A DNA stretch of 64,000 bases from Clostridium sp. (GTDB lineage: Bacteria > Bacillota > Clostridia > Peptostreptococcales > Peptostreptococcaceae), in contig JALFMW010000392.1 of the NCBI GenBank assembly GCA_022782605.1, positions 62,001-126,000 on the forward strand, read 5' to 3'. The notes under the pieces were generated by a model that saw nothing but the letters and a program-made list of their open reading frames with translations, searched no databases and was not told where the DNA came from. Both the position numbers and the translations under genes were made by a program. Of the stretch, positions 1-64,000 are shown one piece after another; position 1 is the first letter of the stretch, and the number at the start of each line of letters is the position of its first letter.

Positions 1-2
1 TG

Positions 3-1046
3 ATGGAATTTGAAAATGTAATTAAAATAAATGACACATCTTATGTCACATATGCAGGAGCTGAAAAGCTTTATGACTATTTCACTAATGGATTATTTAT
101 ATATGACCGTAGAGTTCAAAGAGAGCCACGCATACGACTATTAGGAAAGAATTATTTAGTAAAAGAAATTAGTTTAAATAAAAATGCAGTAAAAGAAATT
201 GAGCAAGAGATGTTGAATAGAACTTACGAACCAGATGCAATAATTTTAAATGTTTTAATGATGGAAGGAAAAAGTCCAAATGTAAAATATGAAAATGGAA
301 CTTTATTTATTACTCCAAATTTAGATATAAATGCAGACGACACAACGATCGTACAGCTTACAGATGGGATGCATAGAACTTCGGCACTGGTAAATGCAGT
401 AACTAAACTTAAAAAGAATAAGGAAGATATTCCTAGTGATATGGGATTAATAGTTAAAATTACTATAAAAACACTTGAGGAAGCAAAACGCATTACAGTT
501 CAAAGTTTTAAAAGATCGACTACTTCAACAGACTATCTTAAATCACTTGAAACAGATGATTATACAAAACTAACTGACGCTTTAATCAAGGAATTACCTA
601 CTTCTATAAAAGAAAAAATCTTTCCGACATATGTTGAATGTATATATAGTCATGGTATCTTTTATAAGACATTAATAACAGATACACTAAGGTTATTACT
701 TCCTAAAGAGAAAAATTTCTTTTTTAATTTACAAATTGCGACATATATGGGAAAAAATTTAGGAAAAATTTTAGGTTTTATTGTAGATGAATATTATACA
801 GACTTGAGTGGTTGTATAAACAATTCTAGCTTATTAAAGATAAATTCTATTATCTATTGGTTAACGTTCCTATATGAACTACATAAGGCTAATATTAAAG
901 AAGAAAAATTTATTCAGTTAGCTAATAATATAGTATTGTCATCAGCTACTTGGGATGAAAAATCACTTATAAAAAGGAAAGTAAAAATAAATGAACTAAT
1001 AGAAGAAGCAGAAGAGATTTTTGAGGAGGAGATTTTAAATGACTAA
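3..1046 (+). CDS. DGQHR/DndB-like domain protein
   Basis: A 347-residue protein with the motif LTDGMHRTSAL at about residues 119-129. This matches the DGQHR motif of the DndB/ParB-like superfamily, where it sits in a ParB-type fold linked to DNA modification and regulation; here the Q is replaced by M. The rest is helix-rich with an acidic C-terminus (EEAEEIFEEE). The stop overlaps the start of the next gene by 8 bases, so the two are probably translationally coupled. The ATG lies at the window edge and no ribosome binding site is visible, so the true start may be further upstream. Its role in this phage is not known; regulation of lysogeny or genome maintenance is only an inference from its neighbour. 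Confidence 0.6.
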   Translation: MEFENVIKINDTSYVTYAGAEKLYDYFTNGLFIYDRRVQREPRIRLLGKNYLVKEISLNKNAVKEIEQEMLNRTYEPDAIILNVLMMEGKSPNVKYENGTLFITPNLDINADDTTIVQLTDGMHRTSALVNAVTKLKKNKEDIPSDMGLIVKITIKTLEEAKRITVQSFKRSTTSTDYLKSLETDDYTKLTDALIKELPTSIKEKIFPTYVECIYSHGIFYKTLITDTLRLLLPKEKNFFFNLQIATYMGKNLGKILGFIVDEYYTDLSGCINNSSLLKINSIIYWLTFLYELHKANIKEEKFIQLANNIVLSSATWDEKSLIKRKVKINELIEEAEEIFEEEILND

Positions 1047-2085
1047 TTACATAGAAAATAAAAGAATATTTTTAGATGAGGTTTATCCATTAGAAACTAC
1101 TAAAGAAACACAAATATCAAATTATTTAAACAACTTATTACCTATAGAAAAGATATTAAATAAAGACTTAATGTATTTTAATACTGAAGAAATAGAAAAT
1201 TTATTAATTAATATGGTTGGAGTTAGTGGAGGTTATAAACAGAGTCTTTTCTCCTTTATGAATTCTTATTGTGAATACTGTGTTGACAAAGGGTATATCA
1301 ATATAAATCCTTGTGCAGTAATAAAACCAAGTGAGATAATTTATAGCAGTATCCAGCAATTGATGAAGGGAATGTTGGGAGTAGAGCAGTTTAATAATAC
1401 CTTGAGGATATTAGAGAGTAGAACGACTATATTAAGTAGTACCATGTTAGCATTGCTACTTGCTAGAGGTGGAGTATTAGGTAACAAGAGTAAGGATCTA
1501 ATAAATATAGAAGAACAGGACATAAACCTAAAAGATGAGTACATAAATATATATGAAAAAACTAACAACCATGAAGACTATGGAATTTTATTAAGTTCTA
1601 TTCCTTTTTATCCTCATTTTAAAACTTGGTATGAAAAATTAATTGAAATTAAATCTTATGAAGCTATGGGGACAAGAAGAAATTCTACTATAGAATATAT
1701 ACCTTCTTCATATATATTAAAAAGAACAAACTACACCAACACTTCTTCAGACGTTAGAGTTAGCTCAAATACAATACTAAATCAAATAAATATGTCCTGT
1801 ATAAGTGCAGGGATAGCTCGTATCTCTTTATCGAAACTACAACAATCAAGAAGACTAGACTTCCTTTTAGATATAAGAAGTAAAAGGAAATTAAATGAAC
1901 AAGATTTTAAAGATATAATTAAATTAATTAATTACAACTGTAAGAGCTATCAAGTATTAGTTAATTTTAAGAATTTTTGGTATGGAATAGGAGGAGATGA
2001 CATATTGAGTGATAATAGAATTGAAGTGGATAAGGATGGTGAAAGATATGTTGAGAATTTAAAAAGAGAAATAAGTTTTTTCTAG
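1039..2085 (+). CDS. tyrosine-recombinase-fold protein, possibly MrpR-like
   Basis: A 348-residue protein. The N-terminal third resembles the SAM-like core-binding domain of tyrosine recombinases (FSFMNSYCEYCVDKGYI followed by NPC, compare the usual NP after a helix). The C-terminal half has the helical layout of the catalytic domain, but I cannot find the Arg-His-x-x-Arg-Tyr set; LSKLQQSRRLDF sits where the HxLRH box is expected. That degenerate pattern resembles MrpR-type phage repressors (known from SPbeta), which use the recombinase fold only to bind DNA. It could also be a diverged integrase. It is coupled to the upstream DGQHR gene by an 8-base overlap and ends just before a terminator. 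The last residues, KREISFF, resemble the tails of two other proteins in the window. Confidence 0.45.
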   Translation: MTNYIENKRIFLDEVYPLETTKETQISNYLNNLLPIEKILNKDLMYFNTEEIENLLINMVGVSGGYKQSLFSFMNSYCEYCVDKGYININPCAVIKPSEIIYSSIQQLMKGMLGVEQFNNTLRILESRTTILSSTMLALLLARGGVLGNKSKDLINIEEQDINLKDEYINIYEKTNNHEDYGILLSSIPFYPHFKTWYEKLIEIKSYEAMGTRRNSTIEYIPSSYILKRTNYTNTSSDVRVSSNTILNQINMSCISAGIARISLSKLQQSRRLDFLLDIRSKRKLNEQDFKDIIKLINYNCKSYQVLVNFKNFWYGIGGDDILSDNRIEVDKDGERYVENLKREISFF

Positions 2086-2103
2086 GGATTAAATTCCCTA
2101 GAA
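2080..2103 (+). terminator. hairpin terminator after the recombinase-fold gene
   Basis: A nine-base stem (TTCTAGGGA with TCCCTAGAA) around a six-base loop overlaps the stop codon and is followed by ATTTTCT. It ends the leftmost two-gene unit just before the promoter at 2112. Confidence 0.6.
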
Positions 2104-2111
2104 ATTTTCTA

Positions 2112-2140
2112 TTGACAAATGATTTAAATAGGTTTATAAT
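2112..2140 (+). promoter_or_regulatory. early-type promoter
   Basis: TTGACA at 2112-2117 and TATAAT at 2135-2140, 17-base spacer. It drives the HTH gene at 2235. Confidence 0.85.
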
Positions 2141-2154
2141 AATAGGTGAAGATA

Positions 2155-2219
2155 AATAGGACACGTTTGTTGGTGTTTATATAGTGTATATATAGAGAAT
2201 GCAAAAAAAGTGTCCTATT
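2155..2219 (+). promoter_or_regulatory. long-range inverted repeat in the leader of the HTH gene
   Basis: AATAGGACAC (2155-2164) and GTGTCCTATT (2210-2219) are perfect 10-base complements separated by 45 bases. They lie between the transcription start and the Shine-Dalgarno sequence, so the leader RNA can form a stem that ends a few bases before the ribosome binding site. Confidence 0.55.
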
Positions 2220-2234
2220 AGAGAGGAGAGAATT

Positions 2235-2921
2235 ATGAGAGTTACTAGACAAGAATTAGCAGATATACTAAAGATATCTTTAGGAAGACTAAGGAATATT
2301 GAAATAGCAAATGAACTAGAGCAGAAACTATATGACAAAGGTTATACATTCATATCTAAAGAGAAAATAGGAAGAAACAATTATTATACTTTGGAGAAGT
2401 CTTTTCCAGAGAAGGAGGAATTTTCAAATATGTGTAAGGAGAAATATAAAACTACTAATACTAAAGCTTTCAGTTGTTACTTTGTAGAAAGAACAGAGAA
2501 TAGTAATAAACCAATAACTAAAAAAGATATAGCAAACAAAAGTGGAGTTAGTGTAAATACAATAAATAAATGGGATAAGATTATGATTAACGAAAAGATT
2601 ATATCCAAATGTGGTGGATATTACTTCTGTATAGAATGGATTGAAGGGGATAGATATGTGTATCAATGTTCTCATGAAGAGTATTCAGAATTTTGGAAAG
2701 CTAATGGATATGATAAAGCTTTAAAAAGATTAGAAGAACGATATGAACAAGGAGAAATTACTTTAGAAGAAGTGACAAAATATTCTGCACAATATGGAGC
2801 ATTGATAAGTGAAATAGAAGGTAGATTTTGTTATAAAGTTAGTAAGTATAGAGTAGATAAAAATAATCAATTATATATTGATACTAAGGATCTAATATAT
2901 AAACTATTTTATAAAGATTGA
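2235..2921 (+). CDS. helix-turn-helix DNA-binding protein (paralogue of 24111-24797)
   Basis: I chose the ATG at 2235 because it follows GAGAGGAGAG; the upstream in-frame ATG at 2199 has no ribosome binding site. The 228-residue product starts with an HTH-like segment (RQELADILKISLGRLRN) and has a second one in the middle (TKKDIANKSGVSVNTINKW). The C-terminal part is helical and charged. A clear paralogue lies at 24111-24797, matching over the full length (for example EYSEFW, IADxxxIS and the closing DLIY). The gene has its own promoter and a leader with an inverted repeat, so it may be a transcription regulator that controls itself. The family is not one I can name. Confidence 0.65.
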   Translation: MRVTRQELADILKISLGRLRNIEIANELEQKLYDKGYTFISKEKIGRNNYYTLEKSFPEKEEFSNMCKEKYKTTNTKAFSCYFVERTENSNKPITKKDIANKSGVSVNTINKWDKIMINEKIISKCGGYYFCIEWIEGDRYVYQCSHEEYSEFWKANGYDKALKRLEERYEQGEITLEEVTKYSAQYGALISEIEGRFCYKVSKYRVDKNNQLYIDTKDLIYKLFYKD

Positions 2922-2939
2922 GGAGAGGAATAAATTAAA

Positions 2940-3644
2940 ATGAACGAAGAAGAAACAAAGCAGATTATTACGCAGTTGGAAAAACAAAAAATATATAAGA
3001 ATTGGAGAGAACTGTGTGAAGCAATGGATTGGAATAATATAGGAGGAGATACTAAAAAGAAGTATTTGAAAATACTTAATTCTATATGTGAATTTCATAA
3101 AGACGGTCAAAAAATAATAATTGACAACATTTACAATAATCCCCTACCGATTGTAGATAATAGGGGAAAACACAAAAGATGTATAGGAAATGCTCGGAAA
3201 GAGTATAAGGAGTATAAAATAGAAAAACGGTATGATAATTCTATTGGTATATATAAAATAACTTTAGATAGAAATATTTATATAGGTTCTACAGTAAAAG
3301 GATTTAGAGTGAGATTTTTACAGCATAGAAAAAAAGGAAATAGATTAATTACTAAAAATATGTTGGAGCAAGGTGCAATATTTGAGATGATTCAAATATG
3401 TGATGGGATGGAGGAGAATGAAATAAGATATATTGAACAGCAATGGATAGAAGAATATAGAAATAATCCAGAATGGATAGTAGTGAATAGTTTAAACCAT
3501 GTACAAATAAAAGGCGAAGAACATAGGAAACAAACAAAATCTAAAAAACAAAAATATAAAAAAATAAAAGTTAAAGAAGAAGATTATAATAAAGTAATAG
3601 AATTATTATCATCTAATAACATAGATATAATTATGCCAAAATAA
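2940..3644 (+). CDS. GIY-YIG endonuclease with an N-terminal extension
   Basis: The GIY-YIG core is visible: GIYKIT at residues 103-108, YIGST at 114-118, an Arg in FLQHRKK and the metal-binding Glu in the RYIEQQW helix. The first hundred residues are not typical of the family and may bind DNA; they contain NWRELCEAMDW and a KR-rich linker. The C-terminus is strongly basic. It follows the HTH gene by 18 bases, probably in the same transcript. It is free-standing: it does not interrupt a gene, so it looks like a homing endonuclease that moves by itself or a host-attack nuclease. Confidence 0.8.
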   Translation: MNEEETKQIITQLEKQKIYKNWRELCEAMDWNNIGGDTKKKYLKILNSICEFHKDGQKIIIDNIYNNPLPIVDNRGKHKRCIGNARKEYKEYKIEKRYDNSIGIYKITLDRNIYIGSTVKGFRVRFLQHRKKGNRLITKNMLEQGAIFEMIQICDGMEENEIRYIEQQWIEEYRNNPEWIVVNSLNHVQIKGEEHRKQTKSKKQKYKKIKVKEEDYNKVIELLSSNNIDIIMPK

Positions 3645-3652
3645 AGTATGAT

Positions 3653-3695
3653 AGCGTGACATGATCAACTTCTATATTTGTTAACTAATGTCACA
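3653..3695 (+). promoter_or_regulatory. intergenic inverted repeat
   Basis: GTGACAT and ATGTCAC form a seven-base stem with a long loop after the GIY-YIG gene and shortly before the promoter at 3704. The following AATTAAGTATTGACAAAT is shared with the region upstream of 4902. It may be a weak terminator or an operator. Confidence 0.4.
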
Positions 3696-3703
3696 ATTAA
3701 GTA

Positions 3704-3732
3704 TTGACAAATAATAATAAATAGTTTATAAT
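3704..3732 (+). promoter_or_regulatory. early-type promoter
   Basis: TTGACA 3704-3709, TATAAT 3727-3732, 17-base spacer; drives the first hexapeptide-repeat gene. Confidence 0.85.
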
Positions 3733-3762
3733 TAAGTTATAAAGATTAAAGGAGAGGATTTT

Positions 3763-4794
3763 ATGAATAAAAAATATGAAATTACTAATATTACAATGGT
3801 TTTTGAAGGAAGGACATTATATAGAATAATAGCTTTGAAAAACTTTGCTGATGTTAAAGTAGGAGAGCTAGGAGGTTGGGTAAGTAATGAATATAATTTA
3901 AGCCAATATGGGGATTGTTGGATTTATAATAATGCAAAATGCATGGATAGTGCGAGTATGTATAATAATAGTTGTATGTATGATAATGCTATAATGTATG
4001 ATAATGCTATAATGTATGGTAGTACAAGAATGTTCAATAATAGCGAGATGCATGATTTTAGTGAGATGCGTGACAATAGCGTAATGTACAATAATGCTGA
4101 AATGTATGACTATAGTCAAATGCATAACGATAGTAGAATGTATGATAGTAGCAAAATGTTTAATAAAAGCAGAATGTTTAATAATAGTGTTATGTTTAGT
4201 AATGCCAAAATGTATGATTCTAGTGAAATGAATGACAATAGTACAATGTATGGCAGTAGTGAGAAGCACGATAATAGTATAATGAGTGACTACAGTATAA
4301 TGGAAGGTAATAGTAAGACGTATGGAAATAGTAAAATGTACGATAATAGCAAGATGTATGACTGTAGTAAAATGTATGATAATACTGAAATGCATGACTA
4401 TACTGAAATACATGGGGACAGTGAGATGCACGGACATAGCGAAATGCATGACTGTAGTAAAATATATCACAACAGTAAAATGTATGATTATAGTGTAACG
4501 CATGGTAATAGTGCAATGTATGAAGATAGTGAAATGCATGATAAAGAAGTATTATATGGAAAATTAGTGTCTAAAGTAGATGAATTTGTAGAGATATCAA
4601 TCCCTAAAGGAAGGATTATTACTGGAGTATTAAAAGGTAAAGAAATATTATATAACATAGGTTGTCAAAGTGAAATAACTAAAGAAACATTTATAAAGAG
4701 GATATATAATGAGGGTGGAGGAATAGAAAAGAATCCTCATAGAAAGAGTTATTTAAAGATTATTGATATGATAGAATTATATTTTTCAAAATAG
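3763..4794 (+). CDS. YdcK-like hexapeptide-repeat beta-helix protein, copy 1
   Basis: A 343-residue protein in three parts. Residues 1-60 carry a conserved head (TLYRIIALKNFADV, then LGGWVSNEYNLSQYGDCWIY) that matches the start of the YdcK family. Residues 60-260 are about 35 imperfect six-residue repeats of the form M-(Y/F/H)-(D/N/G)-(N/S)-(S/A)-x, as in left-handed beta-helices. A short tail (KGRIITGVLKGKEILYNIG) closes it. At the DNA level the repeat is an 18-base unit starting with ATG. The gene has its own promoter and an AAGGAGAGG site. Copies 2 and 3 lie at 4902 and 8362. The molecular role is unknown. The long reading frames on the opposite strand are by-products of the repeat. Confidence 0.75.
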   Translation: MNKKYEITNITMVFEGRTLYRIIALKNFADVKVGELGGWVSNEYNLSQYGDCWIYNNAKCMDSASMYNNSCMYDNAIMYDNAIMYGSTRMFNNSEMHDFSEMRDNSVMYNNAEMYDYSQMHNDSRMYDSSKMFNKSRMFNNSVMFSNAKMYDSSEMNDNSTMYGSSEKHDNSIMSDYSIMEGNSKTYGNSKMYDNSKMYDCSKMYDNTEMHDYTEIHGDSEMHGHSEMHDCSKIYHNSKMYDYSVTHGNSAMYEDSEMHDKEVLYGKLVSKVDEFVEISIPKGRIITGVLKGKEILYNIGCQSEITKETFIKRIYNEGGGIEKNPHRKSYLKIIDMIELYFSK

Positions 4795-4805
4795 ATATTA
4801 TATAA

Positions 4806-4829
4806 ACCCACTATTAAGTGGGTAGTACA
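4806..4829 (+). promoter_or_regulatory. gene-end hairpin with TACATA (element 1)
   Basis: ACCCACT-ATTA-AGTGGGT stem-loop 12 bases after the stop, then TACATA. There is no U-run, so it is not a standard terminator. The next promoter starts 14 bases further on. Confidence 0.6.
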
Positions 4830-4842
4830 TAACAATTAAGTA

Positions 4843-4871
4843 TTGACAAATATATATAAGTAATCTATAAT
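4843..4871 (+). promoter_or_regulatory. early-type promoter
   Basis: TTGACA 4843-4848, TATAAT 4866-4871, 17-base spacer; drives the second hexapeptide-repeat gene. Confidence 0.85.
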
Positions 4872-4901
4872 AAGATTATAAAGATTAAAGGAGATGTTTT
4901 T

Positions 4902-5825
4902 ATGGAAAATAGAAAGTATGGATTGACTAACATTACAATGGAGTTTGGGGGAAGAACATTATATAGAATAAAAGCTTTAAAAGATTTTGCTGATGTTGAA
5001 GCTGGAGATTTAGGTGGTTGGGTTAGTAATAAAAATAATTTATCGCAATATGGCAATTGTTGGGTGTATAACAACGCTATGTGCATGGATAATAGTAGAA
5101 TGTTTGACAATAGTAAAATGTACAATGGTAGTAGGATGTTTGGAAATAGTAGAATGCATGATGATAGTGTAATGTTTGGAAATAGTAGAATGAATGGAAA
5201 TAGTAAAATGTGTAATAACAGTAAAATGTATGATAATAGTAAAATGTGTAATAACAGTAAAATGTATGGTGATAGTAAAATGTATGGTGATAGTAAAATG
5301 TTTGGCAATAGCACAATGTATGACAGTAGTGAAATGCATAACAATGCTGAAATGCATGATAATAGTAAGATGTTTGATGATAGTAAAATGTTTGATAATA
5401 GTATAATGTATAATTATAGTAGAATGTATGATAACAGCGAAATGCATGATTATAGCGAAATGCATGGTAATGCCAAAATGCATGACCATAGTAAAATGCA
5501 TGACCATAGCAAAATGTTTGACGATAGTGAAATGCATGATTGTAGTGAGATGCTTGATAGTAGTGTATTGTACAGAGATAGTATGCTAAAAGATGAAGAA
5601 AAACTATATGGAGAATTATTTTTTAAAGTAGATAAGTTTATAAACATTGATACTTTAGAAGGGGAAATGATTACAGGAGTTTTAAAAGATGGGGAAATAT
5701 TATATAATGTCGGAAGCCAAAGTGAAATAAGTAAAGAGGAATTTTTAGATAAGATTCACAATGAATATGAAACAGCAGAAGAATATCTAAAGATTATAGA
5801 TATGATAGAGTTGTATTTAAGATAG
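4902..5825 (+). CDS. YdcK-like hexapeptide-repeat beta-helix protein, copy 2
   Basis: A 307-residue paralogue of the 3763 gene with the same head (TLYRIKALKDFADV, LGGWVSNKNNLSQYGNCW) and a similar tail (GVLKDGEILYNVGSQSEIS). The middle is a run of MYDNSK/MFDDSK-type six-residue repeats. Several neighbouring units are identical at the DNA level, for example two MYGDSK units at about 5262-5298, which points to recent expansion by slippage or recombination. It has its own promoter and AAAGGAG site, and the stop is followed 11 bases later by a small gene, so the two are likely co-transcribed. Function unknown. Confidence 0.75.
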   Translation: MENRKYGLTNITMEFGGRTLYRIKALKDFADVEAGDLGGWVSNKNNLSQYGNCWVYNNAMCMDNSRMFDNSKMYNGSRMFGNSRMHDDSVMFGNSRMNGNSKMCNNSKMYDNSKMCNNSKMYGDSKMYGDSKMFGNSTMYDSSEMHNNAEMHDNSKMFDDSKMFDNSIMYNYSRMYDNSEMHDYSEMHGNAKMHDHSKMHDHSKMFDDSEMHDCSEMLDSSVLYRDSMLKDEEKLYGELFFKVDKFINIDTLEGEMITGVLKDGEILYNVGSQSEISKEEFLDKIHNEYETAEEYLKIIDMIELYLR

Positions 5826-5836
5826 GTGGTGATATT

Positions 5837-6058
5837 ATGCATGAGATTAGATTTTATGAAATTAAAGATGATAAATTAACTTATGTATTGAATAGTAGGC
5901 ATTATACTTTTACTGAAGCATTTGAACATTTTTTAGTGATGAGTAGTTTATATAGAGGAGAATTTTATTTTAAGCCAAGTATTCCAGAAGAAATGTTAGA
6001 ACAAGTGGTTAGAAATTCTGATAAAGAAATTGTAACTATAATAAGTTTAGAAAATTAG
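5837..6058 (+). CDS. small protein of unknown function (paralogue of 9291)
   Basis: A 73-residue protein (begins MHEIRFYEIKDD) with an AGGTGGTG ribosome binding site, 11 bases after the second repeat gene. A clear paralogue sits at 9291-9503 with the same framework (RFYxIKD, L-TY, EEMLEQVVRNSDKE, VTIIS). Both copies stand directly after a hexapeptide-repeat gene, so the pair (repeat protein plus this small protein) appears to be a duplicated unit. No family recognised. Confidence 0.6.
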   Translation: MHEIRFYEIKDDKLTYVLNSRHYTFTEAFEHFLVMSSLYRGEFYFKPSIPEEMLEQVVRNSDKEIVTIISLEN

Positions 6059-6096
6059 TGAAATTAAATAAGAAAGATTGAAGGAGATGTTTTTAA

Positions 6097-6798
6097 ATGA
6101 GTGAATTCAATATCGGTGATAAGGTGATCTCAAAAGGTTATCCCCATCTTGGAGAAGAGGTTGGTATTGTAGTAGGGATAGATATAGGAGCAGATGCTGG
6201 CAACGGAAAGTATTTAGTAAAATTTAATTCATTAGATATATGCAGTGGGTGGGCGTATGGAATTTTTCGTAATGACCCTAATTATCTTGGTGAACCATAT
6301 GAAGGATATGCTGAATGGGTAAATGAAGACGATTTAGAAAAAGTAGAAAATGAAAGTGAGGAAGTATGTATGAGTAAAATTAATATTGGTGATAAGGTTG
6401 TTTCAAATGACAGTTGTTATTCTAGTAAAGAAGTTGGTATTGTAGTGGGGATAGACCCAAAAGCAAAAGCGTCTGGAAAATATTTAGTAAAATTTGATTC
6501 AATCAAGGGATTGGAATATAGACTCTTCTCAGATAACCCAGAACTTATTGTCGAACCATACGAAGGTGATGCTATATGGTTAGATGATTTAATAAAAATT
6601 GTAAAGGTTGAAGATGAATATGAAGAAAAGTGTGAAGAAGATAAACATGAAGAAGATATAAAAATGGAATTTGATAAAATTAGAGAGCAGAAGAAAGAAG
6701 TTATTAAGGAGATAAGTGAAAAAGTATTAGAGATGACTTTAGAAATAAAAGAGATGGAACATGAGATAGAGAAAATAAAAAAAGAATGGCATTTATAA
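6097..6798 (+). CDS. tandem SH3-like modules plus coiled coil
   Basis: A 233-residue protein with the same roughly 80-residue module twice: FNIGDKVIS...GIVVGID...GKYLVKF...EPYEGYAEW at residues 4-80 and INIGDKVVS...GIVVGID...GKYLVKF...EPYEGDAIW at about 93-168. GDKV-VGI-YLVKF is typical of small SH3/KOW-like barrels. The C-terminal third is a charged coiled coil that ends KKEWHL. A single-module version with nearly the same coiled coil follows at 6901. An internal ATG with no clear ribosome site begins module 2. It may be a scaffold or nucleic-acid-binding protein; function unknown. Confidence 0.6.
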   Translation: MSEFNIGDKVISKGYPHLGEEVGIVVGIDIGADAGNGKYLVKFNSLDICSGWAYGIFRNDPNYLGEPYEGYAEWVNEDDLEKVENESEEVCMSKINIGDKVVSNDSCYSSKEVGIVVGIDPKAKASGKYLVKFDSIKGLEYRLFSDNPELIVEPYEGDAIWLDDLIKIVKVEDEYEEKCEEDKHEEDIKMEFDKIREQKKEVIKEISEKVLEMTLEIKEMEHEIEKIKKEWHL

Positions 6799-6804
6799 TA
6801 ATAA

Positions 6805-6828
6805 ACCCACTATTAAGTGGGTAATACA
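6805..6828 (+). promoter_or_regulatory. gene-end hairpin with TACATA (element 2)
   Basis: ACCCACT-ATTA-AGTGGGT stem-loop 6 bases after the stop, then AATACATA. Same stem and loop as element 1. Confidence 0.6.
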
Positions 6829-6842
6829 TAGACATTTGAGTA

Positions 6843-6871
6843 TTGACAAATAAATAAAATTAATGTATAAT
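6843..6871 (+). promoter_or_regulatory. early-type promoter
   Basis: TTGACA 6843-6848, TATAAT 6866-6871, 17-base spacer; drives the gene at 6901. Confidence 0.85.
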
Positions 6872-6900
6872 AAGTTTATAAGATTAAAGGAGATGTTTTT

Positions 6901-7344
6901 ATGAGTAAATTTAATATTGGTGATAAGGTTATTTCAAAAAGATATCCTTATCTTGGAGAAGAACTTGGTGTTATAGTTGGAATAGATACGAGAGAAAATG
7001 CTTTTGGGAAGTATTTAGTGAAATTTGATTCGTTAGAAATGAGCGAAGGATTGAGTTATAGAGACTTTGTTGATAATATTATTAATAATACCTATTGTAT
7101 TGCTGAACCATATGAAGGATATGCTATATGGTTAGAAGAAGAAGATTTAACAAAAGTTGAAGAAGAATGTGAGGAAGAGTGTGAAGAAGAATGTGAAGAA
7201 GATATAAGAACAAAATTTGAAAGCGTTAGAAAACAGAAGGAAGAAATTATTAAAGAAAAGAGCAAAAAAGTATTGGAGTTAACTTTAGAAATAAAAGAAA
7301 TAGAACATGAAATAGAAAAGATTAAAAAAGAATGGCATTTATAG
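6901..7344 (+). CDS. single SH3-like module plus coiled coil
   Basis: A 147-residue protein with one copy of the module seen twice in the 6097 gene (FNIGDKVIS, GVIVGID, GKYLVKFDS, EPYEGYAIW), an EECEEECEEECEED acidic linker, then a coiled coil closing with the same KKEWHL tail. It is preceded by its own promoter and an AAAGGAG site. It must have arisen with the 6097 gene by duplication, followed by gain or loss of one module. The same type of module also starts the dUTPase at 38228. Function unknown. Confidence 0.6.
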   Translation: MSKFNIGDKVISKRYPYLGEELGVIVGIDTRENAFGKYLVKFDSLEMSEGLSYRDFVDNIINNTYCIAEPYEGYAIWLEEEDLTKVEEECEEECEEECEEDIRTKFESVRKQKEEIIKEKSKKVLELTLEIKEIEHEIEKIKKEWHL

Positions 7345-7358
7345 GTAGGTGAAGGAAT

Positions 7359-7598
7359 ATGAACGATAAAGATTTAATTAATAAACTTTATCTACTAGAA
7401 AGACATGATTTTATAGAGCTATCTAATGAGGAGATAGTTGAGGTCATAATTAGAGAGGGTAAATATAATTTATTTAGTATAAGAAGATCTCTTTGGTTTG
7501 AAGAAGATTTAGAATTACATGAATTTGTTAAAGCTACAGCTAATAAATTAAGAGAAGAACATTTGGAAATTATAGATATATTGAAATACAGAGCTTAG
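7359..7598 (+). CDS. small acidic protein of unknown function
   Basis: A 79-residue helical, acidic protein (begins MNDKDLINKLYLLERHDF), 14 bases after the previous gene with a TAGGTGA-type ribosome binding site, and 11 bases before recU. No motif recognised. Its position suggests that it is made together with RecU. Confidence 0.5.
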   Translation: MNDKDLINKLYLLERHDFIELSNEEIVEVIIREGKYNLFSIRRSLWFEEDLELHEFVKATANKLREEHLEIIDILKYRA

Positions 7599-7609
7599 GG
7601 AGTGAATAT

Positions 7610-8188
7610 ATGGGTAAAAAGATAGAGTTGAAAGTAGAGTTAAAAAAAGAGAGTGGTAAACGAAAGAACTCCAATAAAATTGGTGCTTCTTTTGAACAAC
7701 GAATCCAGAAGGTATTGGATGAGCTAAGGGAAGAGAAAGTAGGATATATCGTAAAAATACCTACACAAATGAAACTAATAAGAGGAGCAGGAGGTAGGAT
7801 AGTTTCTGCTTTTCCTGTTCCTCAAGAAGAAAGAGGATACCATTGTTTATTAGATTTTCATGGGATATTGAAGAGTGGAAAAACTATTTGTATCGAAGCT
7901 AAAAGTTGTGCGAATAAAACCTCCTTTCCTTTAGATAATATAAAACCTTATCAATTGCCTTTGTTAAAAGAGTTAATGGATTATGGGGCATTAGGCTATT
8001 TTATTATAGAGATGAGAGGAGTGGAAAGAACATTTTTATTTGAGGGGTATAAGTTCATTGAGTATGTAAACGGACTTGAGAGAAAGAGTATTCCAGTAAA
8101 AGACATGGAAGAGATAGGGATAGAATTGGATAATGATTTAAAAGGTTTAAAAAACATTATAAATTTATTGACAAATGATAATAAATAG
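7610..8188 (+). CDS. recU: RecU-like Holliday junction resolvase
   Basis: A 192-residue protein with the RecU layout: GASFEQRI near residue 26, KIPTQMKLIRGAGG, LDFHG around 82, CIEAK around 95 and SFPLDNIKPYQ around 105-115. The Glu, Asp and Glu-x-Lys residues form the metal site of this nuclease fold. It should cut four-way junctions during recombination-linked replication or before packaging. Length fits the family. It is the third gene of the 6901 unit, and a promoter overlaps its last codons. Confidence 0.85.
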   Translation: MGKKIELKVELKKESGKRKNSNKIGASFEQRIQKVLDELREEKVGYIVKIPTQMKLIRGAGGRIVSAFPVPQEERGYHCLLDFHGILKSGKTICIEAKSCANKTSFPLDNIKPYQLPLLKELMDYGALGYFIIEMRGVERTFLFEGYKFIEYVNGLERKSIPVKDMEEIGIELDNDLKGLKNIINLLTNDNK

Positions 8189-8196
8189 AGTATAAT
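8168..8196 (+). promoter_or_regulatory. early-type promoter
   Basis: TTGACA 8168-8173 and TATAAT 8191-8196, 17-base spacer. The -35 box lies inside the end of recU. It drives only the 24-residue ORF before the next promoter. Confidence 0.85.
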
Positions 8197-8229
8197 AAAA
8201 TTATAAAGAATAAGGAGTTGATTCTTTTT

Positions 8230-8304
8230 ATGATAATTTATTTGATTTTAATAGTGTGTGCTACATTCATATTTAAATCTTTATATGAAGCTTTAAGTAA
8301 ATAG
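8230..8304 (+). CDS. 24-residue membrane peptide
   Basis: A short frame (begins MIIYLILIVCATFIF, ends SLYEALSK) has a dedicated promoter at 8168 and an AAGGAG site 12 bases upstream. The first 15 residues are a single hydrophobic stretch, so it would sit in the membrane. The frame is too short to prove by itself, but it is the only thing the promoter can serve. A similar 18-residue peptide lies at 34154. Function unknown. Confidence 0.5.
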   Translation: MIIYLILIVCATFIFKSLYEALSK

Positions 8305-8333
8305 TTGACAAATAGATATAAATAGTTTATAAT
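8305..8333 (+). promoter_or_regulatory. early-type promoter
   Basis: TTGACA 8305-8310 directly after the stop of the 24-residue peptide, TATAAT 8328-8333, 17-base spacer; drives the third hexapeptide-repeat gene. Confidence 0.85.
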
Positions 8334-8361
8334 TAAGTTATAAAGGCTAAGGGAGGATTTT

Positions 8362-9180
8362 ATGGAAAGTAGAAAATATGAACTAACTAACATTACAATG
8401 GAGTTTGGGGAAAGAACTTTATACAGGATAAGAGCATTAAAAGACTTTGCTGATGTCAAGACTGGTGACTTAGGTGGATGGGTAAGTAGTGAAGACAATC
8501 TATCTCAAGAAGGTAATTGTTGGATATACAATGAAGCTAAATGTATGGACAATGCAAAAATATATGATAATAGCACTATGCATGATTATAGTGAAATGTA
8601 TGACTATAGCATTATGCGTGGTGATAGTGAAATGCATAGTTATACAGAAATGCATGATTATGCTATAATGTATTGGTACAGTAAAATGTGTGGAAAAAGT
8701 ACAATGCATGGAAATAGCATGATGTATGGTCATAGTACAATGTATGGTCATAGTATGATGTGTGGTAATAGTATGATGTATGACGATAGTAAAATGTTTG
8801 ATGATAGTGCAATGTATGATTGTAGTGAAATGTATGGTAGCAGTGTTATGTTTGATAACAGCGAGATGCATGGAGAAAGTGAAATGCATGATAATAGTGT
8901 GATGTATGGGGACAGCATATTAAAAGACGAAGAAAAACTATATGGAGAGCTGATATCTAAAGTCGATAAGTTTATAGATATAAGTAATCCTAAAGGGAAA
9001 ATGGTTACAGGAGTTCTAAAAGATGGTGAAGTATTATTTAATGTAGGGAATCTAAGTGAGATAAATAAAGAGGAATTTTTAGATATATTATATAATGGGA
9101 ATGAGATAACAGAAGAATCTTCTAGTAGAAAAGAATATTTAAAGATTATTAATATAATAGTATTATATTTATTAGGGTAG
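8362..9180 (+). CDS. YdcK-like hexapeptide-repeat beta-helix protein, copy 3
   Basis: A 272-residue paralogue of the 3763 and 4902 genes. The head (TLYRIRALKDFADV, LGGWVSSEDNLSQEGNCWIY) is the closest of the three to YdcK. The repeat region is the shortest, about 22 six-residue units such as MYGHST and MCGNSM. The tail (GVLKDGEVLFNVGNLSEIN) matches copy 2. It has its own promoter and GGGAGG site, and is followed by the second copy of the small 73-residue protein family. Function unknown. Confidence 0.75.
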   Translation: MESRKYELTNITMEFGERTLYRIRALKDFADVKTGDLGGWVSSEDNLSQEGNCWIYNEAKCMDNAKIYDNSTMHDYSEMYDYSIMRGDSEMHSYTEMHDYAIMYWYSKMCGKSTMHGNSMMYGHSTMYGHSMMCGNSMMYDDSKMFDDSAMYDCSEMYGSSVMFDNSEMHGESEMHDNSVMYGDSILKDEEKLYGELISKVDKFIDISNPKGKMVTGVLKDGEVLFNVGNLSEINKEEFLDILYNGNEITEESSSRKEYLKIINIIVLYLLG

Positions 9181-9191
9181 ATATAATATAA

Positions 9192-9217
9192 GCTCACTTA
9201 ATAGTGAGCAGTACATA
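9192..9217 (+). promoter_or_regulatory. gene-end hairpin with TACATA (element 3)
   Basis: GCTCACT-TAAT-AGTGAGC stem-loop 12 bases after the stop, then AGTACATAGA. The stem sequence differs from elements 1 and 2 while base pairing is kept. Confidence 0.6.
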
Positions 9218-9229
9218 GACATTTAAGTA

Positions 9230-9258
9230 TTGACAAATGGATATAAGTAATATATAAT
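9230..9258 (+). promoter_or_regulatory. early-type promoter
   Basis: TTGACA 9230-9235, TATAAT 9253-9258, 17-base spacer; drives the gene at 9291. Confidence 0.85.
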
Positions 9259-9290
9259 AAGATTATAAAGATTAGGAGGATGTTGCCATT

Positions 9291-9503
9291 ATGTACGAAG
9301 TTAGATTTTATAAGATTAAAGACGGTATGTTGACTTATACAGTAGGCTATAGAAGTTGTAGTCTCACAGAAGCGTATCAATATTATTTAGAAATAGAACG
9401 GATAATGAGAAATGAATATAATTTTTACCTAAGGCTTTCAGATGAAAAGTTAGAAGAAGTAGTTAGAAATTCTGATAAAGAAGTTGTAACTATAATAAGT
9501 TAG
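9291..9503 (+). CDS. small protein of unknown function (paralogue of 5837)
   Basis: A 70-residue protein beginning MYEVRFYKIKDG and ending EVVTIIS. It shares the framework of the 5837 gene, including EKLEEVVRNSDKEVVTIIS. Unlike that copy it has its own promoter. It is followed by another small gene after 17 bases. Function unknown. Confidence 0.6.
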   Translation: MYEVRFYKIKDGMLTYTVGYRSCSLTEAYQYYLEIERIMRNEYNFYLRLSDEKLEEVVRNSDKEVVTIIS

Positions 9504-9520
9504 GAAGGGTGGTGATGTTA

Positions 9521-9712
9521 ATGAAGGATATTAAGATGGTTTATAGTACAGAGTTCTGTAAGACGGTTATACAGTTCTCCAATGAAGAGAATTATAAAAA
9601 TAAAAGAGAACATTATGTTCAGTTAGCTCAAGCAGAGAACGCCAGTAAATGCCATGTAGAGTTCATTAATGATGAAGGTGAATATATAAAACAAATTATC
9701 TTTGAAAAGTAG
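9521..9712 (+). CDS. small hypothetical protein
   Basis: I chose the ATG at 9521, seven bases after GGAAGGGTGGTG; an upstream in-frame start at 9509 lies within that site. The product has 63 residues (begins MKDIKMVYSTEF, ends YIKQIIFEK). No family recognised. It is probably co-transcribed with the 9291 gene. The next promoter starts at the stop codon. Confidence 0.5.
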   Translation: MKDIKMVYSTEFCKTVIQFSNEENYKNKREHYVQLAQAENASKCHVEFINDEGEYIKQIIFEK

Positions 9713-9741
9713 TTGACAAATGAATAGAAATAAATTATAAT
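9713..9741 (+). promoter_or_regulatory. early-type promoter
   Basis: TTGACA 9713-9718, TATAAT 9736-9741, 17-base spacer; drives the His-rich duplicated gene. Confidence 0.85.
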
Positions 9742-9751
9742 AAATAATGTG

Positions 9752-9782
9752 ACAGAGATAAAGAGGATTTGAGTGAAAGTAG
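9752..9782 (+). promoter_or_regulatory. leader motif ACAGAGA / GAGTGAAAGTAG (element 1)
   Basis: ACAGAGA at 9752-9758, 12 bases, then GAGTGAAAGTAG at 9771-9782, just downstream of the TATAAT box. It is flanked by GAT and ATC, which can pair to present the motif in a loop. It is one of five such leaders in the window. Confidence 0.5.
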
Positions 9783-9816
9783 ATCAAAAATATTAAATTA
9801 AAGAGGGGTTTTTAAA

Positions 9817-10440
9817 ATGGAGTTTATAATTAAACACTACCATGAAGTAGAAGTTAGAGGGAAGACTCATAAGACACAAGAGATAGAAGGGGAAGTAATA
9901 ATTACAGAAGATGGAAAAATTAAGATTAATATACCTAGACATACTCATGTTGTATATGGAATGCGTTGGGGTATTGAAACTAATAAAGCAAGAGTAATGA
10001 AAACAAATATTGATACAGGAAAGGGTGATATAGTTATAGAGCAGAATCATAATCATTATGTAAGTAGTGGTAGTGATGTTTTTACTACAACTGCAAGTAA
10101 ATATGAAGCTCAGGAATTTATAATTAAACATTACCATGAAGTAAAAATAGGGTCAAAAGTTCGTAAGACAGAAGAGATAGAAGGAAAATTAATAATCACA
10201 GAAGATGGGAAAATTGAGATTAACATACCTAAACATACTCATTTTGTAGATGGAATGCATTGGGGTTTCAGGACTAATGAGGTAGGAAGTATGAAATCAG
10301 ATATTGATACAGAAAAAGGGAATACAGTTATAGAACAGAATCATAATCATTTTATAAGTAGTTATGGCGATGTTTTTACTACGACTGAAAGTAAGTATGA
10401 AGTTGTAGTATGTGAACCAGATAAAGAAGAAAATAAATAA
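9817..10440 (+). CDS. tandemly duplicated His-rich protein
   Basis: A 207-residue protein made of two copies of one roughly 95-residue domain: residues 2-95 and 97-192 both run EFIIKHYHEV...EGxxIITEDGKIxINIP(R/K)HTH...GM(R/H)WG...VIEQNHNH...DVFTTTxSKYE. Three His clusters (HYHE, HTH, NHNH) are kept in both copies, which would suit metal binding, but I know no matching family. The leader has its own promoter and the ACAGAGA/GAGTGA motif. A short Cys-rich gene follows 19 bases later, probably in the same transcript. Confidence 0.6.
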   Translation: MEFIIKHYHEVEVRGKTHKTQEIEGEVIITEDGKIKINIPRHTHVVYGMRWGIETNKARVMKTNIDTGKGDIVIEQNHNHYVSSGSDVFTTTASKYEAQEFIIKHYHEVKIGSKVRKTEEIEGKLIITEDGKIEINIPKHTHFVDGMHWGFRTNEVGSMKSDIDTEKGNTVIEQNHNHFISSYGDVFTTTESKYEVVVCEPDKEENK

Positions 10441-10459
10441 TAGGAAGGAATGAGAATAT

Positions 10460-10663
10460 ATGAAAGATTGTAAGTTTGACGGAGAAGTTGGTTTTTGGGT
10501 ATGTGATAAATGTGGGAATGCATTAGAGTATTGTAAAAAACATGATGCAGAATATTGTCCTGTATGTGATGAATGGAAAATTGACGGTTGTGGTGATCCA
10601 GAATGTGTGTTTTGTGCAGAAAGACCTGAAAAACCTAGTATGGTAAAAGAAGAGGAAGAATAA
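10460..10663 (+). CDS. small Cys-rich zinc-binding-type protein
   Basis: A 67-residue protein with CDKCG, CPVCDEW and CVFCAE pairs plus further Cys and His residues (CKKHDAEYC). The pattern fits one or two small zinc knuckles. It has an AGGAAGG-type site and is the second gene of the 9817 unit. Function unknown. Confidence 0.6.
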   Translation: MKDCKFDGEVGFWVCDKCGNALEYCKKHDAEYCPVCDEWKIDGCGDPECVFCAERPEKPSMVKEEEE

Positions 10664-10671
10664 TAAAATAG

Positions 10672-10700
10672 TTGACAAATGAATAAAAATAAAGTATAAT
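10672..10700 (+). promoter_or_regulatory. early-type promoter
   Basis: TTGACA 10672-10677, TATAAT 10695-10700, 17-base spacer; drives the SSB-like gene and probably the replication genes after it. Confidence 0.85.
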
Positions 10701-10710
10701 AAATAATGTA

Positions 10711-10752
10711 ACAGAGAGGGAAAATAAAATAATAAATACCGAGTGAGATTAG
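10711..10752 (+). promoter_or_regulatory. leader motif ACAGAGA / GAGTGAGATTAG (element 2)
   Basis: ACAGAGA at 10711-10717 and GAGTGAGATTAG at 10741-10752, 23 bases apart. ACC before and GGT after can pair around the second box. Confidence 0.5.
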
Positions 10753-10768
10753 GTGAGTAAGGAGAAAT

Positions 10769-11836
10769 GTGAATATGGGAATGGAAATTAGTAAAATTAA
10801 CAACAATTTGAACATCAGAGGGATCTTATTAAGTGCTGATGTAAGAGCAACTAGCTATGACGAAAAGGATAAGGAAACAAAAGAAGCTACTGGAAATAAG
10901 GTTGAAGCAATAAGTGGAAGACTTAAATTAATAACAAATTTAGAAACAAAGTCTACAGTAACAGTTGAACTTTATAAGGATAAATATACAAAAGATGGGA
11001 AGGTTAGCAATTTATATGCAACATTGGACGAGTTAGTTGGGGGACTAAAAACTAATGATGAAATAAAAGCTTTAAAGAAGAAGGATAGTAAGTATAAAAA
11101 TGAAGTAATTATATATGACAAAGCTCAAGAAGAACCTACTATGCTTGTAGTAAGTGTATTCAATAACAATAAGCAATATGCACCTAAGTTCAGCACAAAT
11201 AGATATGTTAGTGAAGGGCAACTTAAAAAGAATGCTAGAATATCTGGAGGGAATGTATATATAAAAGAATTTGATGGCAATGAAAAGAATTTATATTGTG
11301 ATTTTGAAGTAGACGGAATTGTAAAAAATGTAAAAGAAGAAATAGGTAAAGACGGTGAACCTACTGGAAGGGCAGTATTAAATGTTATAACTCCTATACA
11401 AGACAAGGGTGAATTAGATATTGTTGAAATACAATATACTGTAGGTGTATTACCTGCAACTGAAAATGAAGAAGAATATGACTTAGGTGGAGCAGTATTG
11501 GACGAGGTACAAGAAGGCGATGCAATAAAACTTCTAGGGCATGTAGAAAATACTGTAAAAGAGGTAGAAGTTAGAACAGAAGTTCGTTTAGGTAGAGCGA
11601 AGGTTACAAAAAGAACAGAAAGAAATAGCGAATATGTAGTAACTGGTATTGACTTTGTGGATGAAGATATATTTGATGAAGATGAAATGAGAGATTTAAT
11701 AAAGGAAGTAAACATTAGAGAACAAGAAATGCTAGATGGTGCAGGAGAGGAAGAAGAAGTTCAAACTAGAAATACTAGCAGAGGGATGATGGGAAGTAGA
11801 CCTACTGGAAATAGAAAAAGGAATGGATTCTTCTAG
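10769..11836 (+). CDS. SSB-like replication protein
   Basis: A 355-residue protein with GTG start at 10769 (an ATG at 10775 is the alternative; AAGGAG lies just upstream). The body is beta-rich, with strands such as IRGILLSADVRAT, GRAVLNVITPI and EYVVTGIDFV that suit OB-fold domains, followed by an acidic stretch (EDIFDEDEMRD) and a basic tail, NRKRNGFF. Its place as the first gene of the replication block, before a Sak4-like ATPase, a helicase and a primase, supports a single-strand DNA-binding role. The fold is inferred, not shown. Some phage SSBs have an acidic tail; this one ends basic plus FF. Confidence 0.5.
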   Translation: MNMGMEISKINNNLNIRGILLSADVRATSYDEKDKETKEATGNKVEAISGRLKLITNLETKSTVTVELYKDKYTKDGKVSNLYATLDELVGGLKTNDEIKALKKKDSKYKNEVIIYDKAQEEPTMLVVSVFNNNKQYAPKFSTNRYVSEGQLKKNARISGGNVYIKEFDGNEKNLYCDFEVDGIVKNVKEEIGKDGEPTGRAVLNVITPIQDKGELDIVEIQYTVGVLPATENEEEYDLGGAVLDEVQEGDAIKLLGHVENTVKEVEVRTEVRLGRAKVTKRTERNSEYVVTGIDFVDEDIFDEDEMRDLIKEVNIREQEMLDGAGEEEEVQTRNTSRGMMGSRPTGNRKRNGFF

Positions 11837-11858
11837 GAAGTAGAAATAATTAAAAATA

Positions 11859-11904
11859 ACAGAGAAGCTTGGAGTGAGTGAGATTAGCTCCATTAATAGC
11901 TTAA
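11859..11904 (+). promoter_or_regulatory. leader motif ACAGAGA / GAGTGAGATTAG (element 3)
   Basis: ACAGAGA at 11859-11865 and GAGTGAGATTAG at 11876-11887. AAGCT and GGAG before the second box can pair with CTCC and AGCTT after it, which puts the box in a hairpin loop. No -35/-10 boxes are present here, so the motif is not simply part of a promoter. Confidence 0.55.
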
Positions 11905-11919
11905 ATAAGGTGGAGTATT

Positions 11920-12270
11920 ATGAGAATATTAACTTTTAAAAATGAAGAAATTAATTTATTGGGGTTTGATTATTTAAAACAATATGAAGATGAGAATTTT
12001 ATAATTAATTTTGAAGATTGTAAATTGAAAAACTTGTTATTAGATGCAGATAATGTTTCTAAGTTAAGTTTTTATAATTGTTGTTTGGTAAATTGTAAAT
12101 TAATTTCTAACAATACAAAAGTATATATAAATGGAAGCACTTTGGTTGATAGCGAAATTAATAGTGGTTTAAAAGGGAAATACAGTTGCATTGAAATTGA
12201 TGTAAGTATAATTAGAAATTGTAATATAAATGAAAAGACATATGCTAGAAATTGTGTAAAATTTGAATAA
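11920..12270 (+). CDS. pentapeptide-like small protein
   Basis: A 116-residue protein with Cys/Asn-rich near-repeats (FEDCKLKNLLLD, FYNCCLVNCKLI, GSTLVDSEI, IIRNCNI) that resemble the pentapeptide-repeat style of right-handed beta-helix. It has an AAGGTGGAG site and the hairpin leader motif. It sits between the SSB-like gene and the Sak4-like gene. Function unknown. Confidence 0.5.
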   Translation: MRILTFKNEEINLLGFDYLKQYEDENFIINFEDCKLKNLLLDADNVSKLSFYNCCLVNCKLISNNTKVYINGSTLVDSEINSGLKGKYSCIEIDVSIIRNCNINEKTYARNCVKFE

Positions 12271-12289
12271 GATATATAAATAAATAATT

Positions 12290-12316
12290 ACAGAGAATAT
12301 AGCTGAGTGAGAATAG
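12290..12316 (+). promoter_or_regulatory. leader motif ACAGAGA / GAGTGAGAATAG (element 4)
   Basis: ACAGAGA at 12290-12296 and GAGTGAGAATAG at 12305-12316, 8 bases apart, in the leader of the Sak4-like gene; no promoter boxes alongside. Confidence 0.5.
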
Positions 12317-12349
12317 GTAAATATAAAAAATGAAAGAGGTATGTGAAAT

Positions 12350-13372
12350 ATGGGAATAGGAATTAGTAATGAATTATTAGGATTAATGCAAAATCAATTT
12401 GGAGATAAGTTTAAGAAGACTAAATTAACAGATTCTCTTCAAGGTCAAATGATAATCATATCTGGGGGGAATTCTCTTGGTAAAACTAAGCAATGTGCTA
12501 ACTTTCCAAATCCAATATTTTTATGTGTAGAAGATGGAACTAATGGTTTAAGCAATGCTGGTGCATTACCAGTTAATTCTTGGAACGATATAACCTCTTA
12601 TATGAGAAAGTTTAAAAAGAAAGAATTTAAAGAATTGTTGGATCAAGGTGTAGAGATAACATTAATAATAGATGGAGCTGAAGGATTAGGAATGTTGGCT
12701 CAAGATTATGTATGTTCTAATGCAGGAAAAACCAAAATATCAGAAATACCTCATGGTGCTGGTTGGAAAGATTATGAAGTAGAAGTTGAAAGATTTGCTA
12801 GTGGATTAAAAGGAATGGGATATACAGTAGTTCTTATTTTCCATGAAGTGGAAGATAAGAATGGAAAAAGAATTATGAAGGGTGATTGGAGGACAACTGA
12901 CCCATTTAGGAATAAGGCAGATATAACAGTCCATCTTGAAAGCAACGGAGTAGATGATGAGGGTAATATAATTCCAAGTTCAGCTTATATGTATGAAACT
13001 CCAGAATTCTTTGGGAGAACAAGATTTGAATATATGGACACCTATTTAGAAGAATTTACTGCCGAAAACTTAATAAAAGCTTATAGAGAAGGAATAAGAA
13101 AACAAGCTGAAGCAGAAGGAGCAGAATTAGTAACATTTAAAGAACAACACAAAACTTATGAAACAGAAGTAGAAGACTTTGAAACAGTTAAAAAAGAAAT
13201 CCAAGAATTAATGGAACAAATACCAGAAGAAAGTCCAGAAGAAGATGAATTATTTGATAAGATTGAAGAACTATTTGGGGATGGTTTCCAATTAAGAGAT
13301 GTAACTAAGAGACATCTTCAAGGGTTAATAGAACTTAGAAATTGGCTAAAAGAAGATTTATTAGATAGATAA
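12350..13372 (+). CDS. Sak4-like RecA-family ATPase
   Basis: A 340-residue P-loop ATPase. Walker A is GGNSLGKT at about residues 39-46 and Walker B LIIDGAE near 105. The pattern of a short RecA core with CVEDGTNGL and GYTVVLIFH matches phage AAA proteins of the Sak4 type, which load recombinase or anneal single strands next to an SSB. The C-terminal quarter (after residue 255) is an acidic coiled extension. The neighbours (SSB-like, DnaB, primase) fit a recombination-dependent replication role. It could also be a general RecA-like replication ATPase. Confidence 0.75.
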   Translation: MGIGISNELLGLMQNQFGDKFKKTKLTDSLQGQMIIISGGNSLGKTKQCANFPNPIFLCVEDGTNGLSNAGALPVNSWNDITSYMRKFKKKEFKELLDQGVEITLIIDGAEGLGMLAQDYVCSNAGKTKISEIPHGAGWKDYEVEVERFASGLKGMGYTVVLIFHEVEDKNGKRIMKGDWRTTDPFRNKADITVHLESNGVDDEGNIIPSSAYMYETPEFFGRTRFEYMDTYLEEFTAENLIKAYREGIRKQAEAEGAELVTFKEQHKTYETEVEDFETVKKEIQELMEQIPEESPEEDELFDKIEELFGDGFQLRDVTKRHLQGLIELRNWLKEDLLDR

Positions 13373-13378
13373 TATAAT

Positions 13379-13401
13379 GGGGGCTTTATGCCCCTTACAT
13401 A
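13379..13401 (+). promoter_or_regulatory. gene-end hairpin with TACATA (element 9)
   Basis: GGGGC-TTTAT-GCCCC stem-loop soon after the stop of the Sak4-like gene, then TTACATAG and directly the AAAGGAGG of the next gene. No promoter follows, so here the element is purely intercistronic. Confidence 0.55.
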
Positions 13402-13420
13402 GTATAAAGGAGGTGTTTCT

Positions 13421-13900
13421 ATGAAATGTTCTAAATGCAAACGTGAATATACAGAAGAACAGATGACTAAAGTGGGAAAGAAACATTATTGTAATGATTG
13501 TTATGATAGTTATTATCTTCCTGAAATTTTAGATTGGAATGAGTTATATGAATATATAAAGAAGGTAAATCATATAAGTAAATTACCTATTTCAGTAATA
13601 ACATTGCTGAAAAAGTATCATTCCGAAGATGGTTTACAATTCAAAGGTATGGAATTAACATATGAATATATAGTAGAAATCGAAGGAATAGAAGATGATG
13701 AAAGTAATGGATTGTTGAGAATTCCACTCATCCCATATTATTATGATAAGGCTTCAGAATTTTACGGTAAAATCTTTGATAATGAAGATAGAGAAACATA
13801 TGAAACAGAAACAATTAAAATTGAAACTACAAGATACTCAAGACCGAAAGTTAAGAAACAAATAGATTTAGATTCTTTAGATATGGGGGACGATGAATAG
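13421..13900 (+). CDS. zinc-ribbon protein before dnaB, possible helicase loader
   Basis: A 159-residue protein. The first 30 residues hold two Cys pairs (CSKCKREY, then HYCNDCYD), a small zinc ribbon. The rest is mixed, with YHSEDGLQFKGMELTYEYI and an acidic end (DLDSLDMGDDE). It overlaps the DnaB start by one base and has a strong AAAGGAGG site. Position suggests a partner of the helicase, for example a loader, but I recognise no loader motif; that is inference from context. Confidence 0.5.
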   Translation: MKCSKCKREYTEEQMTKVGKKHYCNDCYDSYYLPEILDWNELYEYIKKVNHISKLPISVITLLKKYHSEDGLQFKGMELTYEYIVEIEGIEDDESNGLLRIPLIPYYYDKASEFYGKIFDNEDRETYETETIKIETTRYSRPKVKKQIDLDSLDMGDDE

Positions 13901-15504
13901 TGAAACAGATATTTAATAAAAACTTTATAAACAAATATTATAACCCACAAAGTAGCATTAAAGTATTATCTGCTTTATGTAAAAATCCTAGACTGCTAGA
14001 AGATAAGAATTATAATTTGACAGAAGATGATTTTGTAATAAAAACTCATAAAATATTATTTGTTTGTATATATAATTTGTATTACCAAGGAGCAACGAGT
14101 ATTAATGTAGGAGATATAGAAAGCTATTTATCTTTATCTAGTAGTATTTATTATAAATTATTTTTTGATGAAGCTAATAACCAAAATTTAGAATGGTTAC
14201 AAATAGTTTGTAAAGAAGAAATAGATAGTAATTTAGATTATTATTATCAAGTGGTTAGAAAGTTTACTCTTTTAAGAAGTTATTTAAAAGCAGGTTTTGA
14301 TATTAGATTTATATATGACATAGATGAAATTGATACGGTATTATTAAAACAGCAACAAAGACGATTTGAAAGTATGTCGTGTAATGATATGATAAGAGAA
14401 ATAGATGACAGAATATATGGAGCAAGATGTGAGTTTGAGAATGTGAATGATGATTTTAGATACTCTGGAGATGAAGTAGAAGATTTACTAGGGTATCTTG
14501 AAGAGTCGCCTATTTATGGTATGTCGCTAGAGAGTAAATATTTGTCGACGCTTACAGGAGGTAATGTAGCAGGAAGTTATTTTGTAGAAACTAGGTCAAC
14601 TGGTCAGGGTAAGTCGAGATGGATGTTAAAAAGGCTTGTGTTAATGTGTAGTCCTTATATTTGGGATTTTAAGAACAAGTGTTATATAGAAAACCCAAAT
14701 AATCCAGAAGGTAGAAATATAGGCACTTATCTACAAACAGAGTTAGATAATTACATGGAAGTAGAACCTATTATATTGAGTTGTATATCTGGGATAAACA
14801 CTTCTAAAATTAAAAAGAAACAAAAAGACTTAACAGAGGAGGAAAAAGAAAGATTAAAAAAGGCTATGGAGTATTCAAAACAAATGAAATTAATGATCCA
14901 CAAAGAAGCTAATTATGATACAGATTATATAGCTACTATAGTTGAAAAAGATTATAAGAGAGCTAAAGAAATGGGAAGAGAATATGTATGTTTCGCTTTG
15001 GATTATATTAACTTAACTCCTGCTTTAGGTAGTGAATATAATAAAAAGGTTGGGTTAGCTGTCAGAGAAGATATGGTGTTGTTATATTTGAGTTCTTTCT
15101 TAAAAGATAACATAGCTAATCCATACCAAATAAGTGTTTTGGCTTCTACACAAACTAATGCAGAGGGTTTACAAGGAGCAAGAAATGAACAATGTATTAA
15201 GGGTGGTAAAGCAATTCCTTCAAAGGCAACAGCAGGGTGGACTTGTTTCGCTCCAACTAAGAAAGAGTTAAAATTAATAGAACCTATATTAAAGAAGAAG
15301 CAACAAGGATGGGTTAAGAATATCACTCCAAATATAGTATATACTGTTTATAAGATGAGGGATGGAGAGTATGCAAATGGAGAAACAAAGATATTTGGTT
15401 ATCAAGACTTGGGGACTATGAATTTTATAGATTTATTAGTTTGCAATGTAGATTATGAAGAACTACCTCATGTCCCATTTTTAGATATAACTATAAAGAA
15501 ATAG
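13900..15504 (+). CDS. dnaB: DnaB-like replicative helicase
   Basis: A 534-residue hexameric-helicase-type protein starting at GTG 13900, which overlaps the previous stop by one base. The N-terminal domain (to about 170) matches DnaB-N in its helices (VLSALCKNPRLL, DFVIKTHKILF). The C-terminal motor has Walker A STGQGKS near 232-238, Walker B CFALDYIN near 365, the VLASTQ sensor and IKGGKAIPSKATAGW near the arginine-finger region. It unwinds the fork ahead of the DnaE-type polymerase encoded downstream. Coupled to the primase gene after 15 bases. Confidence 0.85.
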   Translation: MKQIFNKNFINKYYNPQSSIKVLSALCKNPRLLEDKNYNLTEDDFVIKTHKILFVCIYNLYYQGATSINVGDIESYLSLSSSIYYKLFFDEANNQNLEWLQIVCKEEIDSNLDYYYQVVRKFTLLRSYLKAGFDIRFIYDIDEIDTVLLKQQQRRFESMSCNDMIREIDDRIYGARCEFENVNDDFRYSGDEVEDLLGYLEESPIYGMSLESKYLSTLTGGNVAGSYFVETRSTGQGKSRWMLKRLVLMCSPYIWDFKNKCYIENPNNPEGRNIGTYLQTELDNYMEVEPIILSCISGINTSKIKKKQKDLTEEEKERLKKAMEYSKQMKLMIHKEANYDTDYIATIVEKDYKRAKEMGREYVCFALDYINLTPALGSEYNKKVGLAVREDMVLLYLSSFLKDNIANPYQISVLASTQTNAEGLQGARNEQCIKGGKAIPSKATAGWTCFAPTKKELKLIEPILKKKQQGWVKNITPNIVYTVYKMRDGEYANGETKIFGYQDLGTMNFIDLLVCNVDYEELPHVPFLDITIKK

Positions 15505-15519
15505 AAAGGAGAACCCTTA

Positions 15520-16704
15520 ATGGATAAAACAGAACTTCTGAATTTAATAACAGATGAGGATATTGTAAACATATTAACTAATGAGTTTGATTCTATTAAG
15601 GGTCAGGAAACTTCACAATATATTATCTTTAGTGCTGTATGTCATAACTCTAGTTCTATGAAATTGTATTATTACAAAGAAAGCAAAACATTTCATTGTT
15701 ATAGCCAATGTAGTTGTAATTATAGTATCTTTGACCTAATAGGTCAAGTATTGTGCTTATCCTTTTCAGAATCTTATAAATGGCTTTGTAATTACAAAGG
15801 AGTTAAAAATACTAGACAGCAATTTAGAGGGTTTAAATCAAGAGATAGCGAAAATAAAGATTTAGAATTTTTAAAGTTGCATTCATACAAACCTACACAA
15901 AATGAAATAATTCTTCCAACGTACTGTACAACAATATTAAAAAATTTTGATAAAGCTATTGAAGAATCATGGTATGAGGAAGGTATTAATGATGAAGAAG
16001 TTTTGGACAAATTTGAGATATTATATAATTACTATGACGGTTCAATGATTATTCCTTATTTTTCAGAAGATGGAACTCATCTAAATGGAATAATGAGAAG
16101 GAGTTTTAATAAGGAGGACGTAGACAATGGACGTAAGTATATGCCATTGGAATGGAATGGGATAACTTATAAATTTAATAAACGTCTAGTATTATATGGA
16201 TATCATGAGAACAAAGAGAATATAGATAAACTTCATAAATGTATTTTATATGAAGCAGAAAAATCGGTCTTAAAATTATCATGTTATAAAGGATTAGAAA
16301 ATGGGATAGGTTTAGGATTAGGGGGAATGAATCTATCCAAACAACAACTGCAACTATTGTTAAAAAGAGATATAGATGAGGTTTGTATTGCATTAGACAA
16401 ACAGATACAAACTGATTTAATAGCTTTAGAAGAAGATACAGAAGAAGTTGTAAAAGCGAAGAAGGAATATAATATATATATTGATAAAGTAAAAAAGATA
16501 TATGTATTATTATGCAATTATTTTACGGTTACTGTAATCTTAGATTGGACTAAAGGTGAGGATACCTTATTAGACTATAAAAGTTCACCAATAGATCATG
16601 GAGAACAAATATGGGATTATCTATATGAAAATAGATATGTTATAGATTCTAAAGAAAGTTTAGATGAACTTTATATTTTAAAAGAAAATGGAGAGAGATA
16701 TTAA
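15520..16704 (+). CDS. dnaG: DnaG-type primase
   Basis: A 394-residue primase. A CHC2-type zinc site is visible (CHN near residue 41, then CYSQCSC near 60-66 with IFDLI after it). The TOPRIM core includes ILYEAEKSVL near residue 245 (the Glu is the first TOPRIM acidic residue) and VCIALDK near 290. It is shorter than cellular DnaG and shows no obvious helicase-binding domain, as in several phage primases. The stop overlaps the start of the GIY-YIG gene (TAATG). Confidence 0.8.
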   Translation: MDKTELLNLITDEDIVNILTNEFDSIKGQETSQYIIFSAVCHNSSSMKLYYYKESKTFHCYSQCSCNYSIFDLIGQVLCLSFSESYKWLCNYKGVKNTRQQFRGFKSRDSENKDLEFLKLHSYKPTQNEIILPTYCTTILKNFDKAIEESWYEEGINDEEVLDKFEILYNYYDGSMIIPYFSEDGTHLNGIMRRSFNKEDVDNGRKYMPLEWNGITYKFNKRLVLYGYHENKENIDKLHKCILYEAEKSVLKLSCYKGLENGIGLGLGGMNLSKQQLQLLLKRDIDEVCIALDKQIQTDLIALEEDTEEVVKAKKEYNIYIDKVKKIYVLLCNYFTVTVILDWTKGEDTLLDYKSSPIDHGEQIWDYLYENRYVIDSKESLDELYILKENGERY

Positions 16705-17624
16705 TGAAAAAACAAAAAGAAGTATATGGTATAATTTATGTAATTAGAAATAAAGTTAATAATAAACTTTATATAGGACAGACAATTAATAAAAGAGGTT
16801 TTAAGGGAAGATATCCATATGGAGGAGAAGGTGTAGAAAGAGTATATAAATATCATAAACATTGTAAAGATAGTAGAAGTAGTTATAATGAACACTTATT
16901 AAATTCAATAGAAAAATATGGATTTAATACTTTTAAAGTTATAGAAGAATTTGATATAGCATATTCTAAAGAAGAATTAAATAAACTTGAGTATATGTAT
17001 ATTAAAGTTTATAATACTGATAGTAACAAATATGGATATAATAACAGAGAAGGAGGTGAAAATGGTAAATTATCTGAAGAAACTAAACAAAAAATGAAAG
17101 AAAATCATGCAGATGTAAAAGGTGAGAAAAATCCTAATTATGGGAAACATTTATCTGAAGAGACTAAAAATAAAATAAGCAATACCAAAAAAGGTCAATT
17201 AGTGGGAGAAAAACATCCTATGTATGGTAAACATCATACAGAAGAAGCAAAAGAAAAGAATAGACAATCACATCTTAGGGAGAATTTATCTAAAGAAACT
17301 AGAAACAAAATGAGTGAAAAAGCCAAAATGAGAGCAGGAGAAAACCATCCTATGTATGGCAAACTAGGAGAATTAAATCCTAATTATGGTAAACGTCGCA
17401 CAAAAGAGATGAAAGAAAAAGTAAGTGGTAAAAATAACTATAGAACAAAAATAGTTTATTGTGAAGAATTAAATAAATATTGGTTTGGGTCTAGGGAGTG
17501 TGCAGAAGAATTAAATTTAAAAGCAAGTAGCATAAGGTATGCTTGTCAACGTCATAAAAAATATAAGGGGTATACTTTTAAATATATAAACGAAAAAGAA
17601 TTGGAAGAACTAATGATAAATTAG
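16704..17624 (+). CDS. GIY-YIG homing endonuclease with NUMOD3 repeats
   Basis: A 306-residue free-standing endonuclease. Residues 1-110 form the GIY-YIG domain (YGIIYVIRN, LYIGQT, then ELNKLEYMYIKVYN with the metal-binding Glu). NUMOD3-type DNA-binding repeats follow (NPNYGKHLSEETK, HPMYGKHHTEEAK, NPNYGKRRTKEMK) and a C-terminal IENR1/NUMOD1-like part (IVYCEELNKYWFGSRECAEEL). It starts within the primase stop. A truncated relative of its N-terminus lies at 37826. It probably spreads itself into primase-linked positions in related phages. Confidence 0.85.
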   Translation: MKKQKEVYGIIYVIRNKVNNKLYIGQTINKRGFKGRYPYGGEGVERVYKYHKHCKDSRSSYNEHLLNSIEKYGFNTFKVIEEFDIAYSKEELNKLEYMYIKVYNTDSNKYGYNNREGGENGKLSEETKQKMKENHADVKGEKNPNYGKHLSEETKNKISNTKKGQLVGEKHPMYGKHHTEEAKEKNRQSHLRENLSKETRNKMSEKAKMRAGENHPMYGKLGELNPNYGKRRTKEMKEKVSGKNNYRTKIVYCEELNKYWFGSRECAEELNLKASSIRYACQRHKKYKGYTFKYINEKELEELMIN

Positions 17625-17653
17625 TTGACAAATGAATATAAATGGTTTATAAT
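17625..17653 (+). promoter_or_regulatory. early-type promoter
   Basis: TTGACA 17625-17630, TATAAT 17648-17653, 17-base spacer; begins at the stop of the GIY-YIG gene. Confidence 0.85.
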
Positions 17654-17685
17654 AAGATTATAAAGAGAAAAGGAGATGTTTTAAT

Positions 17686-17874
17686 ATGGATAAAGAGGAA
17701 ACTTATGAATGGTTTAAGGAAATATTGTTAAAGAAGCCATTAACTTTATCAAATAAATGTAAAAAATGTAAAGAGGAGCATCCAGAACTAAAGAATAATA
17801 GAATATGTAATTATGCTTATTGTAATAAGGAAGACTGGATTAGAGAGCAATATAATTATGATGATAAGGAGTGA
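17686..17874 (+). CDS. small Cys-rich protein
   Basis: A 62-residue protein with CKKCKEEH, CNYAYCNKEDW, so probably one zinc site. It has its own promoter and AAAGGAG site, and is followed after 5 bases by a short membrane frame. No family recognised. Confidence 0.55.
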   Translation: MDKEETYEWFKEILLKKPLTLSNKCKKCKEEHPELKNNRICNYAYCNKEDWIREQYNYDDKE

Positions 17875-17879
17875 TTTAT

Positions 17880-17927
17880 ATGATTGAATTTCTAATTAGA
17901 CTTTTATTTATCTTTTATGGTGATTGA
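17880..17927 (+). CDS. 15-residue leader or frameshifted start of the next gene
   Basis: MIEFLIRLLFIFYGD follows a strong AAGGAG site and ends at a TGA that overlaps the ATG at 17917 by 11 bases. The following membrane gene has no ribosome site of its own. Either this peptide couples translation, or a one-base shift joins MIEFLIRLLFIF to the next frame. Confidence 0.4.
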   Translation: MIEFLIRLLFIFYGD

Positions 17928-18201
17928 TACTGTGTTAGTGATATTATACAGATACCTAATGAACCAGAAGTTAGAATCAAAAGAGATAGATGAAATTATA
18001 AAACATCAAGTAAATATAGAAGATGAGCTAAGAGATGATGTTAGAAGCACTGGTAAGACTCAAGAAGAAGTCGAAGGCATAATTGATTTTGTGTACAACA
18101 ATTTAGAATTAATTCAAATAATGTTAATAATAATTCCACTATTAAATATAATTACGTTTATTGGTTTAATGAGAAGCATTACCGAAGTAATGGGAAGTTA
18201 A
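17917..18201 (+). CDS. small membrane protein
   Basis: A 94-residue protein with a hydrophobic N-terminus (MVIDTVLVILYRYL), a charged middle with two helices and a C-terminal membrane segment (IQIMLIIIPLLNIITFIGLM). It lacks a ribosome binding site and overlaps the 15-residue frame at 17880, so translation probably depends on that frame. It could be a holin-like or signalling membrane protein; the sequence does not decide this. Confidence 0.5.
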   Translation: MVIDTVLVILYRYLMNQKLESKEIDEIIKHQVNIEDELRDDVRSTGKTQEEVEGIIDFVYNNLELIQIMLIIIPLLNIITFIGLMRSITEVMGS

Positions 18202-18207
18202 TTTAGA

Positions 18208-18248
18208 TTAGGACTGTAGAAAATATAGTCCTAAAGTACATATTACTA
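18208..18248 (+). promoter_or_regulatory. gene-end hairpin with TACATATTACT (element 4)
   Basis: TTAGGACT and AGTCCTAA pair around an 11-base loop six bases after the stop, then GTACATATTACTAAAGATGG. No U-run. Confidence 0.6.
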
Positions 18249-18289
18249 AAGATGGTAAAATTAATAGTTAAAATAAGGGGAGATTAAAA

Positions 18290-18688
18290 ATGAATATTCA
18301 AGAAGTTTTAAAATTAAAAAATGGAACAGTAGTCCAAAATGAAATAACTAAAAAGAGATATGTGGTTTATGATTATTTTTTTGGATTAAATAAATATTTA
18401 ATCAAATATGAAAACAGAAATGATTTTAAATACACCATGAAACCTGAAGAGCTAAAAGAAATAACTGTTCCAATTAATGATGTTTTAATATTGGCAGAAT
18501 ATACAGTATGTCCAAATTTTAAGGAGAAAGATAATTTTATATATGAAGGTGAAGATGGAAAGTTATATAAAGGCATGGTGTTAAAAGTTAATAATCATTC
18601 TTATGAAGCTGTTATTGTGGAAGAAGAGACAATAAAACAAATTACGATTAATAACTTAAATATGTGGAGAATGAGAAAGACAAATTAG
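18290..18688 (+). CDS. hypothetical protein
   Basis: A 132-residue protein (begins MNIQEVLKLKNGTVVQ) with two beta-rich halves, one around YVVYDYFFG and one around GKLYKGMVLKV; the style suggests a small barrel. It follows element 4 with an AAGGGGAG site and has no promoter of its own, so it reads through from upstream. Function unknown. Confidence 0.5.
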   Translation: MNIQEVLKLKNGTVVQNEITKKRYVVYDYFFGLNKYLIKYENRNDFKYTMKPEELKEITVPINDVLILAEYTVCPNFKEKDNFIYEGEDGKLYKGMVLKVNNHSYEAVIVEEETIKQITINNLNMWRMRKTN

Positions 18689-18710
18689 CTTTATAGTGTT
18701 AAAGGGCAAT

Positions 18711-18759
18711 AATAGGACTGTAGTAATACAGTTCTATTTGTACATATTACAAAAGATGG
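18711..18759 (+). promoter_or_regulatory. gene-end hairpin with TACATATTACAAAAG (element 5)
   Basis: A 12-base stem (AATAGGACTGTA with TACAGTTCTATT, one G.U) and a four-base loop, then TGTACATATTACAAAAGATGG running straight into the promoter at 18760. Confidence 0.65.
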
Positions 18760-18788
18760 TTGACAAATAGTTAAAATTGGGTTATAAT
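18760..18788 (+). promoter_or_regulatory. early-type promoter
   Basis: TTGACA 18760-18765, TATAAT 18783-18788, 17-base spacer; drives the polymerase gene. Confidence 0.85.
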
Positions 18789-18811
18789 AGAGAAAAAGGG
18801 AGGGATAAGTT

Positions 18812-21800
18812 ATGAGATTAACTGATAAAGATTTTGTACATCTTCATAACCACACAGATATGGGAAGTAATACTAGAGGTTTTAAAGATTCGGTTATTAA
18901 AGTGGATCAACTAATAGACACTACTGCTAAATTAGGTAATAAAGGTGTGGCAATTACAGACCATTGTAGTATTTCAGCTCATGTAACAGCTTTACAGCAC
19001 GTTATTAACCAAAAGAAGAAAAAGAAAATACCGGAGGATTATAAAGTAATTTTAGGTAATGAAATATATTTAGTAGATGAAAACGAAATGAACAAAAGTT
19101 TAAATAACAAAGAAAGTATTAAATTCTATCATTTTATATTATTGGCTAAAAATAAACAAGGACATGAGTATATATGTAAATTAAGCAGTAATGCTTGGGA
19201 AAGAAGTTTTAGTTATAAAGGTATTACAAGAACTCCTAATTTTAAAACAGAATTACAAGAAATAATAAAAACTCAAGACATTATAGCTACAAATGCCTGT
19301 ATGGGTGGAGAGTTAAATACTTTAGTTACAAAAATGTTTAGTTTAGAAGATGGAGCAGAGAAAGAAAAAGTAAAAGAAGAAATAGATGATTTCATGTGGT
19401 TTTGTATAGATTTATTTGGTCAAGATAACTTTTATTTAGAATTGCAACCAAATTTAATGGAAGAACAAATACAATTTAATAAATTTGCAGTTAAATTAGC
19501 TAAAATATATGAAATAAAAACTATAATAGCTACTGATGCTCATTATTTAAGACTAGAAGATAAAGACTTCCATGAAGCTTTTCTTACTTCTGATGACAAT
19601 GGCGGATCAGCTAGAGAAATAGGAGATTTCTATGACTCTACACATTTATACAAGGTTGAAGAAATATATGAAGCTATGACTTATTTACCAGAAGAAATAA
19701 TATCCCAAAGTATAAAGAATACTTTAGAGATATGGGATAAATGTGAGGAAATAAATTTAGAAAAACAACCAATAATACCAACCATTCAATTACCTCAAGA
19801 GGAATTATGGTTTAATATACCTCAAGAATTAAAAGAAACAATTATCAATTATCCTAATATCAATGAATTATATAATAGTGATAATTCTCAAGATAGATAT
19901 TTTATACATTTAGTATTCAAAGGGTTATGTGAAATTAGAAAGATATATAAAGGTTGTATAAATAAAGAGGTTGAAAAATATTTAGATAGAATAGAATTGG
20001 AGTGTAAAGAGTTAGTAGGTATATCTAAAGGTCTTAACCAATCTGTATCAGCTTACTTAGTTACAACTGAAAAAATGATAAATGACTTAATATGGGAGAA
20101 TAGTGAATCTATAGTAGGGTGTGGCAGAGGTAGTGTTACAGGATTTGTTACTGCATACTTATTAAATATAGTTCAAGTAGATGCTTTAAAACAATCTTTT
20201 GATTTACCTCATTGGAGGTTCTTATCAGCTACCAGAATAGATTTCCCAGATGTGGATACAGATCTGCCAAGTCATAAAAGAGATAGAGTTTTTTACGAAG
20301 TTAGAAAATACTTTAGAGAAATAGGGGGAGATGTTGTTAGATGTGGAGCATTTAGAACAGAAACTTCTAAATCAGCTATTAATACAGTATTCAGAGGTTG
20401 TAAAATAAATAATGATTTAAGTGCATATGTATCCAATTTAGTTCCTATAGAAAGAGGAAATGTATGGAGTATAGAAGATTGTTATTATGGAAATAGTGAA
20501 AAAGGTAGATTACCTGTTAGTGAATTTAAACGAATAATTGATGAATATGAAGATATACACTTATTAGATAAGTTATTAAAATGCCAAGGATTAATAACTG
20601 GAATAACAAGCCACCCTTGTGGAATAGTTCCTTTTTCTTATGAAATGGAAAAGAATGGTATGAGTAAAATGAAAGCACCTAACGGAGAAACAATTATATG
20701 TTATGGGTTACATGAAAGTGAATATTGTTCAGCTATCAAAGTAGATTTTCTATGTACTAAACAAGCTTCATTAGTTCAAATTTGTATGGAATTATTGCTA
20801 GAATATGGATATATAGAATGGCAAGGAAGTTTGCGTAAAACTTATGATAAATATTTTTTACCAGAAATATTAGACCAAACTTCTTATGAAATGTGGGAAG
20901 ATATTTGTAACAATAGATATTTAGAACTATTTCAATTTGATACTCCTATGGGTAAAAAGGCTTTAGATTTTATAAAACCTCATAGTTTACTAGAACTAGC
21001 CACTTCAAATTCGTTAATGAGATTGCAAGTAGATAATGGTGAACAACCTATGGAGCAATATAGTAGATATAAAAAAGATATTAATGAATGGTATAAAGAC
21101 ATGAGAGATTATGGTCTTAATCAAGAAGAAATGGATATATTAAAAGAACATTTATTACCTTCTTACGGTTTATGTGCAGAGCAAGAAACAATGATGAAGT
21201 TATCTATGGATAAAAGAATATCAAACTTTGATGTCCCTGCAAGTAATAAATTAAGAAAATCTGTAGCAAAGAAAAGAAAAGATATCTTAGAAGAAACTAA
21301 ACAAATGTTCTTTGAAGCAGGATTAAAAAATGGTTGTAGAGAAGTATTTTTAGATTATATATGGAATACAAGGTTCTCTATGCAGTTCGGTTACAGTTTT
21401 TCATTAAATCACACTTGTGCTTATAGTTGGAACGCCATTATTGAAGCAAATTTAAACTTCCATTATCCTAGAATATTTTGGAATACAGCAGTTCTACTAA
21501 TAGAAAGTAATAGTGTACAACAAGATATTCCTGAAGATTACGAACTTTATGGTAAAGAGAAAATGAGCAATACAAGTGAAATAACCAAAGCTATTAGTTT
21601 ATTACAAAATAATAATATAGAAGTTGTAGTAAATAATATAAACGATATGAATGGAAAGTATATTCCAGATATCAATAATAATAGAATCATAATATCCTTA
21701 AAACAAATATCGGGTTTAAATAATGAGACTATTAGAGCTATAGAAAATAATAAACCTTATATCTCTCTTGAAGATTTTTATAATAGAATGGTTTTAACTA

Positions 21801-22900
21801 AAGTTGATAAAGTATTATCTACAGGTAAAACTATGAAGAAAAGTATTGTTAATAATAGTGCTTTTTTAAATTTAGTTAAAGCAGGAGCATTTGATGATTT
21901 AGAAAAAGGAAAAAGTAGAGAAGAATTAGTAAAAGAAGCAATACTTTTAATTAATCCAATTAAAAGTAAATTTACTATAAAAGATATTGATTATTTGATA
22001 GAAATAGGTGCTATACCTGAAAAATATAATGAATGTATAAGATACTACAATTATAAAATGTGTGTTATCGAATGTGATAATTATAAAGCGACAGAAATTA
22101 AAAATGGAAAATGGTATATATTAAGAGATAATGATAAGCAATTTGAAGAACGATTAATAAGATTTTTTGAGGAAAATATACAAACTGAATTAATAGAAAA
22201 TAAAGATTATAAATATAATAGTATAGGAGAAATAGAAATTTTATTAGGAACATCAAGAAAAGGAAGTTTTGAATCAGTTATTAAAAATAAAATTGAACCA
22301 ATGATGAAATATATCAATACGGAAGAATGTAAAAATATATATAATGATATAAAAGAACAAGAATTGATAAATGAATATGCTGAAGGAGATAGAGATACAT
22401 GGCATTTTGATAGTTGTGGTTTTTATGAAACAAATAGACATGAATTAAAGAATGTAAATACTTCAGACTATTTATTAACAGATTTTTTAGATGTACCAGA
22501 AGAACCTATAGTGGAAGATTGGTTTAATATAAAGGGTAATAAATATCCAAAATTTAAATTATTTAGAATAGCAGGAACTTTAATAGATAAGAATACAACA
22601 AAGAATTATATAACTATATTAACAACAGATTTTCAAGTAGTAAATGTAAAAATGAGCAAAGGTCAAATAGCCCATTATAATAAAACTGTATCAGAGGGGG
22701 AAGGTAGTAATAAAGTAGTAAAAGATAGATCATGGTTTGAGCGTGGAACTTTATTATTAATTAGTGGAATACGTCAAGGAGATATATTTAAATGTAAGAA
22801 ATATAGTAATTCAGTTTATGGTAATCACACAATAATGAAAATTAATAAAGTAAATAAAGATGGCACTTTAAGGATACAAAGTGAAAGATACCAAATATAG
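18812..22900 (+). CDS. dnaE: DNA polymerase III alpha subunit (C family)
   Basis: A 1362-residue replicative polymerase. The N-terminal PHP domain keeps metal-site residues (HLHNH at 10-14, ITDHCS, GNEIYL, TDAHYL near 240), so it may proofread. The palm has CGRGSVTGF, the catalytic FPDVDTDLP near residues 477-485 and KVDFL near 643. DVPASNKLRKSVAKK and the fingers follow, then helix-hairpin-helix-like and OB-type parts near the C-terminus (FRIAGTLIDKNT). It is larger than usual for DnaE. No clamp-binding motif or separate exonuclease was recognised. It has its own promoter and GGGAGGG site. Confidence 0.9.
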   Translation: MRLTDKDFVHLHNHTDMGSNTRGFKDSVIKVDQLIDTTAKLGNKGVAITDHCSISAHVTALQHVINQKKKKKIPEDYKVILGNEIYLVDENEMNKSLNNKESIKFYHFILLAKNKQGHEYICKLSSNAWERSFSYKGITRTPNFKTELQEIIKTQDIIATNACMGGELNTLVTKMFSLEDGAEKEKVKEEIDDFMWFCIDLFGQDNFYLELQPNLMEEQIQFNKFAVKLAKIYEIKTIIATDAHYLRLEDKDFHEAFLTSDDNGGSAREIGDFYDSTHLYKVEEIYEAMTYLPEEIISQSIKNTLEIWDKCEEINLEKQPIIPTIQLPQEELWFNIPQELKETIINYPNINELYNSDNSQDRYFIHLVFKGLCEIRKIYKGCINKEVEKYLDRIELECKELVGISKGLNQSVSAYLVTTEKMINDLIWENSESIVGCGRGSVTGFVTAYLLNIVQVDALKQSFDLPHWRFLSATRIDFPDVDTDLPSHKRDRVFYEVRKYFREIGGDVVRCGAFRTETSKSAINTVFRGCKINNDLSAYVSNLVPIERGNVWSIEDCYYGNSEKGRLPVSEFKRIIDEYEDIHLLDKLLKCQGLITGITSHPCGIVPFSYEMEKNGMSKMKAPNGETIICYGLHESEYCSAIKVDFLCTKQASLVQICMELLLEYGYIEWQGSLRKTYDKYFLPEILDQTSYEMWEDICNNRYLELFQFDTPMGKKALDFIKPHSLLELATSNSLMRLQVDNGEQPMEQYSRYKKDINEWYKDMRDYGLNQEEMDILKEHLLPSYGLCAEQETMMKLSMDKRISNFDVPASNKLRKSVAKKRKDILEETKQMFFEAGLKNGCREVFLDYIWNTRFSMQFGYSFSLNHTCAYSWNAIIEANLNFHYPRIFWNTAVLLIESNSVQQDIPEDYELYGKEKMSNTSEITKAISLLQNNNIEVVVNNINDMNGKYIPDINNNRIIISLKQISGLNNETIRAIENNKPYISLEDFYNRMVLTKVDKVLSTGKTMKKSIVNNSAFLNLVKAGAFDDLEKGKSREELVKEAILLINPIKSKFTIKDIDYLIEIGAIPEKYNECIRYYNYKMCVIECDNYKATEIKNGKWYILRDNDKQFEERLIRFFEENIQTELIENKDYKYNSIGEIEILLGTSRKGSFESVIKNKIEPMMKYINTEECKNIYNDIKEQELINEYAEGDRDTWHFDSCGFYETNRHELKNVNTSDYLLTDFLDVPEEPIVEDWFNIKGNKYPKFKLFRIAGTLIDKNTTKNYITILTTDFQVVNVKMSKGQIAHYNKTVSEGEGSNKVVKDRSWFERGTLLLISGIRQGDIFKCKKYSNSVYGNHTIMKINKVNKDGTLRIQSERYQI

Positions 22901-22912
22901 TGAGGAGAAACA

Positions 22913-24040
22913 ATGGGATTAATAAGCAAAAGTGTTAAAATAAAATGGACTAATGCTACTAAAAAGCATTATGAGAATTTAGGATATTTATATACTTATG
23001 ATAAAGACGAATTTGAAGTTAAAGTAGAGGATTTACCTTTAAATAGTCATGTTGAAGTAGATTGCATATGTGATGGATGTGGTAAAGAATTAAAACCAAC
23101 TTATAAAGATTACAATAAAAATAAAAAAGATAATAATATTTATTGCAGAAAATGTAGTAATAAAATATTTGGAGTAAACAAATTATTAAAAACTACGTTA
23201 AAACAATCATTCGCAGAAAAACTTATAGAAGAATATGGCAAAAATGCTTTAGAATTATATTGGGACTACGGTAAAAATACTGTAGACCCTTGGAAAATTA
23301 GTGTAAAAAGTAATAAAAAAGTATGGATTAAATGTCAAGAGAAGGAGTATCATGGTAGCTATGAAATTACTTGTGCCAATTTTATTATTGGGAATAGATG
23401 CCCTTATTGTAGCCACAAAAGTAATAAAGTTCTTCCATTAGATTCTTTAGGTCAGTATATTATAGACAATTATGGAGAAGAGTTTTTATGGAAGATTTGG
23501 AGTAATAAAAATGAGAAATCTCCTTTTGAATACACGATAAAATCTGGACTAAAAGTTTGGTGGAGATGTTTAGATAATAAACATAAAGATTATTATAGAA
23601 TTATATCCAATTCTGTGAAATATTTTTTTAGATGTCCAGAATGTATAGAAGAACTAAACAGTTCTATAATAGAATGTAAAACAAAAGAATATCTTGAGGT
23701 TTTAGGGTATAAAGTCTATACAGAACATGACTGTACTATAAGACCAAATAACCCTAAAAATAACCATCCACTTCCATTTGATAATGAAATTATTTTAGCA
23801 AATGGGAAACATTTAATAATTGAAGTTCATGGAGGACAACATTATAAGGTTGATGGATTGTATACAAAAACAGAAGAAGAGTTACATTATAGACGAGTAT
23901 TAGATCGTTATAAACGTATAAAATGCAAACAAGCAGGTTATAAATATTTAGAAATACCTTATACAGCTTTCGATAAAAAAGAAACATATAAAAAGTTAAT
24001 AGATGATAAAATAAAAGAAATTTTAGATGAATTAGATTAA
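22913..24040 (+). CDS. zinc-ribbon plus Vsr/PD-(D/E)XK-like homing endonuclease
   Basis: A 375-residue protein. The N-terminal two thirds hold treble-clef or zinc-ribbon repeats (CDGCGKEL, CRKCSN, CPYCSHKS, CPECIEEL), each linked with W-rich spacers (KVWIKC, VWWRCL). The last 110 residues form a Vsr-like nuclease: YLEVLGYKVYTEH, PLPFDNEI, LIIEVHGGQHY and a closing RIKCKQAGYKYLEIPY. The Asp and Glu-x-x-x-Gln residues fit the metal site. A smaller relative lies inside intron 1 at 60099. This copy is free-standing, 12 bases after the polymerase gene. Confidence 0.75.
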   Translation: MGLISKSVKIKWTNATKKHYENLGYLYTYDKDEFEVKVEDLPLNSHVEVDCICDGCGKELKPTYKDYNKNKKDNNIYCRKCSNKIFGVNKLLKTTLKQSFAEKLIEEYGKNALELYWDYGKNTVDPWKISVKSNKKVWIKCQEKEYHGSYEITCANFIIGNRCPYCSHKSNKVLPLDSLGQYIIDNYGEEFLWKIWSNKNEKSPFEYTIKSGLKVWWRCLDNKHKDYYRIISNSVKYFFRCPECIEELNSSIIECKTKEYLEVLGYKVYTEHDCTIRPNNPKNNHPLPFDNEIILANGKHLIIEVHGGQHYKVDGLYTKTEEELHYRRVLDRYKRIKCKQAGYKYLEIPYTAFDKKETYKKLIDDKIKEILDELD

Positions 24041-24047
24041 AAATAAA

Positions 24048-24084
24048 TATCCCACTTGACAAACAATTAAAAGTGGGATATAAT
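24048..24084 (+). promoter_or_regulatory. early-type promoter inside a 10-base palindrome
   Basis: TTGACA 24056-24061 and TATAAT 24079-24084 (17-base spacer) are covered by perfect inverted repeats TATCCCACTT (24048-24057) and AAGTGGGATA (24071-24080). The arms overlap both promoter boxes, as expected for an operator bound by a dimer. Confidence 0.75.
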
Positions 24085-24110
24085 TAATTATGTAGGAAGG
24101 AGGAATTATT

Positions 24111-24797
24111 ATAAAAGTTAATAGAAAGGAATTATCGGACATACTAAAGATTTCTTTAGATAGTATTAAGAAAGCAACTAAACAAAATAAATTACAAAAT
24201 AAACTAGAAGCAAAAGGTTATAAACTAATTTCTATTACAAAAGAAGGGAGAAATAATTATTATGAAATTGAATTGATAAGTAAGTCTAAGGAGGATTTTA
24301 GTAATATGTGTAAACAAACTTTTAAGACAGAAAATCAAGAAGGCTTTGCTAACTATTTCATAGAAAGAACAGAAAACACTGATAATATAATTAGTAAAAA
24401 AGAAATAGCTAACAGGTCTAAAGTGTGTTTAAATACTGTAAGTAAATGGGATAAGATTATGATAGATAATAAACTTATAGCTAAAGATGGATATTCTTAT
24501 TTTTGTATAGAAACACTTCCAAATGGACAAAGAGAATTAAGTCAATGTAGTAAAAAAGAATATTCAGAATTTTGGCATAGCAAAGCTATGGTAAAAATAT
24601 ATAAACAACTAGAAGATAAATATAACTCTGGAGAGATAGATACTCAAGAATTAATACAATATAGTATGGAAAAAGCTTTAATGTTAGATATTATTAGGGA
24701 TAGATTTTATTATAAAATAAATAGATATCGCCTTGGGAATAATAAAGAACTATATGTAGAAGTGAGAGATTTAATATATGATATTTTTAAAAAATAA
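24111..24797 (+). CDS. helix-turn-helix DNA-binding protein (paralogue of 2235-2921), ATA start
   Basis: The frame opens well before its first ATG at 24273. At 24111 an ATA follows AAGGAGG by seven bases, and the translation from there (IKVNRKELSDILKISLDSIKK) lines up residue for residue with the start of the 2235 gene (MRVTRQELADILKISLGRLRN). I therefore place the start at ATA 24111, or an ATT just before it, giving about 228 residues. Two HTH-like segments are kept (KELSDILKIS; SKKEIANRSKVCLNTVSKW). Its promoter lies in a palindrome, which suggests autoregulation or cross-regulation with its paralogue. Confidence 0.65.
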   Translation: MKVNRKELSDILKISLDSIKKATKQNKLQNKLEAKGYKLISITKEGRNNYYEIELISKSKEDFSNMCKQTFKTENQEGFANYFIERTENTDNIISKKEIANRSKVCLNTVSKWDKIMIDNKLIAKDGYSYFCIETLPNGQRELSQCSKKEYSEFWHSKAMVKIYKQLEDKYNSGEIDTQELIQYSMEKALMLDIIRDRFYYKINRYRLGNNKELYVEVRDLIYDIFKK

Positions 24798-24800
24798 ATA

Positions 24801-24871
24801 AAATAGGGGGAATTTGTTGTGAACTCTAGTATATAATTATATATATAATAAACAACACTTTCCCCCTATTT
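24801..24871 (+). promoter_or_regulatory. long stem-loop before recD2
   Basis: AAATAGGGGGAA (24801-24812) pairs with TTCCCCCTATTT (24860-24871), then after a 2x2 internal loop TGTTGT pairs with ACAACA. The apical loop is almost pure TA. The 3' arm ends one base before the GGGAAGGAG ribosome site of the next gene. It may be an attenuator, a translational control element or a terminator without a U-run. Confidence 0.6.
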
Positions 24872-24885
24872 GGGAAGGAGAATAT

Positions 24886-27216
24886 ATGGATATAGAGAAA
24901 CTTAAAGCAATAGGGCAGATTGAAATGGAAGTTAGTGTTAAGGCTATAACTTATCCTAAGGACAAAAAATTAATACGACCTGGAGTATGGGCTAGACTTA
25001 TAGCTGAACCTAAGAGAGTTATTACAGAAAACGTGTTTAAAAGTGACTTACTTCAAGGTAATTACGAAACTATAATATTAACAGGTAAGATACCTAAGAT
25101 AGTCGATGATAGTATATATAAAGTTGTAGCTGAAGTAAATGATAGTCCTAAATATGGAGTAAGTTTTAATATAATTATAATGAAAAATCCAGATGAAAAA
25201 TTACAAGACGGGGAGAATGGAAGGACGTTTTTGAGGGCAATTCTAACAGAAACTCAATATAATAATATTACTCAATTACCCAATCCTATAGAAATATTAG
25301 AAAATGGTGATGTTGAAACATTAAGTAAATTAAAAGGATTTGGAAAAAAGACGGCTCAAAAAATCATAGGGAAATATGAAGCCAATAAAGGAGCTTCTAG
25401 CGATATATTAACATTTAGTAAATATGACTTAACCGAAGCTGAAATAAAAGCCATTATGGAGTATTATAATGATAATTCAACAATAGCCATTCAATCAATA
25501 AAAGATAATCCATATTGTTTAACAGATATAAAAGGATTTGGTTTTAAAAAAGTAGATGATATAGCTTTGAGAAATGGATTAGTCGGAGAACATGATAAAA
25601 GAAGAGTTAAAGCATATATTATTTTTTTGTTTGAAGATATGGCTAGTAACGAAGGAAGTACATGGACTTGGACAGATAATGTATTCGATTGTGTAATAAG
25701 TGATTTAGAAATAGAAGATGAGGAATTAATCGCTGAAGGTTTAAGAGAATTGGTTAACGAAGAAAAGCTATGGACTAATAAAGATCATAGTAAATTAGGT
25801 TTAAAAAAATATAGAGATATGGAAGAGAATATAGCCAAAGAGTTAATTAGATTAATGAAAGCTAAACCTAGAGTAAAGCCTTTAGATAATTGGAAAAGGT
25901 TAGTAAAGCAAACAGAACAAGAACAAGGATTTAATTTTACGAAGGAACAATATAATGGAATTATAAATAATTTAAATAATAATGTAGTAGTAACATTTGC
26001 CCGTGCAGGTGCTGGTAAAAGTTCAGCAGTTAATGGCACTTTAAATTGTTTTTCAGAAGATATAAAAATATTACAAGTAGCTCTTAGTGGAAAAGCTAGT
26101 GATAATTTAAAGAATATAACAGGGAAAGAATCTATGACTATTCATAGAGCTTTAAAATGGAATCCAGAAGGAGGAGGTTTTGCTTACAATAAAAAGAATC
26201 CATTAGATATAGATATACTTATATTAGAAGAGGTTGGTATGTGTTCTTTGTCTGTAATGCTTCCATTATTAGAAGCTACTCCAGATGGTTGTAGGGTTTA
26301 TATGTTAGGTGATGTGGCTCAAATACCTTGTATAAATGCAGGTGCTATATTAAGAGATATAATAAATAGTAAAGTTATTCCTATTAATCACTATACTAAG
26401 GTTATGAGACAAAGTGACGATTCCAGAATTAAACCTGTAAGTTATAGTATAGCTGACGGGAAACAAATATTTAAACAAGATGGAGAATACATTTTGGACG
26501 AAGGGGATCTAAAAGAAATAATAATAAATAATAAAGAAGATATCCCTAATATAGTTATGAATGAATATATTGATTATATAAATCAAGGAGTAAATAAAGA
26601 AGATATAGTTATATTGTGTCCTATTAAAAATAAAGGCGAGAATAGCTGTTATTGGTATAACAATGAAATTCAAAAAATATGGCACGATGAAACCGAAGAG
26701 AAATATATTATTGCAGGACAAGGGGAATTTAAATTTAAAATATTTGTTGGAGACAGAATTTTAAATAAGAGAAATAATTATAAAACAAAGAAATATGGAA
26801 TTAATTATAGTGAAATGACTGATAAAGAGATTGAATTAAATTGTACAGCTATATTTAATGGAATGACTGGAACAGTAATAGAATTATTAGATAAAGGAGT
26901 TGCTATAGAATTTGATTGTGGAGATAGGGTAGTCTTAGAAAAAGAGCAATTATTAAATACTACTTTAGGATACTCATTTAGTGTTCATGTCAGTCAAGGT
27001 CAAACAATTCCTTATACTATTTTTACTTTAGATTATGGTGCGTATTCTCTTTTAAATAGGAACATAATATATACTGGATTGACTAGAGCAAAATATAAAT
27101 GTTCTCTAATAGCTCAAAGAAGTGCTTTAAAATATGGAATAAGCCAAAGCGAAGTTAATAATAGAAATACATTTTTAGAAAATGATTTAAAATACTTGAC
27201 AAATAAATTAAAATAA
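24886..27216 (+). CDS. recD2: RecD2-like SF1 helicase
   Basis: A 776-residue SF1B helicase. The N-terminal part carries an OB-like region and two helix-hairpin-helix motifs (LKGFGKKTAQKIIG, DIKGFGFKKVDDIAL), as in RecD2. The motor has Walker A ARAGAGKSS near 373-381, motif II LILEEVGM (Glu-Glu in place of the usual Asp-Glu), MLGDVAQIP, VMRQ, the SH3-like insert and motif VI IYTGLTRAK. It should unwind 5' to 3' and help repair or fork restart. It has no dedicated early-type promoter and may be read from 24056 through the stem-loop. Confidence 0.85.
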   Translation: MDIEKLKAIGQIEMEVSVKAITYPKDKKLIRPGVWARLIAEPKRVITENVFKSDLLQGNYETIILTGKIPKIVDDSIYKVVAEVNDSPKYGVSFNIIIMKNPDEKLQDGENGRTFLRAILTETQYNNITQLPNPIEILENGDVETLSKLKGFGKKTAQKIIGKYEANKGASSDILTFSKYDLTEAEIKAIMEYYNDNSTIAIQSIKDNPYCLTDIKGFGFKKVDDIALRNGLVGEHDKRRVKAYIIFLFEDMASNEGSTWTWTDNVFDCVISDLEIEDEELIAEGLRELVNEEKLWTNKDHSKLGLKKYRDMEENIAKELIRLMKAKPRVKPLDNWKRLVKQTEQEQGFNFTKEQYNGIINNLNNNVVVTFARAGAGKSSAVNGTLNCFSEDIKILQVALSGKASDNLKNITGKESMTIHRALKWNPEGGGFAYNKKNPLDIDILILEEVGMCSLSVMLPLLEATPDGCRVYMLGDVAQIPCINAGAILRDIINSKVIPINHYTKVMRQSDDSRIKPVSYSIADGKQIFKQDGEYILDEGDLKEIIINNKEDIPNIVMNEYIDYINQGVNKEDIVILCPIKNKGENSCYWYNNEIQKIWHDETEEKYIIAGQGEFKFKIFVGDRILNKRNNYKTKKYGINYSEMTDKEIELNCTAIFNGMTGTVIELLDKGVAIEFDCGDRVVLEKEQLLNTTLGYSFSVHVSQGQTIPYTIFTLDYGAYSLLNRNIIYTGLTRAKYKCSLIAQRSALKYGISQSEVNNRNTFLENDLKYLTNKLK

Positions 27217-27224
27217 CTTATAAT
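27196..27224 (+). promoter_or_regulatory. early-type promoter
   Basis: TTGACA 27196-27201 inside the end of recD2, TATAAT 27219-27224, 17-base spacer; drives the RecJ-like gene. Confidence 0.85.
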
Positions 27225-27242
27225 GATTAATGGGGTGATAAT

Positions 27243-29093
27243 ATGAATTATCAAATAATAAATAAAGATATAAATTTGAATAAAATAATACAGCAGGATA
27301 AACTTGTAGAAACATTATTACGAAGTAGAGGAGTTAAAGGGGACATAAATAAATTTTTAAATTTAACAGAGGATTGTATATATCCTCCTTCTCTTTTTAA
27401 AAATATAGAAAAAGGTGCGAAGTGTTTAAAATGGCACTTAGATAATAAAAGTCATATTCATATATTATTCGATTTAGATCAAGATGGATTGACTTCTGGG
27501 TCTATAATATATCAATATCTAAAAGATTTAAAAGTAGATAATATTACTTTTAGTTGTAATGAAGGTAAAAAACATGGTTTAATTAGAAAGTATATTGATG
27601 AATATTTAGAAGATGAAATGTTAATTATTATTCCAGATTCAAGTTCAAACGATTTAAAATCAGCAACCAGTATACTACAAGATTATGATTTAGATATTTT
27701 AATATTAGACCATCATACAATAGAAAAAGAGAATAGAGTAGATAAGAATGATGATAGAGTTATATTAATAAATAATCAAGATGGAGAATATCCAAACAAT
27801 ACATTAAGTGGAGCAGGAGTAACTTATAAATTTATTAAATATATGGATGAAAAACTAAAGATAAATTATGCTGATAAATATATCGACTTAATGGCTCTAG
27901 GATGTATAGGCGACGCTGTATCTTTATGTGAGAACTATGAAACTAGATATTTATGTTTAAAAGGCATAGCGAATATTAATAATGATTTTATTAAAGAAAT
28001 TATAATTAAAAACGAAAGTAAAGCAGAAACATGGGAAGAAGTAGATAAAAGTAAAATAAATATATCTTATTGCGGGTGGAATATATCTCCTAAGATTAAT
28101 GGATTTATTAGATGTGCTACTAGAGAAGAAATGAGAGATTTATTTATTGCTATTAACGGAGAAGGTGAAAAACAAATATATCAGCCTAGAAGAAAATCTA
28201 AAGAAGACCCCAAACCAGACCCAGTAGAGATATCTTTTCAAAAATATATGGCTAACAAATGTTTTAGTATGAAGTCTAAACAAGATAAAATGGTAAAACA
28301 ATGTTATGAAGAACTAAATAAGAAAATAAAATCAGAGGGACTATTAAAAGAGGAAGATAAAATACTTATAGTAGATGGAACAGAAGCCTTAAAGAATAGT
28401 TCTTCAACTTTTTCTGGATTAATAGCGAATAAATTTAGTAAAGTAAATAGACCTGTTTTAATTTTAAATGAAAAGGACAAAGACACTTTTGGTGGCAGTG
28501 GTAGAATGGGAGACTTACCTATTCACAGTTTTGCAGAAGAGATTATATCTAGTGGATTAGGAGAAGCTCATGGACATGATAATGCTTTCGGTGTAATATT
28601 ACCTAAAGATAATGTTATTCCACTAAAAGAATATTTTAATAAAAAGTTTAGAGATATAGAAATGATACCAATAGATTGGGTAGATTTTGAAATAGAAGCG
28701 AATAGATTAAAAAATAAAAATATTAAAGAAGTAGGGTTATTATCTGATTTATGGGGGAATGGATTAAATAAACCTTTATTTATGATTAAGAATTTAGAAA
28801 TTCCTATAGAGAATATATTATTAATAGGTGATAAGAGAAATACTATTAAAATAGAATATAAAAGACCAAATGAAGACATTAATTTTATGATTTTTAAAAC
28901 CAGTATAGATACTTATAATGAACTGACCATGAGAACCACTAGAGGAATTGGGAAAGGGAAGGTAAAAAAAGTAAATATAAACGCTATATGTAGTTTTGAA
29001 ATAAATAAATTTAATGATAATATATATCCCCAAGTGGTTATTCAAAAATATGAGGTTAAAGAAGCGAATGCAAAAAAGAGAAGTTTTTTCTAA
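27243..29093 (+). CDS. recJ: RecJ-like DHH-family single-strand exonuclease
   Basis: A 616-residue DHH phosphoesterase. FDLDQDGLTSG near residue 76, IIPDSSSN and LDHHTIE near 155 are the metal-binding motifs. ALGCIGDAVSL follows, then a DHHA1 domain (GGSGRMGDLP and GLGEAHGHDNAFG). It should degrade single strands 5' to 3' and pairs naturally with the RecD2-like helicase upstream. The protein ends NAKKRSFF, which resembles the C-terminal ends of the SSB-like and recombinase-fold proteins. Confidence 0.85.
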   Translation: MNYQIINKDINLNKIIQQDKLVETLLRSRGVKGDINKFLNLTEDCIYPPSLFKNIEKGAKCLKWHLDNKSHIHILFDLDQDGLTSGSIIYQYLKDLKVDNITFSCNEGKKHGLIRKYIDEYLEDEMLIIIPDSSSNDLKSATSILQDYDLDILILDHHTIEKENRVDKNDDRVILINNQDGEYPNNTLSGAGVTYKFIKYMDEKLKINYADKYIDLMALGCIGDAVSLCENYETRYLCLKGIANINNDFIKEIIIKNESKAETWEEVDKSKINISYCGWNISPKINGFIRCATREEMRDLFIAINGEGEKQIYQPRRKSKEDPKPDPVEISFQKYMANKCFSMKSKQDKMVKQCYEELNKKIKSEGLLKEEDKILIVDGTEALKNSSSTFSGLIANKFSKVNRPVLILNEKDKDTFGGSGRMGDLPIHSFAEEIISSGLGEAHGHDNAFGVILPKDNVIPLKEYFNKKFRDIEMIPIDWVDFEIEANRLKNKNIKEVGLLSDLWGNGLNKPLFMIKNLEIPIENILLIGDKRNTIKIEYKRPNEDINFMIFKTSIDTYNELTMRTTRGIGKGKVKKVNINAICSFEINKFNDNIYPQVVIQKYEVKEANAKKRSFF

Positions 29094-29102
29094 ACTTCTC
29101 TT
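29076..29102 (+). terminator. hairpin overlapping the end of the RecJ-like gene
   Basis: AAGAGAAGTTT (29076-29086) pairs with AAACTTCTCTT (29092-29102) around a five-base loop. The 3' arm overlaps the -35 box of the next promoter. A terminator or insulator role is likely. Confidence 0.55.
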
Positions 29103-29129
29103 GACAAATGTTTATAAATAGATTATAAT
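29101..29129 (+). promoter_or_regulatory. early-type promoter
   Basis: TTGACA 29101-29106, TATAAT 29124-29129, 17-base spacer; drives the gene at 29152 and probably the reductase genes. Confidence 0.85.
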
Positions 29130-29151
29130 AAAATTATAAGGAGTGAGCGAT

Positions 29152-29556
29152 ATGGGTAGATTAGAAGAATTAAGAAAACAATCAAAAGAATTAAATGAAC
29201 AAGATATAGAAATAAGAAATAAATTGTATGTAATTGAAGAAGAGTTAATAAAAGAAGAGTATAATGAAGTAATGAAGTTAGTAGGTAAATGTTATGATTT
29301 GGGACAAGGAGAATACTGTAAAATAGTATCTCCAGAAGAGATTATCCCTAGAATGAGAGGAAATAGTGACTTTAATCCTTATAGAGTACAAGTGCTTAGA
29401 TTTTGTATAAACGTGGTAGATGAAACTGATTATATAGAGCTAGACAATCCAATGATTAGAGACTTAAAGAAATGTAAGGAGATAACTAAAGAAGAGTTTA
29501 ATGAGAAATATTTAGAGTACATTGAAAAGTTTAATAAGATATTAATGGATTTATAA
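29152..29556 (+). CDS. hypothetical coiled-coil protein
   Basis: I use the ATG at 29152, eight bases after AAGGAG; an in-frame GTG at 29143 would overlap that site. The 134-residue product starts with a coiled coil (RLEELRKQSKELNEQ) and ends with a small acidic domain. No family recognised. It is the first gene of the nucleotide block. Confidence 0.5.
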   Translation: MGRLEELRKQSKELNEQDIEIRNKLYVIEEELIKEEYNEVMKLVGKCYDLGQGEYCKIVSPEEIIPRMRGNSDFNPYRVQVLRFCINVVDETDYIELDNPMIRDLKKCKEITKEEFNEKYLEYIEKFNKILMDL

Positions 29557-29565
29557 TTTATAATG

Positions 29566-29601
29566 ACAGAGATAATAAAATAATAAAGTGAGTGAGAGTA
29601 G
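29566..29601 (+). promoter_or_regulatory. leader motif ACAGAGA / GAGTGAGAGTAG (element 5)
   Basis: ACAGAGA at 29566-29572 and GAGTGAGAGTAG at 29590-29601, 17 bases apart, in the leader of the glutaredoxin gene. This copy lies 17 kb from the other four. Confidence 0.5.
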
Positions 29602-29622
29602 CTAGTGAAAGGAAATGATATA

Positions 29623-29841
29623 ATGATACAAGTAATTGGAAAAGAAAATTGTGGAGCATGTATGATGGCTAAAAGAGTATTAACTGCTAAGGGGGTGGAA
29701 TTTGAATATAGTTTATTAGAAGATAAAGAACAAGAAGAACAAGAACAAATAATAAAGATGGCAGAAGAACAAGGTAAAATGAGTATGCCTTTTATTATAA
29801 AAGATGGAGAATTAGTAAGTTTACAGGAGGTATTAAGATAA
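29623..29841 (+). CDS. glutaredoxin/NrdH-like redoxin
   Basis: A 72-residue thioredoxin-fold protein with the active site CGAC near residue 9 and the cis-Pro loop MSMPFII. The start is ATG 29623, nine bases after AAAGGA; GTG 29605 is the less likely alternative. The gene ends one base before nrdD begins, so it is likely to act with the anaerobic ribonucleotide reductase or as a general phage thiol reductant. Confidence 0.8.
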   Translation: MIQVIGKENCGACMMAKRVLTAKGVEFEYSLLEDKEQEEQEQIIKMAEEQGKMSMPFIIKDGELVSLQEVLR

Positions 29842-29842
29842 T

Positions 29843-31774
29843 ATGTATTTAAATATTAGTTATGAGCAAGAATTTAATGATTTAATGTTATATTTAAAAG
29901 AGAAATATCCAAAAGAACTTTTTGACTTAGACGGAATAGGAAAACAGTTAGATTTATCAAAATTTTCTAAAGATTTTTTTGGAAAATCAATTAAAACTAC
30001 AACAGATATATCAGTAGACCAAAATAGTAATGTTGATGACATATCTGTAATAAGTTATACAAATGAATTAAAAAAACCTTTTGAAAGAATAAATAGTTAC
30101 TATATGATGTGGAAGGAATGTAAAAGATTATATGGTCTTAAGGTAGCAAACGAATCAGTGGAAAAGAATTTAACAGGAGATATCTATATAAATGATTTTC
30201 ATGGTGTTGGAGGAGGATTGCCATATTGTTATAACTATACAACTTATGATATAATGACAAATGGTCTAAATATGGTTAATAAAATTAAGTGCCAACCCCC
30301 AAAATATTTATCAGCATTTAAATCTCAACTAGAGCAATTTATAGTATTAGCAAGTAATTCAACTTTAGGTGCATGTGGACTTGCAGATTTATTGGTGGTC
30401 ATGAGTTATTATGTAAAAAATATATTAAGAGATAAAAAAGATTCGCATTATCATTTTGCTACCGAAGAAGATTGTTGGGAATATGTAGATGATAAAATAA
30501 CTTCTTTTATATACACTATAAATCAACCTATGAGAGGAAATCAATCTCCTTTTACAAATGTGTCCATATATGATGATAATTTCTTAGATAAATTATGTGG
30601 CGATTATATATTTCCAGATGGAAGTTCTCCAGATAAGGAATTAATTAAAAAAATACAAAATTTATATTTAAATATTATGAATAGAGAAATGGAGAGGACT
30701 CCAATAACCTTCCCAGTAACTACTGCTTGTTTTAGTATAAATGATGAACATGAAATACAAGATGAAGAGTTTGTAGATTTTATTTCAGAAAAGAATTTAA
30801 AATTTGCCTTCATTAATATATATATAGGTAAATCTAGTACATTGAGTTCTTGTTGTAGATTAAGAAGTGAACAAAATAATGAATACTTCAATAGTTTTGG
30901 TTCAGGTTCTTCTAAAATAGGAAGTTTAGGAGTATGTACTATAAATCTACCTAGATTAGCAATAAGACATAAAAATAATATAACAGAATTTAAAAAAGAA
31001 TTGGAAGGATTAGTAGAGTTATGTGCTAGAATAAACAATGCTAAAAGAAAGATTGTTCAAAGAAGAATTGATAATGGTAATCATCCACTATATTCTTTAG
31101 GTTTTATAGATATTAATACTCAATACAATACTTGTGGAATTAATGGTTTTAATGAAGCTATATCATATTTAGGAGAAGATATATTAGAAGAAGAAGGGGT
31201 TAAACTAGGTATAGAAATTATTGAGTGTATTAATTCTGTAAATGATAAAATGCAAAAAAGATTTAAAACTCCTCACAACTGTGAACAAATTCCTGCTGAA
31301 AATGTTAGTATAAAATTAGCACAAAAAGACCGTTTATTAGGTTATCAAGATGAATATGAACTATATTCTAATCAATTTATTCCACTAATAGTAAATGCAG
31401 ATTTATTAGATAGAATTAAACTACAAGGTATATTTGATAAATACTTTAGTGGTGGAAGTATAATGCACATATCTTGTGATGAAAAATTAGAAGAAATAGA
31501 GGATATGAAAGCATTAATTAAACTATGTGCAAAACAGGGCGTTATATACTTTGCAATTAATTATTTACTAAGAAGATGTAAGCATGGTCATATGACAGTT
31601 GGGTCTGATAAAATATGTCCTATTTGTGGGGAAACAATAACTGATTTTTATACTAGAGTGGTAGGTTTCTTAACAAATATTAAGAATTGGCATAAAGTAA
31701 GAAGAGAAAAAGACGCTCCAAATAGACAAATGTATAAAAAGAGAGACATTGGAAATCCAGAAGGGAATGATTAA
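29843..31774 (+). CDS. nrdD: anaerobic ribonucleoside-triphosphate reductase
   Basis: A 643-residue class III ribonucleotide reductase. GVGGGLPYCYNY, SSCCRLRSE and SLGVCTINLPRL are active-site regions. The C-terminus has the zinc site (CKHGH, CPICG) and the glycyl-radical segment RVVGFL near residue 605. There is no N-terminal ATP-cone, so dATP feedback may be missing; the usual family length with a cone is greater. It makes dNTPs without oxygen and needs NrdG, encoded next with an 8-base overlap. This gene ties the phage to an anaerobic host. Confidence 0.9.
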   Translation: MYLNISYEQEFNDLMLYLKEKYPKELFDLDGIGKQLDLSKFSKDFFGKSIKTTTDISVDQNSNVDDISVISYTNELKKPFERINSYYMMWKECKRLYGLKVANESVEKNLTGDIYINDFHGVGGGLPYCYNYTTYDIMTNGLNMVNKIKCQPPKYLSAFKSQLEQFIVLASNSTLGACGLADLLVVMSYYVKNILRDKKDSHYHFATEEDCWEYVDDKITSFIYTINQPMRGNQSPFTNVSIYDDNFLDKLCGDYIFPDGSSPDKELIKKIQNLYLNIMNREMERTPITFPVTTACFSINDEHEIQDEEFVDFISEKNLKFAFINIYIGKSSTLSSCCRLRSEQNNEYFNSFGSGSSKIGSLGVCTINLPRLAIRHKNNITEFKKELEGLVELCARINNAKRKIVQRRIDNGNHPLYSLGFIDINTQYNTCGINGFNEAISYLGEDILEEEGVKLGIEIIECINSVNDKMQKRFKTPHNCEQIPAENVSIKLAQKDRLLGYQDEYELYSNQFIPLIVNADLLDRIKLQGIFDKYFSGGSIMHISCDEKLEEIEDMKALIKLCAKQGVIYFAINYLLRRCKHGHMTVGSDKICPICGETITDFYTRVVGFLTNIKNWHKVRREKDAPNRQMYKKRDIGNPEGND

Positions 31775-32243
31775 TATTAATATATTAGCCACACAATATA
31801 CTTTAAGTAGAAAATCTTTAGAAATATATGTGGCAGGTTGTAAAGGTAATGTCCAATTTGGGCATTGCCCTAATTGCCACAATCCTGAAAGTTGGAATTT
31901 TAACCAAGGAAAATATTATAAAGAAGAGGCAAACAAGATATTAAATAAAATACAAGACTTTAATGAGATGATTGATAGAATAGATATATTTGGGGGAGAA
32001 CCTAATGATCAAAACCATAACGAATTAGAAGATTTTTTAAAAATTTTAAAAAATACAGGTAAGGAGTTATGGTTATGGACTAGCTGGGAATTGAAAGATT
32101 GTCCTCAATTTGAAAAAGAGCTATGTGATTATATTAAAACTGGTTTTTATAATGAAAGATTGAGTTGTGATAATAATATTCAATATAAAATTAAATTAGC
32201 AACAAGTAATCAAAAAATAAATAAAAAGGGGATAGATTATTAA
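31767..32243 (+). CDS. nrdG: NrdG-type radical SAM activase
   Basis: A 158-residue radical SAM protein that would install the glycyl radical on NrdD. The iron-sulfur motif is GCKGNVQFGHCPNCHNPESW: the usual Cys-x3/5-Cys-x2-Cys is lengthened to Cys-x8-Cys-x2-Cys. FGGEPND is the SAM-binding GGE motif. I prefer ATG 31767, after AGAAGGGA; a TTG at 31749 has no ribosome site. It overlaps nrdD by 8 bases and the next gene by one. Confidence 0.85.
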   Translation: MININILATQYTLSRKSLEIYVAGCKGNVQFGHCPNCHNPESWNFNQGKYYKEEANKILNKIQDFNEMIDRIDIFGGEPNDQNHNELEDFLKILKNTGKELWLWTSWELKDCPQFEKELCDYIKTGFYNERLSCDNNIQYKIKLATSNQKINKKGIDY

Positions 32244-33361
32244 TGGGAAGAGCTTTAGATAGAACTGGAGAAAAGAAGATTATGAATTGTGGTTTGGAAG
32301 CAGAAATAATTTGCTATCGAAGTGCTGATGATATAGATGTAAAGTTTGAAGATGGGTATATAGCTTATAATAAAAGCTATTCCCATTTTAAAAATGGTAA
32401 AATAAAATCAAGATTAAATGAAAGTAATAGATTGGGCGAAGAGAGAGTAATGAATTGTGGTTTAAAGGCTAAAATTATTAGATATAAAAATAGCCAAGAT
32501 ATAGATGTAGAATTTGAAGACGGATATATAAGGGAACATCAATGTTACTGTCATTTTAAAAATGGAAAATTAGAATCCAAAAAAGAATATGAAAGTAGAG
32601 TTGGAAGAAGTTTGGTTATGAAATCTGGAGAGAAGGCTACAATTATAAGATATGGGAATGCTAAAGATATAGATGTAGAGTTTGATAATGGATCTATAGT
32701 TTATCATACTTGTTACGACTCTTTTAAGTTTGGGACATTAATTTCACCTAATACAAAAACAGTATTGGGAATTGGATATTTAGGAGATAGTAAAAGTATA
32801 GATGAAAAAGGTGTAACTAAAAAAGCTTATATTTCATGGATGAACATGTTAAAAAGGTGCTATTATGATTTTTGCTTGGAGAAACATCCAACCTACAAAG
32901 AGGCAGGAGTTTGCGATGAATGGAAATGTTTTGCTAATTTTGAAAAATGGTTTAATGAGAATTATTATGAAATAGAAGGACAAAGGATGAATTTAGATAA
33001 AGATATACTAATAAAAGGTAATAAAATATATTCTCCAAACACCTGTGTCTATACACCTCAAAAAATAAACACCTTATTTGTTAAGTCCGATGCTTTTAGA
33101 GGGGATTTACCAATAGGAGTTACTAGAAATGGTAAAAATGGATACAGTGCTACTTGTTTTACACATTCAAAAATGAATGATAAAATAGAAAGTAGAGTAG
33201 GAGAACATTTAGGAACATTTAAAACTCCAAAAGAAGCATTTTATGCTTATAAACAATTTAAAGAGAACTATATAAAAGAAGTCGCAGATGAATATAAACC
33301 ATATATTCCTCAAAAACTTTATGAAGCCATGTATAAATATGAAGTAGAAATTACAGATTAA
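32243..33361 (+). CDS. HNH/AP2-type endonuclease with three SH3-like repeats
   Basis: A 372-residue protein. Residues 5-165 hold three copies of one roughly 50-residue repeat (MNCGLEAEIICYRSADDIDV, MNCGLKAKIIRYKNSQDIDV, MKSGEKATIIRYGNAKDIDV, each ending in a F-x-x-G-x-(L/I) turn). The next part (YISWMNMLKRCYY, CDEWKCFANFEKWF, MNLDKDIL, YSPNTCVYTPQKIN) matches a family of phage HNH-like endonucleases. The C-terminus looks like an AP2 domain (GVTRNGKNGYSATCF, LGTFKTPKEAFYAYK). It overlaps nrdG by one base, so it is probably a free-standing homing endonuclease next to the reductase genes. Confidence 0.7.
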   Translation: MGRALDRTGEKKIMNCGLEAEIICYRSADDIDVKFEDGYIAYNKSYSHFKNGKIKSRLNESNRLGEERVMNCGLKAKIIRYKNSQDIDVEFEDGYIREHQCYCHFKNGKLESKKEYESRVGRSLVMKSGEKATIIRYGNAKDIDVEFDNGSIVYHTCYDSFKFGTLISPNTKTVLGIGYLGDSKSIDEKGVTKKAYISWMNMLKRCYYDFCLEKHPTYKEAGVCDEWKCFANFEKWFNENYYEIEGQRMNLDKDILIKGNKIYSPNTCVYTPQKINTLFVKSDAFRGDLPIGVTRNGKNGYSATCFTHSKMNDKIESRVGEHLGTFKTPKEAFYAYKQFKENYIKEVADEYKPYIPQKLYEAMYKYEVEITD

Positions 33362-33364
33362 CCC

Positions 33365-33393
33365 TTGACAAATAAATTAAAATCCATTATAAT
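33365..33393 (+). promoter_or_regulatory. early-type promoter
   Basis: TTGACA 33365-33370, TATAAT 33388-33393, 17-base spacer; drives the membrane gene at 33441. Confidence 0.85.
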
Positions 33394-33440
33394 AAATAAT
33401 GTAGACAGAAGATATAAATAAATAAAAGGGGAGGATAACT

Positions 33441-33674
33441 TTGAACAATATTAATTGGCAGAATGTATTCTTTTTATTAATAATTATATACTCATTTTTA
33501 TTAGGATTCCACAGTTTCGTTTATTCAAATAAAGAATTAAAAATTAAAGTAGAGTGGGAAGATGTTTTAGTATTGTTATTACTTTTAGTAGAATTCCCTA
33601 AAGGAGCTATATTATGTTTCATATTAATTCCATTATTTATAGGAACGTGGTTCTCACGTTTTATACAAAATTAG
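33441..33674 (+). CDS. membrane protein with two to three membrane segments
   Basis: A 77-residue protein starting at TTG after GGGGAGG. Hydrophobic segments are VFFLLIIIYSFLLGFHSFVY near the start and VLVLLLLLVEF plus ILCFILIPLFIGTWF toward the end. Length and layout would suit a small holin or an accessory membrane protein, but it sits among early genes with an early-type promoter, so lysis is not the obvious role. Confidence 0.55.
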   Translation: MNNINWQNVFFLLIIIYSFLLGFHSFVYSNKELKIKVEWEDVLVLLLLLVEFPKGAILCFILIPLFIGTWFSRFIQN

Positions 33675-33677
33675 AAA

Positions 33678-33710
33678 GTAGCCATTTGGCTACAATACAT
33701 ATTACAAAAG
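33678..33710 (+). promoter_or_regulatory. gene-end hairpin with TACATATTACAAAAG (element 6)
   Basis: GTAGCC-ATTT-GGCTAC four bases after the stop, then AATACATATTACAAAAG. Confidence 0.65.
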
Positions 33711-33722
33711 TTAAAAAATATA

Positions 33723-33751
33723 TTGACAAATGATTATAAAGAGTATATAAT
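33723..33751 (+). promoter_or_regulatory. early-type promoter
   Basis: TTGACA 33723-33728, TATAAT 33746-33751, 17-base spacer. Confidence 0.85.
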
Positions 33752-33785
33752 AAAATCATAAAATAAAAAAAGGAGATTGATATTT

Positions 33786-34142
33786 ATGAAAAGAATGAAT
33801 GGTTTACAATTAGTGGAGGATCTAAACAAAATATCAGAGGAGATTGAAGCTATATTCAATAGTTACAAAGGAGAAGAACTTAACTATGTAGATTCAATAA
33901 TAATGGATAGATTAGAAACAGAAGCTCATATAATTAAAAAAGCTTTAGAAGATAATGGATTATATGGAGTATTCCAAGACTATGTGAAGGCTTTAGAAGA
34001 TATTCAAGTAATATCAGATAAAATTGAATTTGGAGTAGCTAAATTTAGACCAGCGTTTTATACAGCTATGGAATTAGCAGAAGATAGATATAGAAAAGCT
34101 AAAGGATATTTAATGAGTAAAGAAGTATTGATTGATTTGTAG
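33786..34142 (+). CDS. hypothetical helical protein
   Basis: A 118-residue all-helical, acidic protein (begins MKRMNGLQLVEDL). I use ATG 33786, ten bases after AAAAGGAG; TTG 33777 is too close to that site. No motif recognised. It has its own promoter. Confidence 0.5.
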   Translation: MKRMNGLQLVEDLNKISEEIEAIFNSYKGEELNYVDSIIMDRLETEAHIIKKALEDNGLYGVFQDYVKALEDIQVISDKIEFGVAKFRPAFYTAMELAEDRYRKAKGYLMSKEVLIDL

Positions 34143-34153
34143 GAGTTGATGAT

Positions 34154-34210
34154 ATGTTAATATTTATAATGATTACATTAATGTTGATAGCAATATATAA
34201 CTTAGAGTAG
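34154..34210 (+). CDS. 18-residue membrane peptide
   Basis: MLIFIMITLMLIAIYNLE is almost entirely hydrophobic, with AGGAGTTGAT just before the start. The stop codon lies inside the next hairpin. It resembles the 24-residue membrane peptide at 8230 in size and style. Too short to be certain. Confidence 0.4.
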   Translation: MLIFIMITLMLIAIYNLE

Positions 34211-34242
34211 CCTTTTGGCTACTGTACATATTACAAAAGATG
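34207..34242 (+). promoter_or_regulatory. gene-end hairpin with TACATATTACAAAAG (element 7)
   Basis: GTAGCC-TTTT-GGCTAC overlaps the stop of the 18-residue peptide, then TGTACATATTACAAAAGATGGG. No promoter follows. Confidence 0.65.
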
Positions 34243-34271
34243 GGTAATATTTTATTAATGGAGGATATGCT

Positions 34272-34523
34272 ATGAAAGGATATTTTGAATTAGAACAAAA
34301 GAGATTTGAAATAGAAACAGATATTAAAAATAAGCAAAAGCAAATAAAAAAACTAGAAAAAGATAAAGAGTTAGAAATAAAACAATATAATAATGCTATT
34401 TTTTGGTTGGATAGAATAGAGTTAAAATATGCTGAACGATTTAATATATATAATAATGAGCTACAACATCTAAAAGATAAACTTAAATTAATTAATTATT
34501 GTATTAATACTGTATTTTATTAG
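34272..34523 (+). CDS. small coiled-coil protein
   Basis: An 83-residue, highly charged helix (LEQKRFEIETDIKNKQKQIKK and onwards) that should form a coiled coil. It is 12 bases upstream of the ligase gene, so probably co-expressed. No family recognised. Confidence 0.55.
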   Translation: MKGYFELEQKRFEIETDIKNKQKQIKKLEKDKELEIKQYNNAIFWLDRIELKYAERFNIYNNELQHLKDKLKLINYCINTVFY

Positions 34524-34535
34524 GAGGAATTTTAT

Positions 34536-35825
34536 ATGAAAGAATTAATAAGAGTAATTAAAGAGTTACAAGCTACTACAGGTAGACTAGAAAAGGAAAC
34601 AATATTACAAGAGAATAAAGACAATGATTTTATTAAGAGAGTTTTTAAATTTACTTATGATCCTTATTTAGTCACAGGGATATCCTCAAAGAAGCTAAAA
34701 AAGAAAGTTAAATCTATTGGTTATCATATAACCCAATTAGATGTTCTTGTGGAATATTTAAAAAAGAATAATACAGGAAGAGATATAGATATAGCAACAG
34801 TTCAAGGTTATTTATTTTTTCTAACAGAAAATGAAAAAGAAATAGTTTCTCAAATAGTTACCAAGTCATTAAAAATAGGTTGCACTGCTAAAACATTAAA
34901 CAAAGTTTATGGAGAAGGATTTATTCCAGAGTTCAATGTTATGTTAGCTAAGAAATATTGGGAAGAGATGGATAAAGTTGAGGGAAAGGAATTTTGCATA
35001 TCTACTAAATTAGATGGTGGAAGACTTGTAGGTATTAAAGAAAATGGTAATATAAGTTTTTTCACTAGGCAAGGACAACCAATGGAAGGGTTAAATGATA
35101 TTGCTGAAGAGTTAAAAGATTTTCTTCCAGACAACTATGTATTAGATGGTGAGTTGCTTTTAGAAAATAAAAATGGTTTACCAAGTAAGGATTTGTATAG
35201 AGAAACAATGAAGGAGTCTAGGAGAAAGGGAATAAAGAAGAACTTAATATTTAATGCTTTTGATATAATTCCTTTGGAAGAGTTTAGAAAAGGTAAGAGT
35301 AAGGACAATTGCTTCAAAAGAAAAGAGTTCTTACACTCACTATTTAACAAGGAATATAAGTGGATAAAAGAGGTTGAAATATTATATAAGGGGAAGGATA
35401 CAAATAAAATAATGGAGCTGTTAGATAAAGCTATAGCTAATGAAGAAGAAGGTGTTATGGTTAATTTAGACCTACCTTATGAATGTAAAAGAACAGACAA
35501 TATATTAAAAGTTAAGAAATTTAATGAAGCAGATGTAAGAGTATTGGGAGTGTATGAAGGTACAGGAGAGAACGTGGGAAAATTAGGAGGAATAGAGATA
35601 CAGTTTGAACATGAAGGGGAATTATATAGTTGTAATTGTGGATCTGGTTTTAGTAAAGAAGAACGTATACTTTATTGGGAACAGCCAGATTTATTAGTCG
35701 GTAAAATAGTAACAATAGATTATTTTGAGGTGTCTCAAAATAGCAAAACAAAACAATACGGTTTAAGATTTGGAACGTGGAAAGGCATAATAAGAGATGA
35801 TAAAGATGATATAAGTATGTATTAG
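34536..35825 (+). CDS. lig: ATP-dependent DNA ligase
   Basis: A 429-residue ligase with the nucleotidyltransferase motifs in order: adenylation site STKLDGGRLV (Lys near residue 157), FFTRQG, YVLDGELLL, FNAFDIIP, EEGVMVNL and LKVKKF. A C-terminal OB domain follows (VLGVYEGTGENVGKLGG). An N-terminal helical domain precedes the core. It seals nicks on the lagging strand and after recombination, using ATP, unlike the NAD-dependent ligase expected in the host. It has a TAGGAGG site. Confidence 0.9.
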   Translation: MKELIRVIKELQATTGRLEKETILQENKDNDFIKRVFKFTYDPYLVTGISSKKLKKKVKSIGYHITQLDVLVEYLKKNNTGRDIDIATVQGYLFFLTENEKEIVSQIVTKSLKIGCTAKTLNKVYGEGFIPEFNVMLAKKYWEEMDKVEGKEFCISTKLDGGRLVGIKENGNISFFTRQGQPMEGLNDIAEELKDFLPDNYVLDGELLLENKNGLPSKDLYRETMKESRRKGIKKNLIFNAFDIIPLEEFRKGKSKDNCFKRKEFLHSLFNKEYKWIKEVEILYKGKDTNKIMELLDKAIANEEEGVMVNLDLPYECKRTDNILKVKKFNEADVRVLGVYEGTGENVGKLGGIEIQFEHEGELYSCNCGSGFSKEERILYWEQPDLLVGKIVTIDYFEVSQNSKTKQYGLRFGTWKGIIRDDKDDISMY

Positions 35826-35835
35826 GAGTGATAGT

Positions 35836-35982
35836 ATGGTAGAAAAGTTAATTGATAAAGTAATAGAATCTATGAGAGAAGATTGTGAGAACATATCTTC
35901 TCTTTATGGAGAGAATTCCTGTAAATATTGTAAGCATAATTTTGTATGTGAAGCTATAAGTAAATTAACTATTGACAAATAA
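35836..35982 (+). CDS. small Cys-rich protein
   Basis: A 48-residue frame (begins MVEKLIDKVIES) with an AGGAGTGAT site ten bases after the ligase stop. It has four Cys and a His (CEN, CKYCKH, VCEA), enough for a small zinc site. Its stop overlaps the -35 box of the next promoter. Confidence 0.55.
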   Translation: MVEKLIDKVIESMREDCENISSLYGENSCKYCKHNFVCEAISKLTIDK

Positions 35983-36000
35983 ATATAAATGTTTTATAAT
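35972..36000 (+). promoter_or_regulatory. early-type promoter
   Basis: TTGACA 35972-35977, TATAAT 35995-36000, 17-base spacer; drives the kinase gene. Confidence 0.85.
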
Positions 36001-36029
36001 AAAATCATAAAGAATAAGGAGTTGGTTAA

Positions 36030-36620
36030 ATGAAATCAAACAAATCTAAATTATTTATTATATCAGGTTCTACGGCTTCCTCCAAGGACACTACTTTAAA
36101 TGAATTATCTAATAGAGGAGTTGTAAAAACCCTTCTATCAACCACTACACGCCCTATAAGAACTACAGAGAAACAAGGAAGAGAATATAATTTTGTAACT
36201 GAAGAAGAATTTAATGGAATATATTTCATAGAAAAGAGATTGTATAAAGTAGCTAATGGTGATAATTGGTTATATGGATTGTCTTATAAAGAGGTTTGTA
36301 AATGTTATGAAAACTTTGGGAATTATGCAGTAATATTGGACGTTCAAGGAATGAGAGCATTGAAAGAGTTTATTAATAAAGAGTTTAAAAATGACATAGA
36401 AGTTATTACTATAATGTTGAAAGCCAGTTACTATACTAGAATTAATAGATACTTAAATAGAGATAAAGTTACTGATGATATGGTTAAAGAAGCTATAAGA
36501 AGAATGAATAGTGATATGGATGAAATAGAACCGTTTATTAACGAATATGATATAGTGCTTAGAAGTGAAGACGATGACTTGGAAAGAAATATAAAAATAA
36601 TTAAAAGCTTATGTGAATAG
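36030..36620 (+). CDS. gmk: guanylate-kinase-like nucleotide kinase
   Basis: A 196-residue kinase. The P-loop is GSTASSKDTT near residues 13-22, off the usual GPSGxGKST pattern but with Lys and Thr kept. STTTRPIRTTEKQGREYNFVT is the GMP-binding region. It would phosphorylate GMP or dGMP for phage DNA synthesis, along with the reductase, dUTPase and ThyX in this block. The odd P-loop leaves some doubt about the exact substrate. Confidence 0.75.
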   Translation: MKSNKSKLFIISGSTASSKDTTLNELSNRGVVKTLLSTTTRPIRTTEKQGREYNFVTEEEFNGIYFIEKRLYKVANGDNWLYGLSYKEVCKCYENFGNYAVILDVQGMRALKEFINKEFKNDIEVITIMLKASYYTRINRYLNRDKVTDDMVKEAIRRMNSDMDEIEPFINEYDIVLRSEDDDLERNIKIIKSLCE

Positions 36621-36632
36621 GAGAGATTGAAT

Positions 36633-37148
36633 ATGAAAGAAAATAAAGAATTAAAAGATTTATTGACTACTGGGGTTATAGTAGAAGTTTGTAACGAAAT
36701 AGAAGGAGAAGATACTATTAAAAATATTGGAGTGGTTATGGGAAATACTATATTATATGATAATGGATATGATTTAGTTGATCGTTTACTAGAAGAGGAA
36801 GATGATTATTATATAAATAAAGTATATTCCCCTAACAAAAAATGTCGTAAATTAGAAGGACTATTAGATTATCGTAATTCAGATATAATATGGAGAAAAG
36901 ATGGAAAACCAAACAGATTAACCAGAGAAGAGTTTGTTAAACTCCCTTTAGGAACTAAGATAATTGGTGTAAATGAAAGTAAAAATATGGAAGAATTAGA
37001 ATTTATGAAAATAAAGGACTACTTTTTAGAGAATGCAGTTTTACGTTTATCAAACTATAGAACCTACGAATTTTGTGAACTTAGTTCTACTTCTTTCTAT
37101 CTTAAAGAAGAATATGAAGAATATAAAAAAAGGTTGACAAATAATTAA
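36633..37148 (+). CDS. hypothetical protein
   Basis: A 171-residue protein starting at ATG 36633, eight bases after AGGAGA (TTG 36627 is the alternative). It is acidic, with beta-rich and helical parts (GVIVEVCNEIEGED, LTREEFVKLPLGTKIIGV). No family recognised. It lies 12 bases after the kinase gene and its end carries the next -35 box. Confidence 0.45.
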   Translation: MKENKELKDLLTTGVIVEVCNEIEGEDTIKNIGVVMGNTILYDNGYDLVDRLLEEEDDYYINKVYSPNKKCRKLEGLLDYRNSDIIWRKDGKPNRLTREEFVKLPLGTKIIGVNESKNMEELEFMKIKDYFLENAVLRLSNYRTYEFCELSSTSFYLKEEYEEYKKRLTNN

Positions 37149-37162
37149 AATTAATATATAAT
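37134..37162 (+). promoter_or_regulatory. early-type promoter
   Basis: TTGACA 37134-37139, TATAAT 37157-37162, 17-base spacer; inside the end of the 36633 gene. Confidence 0.85.
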
Positions 37163-37185
37163 AAAATCATAAGGGGGAATTGAAT

Positions 37186-37482
37186 ATGACAAATCCAGTA
37201 TTTAGTGAATTAGTTCAAATTGTTGAGGAAGAATATACTAAAGAAGATACTGTAAAATTTATGAATGAGGTGTTAGAACAATTTATAAAATTAGGAACAA
37301 AAGGAATAACTGAACTAAGTGAAGCTATAGAAGAATATGCTCAAGATAATAATATTTGTCCAATATGTGGGGGAGAAACTTTTACAATTATAAAAGATGA
37401 AGAATATGATTTAGATACTCATAATAACATTATAACAGTAACAAAAGTTTGCGATAATTGTAATTGTGAAATTAATTTTTGA
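37186..37482 (+). CDS. small zinc-ribbon protein
   Basis: A 98-residue protein from ATG 37186 (TTG 37180 is less likely). The first half is helical and acidic; the second half is a zinc ribbon with CPICGGE and CDNCNCE. Next to a second ribbon protein nine bases downstream. It could be a transcription or nuclease accessory factor; function unknown. Confidence 0.55.
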   Translation: MTNPVFSELVQIVEEEYTKEDTVKFMNEVLEQFIKLGTKGITELSEAIEEYAQDNNICPICGGETFTIIKDEEYDLDTHNNIITVTKVCDNCNCEINF

Positions 37483-37491
37483 GGTGATTAG

Positions 37492-37821
37492 ATGAAGAAA
37501 GTAAATGCTAAAATAGATAGTAATGGCTATGTTGAATGTGGCTATTGTGGGTGTAGTACAGTTGAGTATGATGAAAATGGAAAAGTTAAATTAAGTAATA
37601 ATTTTGTGACTACAAAAGATGGATTTGGTTTAAATTTTCCGAGTGTTCGTAGTGTATATAGCGAAGAGCTTAAAAGGGAACTTACAGAATTAACAATAGT
37701 GTGTAAAAAATGTAATACAGAAAATGTGTATTTAGTTGATATTTCAGATAATAATAAGCGTTATGCTGAGATTGGTAGTATAAAAGTTATAGAAGAAGAT
37801 ATGAGAGGAGACATTATATAG
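37492..37821 (+). CDS. small zinc-ribbon protein
   Basis: A 109-residue protein with CGYCGC near residue 17 and CKKCNTE near 73, so one zinc site built from two knuckles. It has a GAGGTGAT site and follows the 37186 gene by nine bases. Function unknown. Confidence 0.55.
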   Translation: MKKVNAKIDSNGYVECGYCGCSTVEYDENGKVKLSNNFVTTKDGFGLNFPSVRSVYSEELKRELTELTIVCKKCNTENVYLVDISDNNKRYAEIGSIKVIEEDMRGDII

Positions 37822-37825
37822 TAAT

Positions 37826-38161
37826 ATGCAAGAAACTAAAGAAATATATGGAATAATTTATATAATTAGAAATAAAATTAACAATAAACTTTATATTGGA
37901 CAAACAATTGAAGAAAAAGGTTTTTGTGAAAGATATAATTTTAGTGGAGTAGATATAGAAAGAGTATATAAATATCATTTATATAATAAAGAACATAATA
38001 GAAGCTATAATGTACATCTATTAAATTCTATTGAAAAATATGGATTTAAAGCTTTTGAAGTTGATGAGGAATTTGATATAGCTTACTCCAAAGAAGAATT
38101 AGATAAACTTGAAGATTTATATATTAAGGTTTATAATACAGTGAGTGGAGACTATTTATGA
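37826..38161 (+). pseudogene. truncated GIY-YIG endonuclease
   Basis: A 111-residue frame that matches the N-terminal GIY-YIG domain of the 16704 gene closely (YGIIYIIRN, LYIGQT, RVYKYH, HLLNSIEKYGF, IAYSKEELDKLEDLYIKVYN) and then stops, without the NUMOD DNA-binding repeats. It lacks a clear ribosome site. It is probably the remnant of a homing endonuclease that lost its C-terminus, although a small free nuclease domain cannot be excluded. Confidence 0.65.
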
Positions 38162-38227
38162 CGAACATGAAGAAATAAAAGTAATGATTTATATTGATTA
38201 AGAATAATTTAAAAGGAGATTGATAAT

Positions 38228-38953
38228 ATGAAATTTAATATCGGAAATAAAGTTAGATGTTTGGTAGATGTGAATGGAGCTTTTTCTACAAAGGGTAAAA
38301 TAGGAACAATTGTTGAATGTGAATATGACGAAGAAGTATATGAAGTATATTTAGTAGAATTTGGAAAAAATGTAATTTGTTATGATGAAGAAAGTTATGA
38401 ATTTACTAATGGTAATTGTTTATATGTTAGAGAAAAAGAAATTGAAGGGTTTGAAGAAGATTTAATATTTGCAAAGGTTAGACCAGAAGCAACCATACCA
38501 GCAAAAAGAGAAGAAGACGCTGGTAGAGACCTATATCCTTGTTTTGATGAAGATTATATTTTAATCAATCCATTAGAAACAAAGTTAATACCAACTGGTA
38601 TCGCAACAGCTTTTAGCCCTAAATATTATGCACAGATACAGGAGAGAGGGTCTACTGGTTCTAAAGGAATTAAATATGGAGCAGGCGTGATTGATAGTGG
38701 GTATAGAGGAGAGTGGTTTGTTCCTATAACTAATTGCAATACTATCCCATTAGTAATTAGTAAGTTATCTAAAGAAGATACAGAGAAGGAAGTAAAAAAC
38801 CACAATATTATATATTATCCTTATTCAAAAGGAATAGCACAATTTGTTATGATTGAAGTTCCAGAATTTAAAGAAAAAGAAGTAAGTTATGAAGAACTTT
38901 TAGAGACTAAGTCTGAAAGAGGAACTGGAGCTTTAGGTAGTTCTAATAAATAA
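38228..38953 (+). CDS. dut: dUTPase with an N-terminal SH3-like module
   Basis: A 241-residue protein. Residues 1-75 (FNIGNKVRCLV, KIGTIVECEYD, YLVEFGKN) match the GDKV-type module found in the 6097 and 6901 genes. Residues 80-241 form a trimeric dUTPase: motif 1 AGRDLYPC near 97, motif 2 ERGSTGSKG, motif 3 GVIDSGYRGEW, motif 4 KGIAQFVM and motif 5 SERGTGALGSS. It would remove dUTP and supply dUMP for ThyX. The fused module is unusual for a dUTPase and may target or regulate the enzyme. Confidence 0.85.
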   Translation: MKFNIGNKVRCLVDVNGAFSTKGKIGTIVECEYDEEVYEVYLVEFGKNVICYDEESYEFTNGNCLYVREKEIEGFEEDLIFAKVRPEATIPAKREEDAGRDLYPCFDEDYILINPLETKLIPTGIATAFSPKYYAQIQERGSTGSKGIKYGAGVIDSGYRGEWFVPITNCNTIPLVISKLSKEDTEKEVKNHNIIYYPYSKGIAQFVMIEVPEFKEKEVSYEELLETKSERGTGALGSSNK

Positions 38954-38960
38954 AAACAAA

Positions 38961-38982
38961 GGAAGAGATATAATTCTCTTCC
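38961..38982 (+). terminator. hairpin terminator after the dUTPase gene
   Basis: GGAAGAGA-TATAAT-TCTCTTCC perfect eight-base stem followed by TTATATTATAT. Confidence 0.65.
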
Positions 38983-39008
38983 TTATATTATATAAAGTAG
39001 GTGATAAT

Positions 39009-39332
39009 TTGGATAATGAATTAAAAGAAATTATAGCAGAATATATTCATAATTTGTGGAGTCAGATAAAATCCTTTACTTTGGAGCTATCTCAAATAGA
39101 TGAGAATGGCGACATGGTAGTTCCTCATTGGAAATATGTAGAATGGGACTATGATGTGAATTGTACGTTTGATGACTTGTCTAAAGCAGAAAGATGGAGT
39201 GACTATGAAGAATATTATAAATTAGTAAAACTCCTAGATAAGCATGGGTATATGATAGTTAAAAAGCCTAATATGAAAAGACCAGTATATATAACTCAAA
39301 AGGATATAGATAATCTTAAAGAGCCTAAATAA
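39009..39332 (+). CDS. hypothetical protein, TTG start
   Basis: A 107-residue protein starting at TTG 39009 after TAGGTGATAA. It contains YIHNLWSQ, WKYVEWDYD, LSKAERWSDYEEYYKLV; the trailing ERWSDYE pattern recurs in small phage proteins, but I cannot name the family. It reads from the dUTPase side of the terminator and ends in element 8. Confidence 0.5.
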   Translation: MDNELKEIIAEYIHNLWSQIKSFTLELSQIDENGDMVVPHWKYVEWDYDVNCTFDDLSKAERWSDYEEYYKLVKLLDKHGYMIVKKPNMKRPVYITQKDIDNLKEPK

Positions 39333-39355
39333 GGCTCGATACATATTACAAAAGT
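39321..39355 (+). promoter_or_regulatory. gene-end hairpin with TACATATTACAAAAG (element 8)
   Basis: GAGCCT and AGGCTC pair around the stop codon of the 39009 gene, then GATACATATTACAAAAG. Confidence 0.65.
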
Positions 39356-39367
39356 TAAAATAAAGTA

Positions 39368-39396
39368 TTGACAAACACTCATAAAGGGTATATAAT
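39368..39396 (+). promoter_or_regulatory. early-type promoter
   Basis: TTGACA 39368-39373, TATAAT 39391-39396, 17-base spacer; drives the macro-domain gene. Confidence 0.85.
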
Positions 39397-39420
39397 TTTT
39401 ATAAAAGGAGGTATTAATAT

Positions 39421-39840
39421 ATGATATTAAACGAGAAAAAGGGCAATTTGTTCGACTTGGATAAGGACATATATTATTTTGCTCATTGTATAAGTGCAGA
39501 TTATGAATTGGGAGCAGGAATAGCAGTACAATTTCAAAAGACATTTAAATTAAAAAGCACTTTAAAAAATATTGGGTCAGGCACTTATCCAGATTTAATA
39601 ACTATCAATAATGTATTTAATTTAGTTACAAAAGGTAAGTATTGGAATAAGCCCACTTATAAATCTATTACACAATGTATCAAATATATGAGGGACTATT
39701 GTATAAAGTATAATATACACTATTTAGCAATGCCTAAGATTGGTTGTGGATTAGATAAATTGCAATGGGGAAAAGTTAGAGAAATAATTAAAGAAGAATT
39801 TAAAGACGTTGATATACAAATAGAAATAAGATATTTATAA
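39421..39840 (+). CDS. TARG1-like macro domain (ADP-ribose binding/hydrolase)
   Basis: A 139-residue single macro domain. AHCISADYELGAGIAVQF, NLVTKGKYWNKPTY and AMPKIGCGLDKLQW are the ligand-binding loops typical of the ALC1/TARG1 branch. Such enzymes remove ADP-ribose from nucleic acid or protein; the DarG antitoxin belongs near this group. In a phage the likely role is to reverse ADP-ribosylation, for example by a host DarT-like defence toxin, or to recycle NAD. It has its own promoter and AAGGAGG site. Confidence 0.85.
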   Translation: MILNEKKGNLFDLDKDIYYFAHCISADYELGAGIAVQFQKTFKLKSTLKNIGSGTYPDLITINNVFNLVTKGKYWNKPTYKSITQCIKYMRDYCIKYNIHYLAMPKIGCGLDKLQWGKVREIIKEEFKDVDIQIEIRYL

Positions 39841-39850
39841 AAATAAACTA

Positions 39851-39879
39851 TTGACAAATAGTTAAAAAGAGAGTATAAT
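39851..39879 (+). promoter_or_regulatory. early-type promoter
   Basis: TTGACA 39851-39856, TATAAT 39874-39879, 17-base spacer; drives the ClpX-like gene. Confidence 0.85.
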
Positions 39880-39912
39880 AAAGTCATAAAGTAAAGAAAG
39901 GAAGTTGGTAGA

Positions 39913-41445
39913 ATGAAAAAGAACAATAGAGATTTTGACAAGATATTAAATAAAATCAAAGAGGTAGAAGAAAGAGACGGAATATGTATATATGGAGATG
40001 TAGACCATCCATTAACAAAAGAAGATCTAAAAAATATGAGTGAAAAAGAAATACTTGAGTTATTACTATTCATAATAGACACTGATGAATATGAACCTAG
40101 TCCTCAAGATAGCAGAAAAGAAAAGATTGAAAAAGTTATGAAAATGATAGATGATATGTCTATGGTGCTTAATGTTAATTTTTATGATGGGTCACTTGGA
40201 CAAGCTTTATCAAAAGAAGATATAATATGTTTAACAAATGAAGAATTAGATGATCTTTTAGAGGATCAAATAATATTATTTCAACAAACTATGGATGACT
40301 TAGAGAATGGTATTGAATTATACAATATGTGCGACAAATATTTATTAGAGACCGAAGACGATGTAAAAGACCTACAAGAAACATTTCAAGTTTCTTATGT
40401 AAATAATGATGATAATAAAGGAGTGGATGGTATGAAAAATAAAGAAATTCCAACACCTAAAGAAATGGTAAAAGAACTAGATAAAAGAATCTATGCAAAT
40501 GAAAATCTTAAAAAGAAATTAACTACAGCCATCTATAGAAAATTAATAACTATGGAAATGAATAAGGGACAATCTAAAGATATATTAGACACTCCAAATA
40601 TATTAATTTGTGGAGGAACTGGAACTTCTAAAACTTATTCAGTAAAATGTATCGCAGATATGCTAAATATCCCAGTATACACAATAAATGCTTCTCAATT
40701 GACTCCGAGTAGCTACAAAGGAACTGGAATTAATGACGAACTATACTATATAGTATCTGAAGGAGGATATAACGAAAGTGAACCAAGTATAATATTCTTA
40801 GATGAAATAGATAAGTTAGCTTGTTTTTCAAATGACTCTAAAGAAGTTGGTAAGTTAGTTATGGGAGAATTATTAAAATTAGTAGAAGGTAAGGGAGAAA
40901 TAAATTTAAGTGCTAGTATGGGAGGTAGACAAGTTCCATTCACATTAAATCTGGACAACGTTATCTTCATATTTGCAGGAGCATTTGATGGTATTGTAGA
41001 CATAGTTAAGAAGAGATTAGGAGAAGATAAGAAAAAGAGTGTAGGGTTTGGAGTAGGAATAACTAATGATAAAAAGGTTGAAGGAAAGAAAGATTACTAC
41101 CAATTAATAACAAAAGATGATTTAAATAAGTATGGTTTAACACCAGAATTTTTAGGTAGAACAACATTTGCAGTGACAGACAGCATGACTGAAGATATGT
41201 TAATGAATATTATTGAAAAAGAAAACAGTGCATTAGACAAGTCAGTTCAATTATTCAAATACTTTGATAAAAAGTTAAGTTTCTCTAAAGAATGTAAAAA
41301 AGCTATTTGTAAAAAGGCTATAGCAAGTGGATACGGTGCAAGAAGTCTAAACGACATATTCTTTAGTATTACTGATAAGATTTTATTCGATATTAGTGAA
41401 TATACAGAAGAAGATATTGTTATAGATGAAAGTTTCTTAGATTAA
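39913..41445 (+). CDS. clpX: ClpX-like AAA+ unfoldase with a novel N-terminal region
   Basis: A 510-residue AAA+ protein. Residues 1-170 are an acidic helical region in place of the ClpX zinc domain. The core has Walker A GGTGTSKT near 234, Walker B IFLDEIDK near 295, KKKSVGFGVG near 375 where ClpX carries its ClpP-docking loop, LTPEFLGRTTF and the sensor-2 GARSLNDI near 475. A strong AAAGGAG lies eight bases before an in-frame ATG at 40432, which would give a second product of about 337 residues lacking the N-terminal region. It might redirect host ClpP or work alone to unfold proteins. Confidence 0.8.
   Translation: MKKNNRDFDKILNKIKEVEERDGICIYGDVDHPLTKEDLKNMSEKEILELLLFIIDTDEYEPSPQDSRKEKIEKVMKMIDDMSMVLNVNFYDGSLGQALSKEDIICLTNEELDDLLEDQIILFQQTMDDLENGIELYNMCDKYLLETEDDVKDLQETFQVSYVNNDDNKGVDGMKNKEIPTPKEMVKELDKRIYANENLKKKLTTAIYRKLITMEMNKGQSKDILDTPNILICGGTGTSKTYSVKCIADMLNIPVYTINASQLTPSSYKGTGINDELYYIVSEGGYNESEPSIIFLDEIDKLACFSNDSKEVGKLVMGELLKLVEGKGEINLSASMGGRQVPFTLNLDNVIFIFAGAFDGIVDIVKKRLGEDKKKSVGFGVGITNDKKVEGKKDYYQLITKDDLNKYGLTPEFLGRTTFAVTDSMTEDMLMNIIEKENSALDKSVQLFKYFDKKLSFSKECKKAICKKAIASGYGARSLNDIFFSITDKILFDISEYTEEDIVIDESFLD
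40417..40434 (+). promoter_or_regulatory. internal ribosome binding site in the ClpX-like gene
   Basis: AAAGGAG at 40417-40423 and in-frame ATG at 40432 (MKNKEIPTPKEM). The shorter product would be the AAA+ core only. Confidence 0.6.
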
Positions 41446-41455
41446 GATTAATATA

Positions 41456-41484
41456 TTGACAAATGATTTAAAGTGGAGTATAAT
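41456..41484 (+). promoter_or_regulatory. early-type promoter
   Basis: TTGACA 41456-41461, TATAAT 41479-41484, 17-base spacer; the last plus-strand promoter of this type. Confidence 0.85.
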
Positions 41485-41513
41485 AAAGTTATAAATAAAA
41501 AGGAGTTAAATGT

Positions 41514-41774
41514 ATGGGATATTTAAGTCAATTTTTTCAAATCGTTTTTAACAATCAAGAAGGCGAAGCTACTAAAGAAGAAGATTATACCTCTTATGAA
41601 TCATGGTATGCAGTATTAGAGAATTATACTTATGAAGAACTACAAGAACTTGCAGATAATTATAATTTATACCATATAAATGTAAAATTACAAGGTTTTA
41701 GACCCACTATAGATTACATGAGTAAATTCTTTAGTGCTAACAATTATAGTAATAAATATTATAGAAAAAGATAA
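41514..41774 (+). CDS. hypothetical protein
   Basis: An 86-residue protein rich in Tyr and Asn (begins MGYLSQFFQIVF, ends NYSNKYYRKR). It has its own promoter and an AAAGGAG site. No family recognised. Confidence 0.5.
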   Translation: MGYLSQFFQIVFNNQEGEATKEEDYTSYESWYAVLENYTYEELQELADNYNLYHINVKLQGFRPTIDYMSKFFSANNYSNKYYRKR

Positions 41775-41789
41775 ACAGGAGTGATAAAG

Positions 41790-41945
41790 ATGAGTGAACA
41801 AATAAAAACAGTAGTAGCTATGCTACAAAAAGAAATAAATGCCCTACGAGAACAAATTGAAAAATTAAATAAAGAAAACAAACATTTAAAATTAGAAAAC
41901 AGAAGATTAAAAGCTAGATGTAAAGCAAATATATATAGGGAGTGA
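41790..41945 (+). CDS. 51-residue coiled-coil protein
   Basis: Starts MSEQIKTVVAML after a CAGGAGTGAT site. Residues 10-45 form a leucine-zipper-like heptad pattern (MLQKEINALREQIEKLNKEN). The following gene is another zipper, so the two may form a heterodimer. Confidence 0.6.
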   Translation: MSEQIKTVVAMLQKEINALREQIEKLNKENKHLKLENRRLKARCKANIYRE

Positions 41946-41950
41946 TAATT

Positions 41951-42130
41951 ATGGACAAATATTATGTAGAGGTGATAGAAAGACTACAGAGAATAGTATT
42001 TAACCAAGTAAACGAAATAGAAGAACTAAAAAAGGAAAATGAAGAATTAAAAGAAAAGATTGAAAAACTTACAAGAGAAAACGTAAGATTAACTAGAGAA
42101 GTAGAAAATAATAGAAGTGATAATTTTTAG
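41951..42130 (+). CDS. 59-residue coiled-coil protein
   Basis: From ATG 41951, after GGGAGTGAT (GTG 41942 overlaps the previous stop region). It is a near-continuous coiled coil (IEELKKENEELKEKIEKL and onwards) and resembles the neighbour at 41790 in style. Function unknown. Confidence 0.55.
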   Translation: MDKYYVEVIERLQRIVFNQVNEIEELKKENEELKEKIEKLTRENVRLTREVENNRSDNF

Positions 42131-42140
42131 AGGTGATTAT

Positions 42141-42344
42141 ATGTTTAAATTTGATTTTGACAAGGAATATGTTTTTAGTTACTTATTCTATGAGATAGTA
42201 ACTGGAGAATCAAATGAAGACTATCATAAATTATCAAATAAGAAGGTGGAAGTTATTTCACCTACTAAAGGTTATATAGAATATAAGGGTAAAATATTTT
42301 ATGTAACTCCACCAATGACATTAGAAATAGAGAAGAGAGCATAA
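42141..42344 (+). CDS. small hypothetical protein
   Basis: A 67-residue protein from ATG 42141 (AGAGGTGAT site). Begins MFKFDFDKEYVF and has a beta-rich end (GYIEYKGKIFYVTPP). No family recognised. Confidence 0.5.
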   Translation: MFKFDFDKEYVFSYLFYEIVTGESNEDYHKLSNKKVEVISPTKGYIEYKGKIFYVTPPMTLEIEKRA

Positions 42345-42358
42345 TATATAAGGTTTAG

Positions 42359-42430
42359 TGGTTTTCTAAGGAGGGGTATTATATTAAATGAATAATTTAT
42401 CATTTAAAAATAAAACTTCTTAGAAAACCA
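42359..42430 (+). promoter_or_regulatory. 15-base-pair hairpin covering a ribosome site before thyX
   Basis: 42359-42373 (TGGTTTTCTAAGGAG) pairs with 42416-42430 (CTTCTTAGAAAACCA), with one G.U pair. The 5' arm contains AAGGAG, the ribosome site of an 11-residue frame (42388-42423, MNNLSFKNKTS) whose end lies in the 3' arm. Translation of that frame would open the stem. There is no U-run. Confidence 0.65.
42388..42423 (+). CDS. 11-residue possible leader peptide
   Basis: MNNLSFKNKTS lies inside the hairpin before thyX, 11 bases after AAGGAGGGG. It may be a regulatory leader. Too short to support as a gene on its own. Confidence 0.3.
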   Translation: MNNLSFKNKTS

Positions 42431-42463
42431 TATAATGAGTAAAATAATATATGAGGTGAAAGA

Positions 42464-43066
42464 ATGGAAATAAAAATAAGAGAATTAACAACTAATCAAG
42501 AAGTTTTAAATTCAGCGAGGACAACTGTCTGGAGAGAAGATCTAATGAAAGAGCCTACAAAACAATTTATGAAAGATATTTATATGGCAGAACATTCTCC
42601 TATTAGATGTAAGATGTTTATGATAGAATATCATGGAATTAAAAGATGGATTGCAGATCATTTAGTTAGGCATAATATAGGGGTTACTCCATTCATGTCT
42701 ACGCAAAGAGAAGATAGAAATGAAGAAATAATGGCTATAAGCATAGAGGATAATGATGAAGTCTTAAATCCTAGAGATGAAGCCAAGCAAGGTAGTTTAG
42801 TAAATTTAAAGCTATTGGTTAATGCTCAAGCACTTATTAATATAAGTAGAAAGAGATTATGTGGTCAAGCACATATAGAAACTCAACAAGTGTGGAATAA
42901 AACTATAAGAAAACTAAAAGAAGTGGATGAAGAATTAGCTTTTTGTTGTGTTCCAGAATGTGTGTACAGAGGTTTTTGTAGTGAAAAGTATCCATGTGGT
43001 AGAACTAATTTAGAGTTCTATAAGAAATGGAGAAAGGAATATGTAGGAGATAGACCTACTTTGTAA
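42464..43066 (+). CDS. thyX: ThyX-type flavin-dependent thymidylate synthase
   Basis: A 200-residue protein with the ThyX layout: IADHLVRHNIGVTPFMSTQRE near residues 62-82 fits the RHR-x7-S motif, but the second Arg is Asn (RHN). AKQGSLVNLKLLVNAQ and HIETQQVWNKTIRKL form the flavin-site helices. The C-terminal part is Cys-rich (CCVPECVYRGFC), unlike the usual ThyX. It would make dTMP from dUMP supplied by the dUTPase. The last plus-strand gene, it ends just before the convergent terminator. Confidence 0.75.
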   Translation: MEIKIRELTTNQEVLNSARTTVWREDLMKEPTKQFMKDIYMAEHSPIRCKMFMIEYHGIKRWIADHLVRHNIGVTPFMSTQREDRNEEIMAISIEDNDEVLNPRDEAKQGSLVNLKLLVNAQALINISRKRLCGQAHIETQQVWNKTIRKLKEVDEELAFCCVPECVYRGFCSEKYPCGRTNLEFYKKWRKEYVGDRPTL

Positions 43067-43070
43067 GAAC

Positions 43071-43112
43071 AAAAAAATAGGGAGTATAAGAAATTAATCT
43101 TATACTCCCTAT
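43071..43112. terminator. convergent terminator between the two transcription halves
   Basis: A 14-base perfect stem (43077-43090 with 43099-43112) around an eight-base loop, between the end of thyX and the end of the minus-strand tail gene. Seven A at 43071-43077 give a U-run for minus-strand transcripts; the plus-strand side has only ATAAAAT. It should stop minus-strand reading best. Confidence 0.8.
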
Positions 43113-43124
43113 AAAATATAGTAA

Positions 43125-45656
43125 TTATAGTTGTTCTACCCCATCTATAAATACTTTTATATTTGTTTTTTCAGGTATTGTAGTCTCTCCAAATATTTTG
43201 AAATCTCCATTAAGAGTGCAATTATTAAATTCTATATTACACTTAACTGTTTCTGTTTTAGTTCTACTTCCAACTAAAGCTCCACCTTGTTTTGTAATTA
43301 TACAATTTTCAAAAGTAATGTAGCTATTATCTACTGGTTGAGAGAAGAAATAAATCATATCTGTAACTTTTCCATATTGCCAACTATATTCTTCTCCATC
43401 ATCAACAATTTCACAATTTTTAAATCTAAAGTGACATTCCCCTTGGCTACCAGCATTAGGATTACCTTTCATTAATAAATTGCTAAAAGTCATTTTACAA
43501 TTTTCAAATACTACTTCACTATTATTAGGCTTATCTTGACATCTTGCATCTATATAAATATGGTCTATTTCACAATTTTTAAATGTTCCACTATTAAATT
43601 GATTATGATTTAAAAAAATATATTTTCCATTAAATCTTACATTATCGAACAAAGTATCGGTATCTATTTTATTAAAAGATAGAGTGCAACTTTCTTTAGT
43701 TCCGTCATGATTTATTTCTGAATCTTTTATTTTAGGGTTTGTTATATAACCAGATGAACCGTCTTTGAAAATATATTTGTTATTAATTCCATTATGATTT
43801 TGACTGTTGGATAAACTATATATTTCACAATTTTTACTATTACCATTTATACTTGTGGCTTTACAATTTTTAATTGTACATCTTGTTGAACTTATAGAAT
43901 TAGTAGCTTCATTATTATATATCTTATAATGTTTAGATTGTTTATTGCTATTACCTTCACCTATAGCCTTTACTTTATTATTTCTTACAACCATTCCTTC
44001 TGCTCTAGCCCACATATAAATAGCACCATTATATTCATTATTTTCTATTAAGAAATTATGTCCTGCACATGTTAGCCAATCATTATTAGGATTATCATGG
44101 AAGTTACACCTTGTCATATAGAAATCATGCATCATATCCCAACCATCTTCTGAGTCAAAGGCACATTTTGCACCATTATAACCACTTCTAGTAAATTCTG
44201 TGTCCAATAATCTTAAAGATTCCATAGCGTTAGGAGCAAACCCTACACATCTTGCTCTATCAATTTTACAGTTTTTAATTTCACAATTAATAGGGACTTT
44301 AAATGCAAAAAGACAAGTATTATCCATCCACAACGCTAGAGTTGAATTAGCATAGTTTTTAAGTTTTATATACCTTACATTTTGTGGTATATAAACTCTT
44401 CTATAGTAGTATCCATTTAAAGTATCTACTAATTCTTTATTCTCATTATACATCTCTAAAGTATAATACCAAGCAGTAGAAGGGCAACCTTGATATCCTA
44501 AATATTTTCCAAGTTGAAAATAATTACATCCATCAACTTTAAATTTGGATATATCAATAAAATCAGTATAACAACTAGCATCTAAATGTCCTGTAGTGGC
44601 ATTTTTAGATACCTTAGAAGTGGTTTTAAAACCAACATTTGCCCAACAATACCCAGCTCCATCTTTATCTGCTGCAAAGCCAGAAGTAATACCATATCCT
44701 GTCACATCTTTAACTTCAATATTCTCAAAAGAACTATATTTACTTCTACCACTAATATCAATACCGTGAACCCATTCAGAATTGTTTGTAGAGTTTGCAA
44801 AATCATGCGTATCATAATCCCCTTGTATAATACCATTTATAACATGAGTATCTTCACATTGTAAGATGCGTAATTGTAAAGCGTGGTTTCCAGCTTTTCC
44901 TTCTTCCATTTTGATAGTAGCACCATTTAAATCTACAGTAGTATTTGTAGGAATATCTATTGTCTTGTCTATAGCTGTTTTATAAGTACCTTGAGGTAAC
45001 ACTAAATAATTATAATTTTTAGATAGTTCTTCTAGCATAGTAGTCATAGGCTCACAAACATCTTCAGTATAATCATTTTTAACTCCATAATTTTTAAGGT
45101 CATCTAAAGTGATTTCATATCTATTTACTACTGTTCCATCTTTAACTCTTACTTCAAAATAATCTCTAAAAGATTTTCTTCCATATATATCTTCCCCTTC
45201 TAAGGCAAGAATATGTTCCCCTTCTGTAAGTACTCCAAAATCAAATATATGACTACCACTTTTAAATACTTTTGTAGATACTAATTTATGGTCTACATAT
45301 GCTTTTATTCTAAATAAAGATACCATATCTTTTTCATAGAAATCCATTGTATCAGTATCTATATAAAACCCCACTTCAACTCTTTGATTAGGTTTAAAAG
45401 TGTGGTTATAGAACTCTCTAGCTATATAAGGTATTTCTAAGTCTGCTCCAATAGGTAATGGTTGTGTTATAGCATTTTTTTGTAATTCAAATTCTTTTTC
45501 TAAATTTTCTTCTGTTGGGACATTTTCATTTTTTATTTGTTTTATTGCTTCTTTTAAATAGTTACTCGCCTTGTTTATGTCCTCCTGTGTAGGATTGTTT
45601 AATTCTAAATTATTTATTGCTAAATTAATTAATTCTCTTGTTTTATTGCTTATCAT
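43125..45656 (-). CDS. tail appendage protein with a right-handed beta-helix
   Basis: An 843-residue protein. Residues 1-60 are helical and may attach it to the tail. Residues 70-200 look like beta-sandwich domains (KSGSHIFDFGVLTEGEHIL). From about residue 205 it shows a pectate-lyase-like start (YLVLPQGTYKTAIDKTIDIP, TTVDLNGATIKM) and then many N-x-x-I-x-x-C-x-I beta-helix rungs (FKNCEIDHIYID, FENCKMTFSNL). This is typical of phage receptor-binding or polysaccharide-degrading tail spikes. I see no clear catalytic set. Confidence 0.7.
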   Translation of the reverse strand: MISNKTRELINLAINNLELNNPTQEDINKASNYLKEAIKQIKNENVPTEENLEKEFELQKNAITQPLPIGADLEIPYIAREFYNHTFKPNQRVEVGFYIDTDTMDFYEKDMVSLFRIKAYVDHKLVSTKVFKSGSHIFDFGVLTEGEHILALEGEDIYGRKSFRDYFEVRVKDGTVVNRYEITLDDLKNYGVKNDYTEDVCEPMTTMLEELSKNYNYLVLPQGTYKTAIDKTIDIPTNTTVDLNGATIKMEEGKAGNHALQLRILQCEDTHVINGIIQGDYDTHDFANSTNNSEWVHGIDISGRSKYSSFENIEVKDVTGYGITSGFAADKDGAGYCWANVGFKTTSKVSKNATTGHLDASCYTDFIDISKFKVDGCNYFQLGKYLGYQGCPSTAWYYTLEMYNENKELVDTLNGYYYRRVYIPQNVRYIKLKNYANSTLALWMDNTCLFAFKVPINCEIKNCKIDRARCVGFAPNAMESLRLLDTEFTRSGYNGAKCAFDSEDGWDMMHDFYMTRCNFHDNPNNDWLTCAGHNFLIENNEYNGAIYMWARAEGMVVRNNKVKAIGEGNSNKQSKHYKIYNNEATNSISSTRCTIKNCKATSINGNSKNCEIYSLSNSQNHNGINNKYIFKDGSSGYITNPKIKDSEINHDGTKESCTLSFNKIDTDTLFDNVRFNGKYIFLNHNQFNSGTFKNCEIDHIYIDARCQDKPNNSEVVFENCKMTFSNLLMKGNPNAGSQGECHFRFKNCEIVDDGEEYSWQYGKVTDMIYFFSQPVDNSYITFENCIITKQGGALVGSRTKTETVKCNIEFNNCTLNGDFKIFGETTIPEKTNIKVFIDGVEQL

Positions 45657-45720
45657 TATTTTTATTCCTCTCTCTTACTTCTATTATTTTTATTATTTAT
45701 TTTGTCTAATATATAAATTT

Positions 45721-45761
45721 TAGAAAAGATAAATAGACCAGAAGAAACACTTCTAGCCTAT
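45721..45761 (-). terminator. hairpin terminator after the XkdX-like gene
   Basis: A 12-base stem (45733-45744 with 45750-45761, two wobble pairs) followed on the minus strand by TTATCTTTT. It separates the XkdX-like gene from the beta-helix gene. Confidence 0.6.
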
Positions 45762-45769
45762 TATAAGTT

Positions 45770-45919
45770 TTATGCTTGAGCCAATAAATCAACTAATTCT
45801 AAATATTCTTCTTCTGTTATTTGTCCAACTAAATAATATACATTTAACATTTGTTGTAATTTTTCTTTAGTATACATTTGTTTTTCTATGGCTCTTTTTA
45901 GTATTTTATACACTTGCAT
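45770..45919 (-). CDS. XkdX-like small tail protein
   Basis: A 49-residue protein starting MQVYKILKRAIEKQMYTKEK with a perfect AAAGGAGG site. The pattern YTKEKLQ...VGQITEEEYLEL matches the short XkdX family found next to tail-fibre genes in Firmicute phages, where the usual GxITxEEYxxI is recognisable. Its neighbours are tail genes. Role in the particle is not established. Confidence 0.6.
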   Translation of the reverse strand: MQVYKILKRAIEKQMYTKEKLQQMLNVYYLVGQITEEEYLELVDLLAQA

Positions 45920-45981
45920 AAACCCTCCTTTCTATTGTTGCAAGTTGTTTAATGGCACAACTTGCAAAGCCATATTTTATA

Positions 45982-46296
45982 TTATTCTAAAAGTCCTTCA
46001 TCTTTTAGTTCCATACATGTTAATCTAAAATTAGTATCAAGCAATACAAATTCAAGATTCTCTTTATCTTCTTGTAAATTAGAAATTTGCTTTTGTAACT
46101 CTTCGACTTTATTCTTTGGTATTTCATCTTCTATAAAATATTTCCATATATCATATCCAACTTCTTCCCAATCAGATATGTTTTCATTTATACCTAAGTA
46201 TACAACGTCCATAAAAATATCACGATTTTTGGTTATTTTCATATTCTCTTCAGCAATAAGTTTAAAAGGTCGCCCATTCTTTTCAATTATTTGCAC
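45982..46296 (-). CDS. small tail-associated coiled-coil protein
   Basis: A 104-residue protein with GTG start at 46296, nine bases after GGAGG that lies in the end of the upstream gene. The N-terminal half is globular (RPFKLIAEENMKITKNRDIF), the C-terminal half a coiled coil (KVEELQKQISNLQEDKENL). Together with the XkdX-like gene it resembles the small genes that follow tail-fibre genes. It may be a tail component or chaperone. Confidence 0.5.
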   Translation of the reverse strand: MQIIEKNGRPFKLIAEENMKITKNRDIFMDVVYLGINENISDWEEVGYDIWKYFIEDEIPKNKVEELQKQISNLQEDKENLEFVLLDTNFRLTCMELKDEGLLE

Positions 46297-46298
46297 TT

Positions 46299-49200
46299 CT
46301 AATTACCTCCATTAATAATAGTCCATCCTTTATTAGTGGCTATTGATATTTCGTCGTCAGTTAGTTTAGCCATGTAATAACTTGATAAAGTGATACTGCA
46401 AGTTGGGGTATCAGTTCCTGTTAAATCCATTAACCCATTTAATAAAGATAATAAACTATTTTTAGTTAAATCAGTATTAGTTCCATATGATCTAACCCAT
46501 AACTCTGTAATACCAGTTATATCACTCCTTAAATAAGGAATACTATTAGGCTTAAAAGCTAATGTTGTTAATTTTTTATTTCCTCTAATTATAGCCCAAG
46601 TATTAACTAAATGTGTTAAATCTAAATAACCTATTTCTTGAATAGATGTGGACATTAATATTGTATCAGCATTAAAATTTACTTCAGAAGCTAAACGATT
46701 AATATAGGTTAAATTAGAACAATTTTGAAATGTACCGTTCATATTATTAACCTTATTAGTAACTGGAAGGTATACTTTAGTAATTAAGCCCATTCCTTTA
46801 AAACATTCTCCTAGAATAGTGCAACTATCCCAATTCATATTAGAGAAATCTAGTTCCCCTGATATTTTTTGACAAGCATAAAATGCTTTATAAAAGTCTT
46901 TAGCGTTTGATACATTCCATTGAGCAAATCCACTAATATCTGCAAGTTTCCAACAATTTTCAAATGCTTGTCTAATTGTTGTTATCGCACCCTTAATTTT
47001 TAAAAAATCAAAGGATCGCAATGCTGTACATCCACTACAAATTGCATTCACGTTGGTTACTGAAGGTAATTCTGGTAAAGTTATACTTTCTACAACAACA
47101 CTATCCCTAAAAGTTTCTTGCATATTATTTACATTTGACAAGTTAAAACATGACAGGTCTATATTTTTTATTTTAGTTTTATAAAAAGTTCTGTGTAAAT
47201 TTTGGACATTTGCTAAATTCCAATTAGATATATTAATAAAGTTTTCATCATTTAATGAACTATTGGAAAACATTGACTCTATATTAATAGCACTGCTAAC
47301 ATCCCAATTTTTTATTAGTTCCCAACCAGTCATATAAGTGCAGTCAGCAAAACAATTATTAAAATTAGTAACTCCAGATACGTCCCATTCTGATATTCCC
47401 TCAACACCGTTCAAATCTAAATAAGGACAATTACTAAATATACCTTGTAAGGTTTTGGTATATGACGTTACTCTTAACCCAGTTATTGTTTTTAAATTAG
47501 TACATCCGCTAAACCAATCAGCTATTCTCTCTATCCTTGATGTGTTTAAAGTTGATAAATCTATTGTTTCTAATGAAGAACAAGCCATAAATATACCATC
47601 AGCCCCTGTCGGATATACGTCTTCTGCAAAGGTTAATACTACATCCTTCAATTTAGAACTTCCCCTAAATATAGTATGAATACTTCCAGACCTATTCCTA
47701 GAATTTATTATATTATTTTCTATTCTAGCAGAAACAACATTTCGACAATTATAACAAATACCTTGAGGAGAAAAATCTGTAGGATATTGTAATATTTCAG
47801 TCATACACTTTTGAAAATCGACACAAGTACCATATCCAACTCCACCCGGCTGACGTTTTGTTTTTATAACATATACCCCAGGTTTTGCATAAGTATGAGA
47901 ATATACTGTTTTATCAGTTACCGTACCATCTCCCCAATTTACTACCCCATTATCATAAGTAGTGTGAGGCATGCTTGGTAAATTTACTGTAAGAATATCA
48001 TTTTCTTCTGCATCTTGCCCTAATAAAGTTGTATCTATTTTGTATATTCCAGTACACCATTTAAAAAATCCGTATCCACCCCAATTAGTAGGAACGTCAT
48101 CTAATCCAGTAGAATATTCATTAACAACACTAACTCCATCTATATTAGTTAAATTTACACATCCCTTATAGCAATCAGTAGGAGTTATACCATAGAAATA
48201 AGTTTGTTCCCAGTTTTTATGAGCGTCTATTAATGAAGAACATCCATAATAACATTCTATACAGCTACCAGTCTTAGTAGGTAATAATATATCTGATTTT
48301 ACATTAGAGTTTTTAAAAGCATAATCAAATATAAGTTTGGCATTTATATTAAATATAACATTATTAAAATCAGCATTGCCCACATAAGAATTCTCAAGCA
48401 TACTTGTGAAATCTGTAAAATTTGTTAAATCCAAACCATTAACACTTAACTGTAATGAAGGTTTATTTGTAAATGGCAAACATTTTAATAAAGTTAAACT
48501 TCCTAAAACTGCACTGTCTAAATTAATAGAAGTACAATTAGCATTTAAGAAATCATTAGCAAAACTCATAGGATGCTTTACTGTGTAAGTGCCTAAAATA
48601 GTATTAGATAAGTTAACGTCCCCCCTCATATTAGTCGCAGTAGTCCCTGTTATGTTCGCTAAATTACAACCACTAAAATTAACACTATTTAAGCTATTAC
48701 AACCGTTAAATGCTTTATTTAAATTCTTCAAATTATCTAAGACACAATTAGCCATTGTGAAAGTTTGTATTTTACCTCCTTCTAAGAAAGAAGTCATGTC
48801 TTGAAGTTTAGAAGTATTCCATGAAGTTAAGTCAAGAGATAAAACACTACTATTCGCAAATGTTTCTTGAGCATTTATCACATTGCTAACATCTATTGTT
48901 AAATCTATTGTTCTGGAAGATATACTATTAAAAGTATTATTTATGCTATTAAAACTATTACCATCTATTTGGCAATGAGACACGGCAGTTCCACTAGCCA
49001 TATTATTTAAATTAGTACAATGAGTTCCAGTTATTATATAAATATAACTTAAACTACTCATATCTTTAAATAAACCATAATCTTCCCAACCTGTTGGGTA
49101 ATCCCAATTAAAGTTATCTACTCTGCTTAAATCACAACCTTCAAATATGGAAATTACTCTATCATATATTTCATTATTATTTGACATTGCCACACTATTG

Positions 49201-51704
49201 TAGTTAGCAGTGAAGCCATCTATTTCAGTAATAGCAGTATATGCATACATATAACCAAAATTTTCACAAGTTGAAGGGATAGTATCGTAATAATCTGATA
49301 AATTACTACATCTATTAAACATATAGCTTAAGTTAGTAGCATTAGGAATTGATATACCCGTGATAGTAGATAATAAACCGTCTTTATCTGCAAAATGAGC
49401 TAGACTCCCCCTAGTATTAAGTTTCATATTTGTAGCACTAAGTAACTTAGGACAATTAGCCACAAAATATTCAGCAGAAGTTACTGCTGTTCCTAAAGTT
49501 AAATTATTCATTGTAGCTAATACCTTAGCTCCTCTTAAGAAATTGTTTAGCTTACCTTTAACATTTAAATTCATATTATTTGCAGAAGTAATTAATACAC
49601 AACCATCAAATAATCCTTCAGCAGAACTAATATTATTTTTTAAACTAAAACCGTCTATATTAGTTACTCTAGTATTAGCAAACATATAATCTATTATTGC
49701 CCCATTTAAAAAGGCAATATTACTTAATACGTCGATATTATCTATTATAGTACTATCAAACATATGACTGGCATTAGATACCATACTCATCTTTTCTAGT
49801 ACTGGATTAATAGCTTCTAAAGTTGTAAATGTTGAATTATAGAAACAATAACTAAAATCTGTTTGAGGTAGAATATTTGTACATATTAATTGTAATGTAT
49901 CTAAGTCAACTCCGTTAAAGAATTTAGCTAATGATTCTGTGTAGTTTGATAAGTCTAGTGTTCCTATTGGTTTTAAATAAGGAAGGGTTTGTCCATCTCT
50001 ATTTTTATTAAAATTAGGATTGGTATTGGTAGGATATAAACTAAAGTTAATTGCTTCTGGTATATTAACCAAAGCTCCTAAGTCTATGTTATATAAATGA
50101 GACCCTTTTAAATCCATGCCAACAAAGTCATCCACTTCATTGTTATCATCTAAATGATAAGCAACTGGATAAACACCTGTTTTAGATACTGTTGCAGAAG
50201 CAGGAGACCATATATTTTCTATATCAGAATATCCACTACCATATTCATTGGTAAAGTACATATTTTCTATAGTAACTGGTAATAATATAGTTGTTAAACC
50301 TTTTATGATACAATTACTATAAATATTTTTTACCCCACCAGCAGTTTGTAAATCTAATATACCTTGATCTGCCCAAGTAATCTCATAGTTTGGGTTATCT
50401 ACATTCATAGATATTGTTGCCATTTTAGGACAAGCTGATACACCAATGTAACGTAAGCTACTTTGTTGACCGACCTCTGTCATGTTTAAGAAGTCAACTT
50501 CTTCTAGTGTATCCATATTTTGTAAATTAACATTTGCAAGTCTAGTGAAACCATAGAAGTTAAATCTTGTTAGTTTAATAGAATTATTCAATGTTAAATT
50601 TCTACAATATTTCATACCATTTAATGAAGTTGGATCTGAACTTAGGTCTATTAGTTTATTAATATTAGGACAATTTTCTATGTTAATTGTTGCTAAATCT
50701 ACAGGGGCTTTACTGCCATCTTCTCCATAAGGAAGAATCATATCAGTTAATAAACCTTGGTTCATTAAATTGATAGATTGTATAGTTGTAGGATAATATA
50801 TTTTTCTTAAACTACCACCCTTATTGTTAAAGGTTACTGCTGTTATTTTAGTATTCCTTAAATCGACATAATTCAAATATTTACAATAATTCAATGTCAT
50901 TGTAGCTGTTTCTGTACCTAGCCTTTCGCAACCATTGAAGTCTACTTTTCGTAGATACTTATTTTTACTTAAGTCAACAGAGAATAAGTTAGGATTATGT
51001 GCTTCAATTTGAGTAAGCTTTGTTGCTTTACTTATGTCAATTGAGTTTGGATGGATATTAGAAATATTCTCAATTGTTTTCAATGACTCTGGAAGCATTA
51101 TCATAACTTCACGGTCTGTTCCAACGTCTGAATAATATGAGAAGGTCTTCTTCTGTCCTTTCGCTATTCTAATTACTTGCTCATTCTTAGAAGCCCATCT
51201 AACTTTCGCATATACGGTATAATAAGTAGAAATATCCAAAGAAACATTTCCTTGGTAATTCATACGGAAGTTTACATATTGTTCGTTAGTTCCCCCACCT
51301 GCGTAGTATCCAAACTTGGAATCTAAGTAGGCAATTCTTTCTCTTAGCCATTTTTTGATTTGTAGTTTTCTATTTCCATGTAGGGCAACCATACCTGTTG
51401 CTCCGTCATTTATATACTTTATCTGTTGTGATTCATTGTACATTTTTGGTGGAATTACTTCCCACACTTTTTCAAAGTATGAAAGCATATTCTCTAGGGT
51501 AAATAATCCATTTGAACGAAGTGTACTGTACATATTGTTTAAGTCCACGCTAAATGTACTTCTAACTCTTGCCCATAATCTTGAGTTCCAAGAGTTAAAA
51601 TGATTTTCTTCTAAGATAGTTGTACCATCTGTATCGTATAGTGTTCCTACCTCACAGGAAGCTGGAACTCTTAAATATCCAGTGTTTGTGCCACCAAGAC
51701 ATGA
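46299..51704 (-). CDS. exon 2 of the CotH-LRR tail gene
   Basis: The open frame begins SCLGGTNTGYLRVPA directly after the intron. It carries the C-terminal part of the CotH-like domain (RVRSTFSVDLNNMYSTL) and the long leucine-rich-repeat region with many CSNLxxI and FxGCTNLKxI units. A TTG at 51705-51707 can look like a start but spans the intron end. Confidence 0.75.
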   Translation of the reverse strand, partial: SCLGGTNTGYLRVPASCEVGTLYDTDGTTILEENHFNSWNSRLWARVRSTFSVDLNNMYSTLRSNGLFTLENMLSYFEKVWEVIPPKMYNESQQIKYINDGATGMVALHGNRKLQIKKWLRERIAYLDSKFGYYAGGGTNEQYVNFRMNYQGNVSLDISTYYTVYAKVRWASKNEQVIRIAKGQKKTFSYYSDVGTDREVMIMLPESLKTIENISNIHPNSIDISKATKLTQIEAHNPNLFSVDLSKNKYLRKVDFNGCERLGTETATMTLNYCKYLNYVDLRNTKITAVTFNNKGGSLRKIYYPTTIQSINLMNQGLLTDMILPYGEDGSKAPVDLATINIENCPNINKLIDLSSDPTSLNGMKYCRNLTLNNSIKLTRFNFYGFTRLANVNLQNMDTLEEVDFLNMTEVGQQSSLRYIGVSACPKMATISMNVDNPNYEITWADQGILDLQTAGGVKNIYSNCIIKGLTTILLPVTIENMYFTNEYGSGYSDIENIWSPASATVSKTGVYPVAYHLDDNNEVDDFVGMDLKGSHLYNIDLGALVNIPEAINFSLYPTNTNPNFNKNRDGQTLPYLKPIGTLDLSNYTESLAKFFNGVDLDTLQLICTNILPQTDFSYCFYNSTFTTLEAINPVLEKMSMVSNASHMFDSTIIDNIDVLSNIAFLNGAIIDYMFANTRVTNIDGFSLKNNISSAEGLFDGCVLITSANNMNLNVKGKLNNFLRGAKVLATMNNLTLGTAVTSAEYFVANCPKLLSATNMKLNTRGSLAHFADKDGLLSTITGISIPNATNLSYMFNRCSNLSDYYDTIPSTCENFGYMYAYTAITEIDGFTANYNSVAMSNNNEIYDRVISIFEGCDLSRVDNFNWDYPTGWEDYGLFKDMSSLSYIYIITGTHCTNLNNMASGTAVSHCQIDGNSFNSINNTFNSISSRTIDLTIDVSNVINAQETFANSSVLSLDLTSWNTSKLQDMTSFLEGGKIQTFTMANCVLDNLKNLNKAFNGCNSLNSVNFSGCNLANITGTTATNMRGDVNLSNTILGTYTVKHPMSFANDFLNANCTSINLDSAVLGSLTLLKCLPFTNKPSLQLSVNGLDLTNFTDFTSMLENSYVGNADFNNVIFNINAKLIFDYAFKNSNVKSDILLPTKTGSCIECYYGCSSLIDAHKNWEQTYFYGITPTDCYKGCVNLTNIDGVSVVNEYSTGLDDVPTNWGGYGFFKWCTGIYKIDTTLLGQDAEENDILTVNLPSMPHTTYDNGVVNWGDGTVTDKTVYSHTYAKPGVYVIKTKRQPGGVGYGTCVDFQKCMTEILQYPTDFSPQGICYNCRNVVSARIENNIINSRNRSGSIHTIFRGSSKLKDVVLTFAEDVYPTGADGIFMACSSLETIDLSTLNTSRIERIADWFSGCTNLKTITGLRVTSYTKTLQGIFSNCPYLDLNGVEGISEWDVSGVTNFNNCFADCTYMTGWELIKNWDVSSAINIESMFSNSSLNDENFINISNWNLANVQNLHRTFYKTKIKNIDLSCFNLSNVNNMQETFRDSVVVESITLPELPSVTNVNAICSGCTALRSFDFLKIKGAITTIRQAFENCWKLADISGFAQWNVSNAKDFYKAFYACQKISGELDFSNMNWDSCTILGECFKGMGLITKVYLPVTNKVNNMNGTFQNCSNLTYINRLASEVNFNADTILMSTSIQEIGYLDLTHLVNTWAIIRGNKKLTTLAFKPNSIPYLRSDITGITELWVRSYGTNTDLTKNSLLSLLNGLMDLTGTDTPTCSITLSSYYMAKLTDDEISIATNKGWTIINGGN

Positions 51705-54700
51705 CAATTTTGTTACTAAATTATATTTAAATATAATTCGGGAAAAGTACTTCCAAGAGTGTCTTTACACTCGACCCTTCCTCTCCGACTTCTTTTTTAG
51801 GTTATATCGGATGTTCAGACTATCGCATCTACTTTATTTATAAGTAGCCTTTTCGTTTAGTCGTTCAGCGTGATTAATTAATATATTTCCAATGTAATTT
51901 TTTATTTTCTCCATCTATATTTATAATTCCACAAGTTTCTCTCAAACCCCTACAAACAGCAGAGATATTAGAGCAATTTGTGTTATAGGTTTCTTTTATA
52001 TATTTTTGAGCTTTAGAGATGGAATCAAAAATCATATTTAACTCCTCACAATATACTTTTGAAGTTTTGGCGTAATTATTGCCTTTCATTTTTTTTGATA
52101 AAGACTCTTTTTCTTCTTTACTCATTTCTCTTGCAAACTTTTTAGAAAACTCTTTATCCTCTTTATTTATGTATGACCAGTGTAACTTTATTTTTTCTTT
52201 GTTTATCATAACAACGCCACAATATTGAACTTGCTCATTTAAATTTTTTGATAAATTCTTCATACATAAACCATAATTATCTTTCATATAGGCTTTTGCC
52301 TGCTCTATACTATCAAAAGTTTTATTCAATTCTTTACAATATACTGAAATAGTTTTGTGATTATATTTAAAATCTGGATTTTCTTCTCTAAATCTTTTTA
52401 AGCCTTGTCTAATAATTTCTTTCTCTTCTTCTGTTTTGGGAATTCCATACATAACATGATTTTCACCTTTGTTAAGACCTAAATGAGCTTGTCTATTTTT
52501 CTCTTTAGCTTCTTCAGTATGTTTTTTACCATACATTCCTGTATGATGACATCCTTGAACACCATCTCCACCTTCTGTAGAATTATATCCATTATTATAA
52601 GAATCATACAACTTTATATAATATTGCTCTTTTTCATTTAACTCTTCTAAAGTTTTTATATTCTCTTCTAAAATGGTTACTTCAAAAGCTTCTCATCCCC
52701 ATTTTTTAATTCCATTGGCAAACTTGCTAGTACAACCTTCTTTACAATAGTTTATACCATTTTTCCCAGCTCTTGCTTTTATAGTTCTAATTGTTTGTCC
52801 AATGTAATATTTTTTAATTCCCTCTTCTTCATATTTTTTTCTGTTAAAGTAAACATATATTTTACCATTCATATTATCACCTCCTATATAATTATTATAT
52901 ATTATTTTAAATCATTTGTCAATATATATATTAAAAAATCTTCGCCCTTGTCACCCACCTCTGGGCTTCCAAGTCAATTAGAAAAGGTTTTACTTGGACT
53001 CACACTTAATCCAAGTCATATGGCAGACAGTAGAATATCTGTCCGTCCCATGAACAAAGGTGGAAGTTCTTTGAAAGACCGTCTATACCACCAATAAACA
53101 TATCAAACAAATAGTATCTTAATATACTATCTTTGTTAAAATACTGTTCAAATGAGTCTTTAAAATCGTCATCACTGGCATCAGAAACAAAGTCTACCAG
53201 TCTCTTAACTGGAGCAAAGTTCCATGCATCTTCATTAATTGACGGATATACAACTCTCCATCCTTCATTGTGATATGCAATTTCATTCGGGAATTGAGAA
53301 CCACTTGATTGTGGGTTTGAATAACTAAAGAAAGCACTGGATCCGACATCTGAGTTACTTTCTCCTTCTATACAAAGCATATTTGGATATTGTTTAATAT
53401 CATATCCCATATTCTTTGTTGCATATCTATCTATGTTGAACATATAAGCTCCAAGACTTTCTTGCTCATTATCTACTACATTAATCAGCTCTATAGCATG
53501 TCCATATATCGCAGTTCTTCTATCTGCATTGTCTTTTTGTGCAGGAGTAAAACCTTTGCCATAGACTGCGTCATTTGCTATTTGAGCTAAACAAACATTT
53601 GATGTCATCGAGCTGTCGACGTAATCGCATTTTAGAGTGAATGTAGATTCTGGTAAAATACTTGGACTTAATGCATGAAAAAATTCCTTACCGTTACTAT
53701 CCATTAATACAAACCTGTAATTCTTTCTGCTATATCCCAGTGAAGAAGTACCTTGTAGATAAAAAGGAGTATTACTAGACTCCATGTCGAAAGACTCTCC
53801 ATATAAATTCGTGTCAGGAGACTCAAATTTAACCCTAACATAACTAGGGTTTGTAGTAGAACATTTACTGATATCACCATAAACATATAGTTTAGGGATT
53901 TGAGTTTCATAATTCCATTTATACATTTTTTGCATACTTGCTAAATCTGGTTGATTAGCAATTAAATTTTGAACTACTTCCTCGTGAGTCAATGCTCTTT
54001 CATAGCAAATGAATTTTCTGACTATATTTGTTCCACCACAATATTCTTGATTTAAACCACTAAAATTAATATAAATATAGTCAGTATCAATAGCAAAGTT
54101 TTCTCTCTTAGTACCAGTATCTGATAACATCCAATACCTTGATACTATGCCGTTGACATACATTCTACACATTTTATTTTCTCTATCAATAACAAAGTCT
54201 AGTTGAATCTCTCCACTTTCATAGTCAAGATCAACTATACCCATAGAAGTTTCTGATTCAGATTTTATGTTGGCTTCATTTATGTCGACAAACACTCCTG
54301 TGTATGGTGAGTCATGATCAACATATTCTAGTACTCTAGCCAAGTCGTTTCCACTATGCTCTGGAGTATAAACTATTTCCATAGTGTAACCATTGATGAC
54401 ATTCTCTAAGAAAGGCTTGTATGGAATTCTAACATAAGCATCATTGTTACAAACCAATCCATTATATTTTACCACAACTTCTTCCCCATTTTCGTCTACT
54501 TCGGCAACAGAAGGATTCCAACCATTCGTAGTAAAGTTAAAATCAATTAGTTCTCCATTATGACCATTTCCAGATTTATCTACCCATATTTCTTTATTCT
54601 GTTGTTCATTAGAATAACCGTCGCTATCTAAAAAACAAACTAATCCTTGAGAGACATTTTCTATAGGGACAAATTCTCCTGCAACTATTTCTATATTGAC

Positions 54701-56065
54701 ACTTACACTAGCCCTATCCCCAGTTATACCATAAGCTATTATATCTAACTTATGAGTACCAATATTCATTTCTGTTCCACCTATTGTCCAGAAGTAGTTA
54801 CCTGTTTGAACTTTTGAGGTTCTTATTAATATTTCGTCAATATAGAATTCTACCGTAAACACTTCTGAACCTAACTTAGATATACGATAACCCATTTGAA
54901 TAGGATTTCCGTACTCAAATTGACTACCTTCTAGTAAATCTGTAGATAGTATTAGTTGAGTTGAAGAAGATATAACAACGTTGAAGTTTAAAACTTTTGA
55001 GTGATAAGTTCCTACAAATGCCTGCATTCTAACTGCATGAACACCTACACCAGTAATATATTTGTTCAAATAAAAACTGTTATATCCATTAGCACATACC
55101 ATAGGCTCTAATGGAATACCATCTATAACTACTTCTAAAGTTATTTCTCCACTAAGTTCAGTTGTAGTATAGTATGGGAATAGTATATTTTGACCAACAA
55201 CGTAGTCTATAGTATAGTCAAAAGTTGTAGTAAGACTAACACCACCACTGATGATTTTAAATGTTAATTTGTTAGATGTCATTTGCATTCTATCTTTGAC
55301 ATAAATACTTATTGTATTGGCAGTTTTTGTGATATATTTATTTTCTATTTTAATTATATTATCCCCTTGAGATAATGTAGGGTAGTAGTCAATTTCTATA
55401 CCATTGATAGTAATATAAGCAGTACCTTCTCCTAAGTTTGGAGTTTGGAAATAGATGTCTATTTTAACATCTTGTCCTTCTTCTATTACTGTCTCTTTAG
55501 CAAATTCTGATTCTATTGTAGGAGATACTGCACCAGAACCTCCTCCACTTAAATCACCATTTAAATATGCTTCCGTTATTTGATTTAATACATTAACGTT
55601 CAATTGAGAGTTAAGTAAGTCGTAGAATTGTTGTTCGTCTATACCACCACTACTTCCACTTCCTAAAGTTCCGTCTTTATATGCTTGTATAATTATTTTT
55701 AAAGTATCTGTATCTAAACCAGTAAGTCCACCTAAATCTATATTAGCTAATTTTTCGTCTACAATAGCTTCTACTTCGGCTTTATCTATTGGTATAGAAG
55801 GTTTGTAGTCTTTAAGCTGTTCTTTAACTTGTTCTGTTACTATTGTTCTTATATTATTTTGTAATATTTCTATTTGTTTTATTAATGCTTCTATTTCATT
55901 AGGAGTTGCCACTCCATTTACTATTTTAGCACCAATTTCTCTTAATGCTCCTTCTACATTTTCTGACTCATAATAGTCTGGTAAATCTAATATGGGCATT
56001 TCCATTGCATGAGTAGGAATGGTTATAAGATTATTATTTCCATCTTTTATTCTCAATAAACTCAT
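46299..56065 (-). CDS. giant LamG-CotH-leucine-rich-repeat tail protein, split by a group I intron
   Basis: Join of 53009-56065 and 46299-51704 on the minus strand gives 2820 residues in one frame. Residues 1-180 hold coiled coil and Gly/Ser linkers; beta-sandwich domains follow; a LamG-like domain lies at about 460-680 (GLVCFLDSDGY, WVDKSGNGHNGEL). A CotH-like kinase domain runs from about 740, with YLQGTSSLGYSRKNYRF, LKCDYVDSSMTSN and FYCLPYDLD at the splice point. The last 1600 residues are BspA-like repeats (FNGCNSLNSVNFSGCNL). It is probably a long tail fibre or adhesin. CotH proteins phosphorylate other proteins; that this domain is active is only inference. Confidence 0.75.
51874..52872 (-). 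pseudogene. intron-encoded GIY-YIG endonuclease with an internal TGA
   Basis: From ATG 52872 (perfect AGGAGGTGATAAT site) the frame reads IYVYFNRKKYEEEG, KYYIGQT, then IKKWG, TGA (52693-52695), EAFEVTILEE and continues open for 273 more codons with NUMOD3 repeats (MYGKKHTEEAKEK) and two NUMOD1-like units (VYCKELNKTFDSIEQA, VYCEELNMIFDSISKA). The usual sequence there is YGWENF, so the TGA sits where Trp (TGG) is expected. One G to A change broke it. The downstream ATG at 52611 has no ribosome site. Confidence 0.75.
52894..52922 (-). promoter_or_regulatory. early-type promoter inside the CotH-gene intron
   Basis: On the minus strand TTGACA (52922-52917), 17-base spacer, TATAAT (52899-52894), 22 bases before the endonuclease start. 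Confidence 0.8.
53009..56065 (-). CDS. exon 1 of the CotH-LRR tail gene
   Basis: Starts at ATG 56065 (MSLLRIKDGNNN) after AAAGGAGAG. It runs to FYCLPYDLD, where an in-frame TAA one base into the intron would otherwise end it. CotH domains continue after PYDLD, so the protein would be cut in its active-site region without splicing. Confidence 0.75.
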
Positions 56066-56145
56066 ATTCTCTCTCCTTTCAAATTTTTTTAAAATTTTTA
56101 GAATTTTTCATTCGTTAATATGTTAGTTTAAGTATTTTTTAAAAT

Positions 56146-56166
56146 TCCAATTAAAATATAATTGGA
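56146..56166 (-). promoter_or_regulatory. inverted repeat upstream of the CotH gene
   Basis: TCCAATTA and TAATTGGA form a perfect eight-base stem around a five-base loop, directly after a terminator. It lies about 80 bases before the CotH gene start, in the only region where a late promoter could sit. No early-type boxes are present. Confidence 0.4.
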
Positions 56167-56171
56167 TATGT

Positions 56172-56200
56172 AAAAAAGAGAGTAGCGTGAACTACTCCCT
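56172..56200 (-). terminator. hairpin terminator after the metallophosphoesterase gene
   Basis: GAGTAG-TTCACG-CTACTC on the minus strand followed by six U (A-run 56172-56177). It ends the split metallophosphoesterase gene. Confidence 0.7.
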
Positions 56201-56208
56201 TATATATA

Positions 56209-56474
56209 TTATCTAGTTGTTCTATCAGCTCTATCAGATTGTAAGATTTCACATTCATAGATAACTGTTCTATTCATTTTATTTCTTACTTCTTCAAAGT
56301 CTGGGAATACTGGCATTTGAACACCATTAACTTCTTCTGAAGTTTTATTTCCTGTTACTTGATATACTATTACATGAATTCTTTCTTTAGTACATTCGAT
56401 TACTGCATAAGTTGGATTTTTAACTGCATTAGCACCTACTTCTCCATTCATTGAGTAATCTCCATCATCATGCC
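56209..56474 (-). CDS. exon 5 of the metallophosphoesterase gene
   Basis: Begins in mid-codon; with the last exon 4 base it reads WHDDGDYSMNGEVGANAV and ends QSDRADRTTR. An ATG at 56451 can look like a gene start but has no ribosome site. Confidence 0.75.
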
Positions 56475-59400
56475 CAATTAGTTATTAACCCATAGCTTTT
56501 TATCTATGGCTCTGGAGGTTTCCCTCATTTTCATCAATGTGTTAATTCACATTCAGTTTGGCGTACATTTTCACTTTTATTTAAAGTGTCCCATACTCTT
56601 GGGGAGATTATATTTATTCACTCCCTACGCTCTACGGAGGTCTTTAGCCTTTCGCAATCTAAAGACTTTCCTCGGTATTAGCATATTAAAGCCTTCACCG
56701 ATTTTACGGGATTTAACCTTGGCGACATGACCACCAAGGAAGCATATCTGCATATCTATCAAAGTTACCAGTATTTAAAGTTGTTTTTGAATCATCTGTA
56801 AATTCTTTACCTTCTACTGCTGTGCTAGAATATTGTTCTATTTTAGTTAAGTTTGTCTGCTTTCCTGAACATTTGTATCCTGAAGAGTTAAGTGATATAT
56901 ACCTAACACCTTTTGCTTTATCACCATATTTATTTATTCCACTTTCATCTGCTAAAGCGGCTTGTAATTTTGGCGATTGGTTATTATCATAGTAGAAGTT
57001 ATATGGATCTGTTCCATTATAACCTGTTCTTAGAGGTTTTGTGGCACTAAAGCAGTGCTGATGACCTCCAATATGTAGGTCAGCATATTTCTCTATTACA
57101 GGTATAAACTTCTGCATTTTAGCTTGGCGAGTACATGTAAACAAATTGTTATCCATAGGGCTTTTTATCCCTATGCTCTAGGAGTTTCCTCCATTATACC
57201 CAGTCAATTCTGGGCTAGTTCAGCATACATTTTCATCTTCAACTTTACTTGGTCAGATGTCGAACACTCTTGCTGATATTATTGCTCTCTTAACGCTCAA
57301 TCAGTATGCGTTACGGAACTAGGTGATGTCCTAGTTTCCTCGGTGTTGACATGCTATTAAAAATTAATTAAATTCTCCATTATTATATTTTTCTTTAAAT
57401 TCTTCAAACTGTTCTTTGGTATTATCACCATATCCATATGTTTTATGAAAAAGAGTGTGGATTGTCTTGCTCAATGTTATAGCATTGTTTGTGTCTAATC
57501 TTGCTTCTTTATAATTATCATATCCGTCTAAATGATGAACTTCTAATTCACAATTTTTTTCACCACTTATTTGACAAGTATAATTATCTCTTTTTAAGAC
57601 TTCTTCTCTAAATTTTTTATACCCAAATATCCTTCTTTTTACTCTTCTATCTTCTTCTTCAAGTTCTAAATTATAACTAGGATTATTAACTCCTTCATGA
57701 TATTTTCCACTACATGTTTTGTTGCAAAAATGTTTTTTGCTTCTTTCATATTCTTTTTTTGCTAAATGTAACTCTTCCCCACAGTAATCACAATAGCAAA
57801 CAATTCTATTCATAATTTTATATTTGTGATAACACTCTTCTGAACAATAAATCTTATCTTTCCTGTGTGTTTTAAATGTTTGTTTACAACAAGGGCATAT
57901 TTTTTCATATTTCTTTTCTTTTTTAGAACGTCTACAAGAATAGCAGGTATTTTCTCTATTAAAATATGATTTCCTTATTTTAGGAAATCTGAAATTCATT
58001 TTAAGTTTTCCACACTTTGTGCAAATTTTCATAAATATTTTACAATCTTTTTTCTTTAACATTGTTCCACCCCTTCCCTATACCTATATTATATATTATT
58101 TTTAATTGTTTGTCAATAAAGAATTTAATACTTTTAATAGTTTAGTGTTCTCCGATTTTGCTCGATTAAAATTCTAATATTTCTATTAGATTGCCCCTTA
58201 CTCAAGGCATCTGATGTGTCGCCATTATAATCCATTGTGGTGGATTAGCTCCATTTACAATAGGATTTAATACTTCTTCTAAAGCATCTGCTTCTTTCTG
58301 TAAGAATTCATCCCATGAAGCACATTGTCCTAAAGTTGGGTCTTCTGAAAAAGCACCGTCTTTAGCTGTAACGTAATCAAGATCTTCATTTGAGCTGTAG
58401 TTTACAATTAATACGTCATCTATTCTTTGGAAGAAGAAACCATTCCATGCTTTTGTTGCGTCTGATTGTTCATTGCAATAATTTACTTGAAAACCGTTCC
58501 CATACTGCTTGCGATATAAATCATTATTCAATTAGTTATTAACCCATAGCTTTTTATCTATGGCTCTGGAGGTTTCCCTCATTTTCATCGAATGGTCATT
58601 TCCATTCCAGTTTAGCATATCTTTTCATCCCCTAAAGGATGTTGTAGTCTCTTGGGTTTATTATATTCTATTTCTAGTTTCAAAACCTATGCGTTGCGTG
58701 TGACTAAGTTTTTACCCTTAGCCTTCCACTCGGATTAACATGTATAATTAAAATTATTCTAAATATTTCCAATGGTGTCCATTTACACTTTCTTTTTTAC
58801 CCTTACAACAATTACATATAGCTGATTTATTGTCCCCAGTATCTCTACTCGCTTCAGCTAATGAGTTATAAGTTTTATTTAACTCTAAGCAATAAACTTT
58901 TTTCCTATAGTTAGAAGCAGTGTTTGGAATTTCGTTCTTATTATAATCTTCTAAATATATCCAATGATATCCCCCACAAGTTCCTCTTTTTTTACTACAA
59001 CAAGCACTTATTCCAGTATAGGCACATCCAACATATTCACTAGCTTCTGTTAAAGTGTCAAAACTTCTATCTAATTCTACACAATAAACTTTATGACCTA
59101 TTTTATTTATTCTTCCATTACTAATTGAAGTAATCCCTTTTTCTAAATATTCATCATAATACATCCAATGTAATAGAGTACCATTTTCTAGCCTTCCAGC
59201 ATAATTATATTTGTGTTTACAACAAGATAGTATAGAAGTGCTTATAACGCCTGTTTCTTCACTTGCTTCAGCTATAGTATTAAAAACTTTATCTAATTCT
59301 ATACAATATACTTTTCTAGCTACTGGACTATTCTCTCCAATATTAGCTTCTCTTAATCTCTTTTTAGTAGTTTCTCTTATAAAAGTTTTAGCTTTTCCAC

Positions 59401-62400
59401 CCATATCTTTATTATAGCCAAATTCTCTATATTTACTATTAAAGCATAAGATATAATATTGTTCCATTTCATTTAACTTATTTTGAGGACATTCACACAA
59501 TATTATAAAATCAAAATACTGTTCTCCATCTCTGTTCCAAGATTTTTGAAGATGGTCATTATCATGTTTATTATTTCTTAATTCTCTTCTATGTTTTGCC
59601 CACCTTTTATATATGTCTACAGATTGTCCTATGTAAACTTTATTATTCACTTTATTTAATATCATATAAATTCCACATATAACTCTTCTTGCCATTCGTC
59701 TCATCTCCTCTCTATATTAATTATTATACATCACTTTTAATTGTTTGTCAAGAATAATTTTAATTATATTTAGCCTTCCCGTTTTCTACTACAATACACT
59801 TACTATATTACTATAATAAGGGGCAATAAACTTACCTATATTACTTGCAAAAGGAACTGTAAATCTAGCTTCACCTCTAGCAAAGTTAGACCAGTACATT
59901 TCTGGGTTCACGCGTATTCCATTTTGAGTTTCATCAAATATCTTCTATATAGTTCGCTACACTATATACGTTCTCTTATGAACTGCTCCATATTTCTATG
60001 GAAGTTGAGACTATATCACATTCTCCTATAAGGAGAACCCTTCCATTTCGGATGTCAATAGCTTACATCCTACGGCTTTCGCCTAGTCGTTGAAGGTTTT
60101 AATTAATTGCTTGTTTTAAAATATTTTCTATATTATTGAATTCCCAGTAAGGAATTCTTACTAATTTTATATTATTATCTAAACAATATTGGGTTTTTAT
60201 ATTATCTCTTTTTTGAGTTTCTAATAAAACTTGTCCTTTAGTATCGCCAAAACAACCTTTTAAAAAATGTTGCTCTCCATCATATTCAATACACATGTTT
60301 AAGGAAGGAATATAAAAATCAAAAGGTAAAGGTAGTATGTTTCTACATTCTTCAAATCTTTTTTGTTCTACAAATTCTATTTCTAATTGATTTAAGTATT
60401 TTCTTACTTCTTTTTCTCCACTAGACCCTATACAAATAGGACATCTTTGTCCAATTTTAAATTTATCAAAATTCATTGTGAATACATGCCCGTGAGGACA
60501 TTCTAATAATAATTTTTGATGTGCATTTTTATAATTTTCAGATAATAATTTATAACCTTGTTGTTCTATAAAAGCTTTCACTTCTTCAAAAGGCATTCTT
60601 TTTATCTCTGATAAATGTTCGTAATAACAATCTGGACAACCAAATCCTTGTTGAAAATTAGCCCACTGTATAGAATGTTTATGTCCTTTGTTACATATAT
60701 ATTCCATAGGAGTGTGTGCATTTTTATATTCAGTTGCTAATAAAGTCCAACCTTTTTCTGCAAACTTTTCTTTAACATATTCTAATGTAAGTTTTACTGT
60801 TTTTCCTCCACTTTTTCTATTCTTCTTTACATACATACTATCACTTCCTTTCTTTTTTACTAAGCAATTAATTAACTTCCCTGCTGATTGCCTATTCCTT
60901 GACTTTGATTTTATTATAATATATTTTAAATCATTTGTCAAGTAGTGTTTAGGTTTTAACCATGCACCATATTTCTACTTTTTTCTACTTTCGTAACATT
61001 CACGCTTAGGATTTAACCTTACGTTGTAGTGTAGAAATCTTTAAGGGTTTCCAGCAATTAAAAAGGTTTTCTATACTCTTTGCGAATATAGGGAGATGTT
61101 TGTTTCTCCAGTTGAATGCCACATATCAAAGTTTAAAGTTCCATCAGGATTAGCTTCCCAATCCTTCATTATCTTTTCACATACATTTCTATATGCTCTC
61201 ATCTCTGCTTCATTCCAGCCCTGGGGATCGCTTGTCCAAAGAATTCTTAATGTATCACCAGCACTTAAATCCTTATTGAACACATCAAATTCATGAACAC
61301 CACTTCTCATTGATTGTGTACCAACTTGGTATTCATATTTTGCATATTCTAAGTCTTTAACGATAGCTTTACAAATATTAACGTCTATGTTTGGATGATG
61401 CCACTTAGTAACTTTACATTCTTGCATTTGCCAAGAAGTTTCGCCTTTCTTTCTATACCAAACAAATGAAGGTTCTCTAGTAGCTTTTATTTGAAAACAG
61501 AAACATCTAGTTGTATCGTCTTCACCAACAGCTAAATTAAAGTAATTTATGCCTTCGTCATTAAACATATCTTTATAGTTCTCAAACATATTCCAATGAC
61601 CTTCAGTAGTTGATTTAGGGAATTTACCTTCGTGACAATTAGTAAAGTCAACTATTTCAGTCATTCTCCAATCATCAGTACACCATTCGTTTGAAATATA
61701 GTTTGAGAAATCTTTTAATTTGAATCTATTATAAAAGTCTACCTTTCTAAGTCCTTTCTTCTTTGTCATTCCTGATCTATAGAATAAATTACTTGCAGGT
61801 GGAGCAGATGTTAGTCCTCCACCACCCATAAGGTCTATAAAGTTTTCTGTCTTATTAGTACTATATGAACCATCAGGATTCTTTGTAAATGCGTCTGGTG
61901 TTTCTGGTGGAGTATCTCCTGTAGCACTTAAATAAACAGAGAAACCATTATCACTAAATTTCATACCTAATCCAGTGTCTCCCACCATCCATCTTTGGTC
62001 ATAGTGTTCTATAAAGTGTCTACAATCTGTATCCCATCTATTAGCACATTGTCCACCAACTACTAAGAATGAAGTATATGGAGGAATACAACCATGTAGT
62101 GCTAATCCTTCCCATGTAGTATAAGTAGTAGTATCCTTGTACCACAAGTGTAGCCCTTCTAAGTTCTTTTCAGTTGCTGTATTATTGTATAACTCTATAA
62201 AGTTATGGCTTATAGGCATACCAGTTGTAGCAGTACCTGCTCCATACATAGAATTAATTAATAATCCATGAAAATTAGTATTTTGTACAGCAGTTGGAGG
62301 AGTTGCAGTATATGCATTATTTTTTACAGCTTTTAAATTACCGTCATTACCAACAGTAATTCTATAAGTTGTACCAACTTCTTCATCTAAAGTCATATAA

Positions 62401-62924
62401 TTTGTAGTAAGAGTCCCTTCACCTTTTAAATCATTTACAGATACCTTTTTTAAAGATCCATCTTCTCTTAGTATTAAAGCCATATCTGTATCTGTTGAAG
62501 CTAATATTCCTCCTACTTCACTAAAGTCTAATTGATTAGCATTAGAAGTTCCACCTGTAGAAGGAGTTCCACTACCTGTTCCAGCACTAGCTCCACTTCC
62601 TCTAACGGCACTTATAGTCATCTTACCAATTGTTCCATCTGCCTTTATTAATAATAAACTATCTGTTGTAGCACCAGTCATAGCACTTAATCTGGAATAG
62701 TCTATTTTAGTTGGATCACTAGCATCTAATGGTAACACTATCGCTGGATTATTATTGTTACCACTTCCACCACCATAAGTAGCTTTAAGTACGCTGGAAT
62801 TAACAATTTTATTTGTATATCCAGTTTCACTTGAACTATCAGCCACTATAATTAAAAATTTGTCATTATCATTAAGAGAAGTCGCAAGACTTAACTCTGA
62901 CGCTTTTTGGTCATTTACAGCCAT
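56209..62924 (-). CDS. lamin-tail/metallophosphoesterase tail protein, split by four group I introns
   Basis: Joining 61086-62924, 59834-59944, 58205-58528, 56733-57153 and 56209-56474 (minus strand) gives one frame of 986 residues. Residues 1-200 are repeated tail-type modules (LSLATSLNDNDKFLII). A lamin-tail-like domain lies at about 220-370 (HNFIELYNNTATEKNLEGLHLWY), an FN3-like one near 480-560. The metallophosphoesterase follows: SDPQ, HSTGE, GNND (exon 2/3 joint), THQM and GHQH supply the metal ligands, with GE where GD is usual. It may cleave phosphoesters at the cell surface. No part works without splicing. Confidence 0.8.
56475..56732 (-). mobile_element. group I intron 4, 258 bases, no ORF
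   Basis: Exon CCTTGGU pairs with GCCAAGG, with U.G at the splice site; P10 GGCATG with CATGTC; ends AATTG. It joins phase 1 exons. The 3' half (GAGGGAAACCTCC, then GCCATAGATAAAAAGCTATGG) is nearly identical to intron 2, so it is a compact member of the same family without an endonuclease. Confidence 0.85.
56733..57153 (-). CDS. exon 4 of the metallophosphoesterase gene
   Basis: Reads DNNLFTCTRQAKMQ, then the GGHQHCFS metal-binding loop, and ends YADMLPW plus one base. An ATG codon at the intron 3 end (57154-57156) gives a false start. Confidence 0.75.
57364..58062 (-). CDS. intron 3 HNH homing endonuclease
   Basis: A 232-residue protein. Residues 10-130 carry zinc knuckles (CTKCGKL, CYSCRR, CPCCKQTF, CSEECYHKY, CDYCGEEL). 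The HNH motif is near the end: CQISGEKNCELEVHHLDGYD, TNNAITLSKTIHTLFH. An AAGGGGTGG ribosome site and its own promoter precede it. It would cut intron-less copies of the gene at the exon 3/4 junction. Confidence 0.85.
   Translation of the reverse strand: MLKKKDCKIFMKICTKCGKLKMNFRFPKIRKSYFNRENTCYSCRRSKKEKKYEKICPCCKQTFKTHRKDKIYCSEECYHKYKIMNRIVCYCDYCGEELHLAKKEYERSKKHFCNKTCSGKYHEGVNNPSYNLELEEEDRRVKRRIFGYKKFREEVLKRDNYTCQISGEKNCELEVHHLDGYDNYKEARLDTNNAITLSKTIHTLFHKTYGYGDNTKEQFEEFKEKYNNGEFN
58088..58116 (-). promoter_or_regulatory. early-type promoter inside intron 3
   Basis: Minus strand TTGACA (58116-58111), 17-base spacer, TATAAT (58093-58088), 26 bases before the HNH gene. Confidence 0.8.
58205..58528 (-). 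CDS. exon 3 of the metallophosphoesterase gene
   Basis: Reads NNDLYRKQYGNGFQVN to WIIMATHQMP. NND completes the metal-binding GNND loop begun in exon 2. Confidence 0.75.
58754..59695 (-). CDS. intron 2 GIY-YIG homing endonuclease
   Basis: From ATG 59695, nine bases after AGAGGAG (the ATG at 59704 touches that site). The 313-residue product has CGIYMILN, VYIGQS and an EMEQYYI helix, then three NUMOD1-like DNA-binding units (VYCIELDKVFNTIAEASEE, VYCVELDRSFDTLTEASEY, VYCLELNKTYNSLAEASRD), each followed by a Cys-Cys and HW-Y motif. It should cleave the exon 2/3 junction in phages that lack the intron. Confidence 0.85.
   Translation of the reverse strand: MARRVICGIYMILNKVNNKVYIGQSVDIYKRWAKHRRELRNNKHDNDHLQKSWNRDGEQYFDFIILCECPQNKLNEMEQYYILCFNSKYREFGYNKDMGGKAKTFIRETTKKRLREANIGENSPVARKVYCIELDKVFNTIAEASEETGVISTSILSCCKHKYNYAGRLENGTLLHWMYYDEYLEKGITSISNGRINKIGHKVYCVELDRSFDTLTEASEYVGCAYTGISACCSKKRGTCGGYHWIYLEDYNKNEIPNTASNYRKKVYCLELNKTYNSLAEASRDTGDNKSAICNCCKGKKESVNGHHWKYLE
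59723..59751 (-). promoter_or_regulatory. early-type promoter inside intron 2
   Basis: Minus strand TTGACA (59751-59746), 17-base spacer, TATAAT (59728-59723), just before the GIY-YIG gene. Confidence 0.8.
59834..59944 (-). CDS. exon 2 of the metallophosphoesterase gene (37 codons)
   Basis: A 111-base exon reading KIFDETQNGIRVNPEMYW to FASNIG. Its start could also be 59941, since both places follow a G and keep phase 0. Far too short to be noticed by gene finders. Confidence 0.7.
60099..60836 (-). CDS. intron 1 zinc-ribbon plus Vsr-like homing endonuclease
   Basis: I chose ATG 60836, seven bases after AAAGGAAG; the frame is open further up, but the promoter lies there. The 245-residue protein has repeat-like zinc units (CNKGHKHSIQWANFQQGFGCPDC, shortened here: CNKGH, CPDC, CPHGH, CPIC) and a PD-(D/E)XK-type end: ILPLPFDFYIPSLNMCIEYDGEQHF, that is PFDF then IEYDGEQH, and LVRIPYWEF. 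It resembles the free-standing gene at 22913. It should cut at the exon 1/2 junction. Confidence 0.75.
   Translation of the reverse strand: MYVKKNRKSGGKTVKLTLEYVKEKFAEKGWTLLATEYKNAHTPMEYICNKGHKHSIQWANFQQGFGCPDCYYEHLSEIKRMPFEEVKAFIEQQGYKLLSENYKNAHQKLLLECPHGHVFTMNFDKFKIGQRCPICIGSSGEKEVRKYLNQLEIEFVEQKRFEECRNILPLPFDFYIPSLNMCIEYDGEQHFLKGCFGDTKGQVLLETQKRDNIKTQYCLDNNIKLVRIPYWEFNNIENILKQAIN
60913..60941 (-). promoter_or_regulatory. early-type promoter inside intron 1
   Basis: Minus strand TTGACA (60941-60936), 17-base spacer, TATAAT (60918-60913), about 75 bases before the endonuclease start. Confidence 0.8.
61086..62924 (-). CDS. exon 1 of the metallophosphoesterase gene (613 codons)
   Basis: Starts MAVNDQKASELSLA after AAAAGGAGAG. 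It carries the tail-attachment modules, the lamin-tail and FN3-like domains, and the first phosphoesterase motif (ILWTSDPQGWNEAEM). It ends HSTGETNISLY at the splice site; without splicing it would stop five codons later. Confidence 0.8.
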
Positions 62925-62939
62925 ATTTTATCTCTCCTT

Positions 62940-64000
62940 TTAATCTAATATTATACGTCCATCTTTTTCATTTAATAGGACACTTCCATTTTCTAATAGT
63001 AAAGCATATTCTTCTTCAGAAAACTCTAAGATAATTTGTCCACCATTTTCAAGTAGTAAATCTCCTCCATTTTCTAATTTAATAACTGCTTGACCATTTT
63101 CCATTTCTATTAACGAATCTTCTAAATGTAATTTAGCACCATTCTCTAATAAGAATAGTCCTCCATTCTCTAGCATTATTCGTTTAGTTTCTTCTTGGTT
63201 ATAACTATTTTCTAAATGAAGAACTCCACCATTTTCAAGAATGAACATTCCTCCATTTTCAAGTAATAACCTCTTAATTCCTTTAATCTCTTCTTTTGCA
63301 CTTTGTTCTAATAATATCTTACCTCCATTTTCAGTTCTCAAGAAACCTCCATTTTCAAGTAAGATACTTACTACTTTTTGTTCTTCTTCTGCATTTTCTA
63401 GTATGAACCTTCCACCATTTTCTAGTAACATAAAGTTACCATTCTCAAGCATGATACTTGATTTATGTGCTTCAGGTATCTTAATATTTTCTAATAATAA
63501 TTGTCCACCATTTTCAAGTAATAACATACCATCATTTTCTAATTTGATACTTGGTCTGCGTGTTTCAGGTATCCTAATCTTTTCTAATAATAGTTGTCCA
63601 CCATTTTCAAGTAATAACATACCATCATTTTCAAGCATAATACTTGCTTCATGACGTTCAATATTATCTAATAATAAAGCTCCACCATTTTCTAGTAAGA
63701 ATAATCCACCATTTTCCATTAGTAAAGCGTCTTCTACTCTCACATTTGGAGGGACTTCACCATGTAAAGATTCTAAGTAAAATACTCTAGCTTGTAAATC
63801 GTTTATAGTTTTCTGTTGCTTTTGTATGGTCGTTTGTAGGCTTTGAAACATATTTCTAATTTCGTTCATAAAGACATTATCAATATTGTTTACAGCCCCT
63901 TGCAACCCACTAGAAGTCGACTTATCAATGAATATTTCATATTTATCTATATCTTCTGTTGTTGGTGGAGATTCACCTACATAAACTACGTCTTGCCCTC
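62940..64000 (-). CDS. tail protein with LENGG repeats (partial, start outside the window)
   Basis: The frame is open to the window edge, so the N-terminus is missing; at least 352 residues are visible. The visible start (VVYVGESPPTTEDIDKY) leads to a coiled coil (IRNMFQSLQTTIQKQQKTIN) and then about 20 copies of a short unit LENGGxLLLEN, arranged in pairs separated by variable charged linkers. The regular Leu-Glu-Asn-Gly-Gly pattern should form a beta-solenoid or fibre. It lies 15 bases upstream of the metallophosphoesterase gene and is probably co-transcribed as a structural tail protein. Confidence 0.6.
   Translation of the reverse strand, partial: GQDVVYVGESPPTTEDIDKYEIFIDKSTSSGLQGAVNNIDNVFMNEIRNMFQSLQTTIQKQQKTINDLQARVFYLESLHGEVPPNVRVEDALLMENGGLFLLENGGALLLDNIERHEASIMLENDGMLLLENGGQLLLEKIRIPETRRPSIKLENDGMLLLENGGQLLLENIKIPEAHKSSIMLENGNFMLLENGGRFILENAEEEQKVVSILLENGGFLRTENGGKILLEQSAKEEIKGIKRLLLENGGMFILENGGVLHLENSYNQEETKRIMLENGGLFLLENGAKLHLEDSLIEMENGQAVIKLENGGDLLLENGGQIILEFSEEEYALLLENGSVLLNEKDGRIILD
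62960..63740 (-). repeat. LENGG-coding repeats
   Basis: About 20 repeats of a roughly 15-base core coding Leu-Glu-Asn-Gly-Gly, seen on the plus strand as CCACCATTTTC or CCTCCATTTTC. Units at about 63498-63533 and 63594-63629 are nearly identical, a sign of local duplication. Confidence 0.65.

Follow-up and report, generated by a model that had tools for sequence, protein, structure and literature searches.

On the evidence of its sequence, the transcript of a late tail gene in a gut phage is very probably interrupted by four group I ribozymes, with introns 1–3 carrying homing-endonuclease genes. The window, a stretch of 64,000 nucleotides corresponding to bases 62001-126000 of a 165,327-base contig (C388) in an assembly of 403 contigs, holds at 56209-62924 five minus-strand frames which join in phase into a single lamin-tail/metallophosphoesterase protein. 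The reading that these five pieces make up a single gene into which four group I introns have been inserted is supported by uninterrupted homologues, by covariation within the introns, by a covariance model and by a related intron at the same site in another genome.

With the joints placed by homology, the exons measure 1819, 101, 324, 409 and 266 nt and encode a product of 972 amino acids. Exon 1 (61106..62924; this and all other features of the gene lie on the minus strand) specifies the N-terminal region, followed by the lamin-tail and purple-acid-phosphatase N-domains and by the first part of the phosphoesterase, as far as ...HSTG. The remaining exons were delimited by homologue alignment: exon 2 (59834..59934; DETQNGIR...SNIG), exon 3 (58205..58528; NNDLYRK...THQMP), exon 4 (56733..57141; FTCTRQAK...PWW) and exon 5 (56209..56474, including the stop). 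The initial annotation had joined the frames into 986 residues; the in-phase join and the one terminal stop stand, but the product is the shorter one, and exon 2, put there at 37 codons, is 101 nt. Pfam recognises LTD, Pur_ac_phosph_N and a calcineurin-like phosphoesterase in the protein, all weakly and under the curated cut-offs; on the earlier joined form Metallophos scored an E-value of 0.0031, under the family cut-off. A PHROGs search with the joined protein returned no family. The metal-site motifs GD, GNND, H and GHxH are nevertheless all present in one chain. Gene callers give unrelated hypothetical proteins for the pieces and miss exon 2, implying that the tail enzymes of intron-rich phages are under-annotated.

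The continuity of the gene is supported directly by its homologues. At ten loci, drawn from phages, viral contigs and bacterial assemblies and including some near duplicates, the same protein is encoded by one uninterrupted ORF, and the alignment runs without gaps across all four corrected joints. Among them are gp352 of phage G and an 879-residue frame (30% identity) on C147, a contig from the same assembly as C388; an uncultured Mollicutes assembly contributes loci on two of its contigs. A very long protein is encoded next downstream in the window, as it is in phage G, cr109_1 and C147. Scanning viral contigs with a single protein query gave no close relatives, while a query in the form of an alignment did find relatives. 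A match in Bohxovirus PV686213 crosses five short ORFs and was not counted as an intron case, since stop codons are often reassigned in crAss-like phages (PMC7886860). The pieces do appear as separate ORFs, and might in principle be separate genes for separate proteins. The ten loci, with one ORF in the same order, rule this out, exon 2 is so short that it is unlikely to be a gene by itself, and ribozyme cores lie between the pieces, so that the chance of this reading being correct is negligible. The initial annotation had already held that what look like separate ORFs are one gene, and the alignment bears it out.

Homology also fixes the joints, at 61106/59934, 59834/58528, 58205/57141 and 56733/56474, where the protein is cut at TG|D, G|NND, P|F and WW|H, respectively. 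The second and the fourth agree with those proposed initially. The first had been set at 61086/59944, which interrupts the invariant T-G-D-x-x-Q-N motif with ten additional codons; once corrected, this joint allows the cut to be moved by one base with identical mRNA. The third had been set at 58205/57153, which inserts DNNL inside H-x-x-P-F. Relatives of intron 3 end in GATAACAA..TG, placing its 3' end at 57142, and in terminase genes related introns have ends that match its true end, GATAACAATTTG; the correction raises the P1 and P10 pairing there from 6 to 10 bp. As initially stated, every one of the four introns ends in G.

The four introns are of two ribozyme types, intron 1 of the type recognised by Rfam and introns 2–4 of a second. 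At the gathering level no intron was found by Rfam in the whole window, nor did a search of 56100-61300 in E-value mode find any. This probably reflects long ORFs and ribozyme types outside the seed. In a search of the whole assembly the 3' half of intron 1 scored 35.9 bits (E 2.5e-7) against RF00028, the family cut-off of 50 not being reached. Intron 1 (59935..61105; 1171 nt) lies in codon 607, within the T-G-D motif. It is about 80% identical, in blocks, to a 353-nt intron of L021, a related gene from a different genome within the genus; that intron itself reaches 93.8 bits against Rfam Intron_gpI (E 1.1e-23). In the core of intron 1 all eight pairs of P3 and all five of P7 are formed. Seven further group I introns above the Rfam cut-off lie elsewhere in the same assembly, on C387, C12, C133, C233, C309, C394 and C105.

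Intron 2 (58529..59833; 1305 nt, in the GNND motif), intron 3 (57142..58204; 1063 nt, in H-x-x-P|F) and intron 4 (56475..56732; 258 nt) gave no match to RF00028. Intron 4 folds with a z-score of -4.58 and is locally 71-84% identical to sequences that are introns, or resemble them, in phages of Clostridioides, Staphylococcus and Bacillus and in crAss-like phages; its last 101 nt are 90% identical to those of intron 2. The assignment of these introns to group I is supported directly by covariation of their cores. Seven sequences, introns 2, 3 and 4 with four phage relatives, were aligned after their cores had been cut by hand, using a structure drawn from intron 4. Over 35 pairs, 95% of cells are paired, and 24 of the 35 pairs show changes on both sides, against 12.2 in shuffled and 2-8 in slid versions of the alignment. 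P3 and P7 are among the covarying helices, with P7 changing for example from GCAUA/UAUGC to GCGUA/UACGC. Despite their differing sequences, introns 2, 3 and 4 all have a completely paired P3 (7/7 bp in intron 2), while swapping partners among the three loses two to three of six pairs.

A covariance model built from this alignment, R1, scores 115-210 bits on the training introns 2–4 (129.8 for intron 2 and 115.5 for intron 3), and phage loci not used in training score 75-171 bits. Among the loci outside the training set are two introns of AR9 gyrA, at 88.3 and 84.4 bits; the record annotation of this gene, joined from three pieces, is the sole basis for AR9 splicing. Over the whole of C388, R1 finds introns 2, 3 and 4 only.

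Each ribozyme would excise itself by two guanosine-initiated transesterifications, its internal guide sequence forming P1 with the last bases of the exon before it and P10 with the first bases of the exon after it. This pairing is strongest in intron 4, with 7 bp of P1 and 8 bp of P10 (15 bp; p=0.0004), followed by intron 3 with 5 bp of each (10 bp; p 0.0098). In intron 2 (8 bp, of which 5 in P10; p 0.19) and intron 1 (7 bp, of which 3 in P10; p 0.10) it is no better than chance, and the joints of these two introns therefore rest on protein homology. The 5' exon end of group I introns is usually a U in a U.G pair. A U opposite G in P1, initially claimed for every 5' site, is seen in introns 2–4 but not in intron 1, where at the joint required by homology the terminal G of the exon end GGAG is paired to the C of CUCC. 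The P1 first assigned to intron 1, CUAUAU/GUAUAG, follows the GGAG/CUCC hairpin, in the position of the second hairpin of the L021 relative, and by this comparison is most likely P2. For two introns of the Rfam type, at 61105 in the window and near 6904 in locus L049, the last base of the upstream exon seems to be G where U is usual; the L049 intron is the one at the GHxH site.

The unusual 5' splice site of intron 1 could be taken as a sign that the gene is truly broken. The insertions would then no longer splice, and the only product would be an N-terminal lamin-tail protein of 617 residues, where translation of the unspliced message ends, without a working phosphoesterase. The endonuclease of a neighbouring intron, described below, is itself interrupted by a stop. 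Such decay is however very improbable, given that every exon frame is open, that conserved motifs are kept across each joint, that P3 and P7 are fully paired in all four introns and that the endonuclease ORFs of introns 1–3 are open.

If the introns do splice, they may do so in more than one way. Intron retention or exon skipping would yield more than one tail protein, by analogy with Twort orf142 and SIOphi, and exon skipping is documented for multi-intron phage genes (PMC11878797, PMC10136302). The frame is kept if exon 3 (324 nt), or exons 2–4 together, are skipped, and the close similarity of introns 2 and 4 at their 3' ends means that splice sites could be confused. On the other hand, the pairing of intron 2 with intron 4 would skip exons 3–4, which, like skipping of exon 2, exon 4 or exons 2–3, shifts the frame and brings an early end, while loss of exon 3 removes catalytic motifs. 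Regulated or alternative splicing on this pattern seems rather unlikely. A more elaborate version is distinctly improbable: splicing would act as a switch between the unspliced 617-residue lamin-tail protein without the enzyme and the spliced full phosphoesterase, while early nucleases hit co-infecting phages at metal-site codons.

On the favoured reading of four self-splicing introns in a single gene, the mobility of introns 1–3 would be provided by endonucleases encoded in peripheral loops, intron 4 having no ORF. The ORF of intron 1 (60099..60836) lies in the P6 loop and has CapR/DUF4379 zinc domains of the Vsr-like homing endonuclease family (Pfam CapR 1.1e-8; phrog_559 7.4e-66). The P5 loops of introns 2 and 3 hold a GIY-YIG ORF (58754..59704; PF01541 7.2e-13; phrog_314 6.2e-34) and an HNH ORF (57364..58062; PF13391 3.3e-5; phrog_1271 1.8e-22), respectively. 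Apparently free-standing GIY-YIG and Vsr-like endonuclease genes are also seen on the same contig (16704-17624, 22913-24040, 2940-3644 and 37826-38161), and at 16536-17687 of L027.

Upstream of each of the three intron ORFs is an exact TTGACA-N17-TATAAT promoter on the minus strand, at 60913..60941, 59723..59751 and 58088..58116, respectively. A fourth (52894-52922, minus strand) belongs to the endonuclease of an intron in the adjacent cotH-like gene. The window has 25 such exact sites, against an expectation of about two even if one mismatch is tolerated. The plus strand holds 21 of the 25, at 2112-41456, and the only exact minus-strand sites are the four that stand one before each intron endonuclease ORF. 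Across the contig, which is laid out as early-looking blocks and a minus-strand late block, there are about 40 exact, near-uniform promoters of this early type (TTGACAAAYRATTWAAA...TATAAT), mostly before genes of the early side. In the remainder of the late block are four more exact sites, one upstream of a free-standing endonuclease. The intron endonuclease of locus L054 likewise has an exact promoter, and that of L049 is without one. Since each intron ORF stands behind its own copy of an early-type promoter, the intron nucleases are probably made early in infection, apart from their late host gene, and they would then copy the introns into intron-less relatives; empty sites exist at the ten uninterrupted loci. 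The late block upstream of the window encodes a 2029-residue protein and other tail-like proteins; the former looks like a tape measure in the authors' reading. Just upstream of the split gene, at 62940-63905, is a gene for an LLENGG-type repeat protein.

The insertions fall in codons of the GD, GNND and HxxPF motifs or of a conserved WW, where the target DNA varies least. Related genes have introns elsewhere, near the SDQQ motif in L054, at GHxH in L049 and L053, and at GNND in L021, so that with the window's four there are six insertion sites in total, five of them in phosphoesterase motifs. At GNND the very same base (GGT|AAT) is occupied by an intron of the second ribozyme type in the window (58529-59833) and by one of the Rfam type in L021 (4591-4943), one target having been taken by two ribozyme lineages. 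The tail gene is a clear case of repeated invasion, and its six sites and shared base would allow target choice, collaborative homing and the timing of the nucleases to be put to the test within a single gene.

The fifth intron of the window (51705..53008, minus strand; 1304 nt) is that in the adjacent CotH kinase-like/leucine-rich gene, which joined at 53009/51704 gives a frame of 2820 amino acids with no internal stop. It had no match with RF00028 or R1, and was recognised by the reading frame, by P1 and P10 pairings read by eye and by a site in common with L021, where a related intron and the start of a homing endonuclease gene are found. Its GIY-YIG/NUMOD endonuclease ORF is broken by an in-frame TGA where tryptophan is expected (KKWG*EAF). 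The cotH-like gene of L021 seems to be split at three places, of which one is common with the window.

Group I introns in phage genes are already known, as are several per gene, a gene in five pieces and early promoters before intron endonucleases. What is new is a dense case with exactly mapped joints, in which splicing is predicted from sequence. The initial annotation's description of four introns in one phage structural gene as dense was fair, but four interruptions in one such gene had already been published. In the zeta-group crAss-like phage OLRF01000054, reported in 2021, the major capsid gene is in five pieces, and three of the four stretches between them carry domains characteristic of group I introns (PMC7886860). 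The two cases share a structural gene in five pieces; unlike the capsid gene of the crAss-like phage, the window gene encodes a tail phosphoesterase and has a ribozyme core in all four interruptions. Staphylococcus phage Twort orf142 has three group I introns and exon skipping (Landthaler and Shub 1999, as summarised in PMC10136302 and PMC11878797). Like the window gene it is a tail gene that holds multiple group I introns, among them two of close similarity, and that includes a short exon; it differs in having three introns, in the experimental basis of its splicing and exon skipping, and in the length of the short exon (23 nt, against 101 nt in the window). SIOphi and other Bastillevirinae have up to three group I introns per gene (PMC11878797), and share with the window HNH, GIY-YIG and Vsr-like endonucleases and ribozyme types poorly reached by current models. 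Their host genes are instead those for polymerase, terminase, thymidylate synthase and reductase, and splicing, predicted here, is demonstrated there.

The endonucleases also have precedents. In Herelleviridae, late-gene intron endonucleases lie behind early sigma-70 promoters (PMC10383478), an arrangement that the window appears to share, whereas those of T4 use middle or late promoters (PMC2988022). CapR/Vsr-like homing endonucleases have been described in group II introns of phages, most of their homologues lying in group I introns (PMC12350094); the intron 1 ORF with its CapR zinc domains is apparently a member of that broad family, and the intron that hosts it is of group I and interrupts a tail gene.
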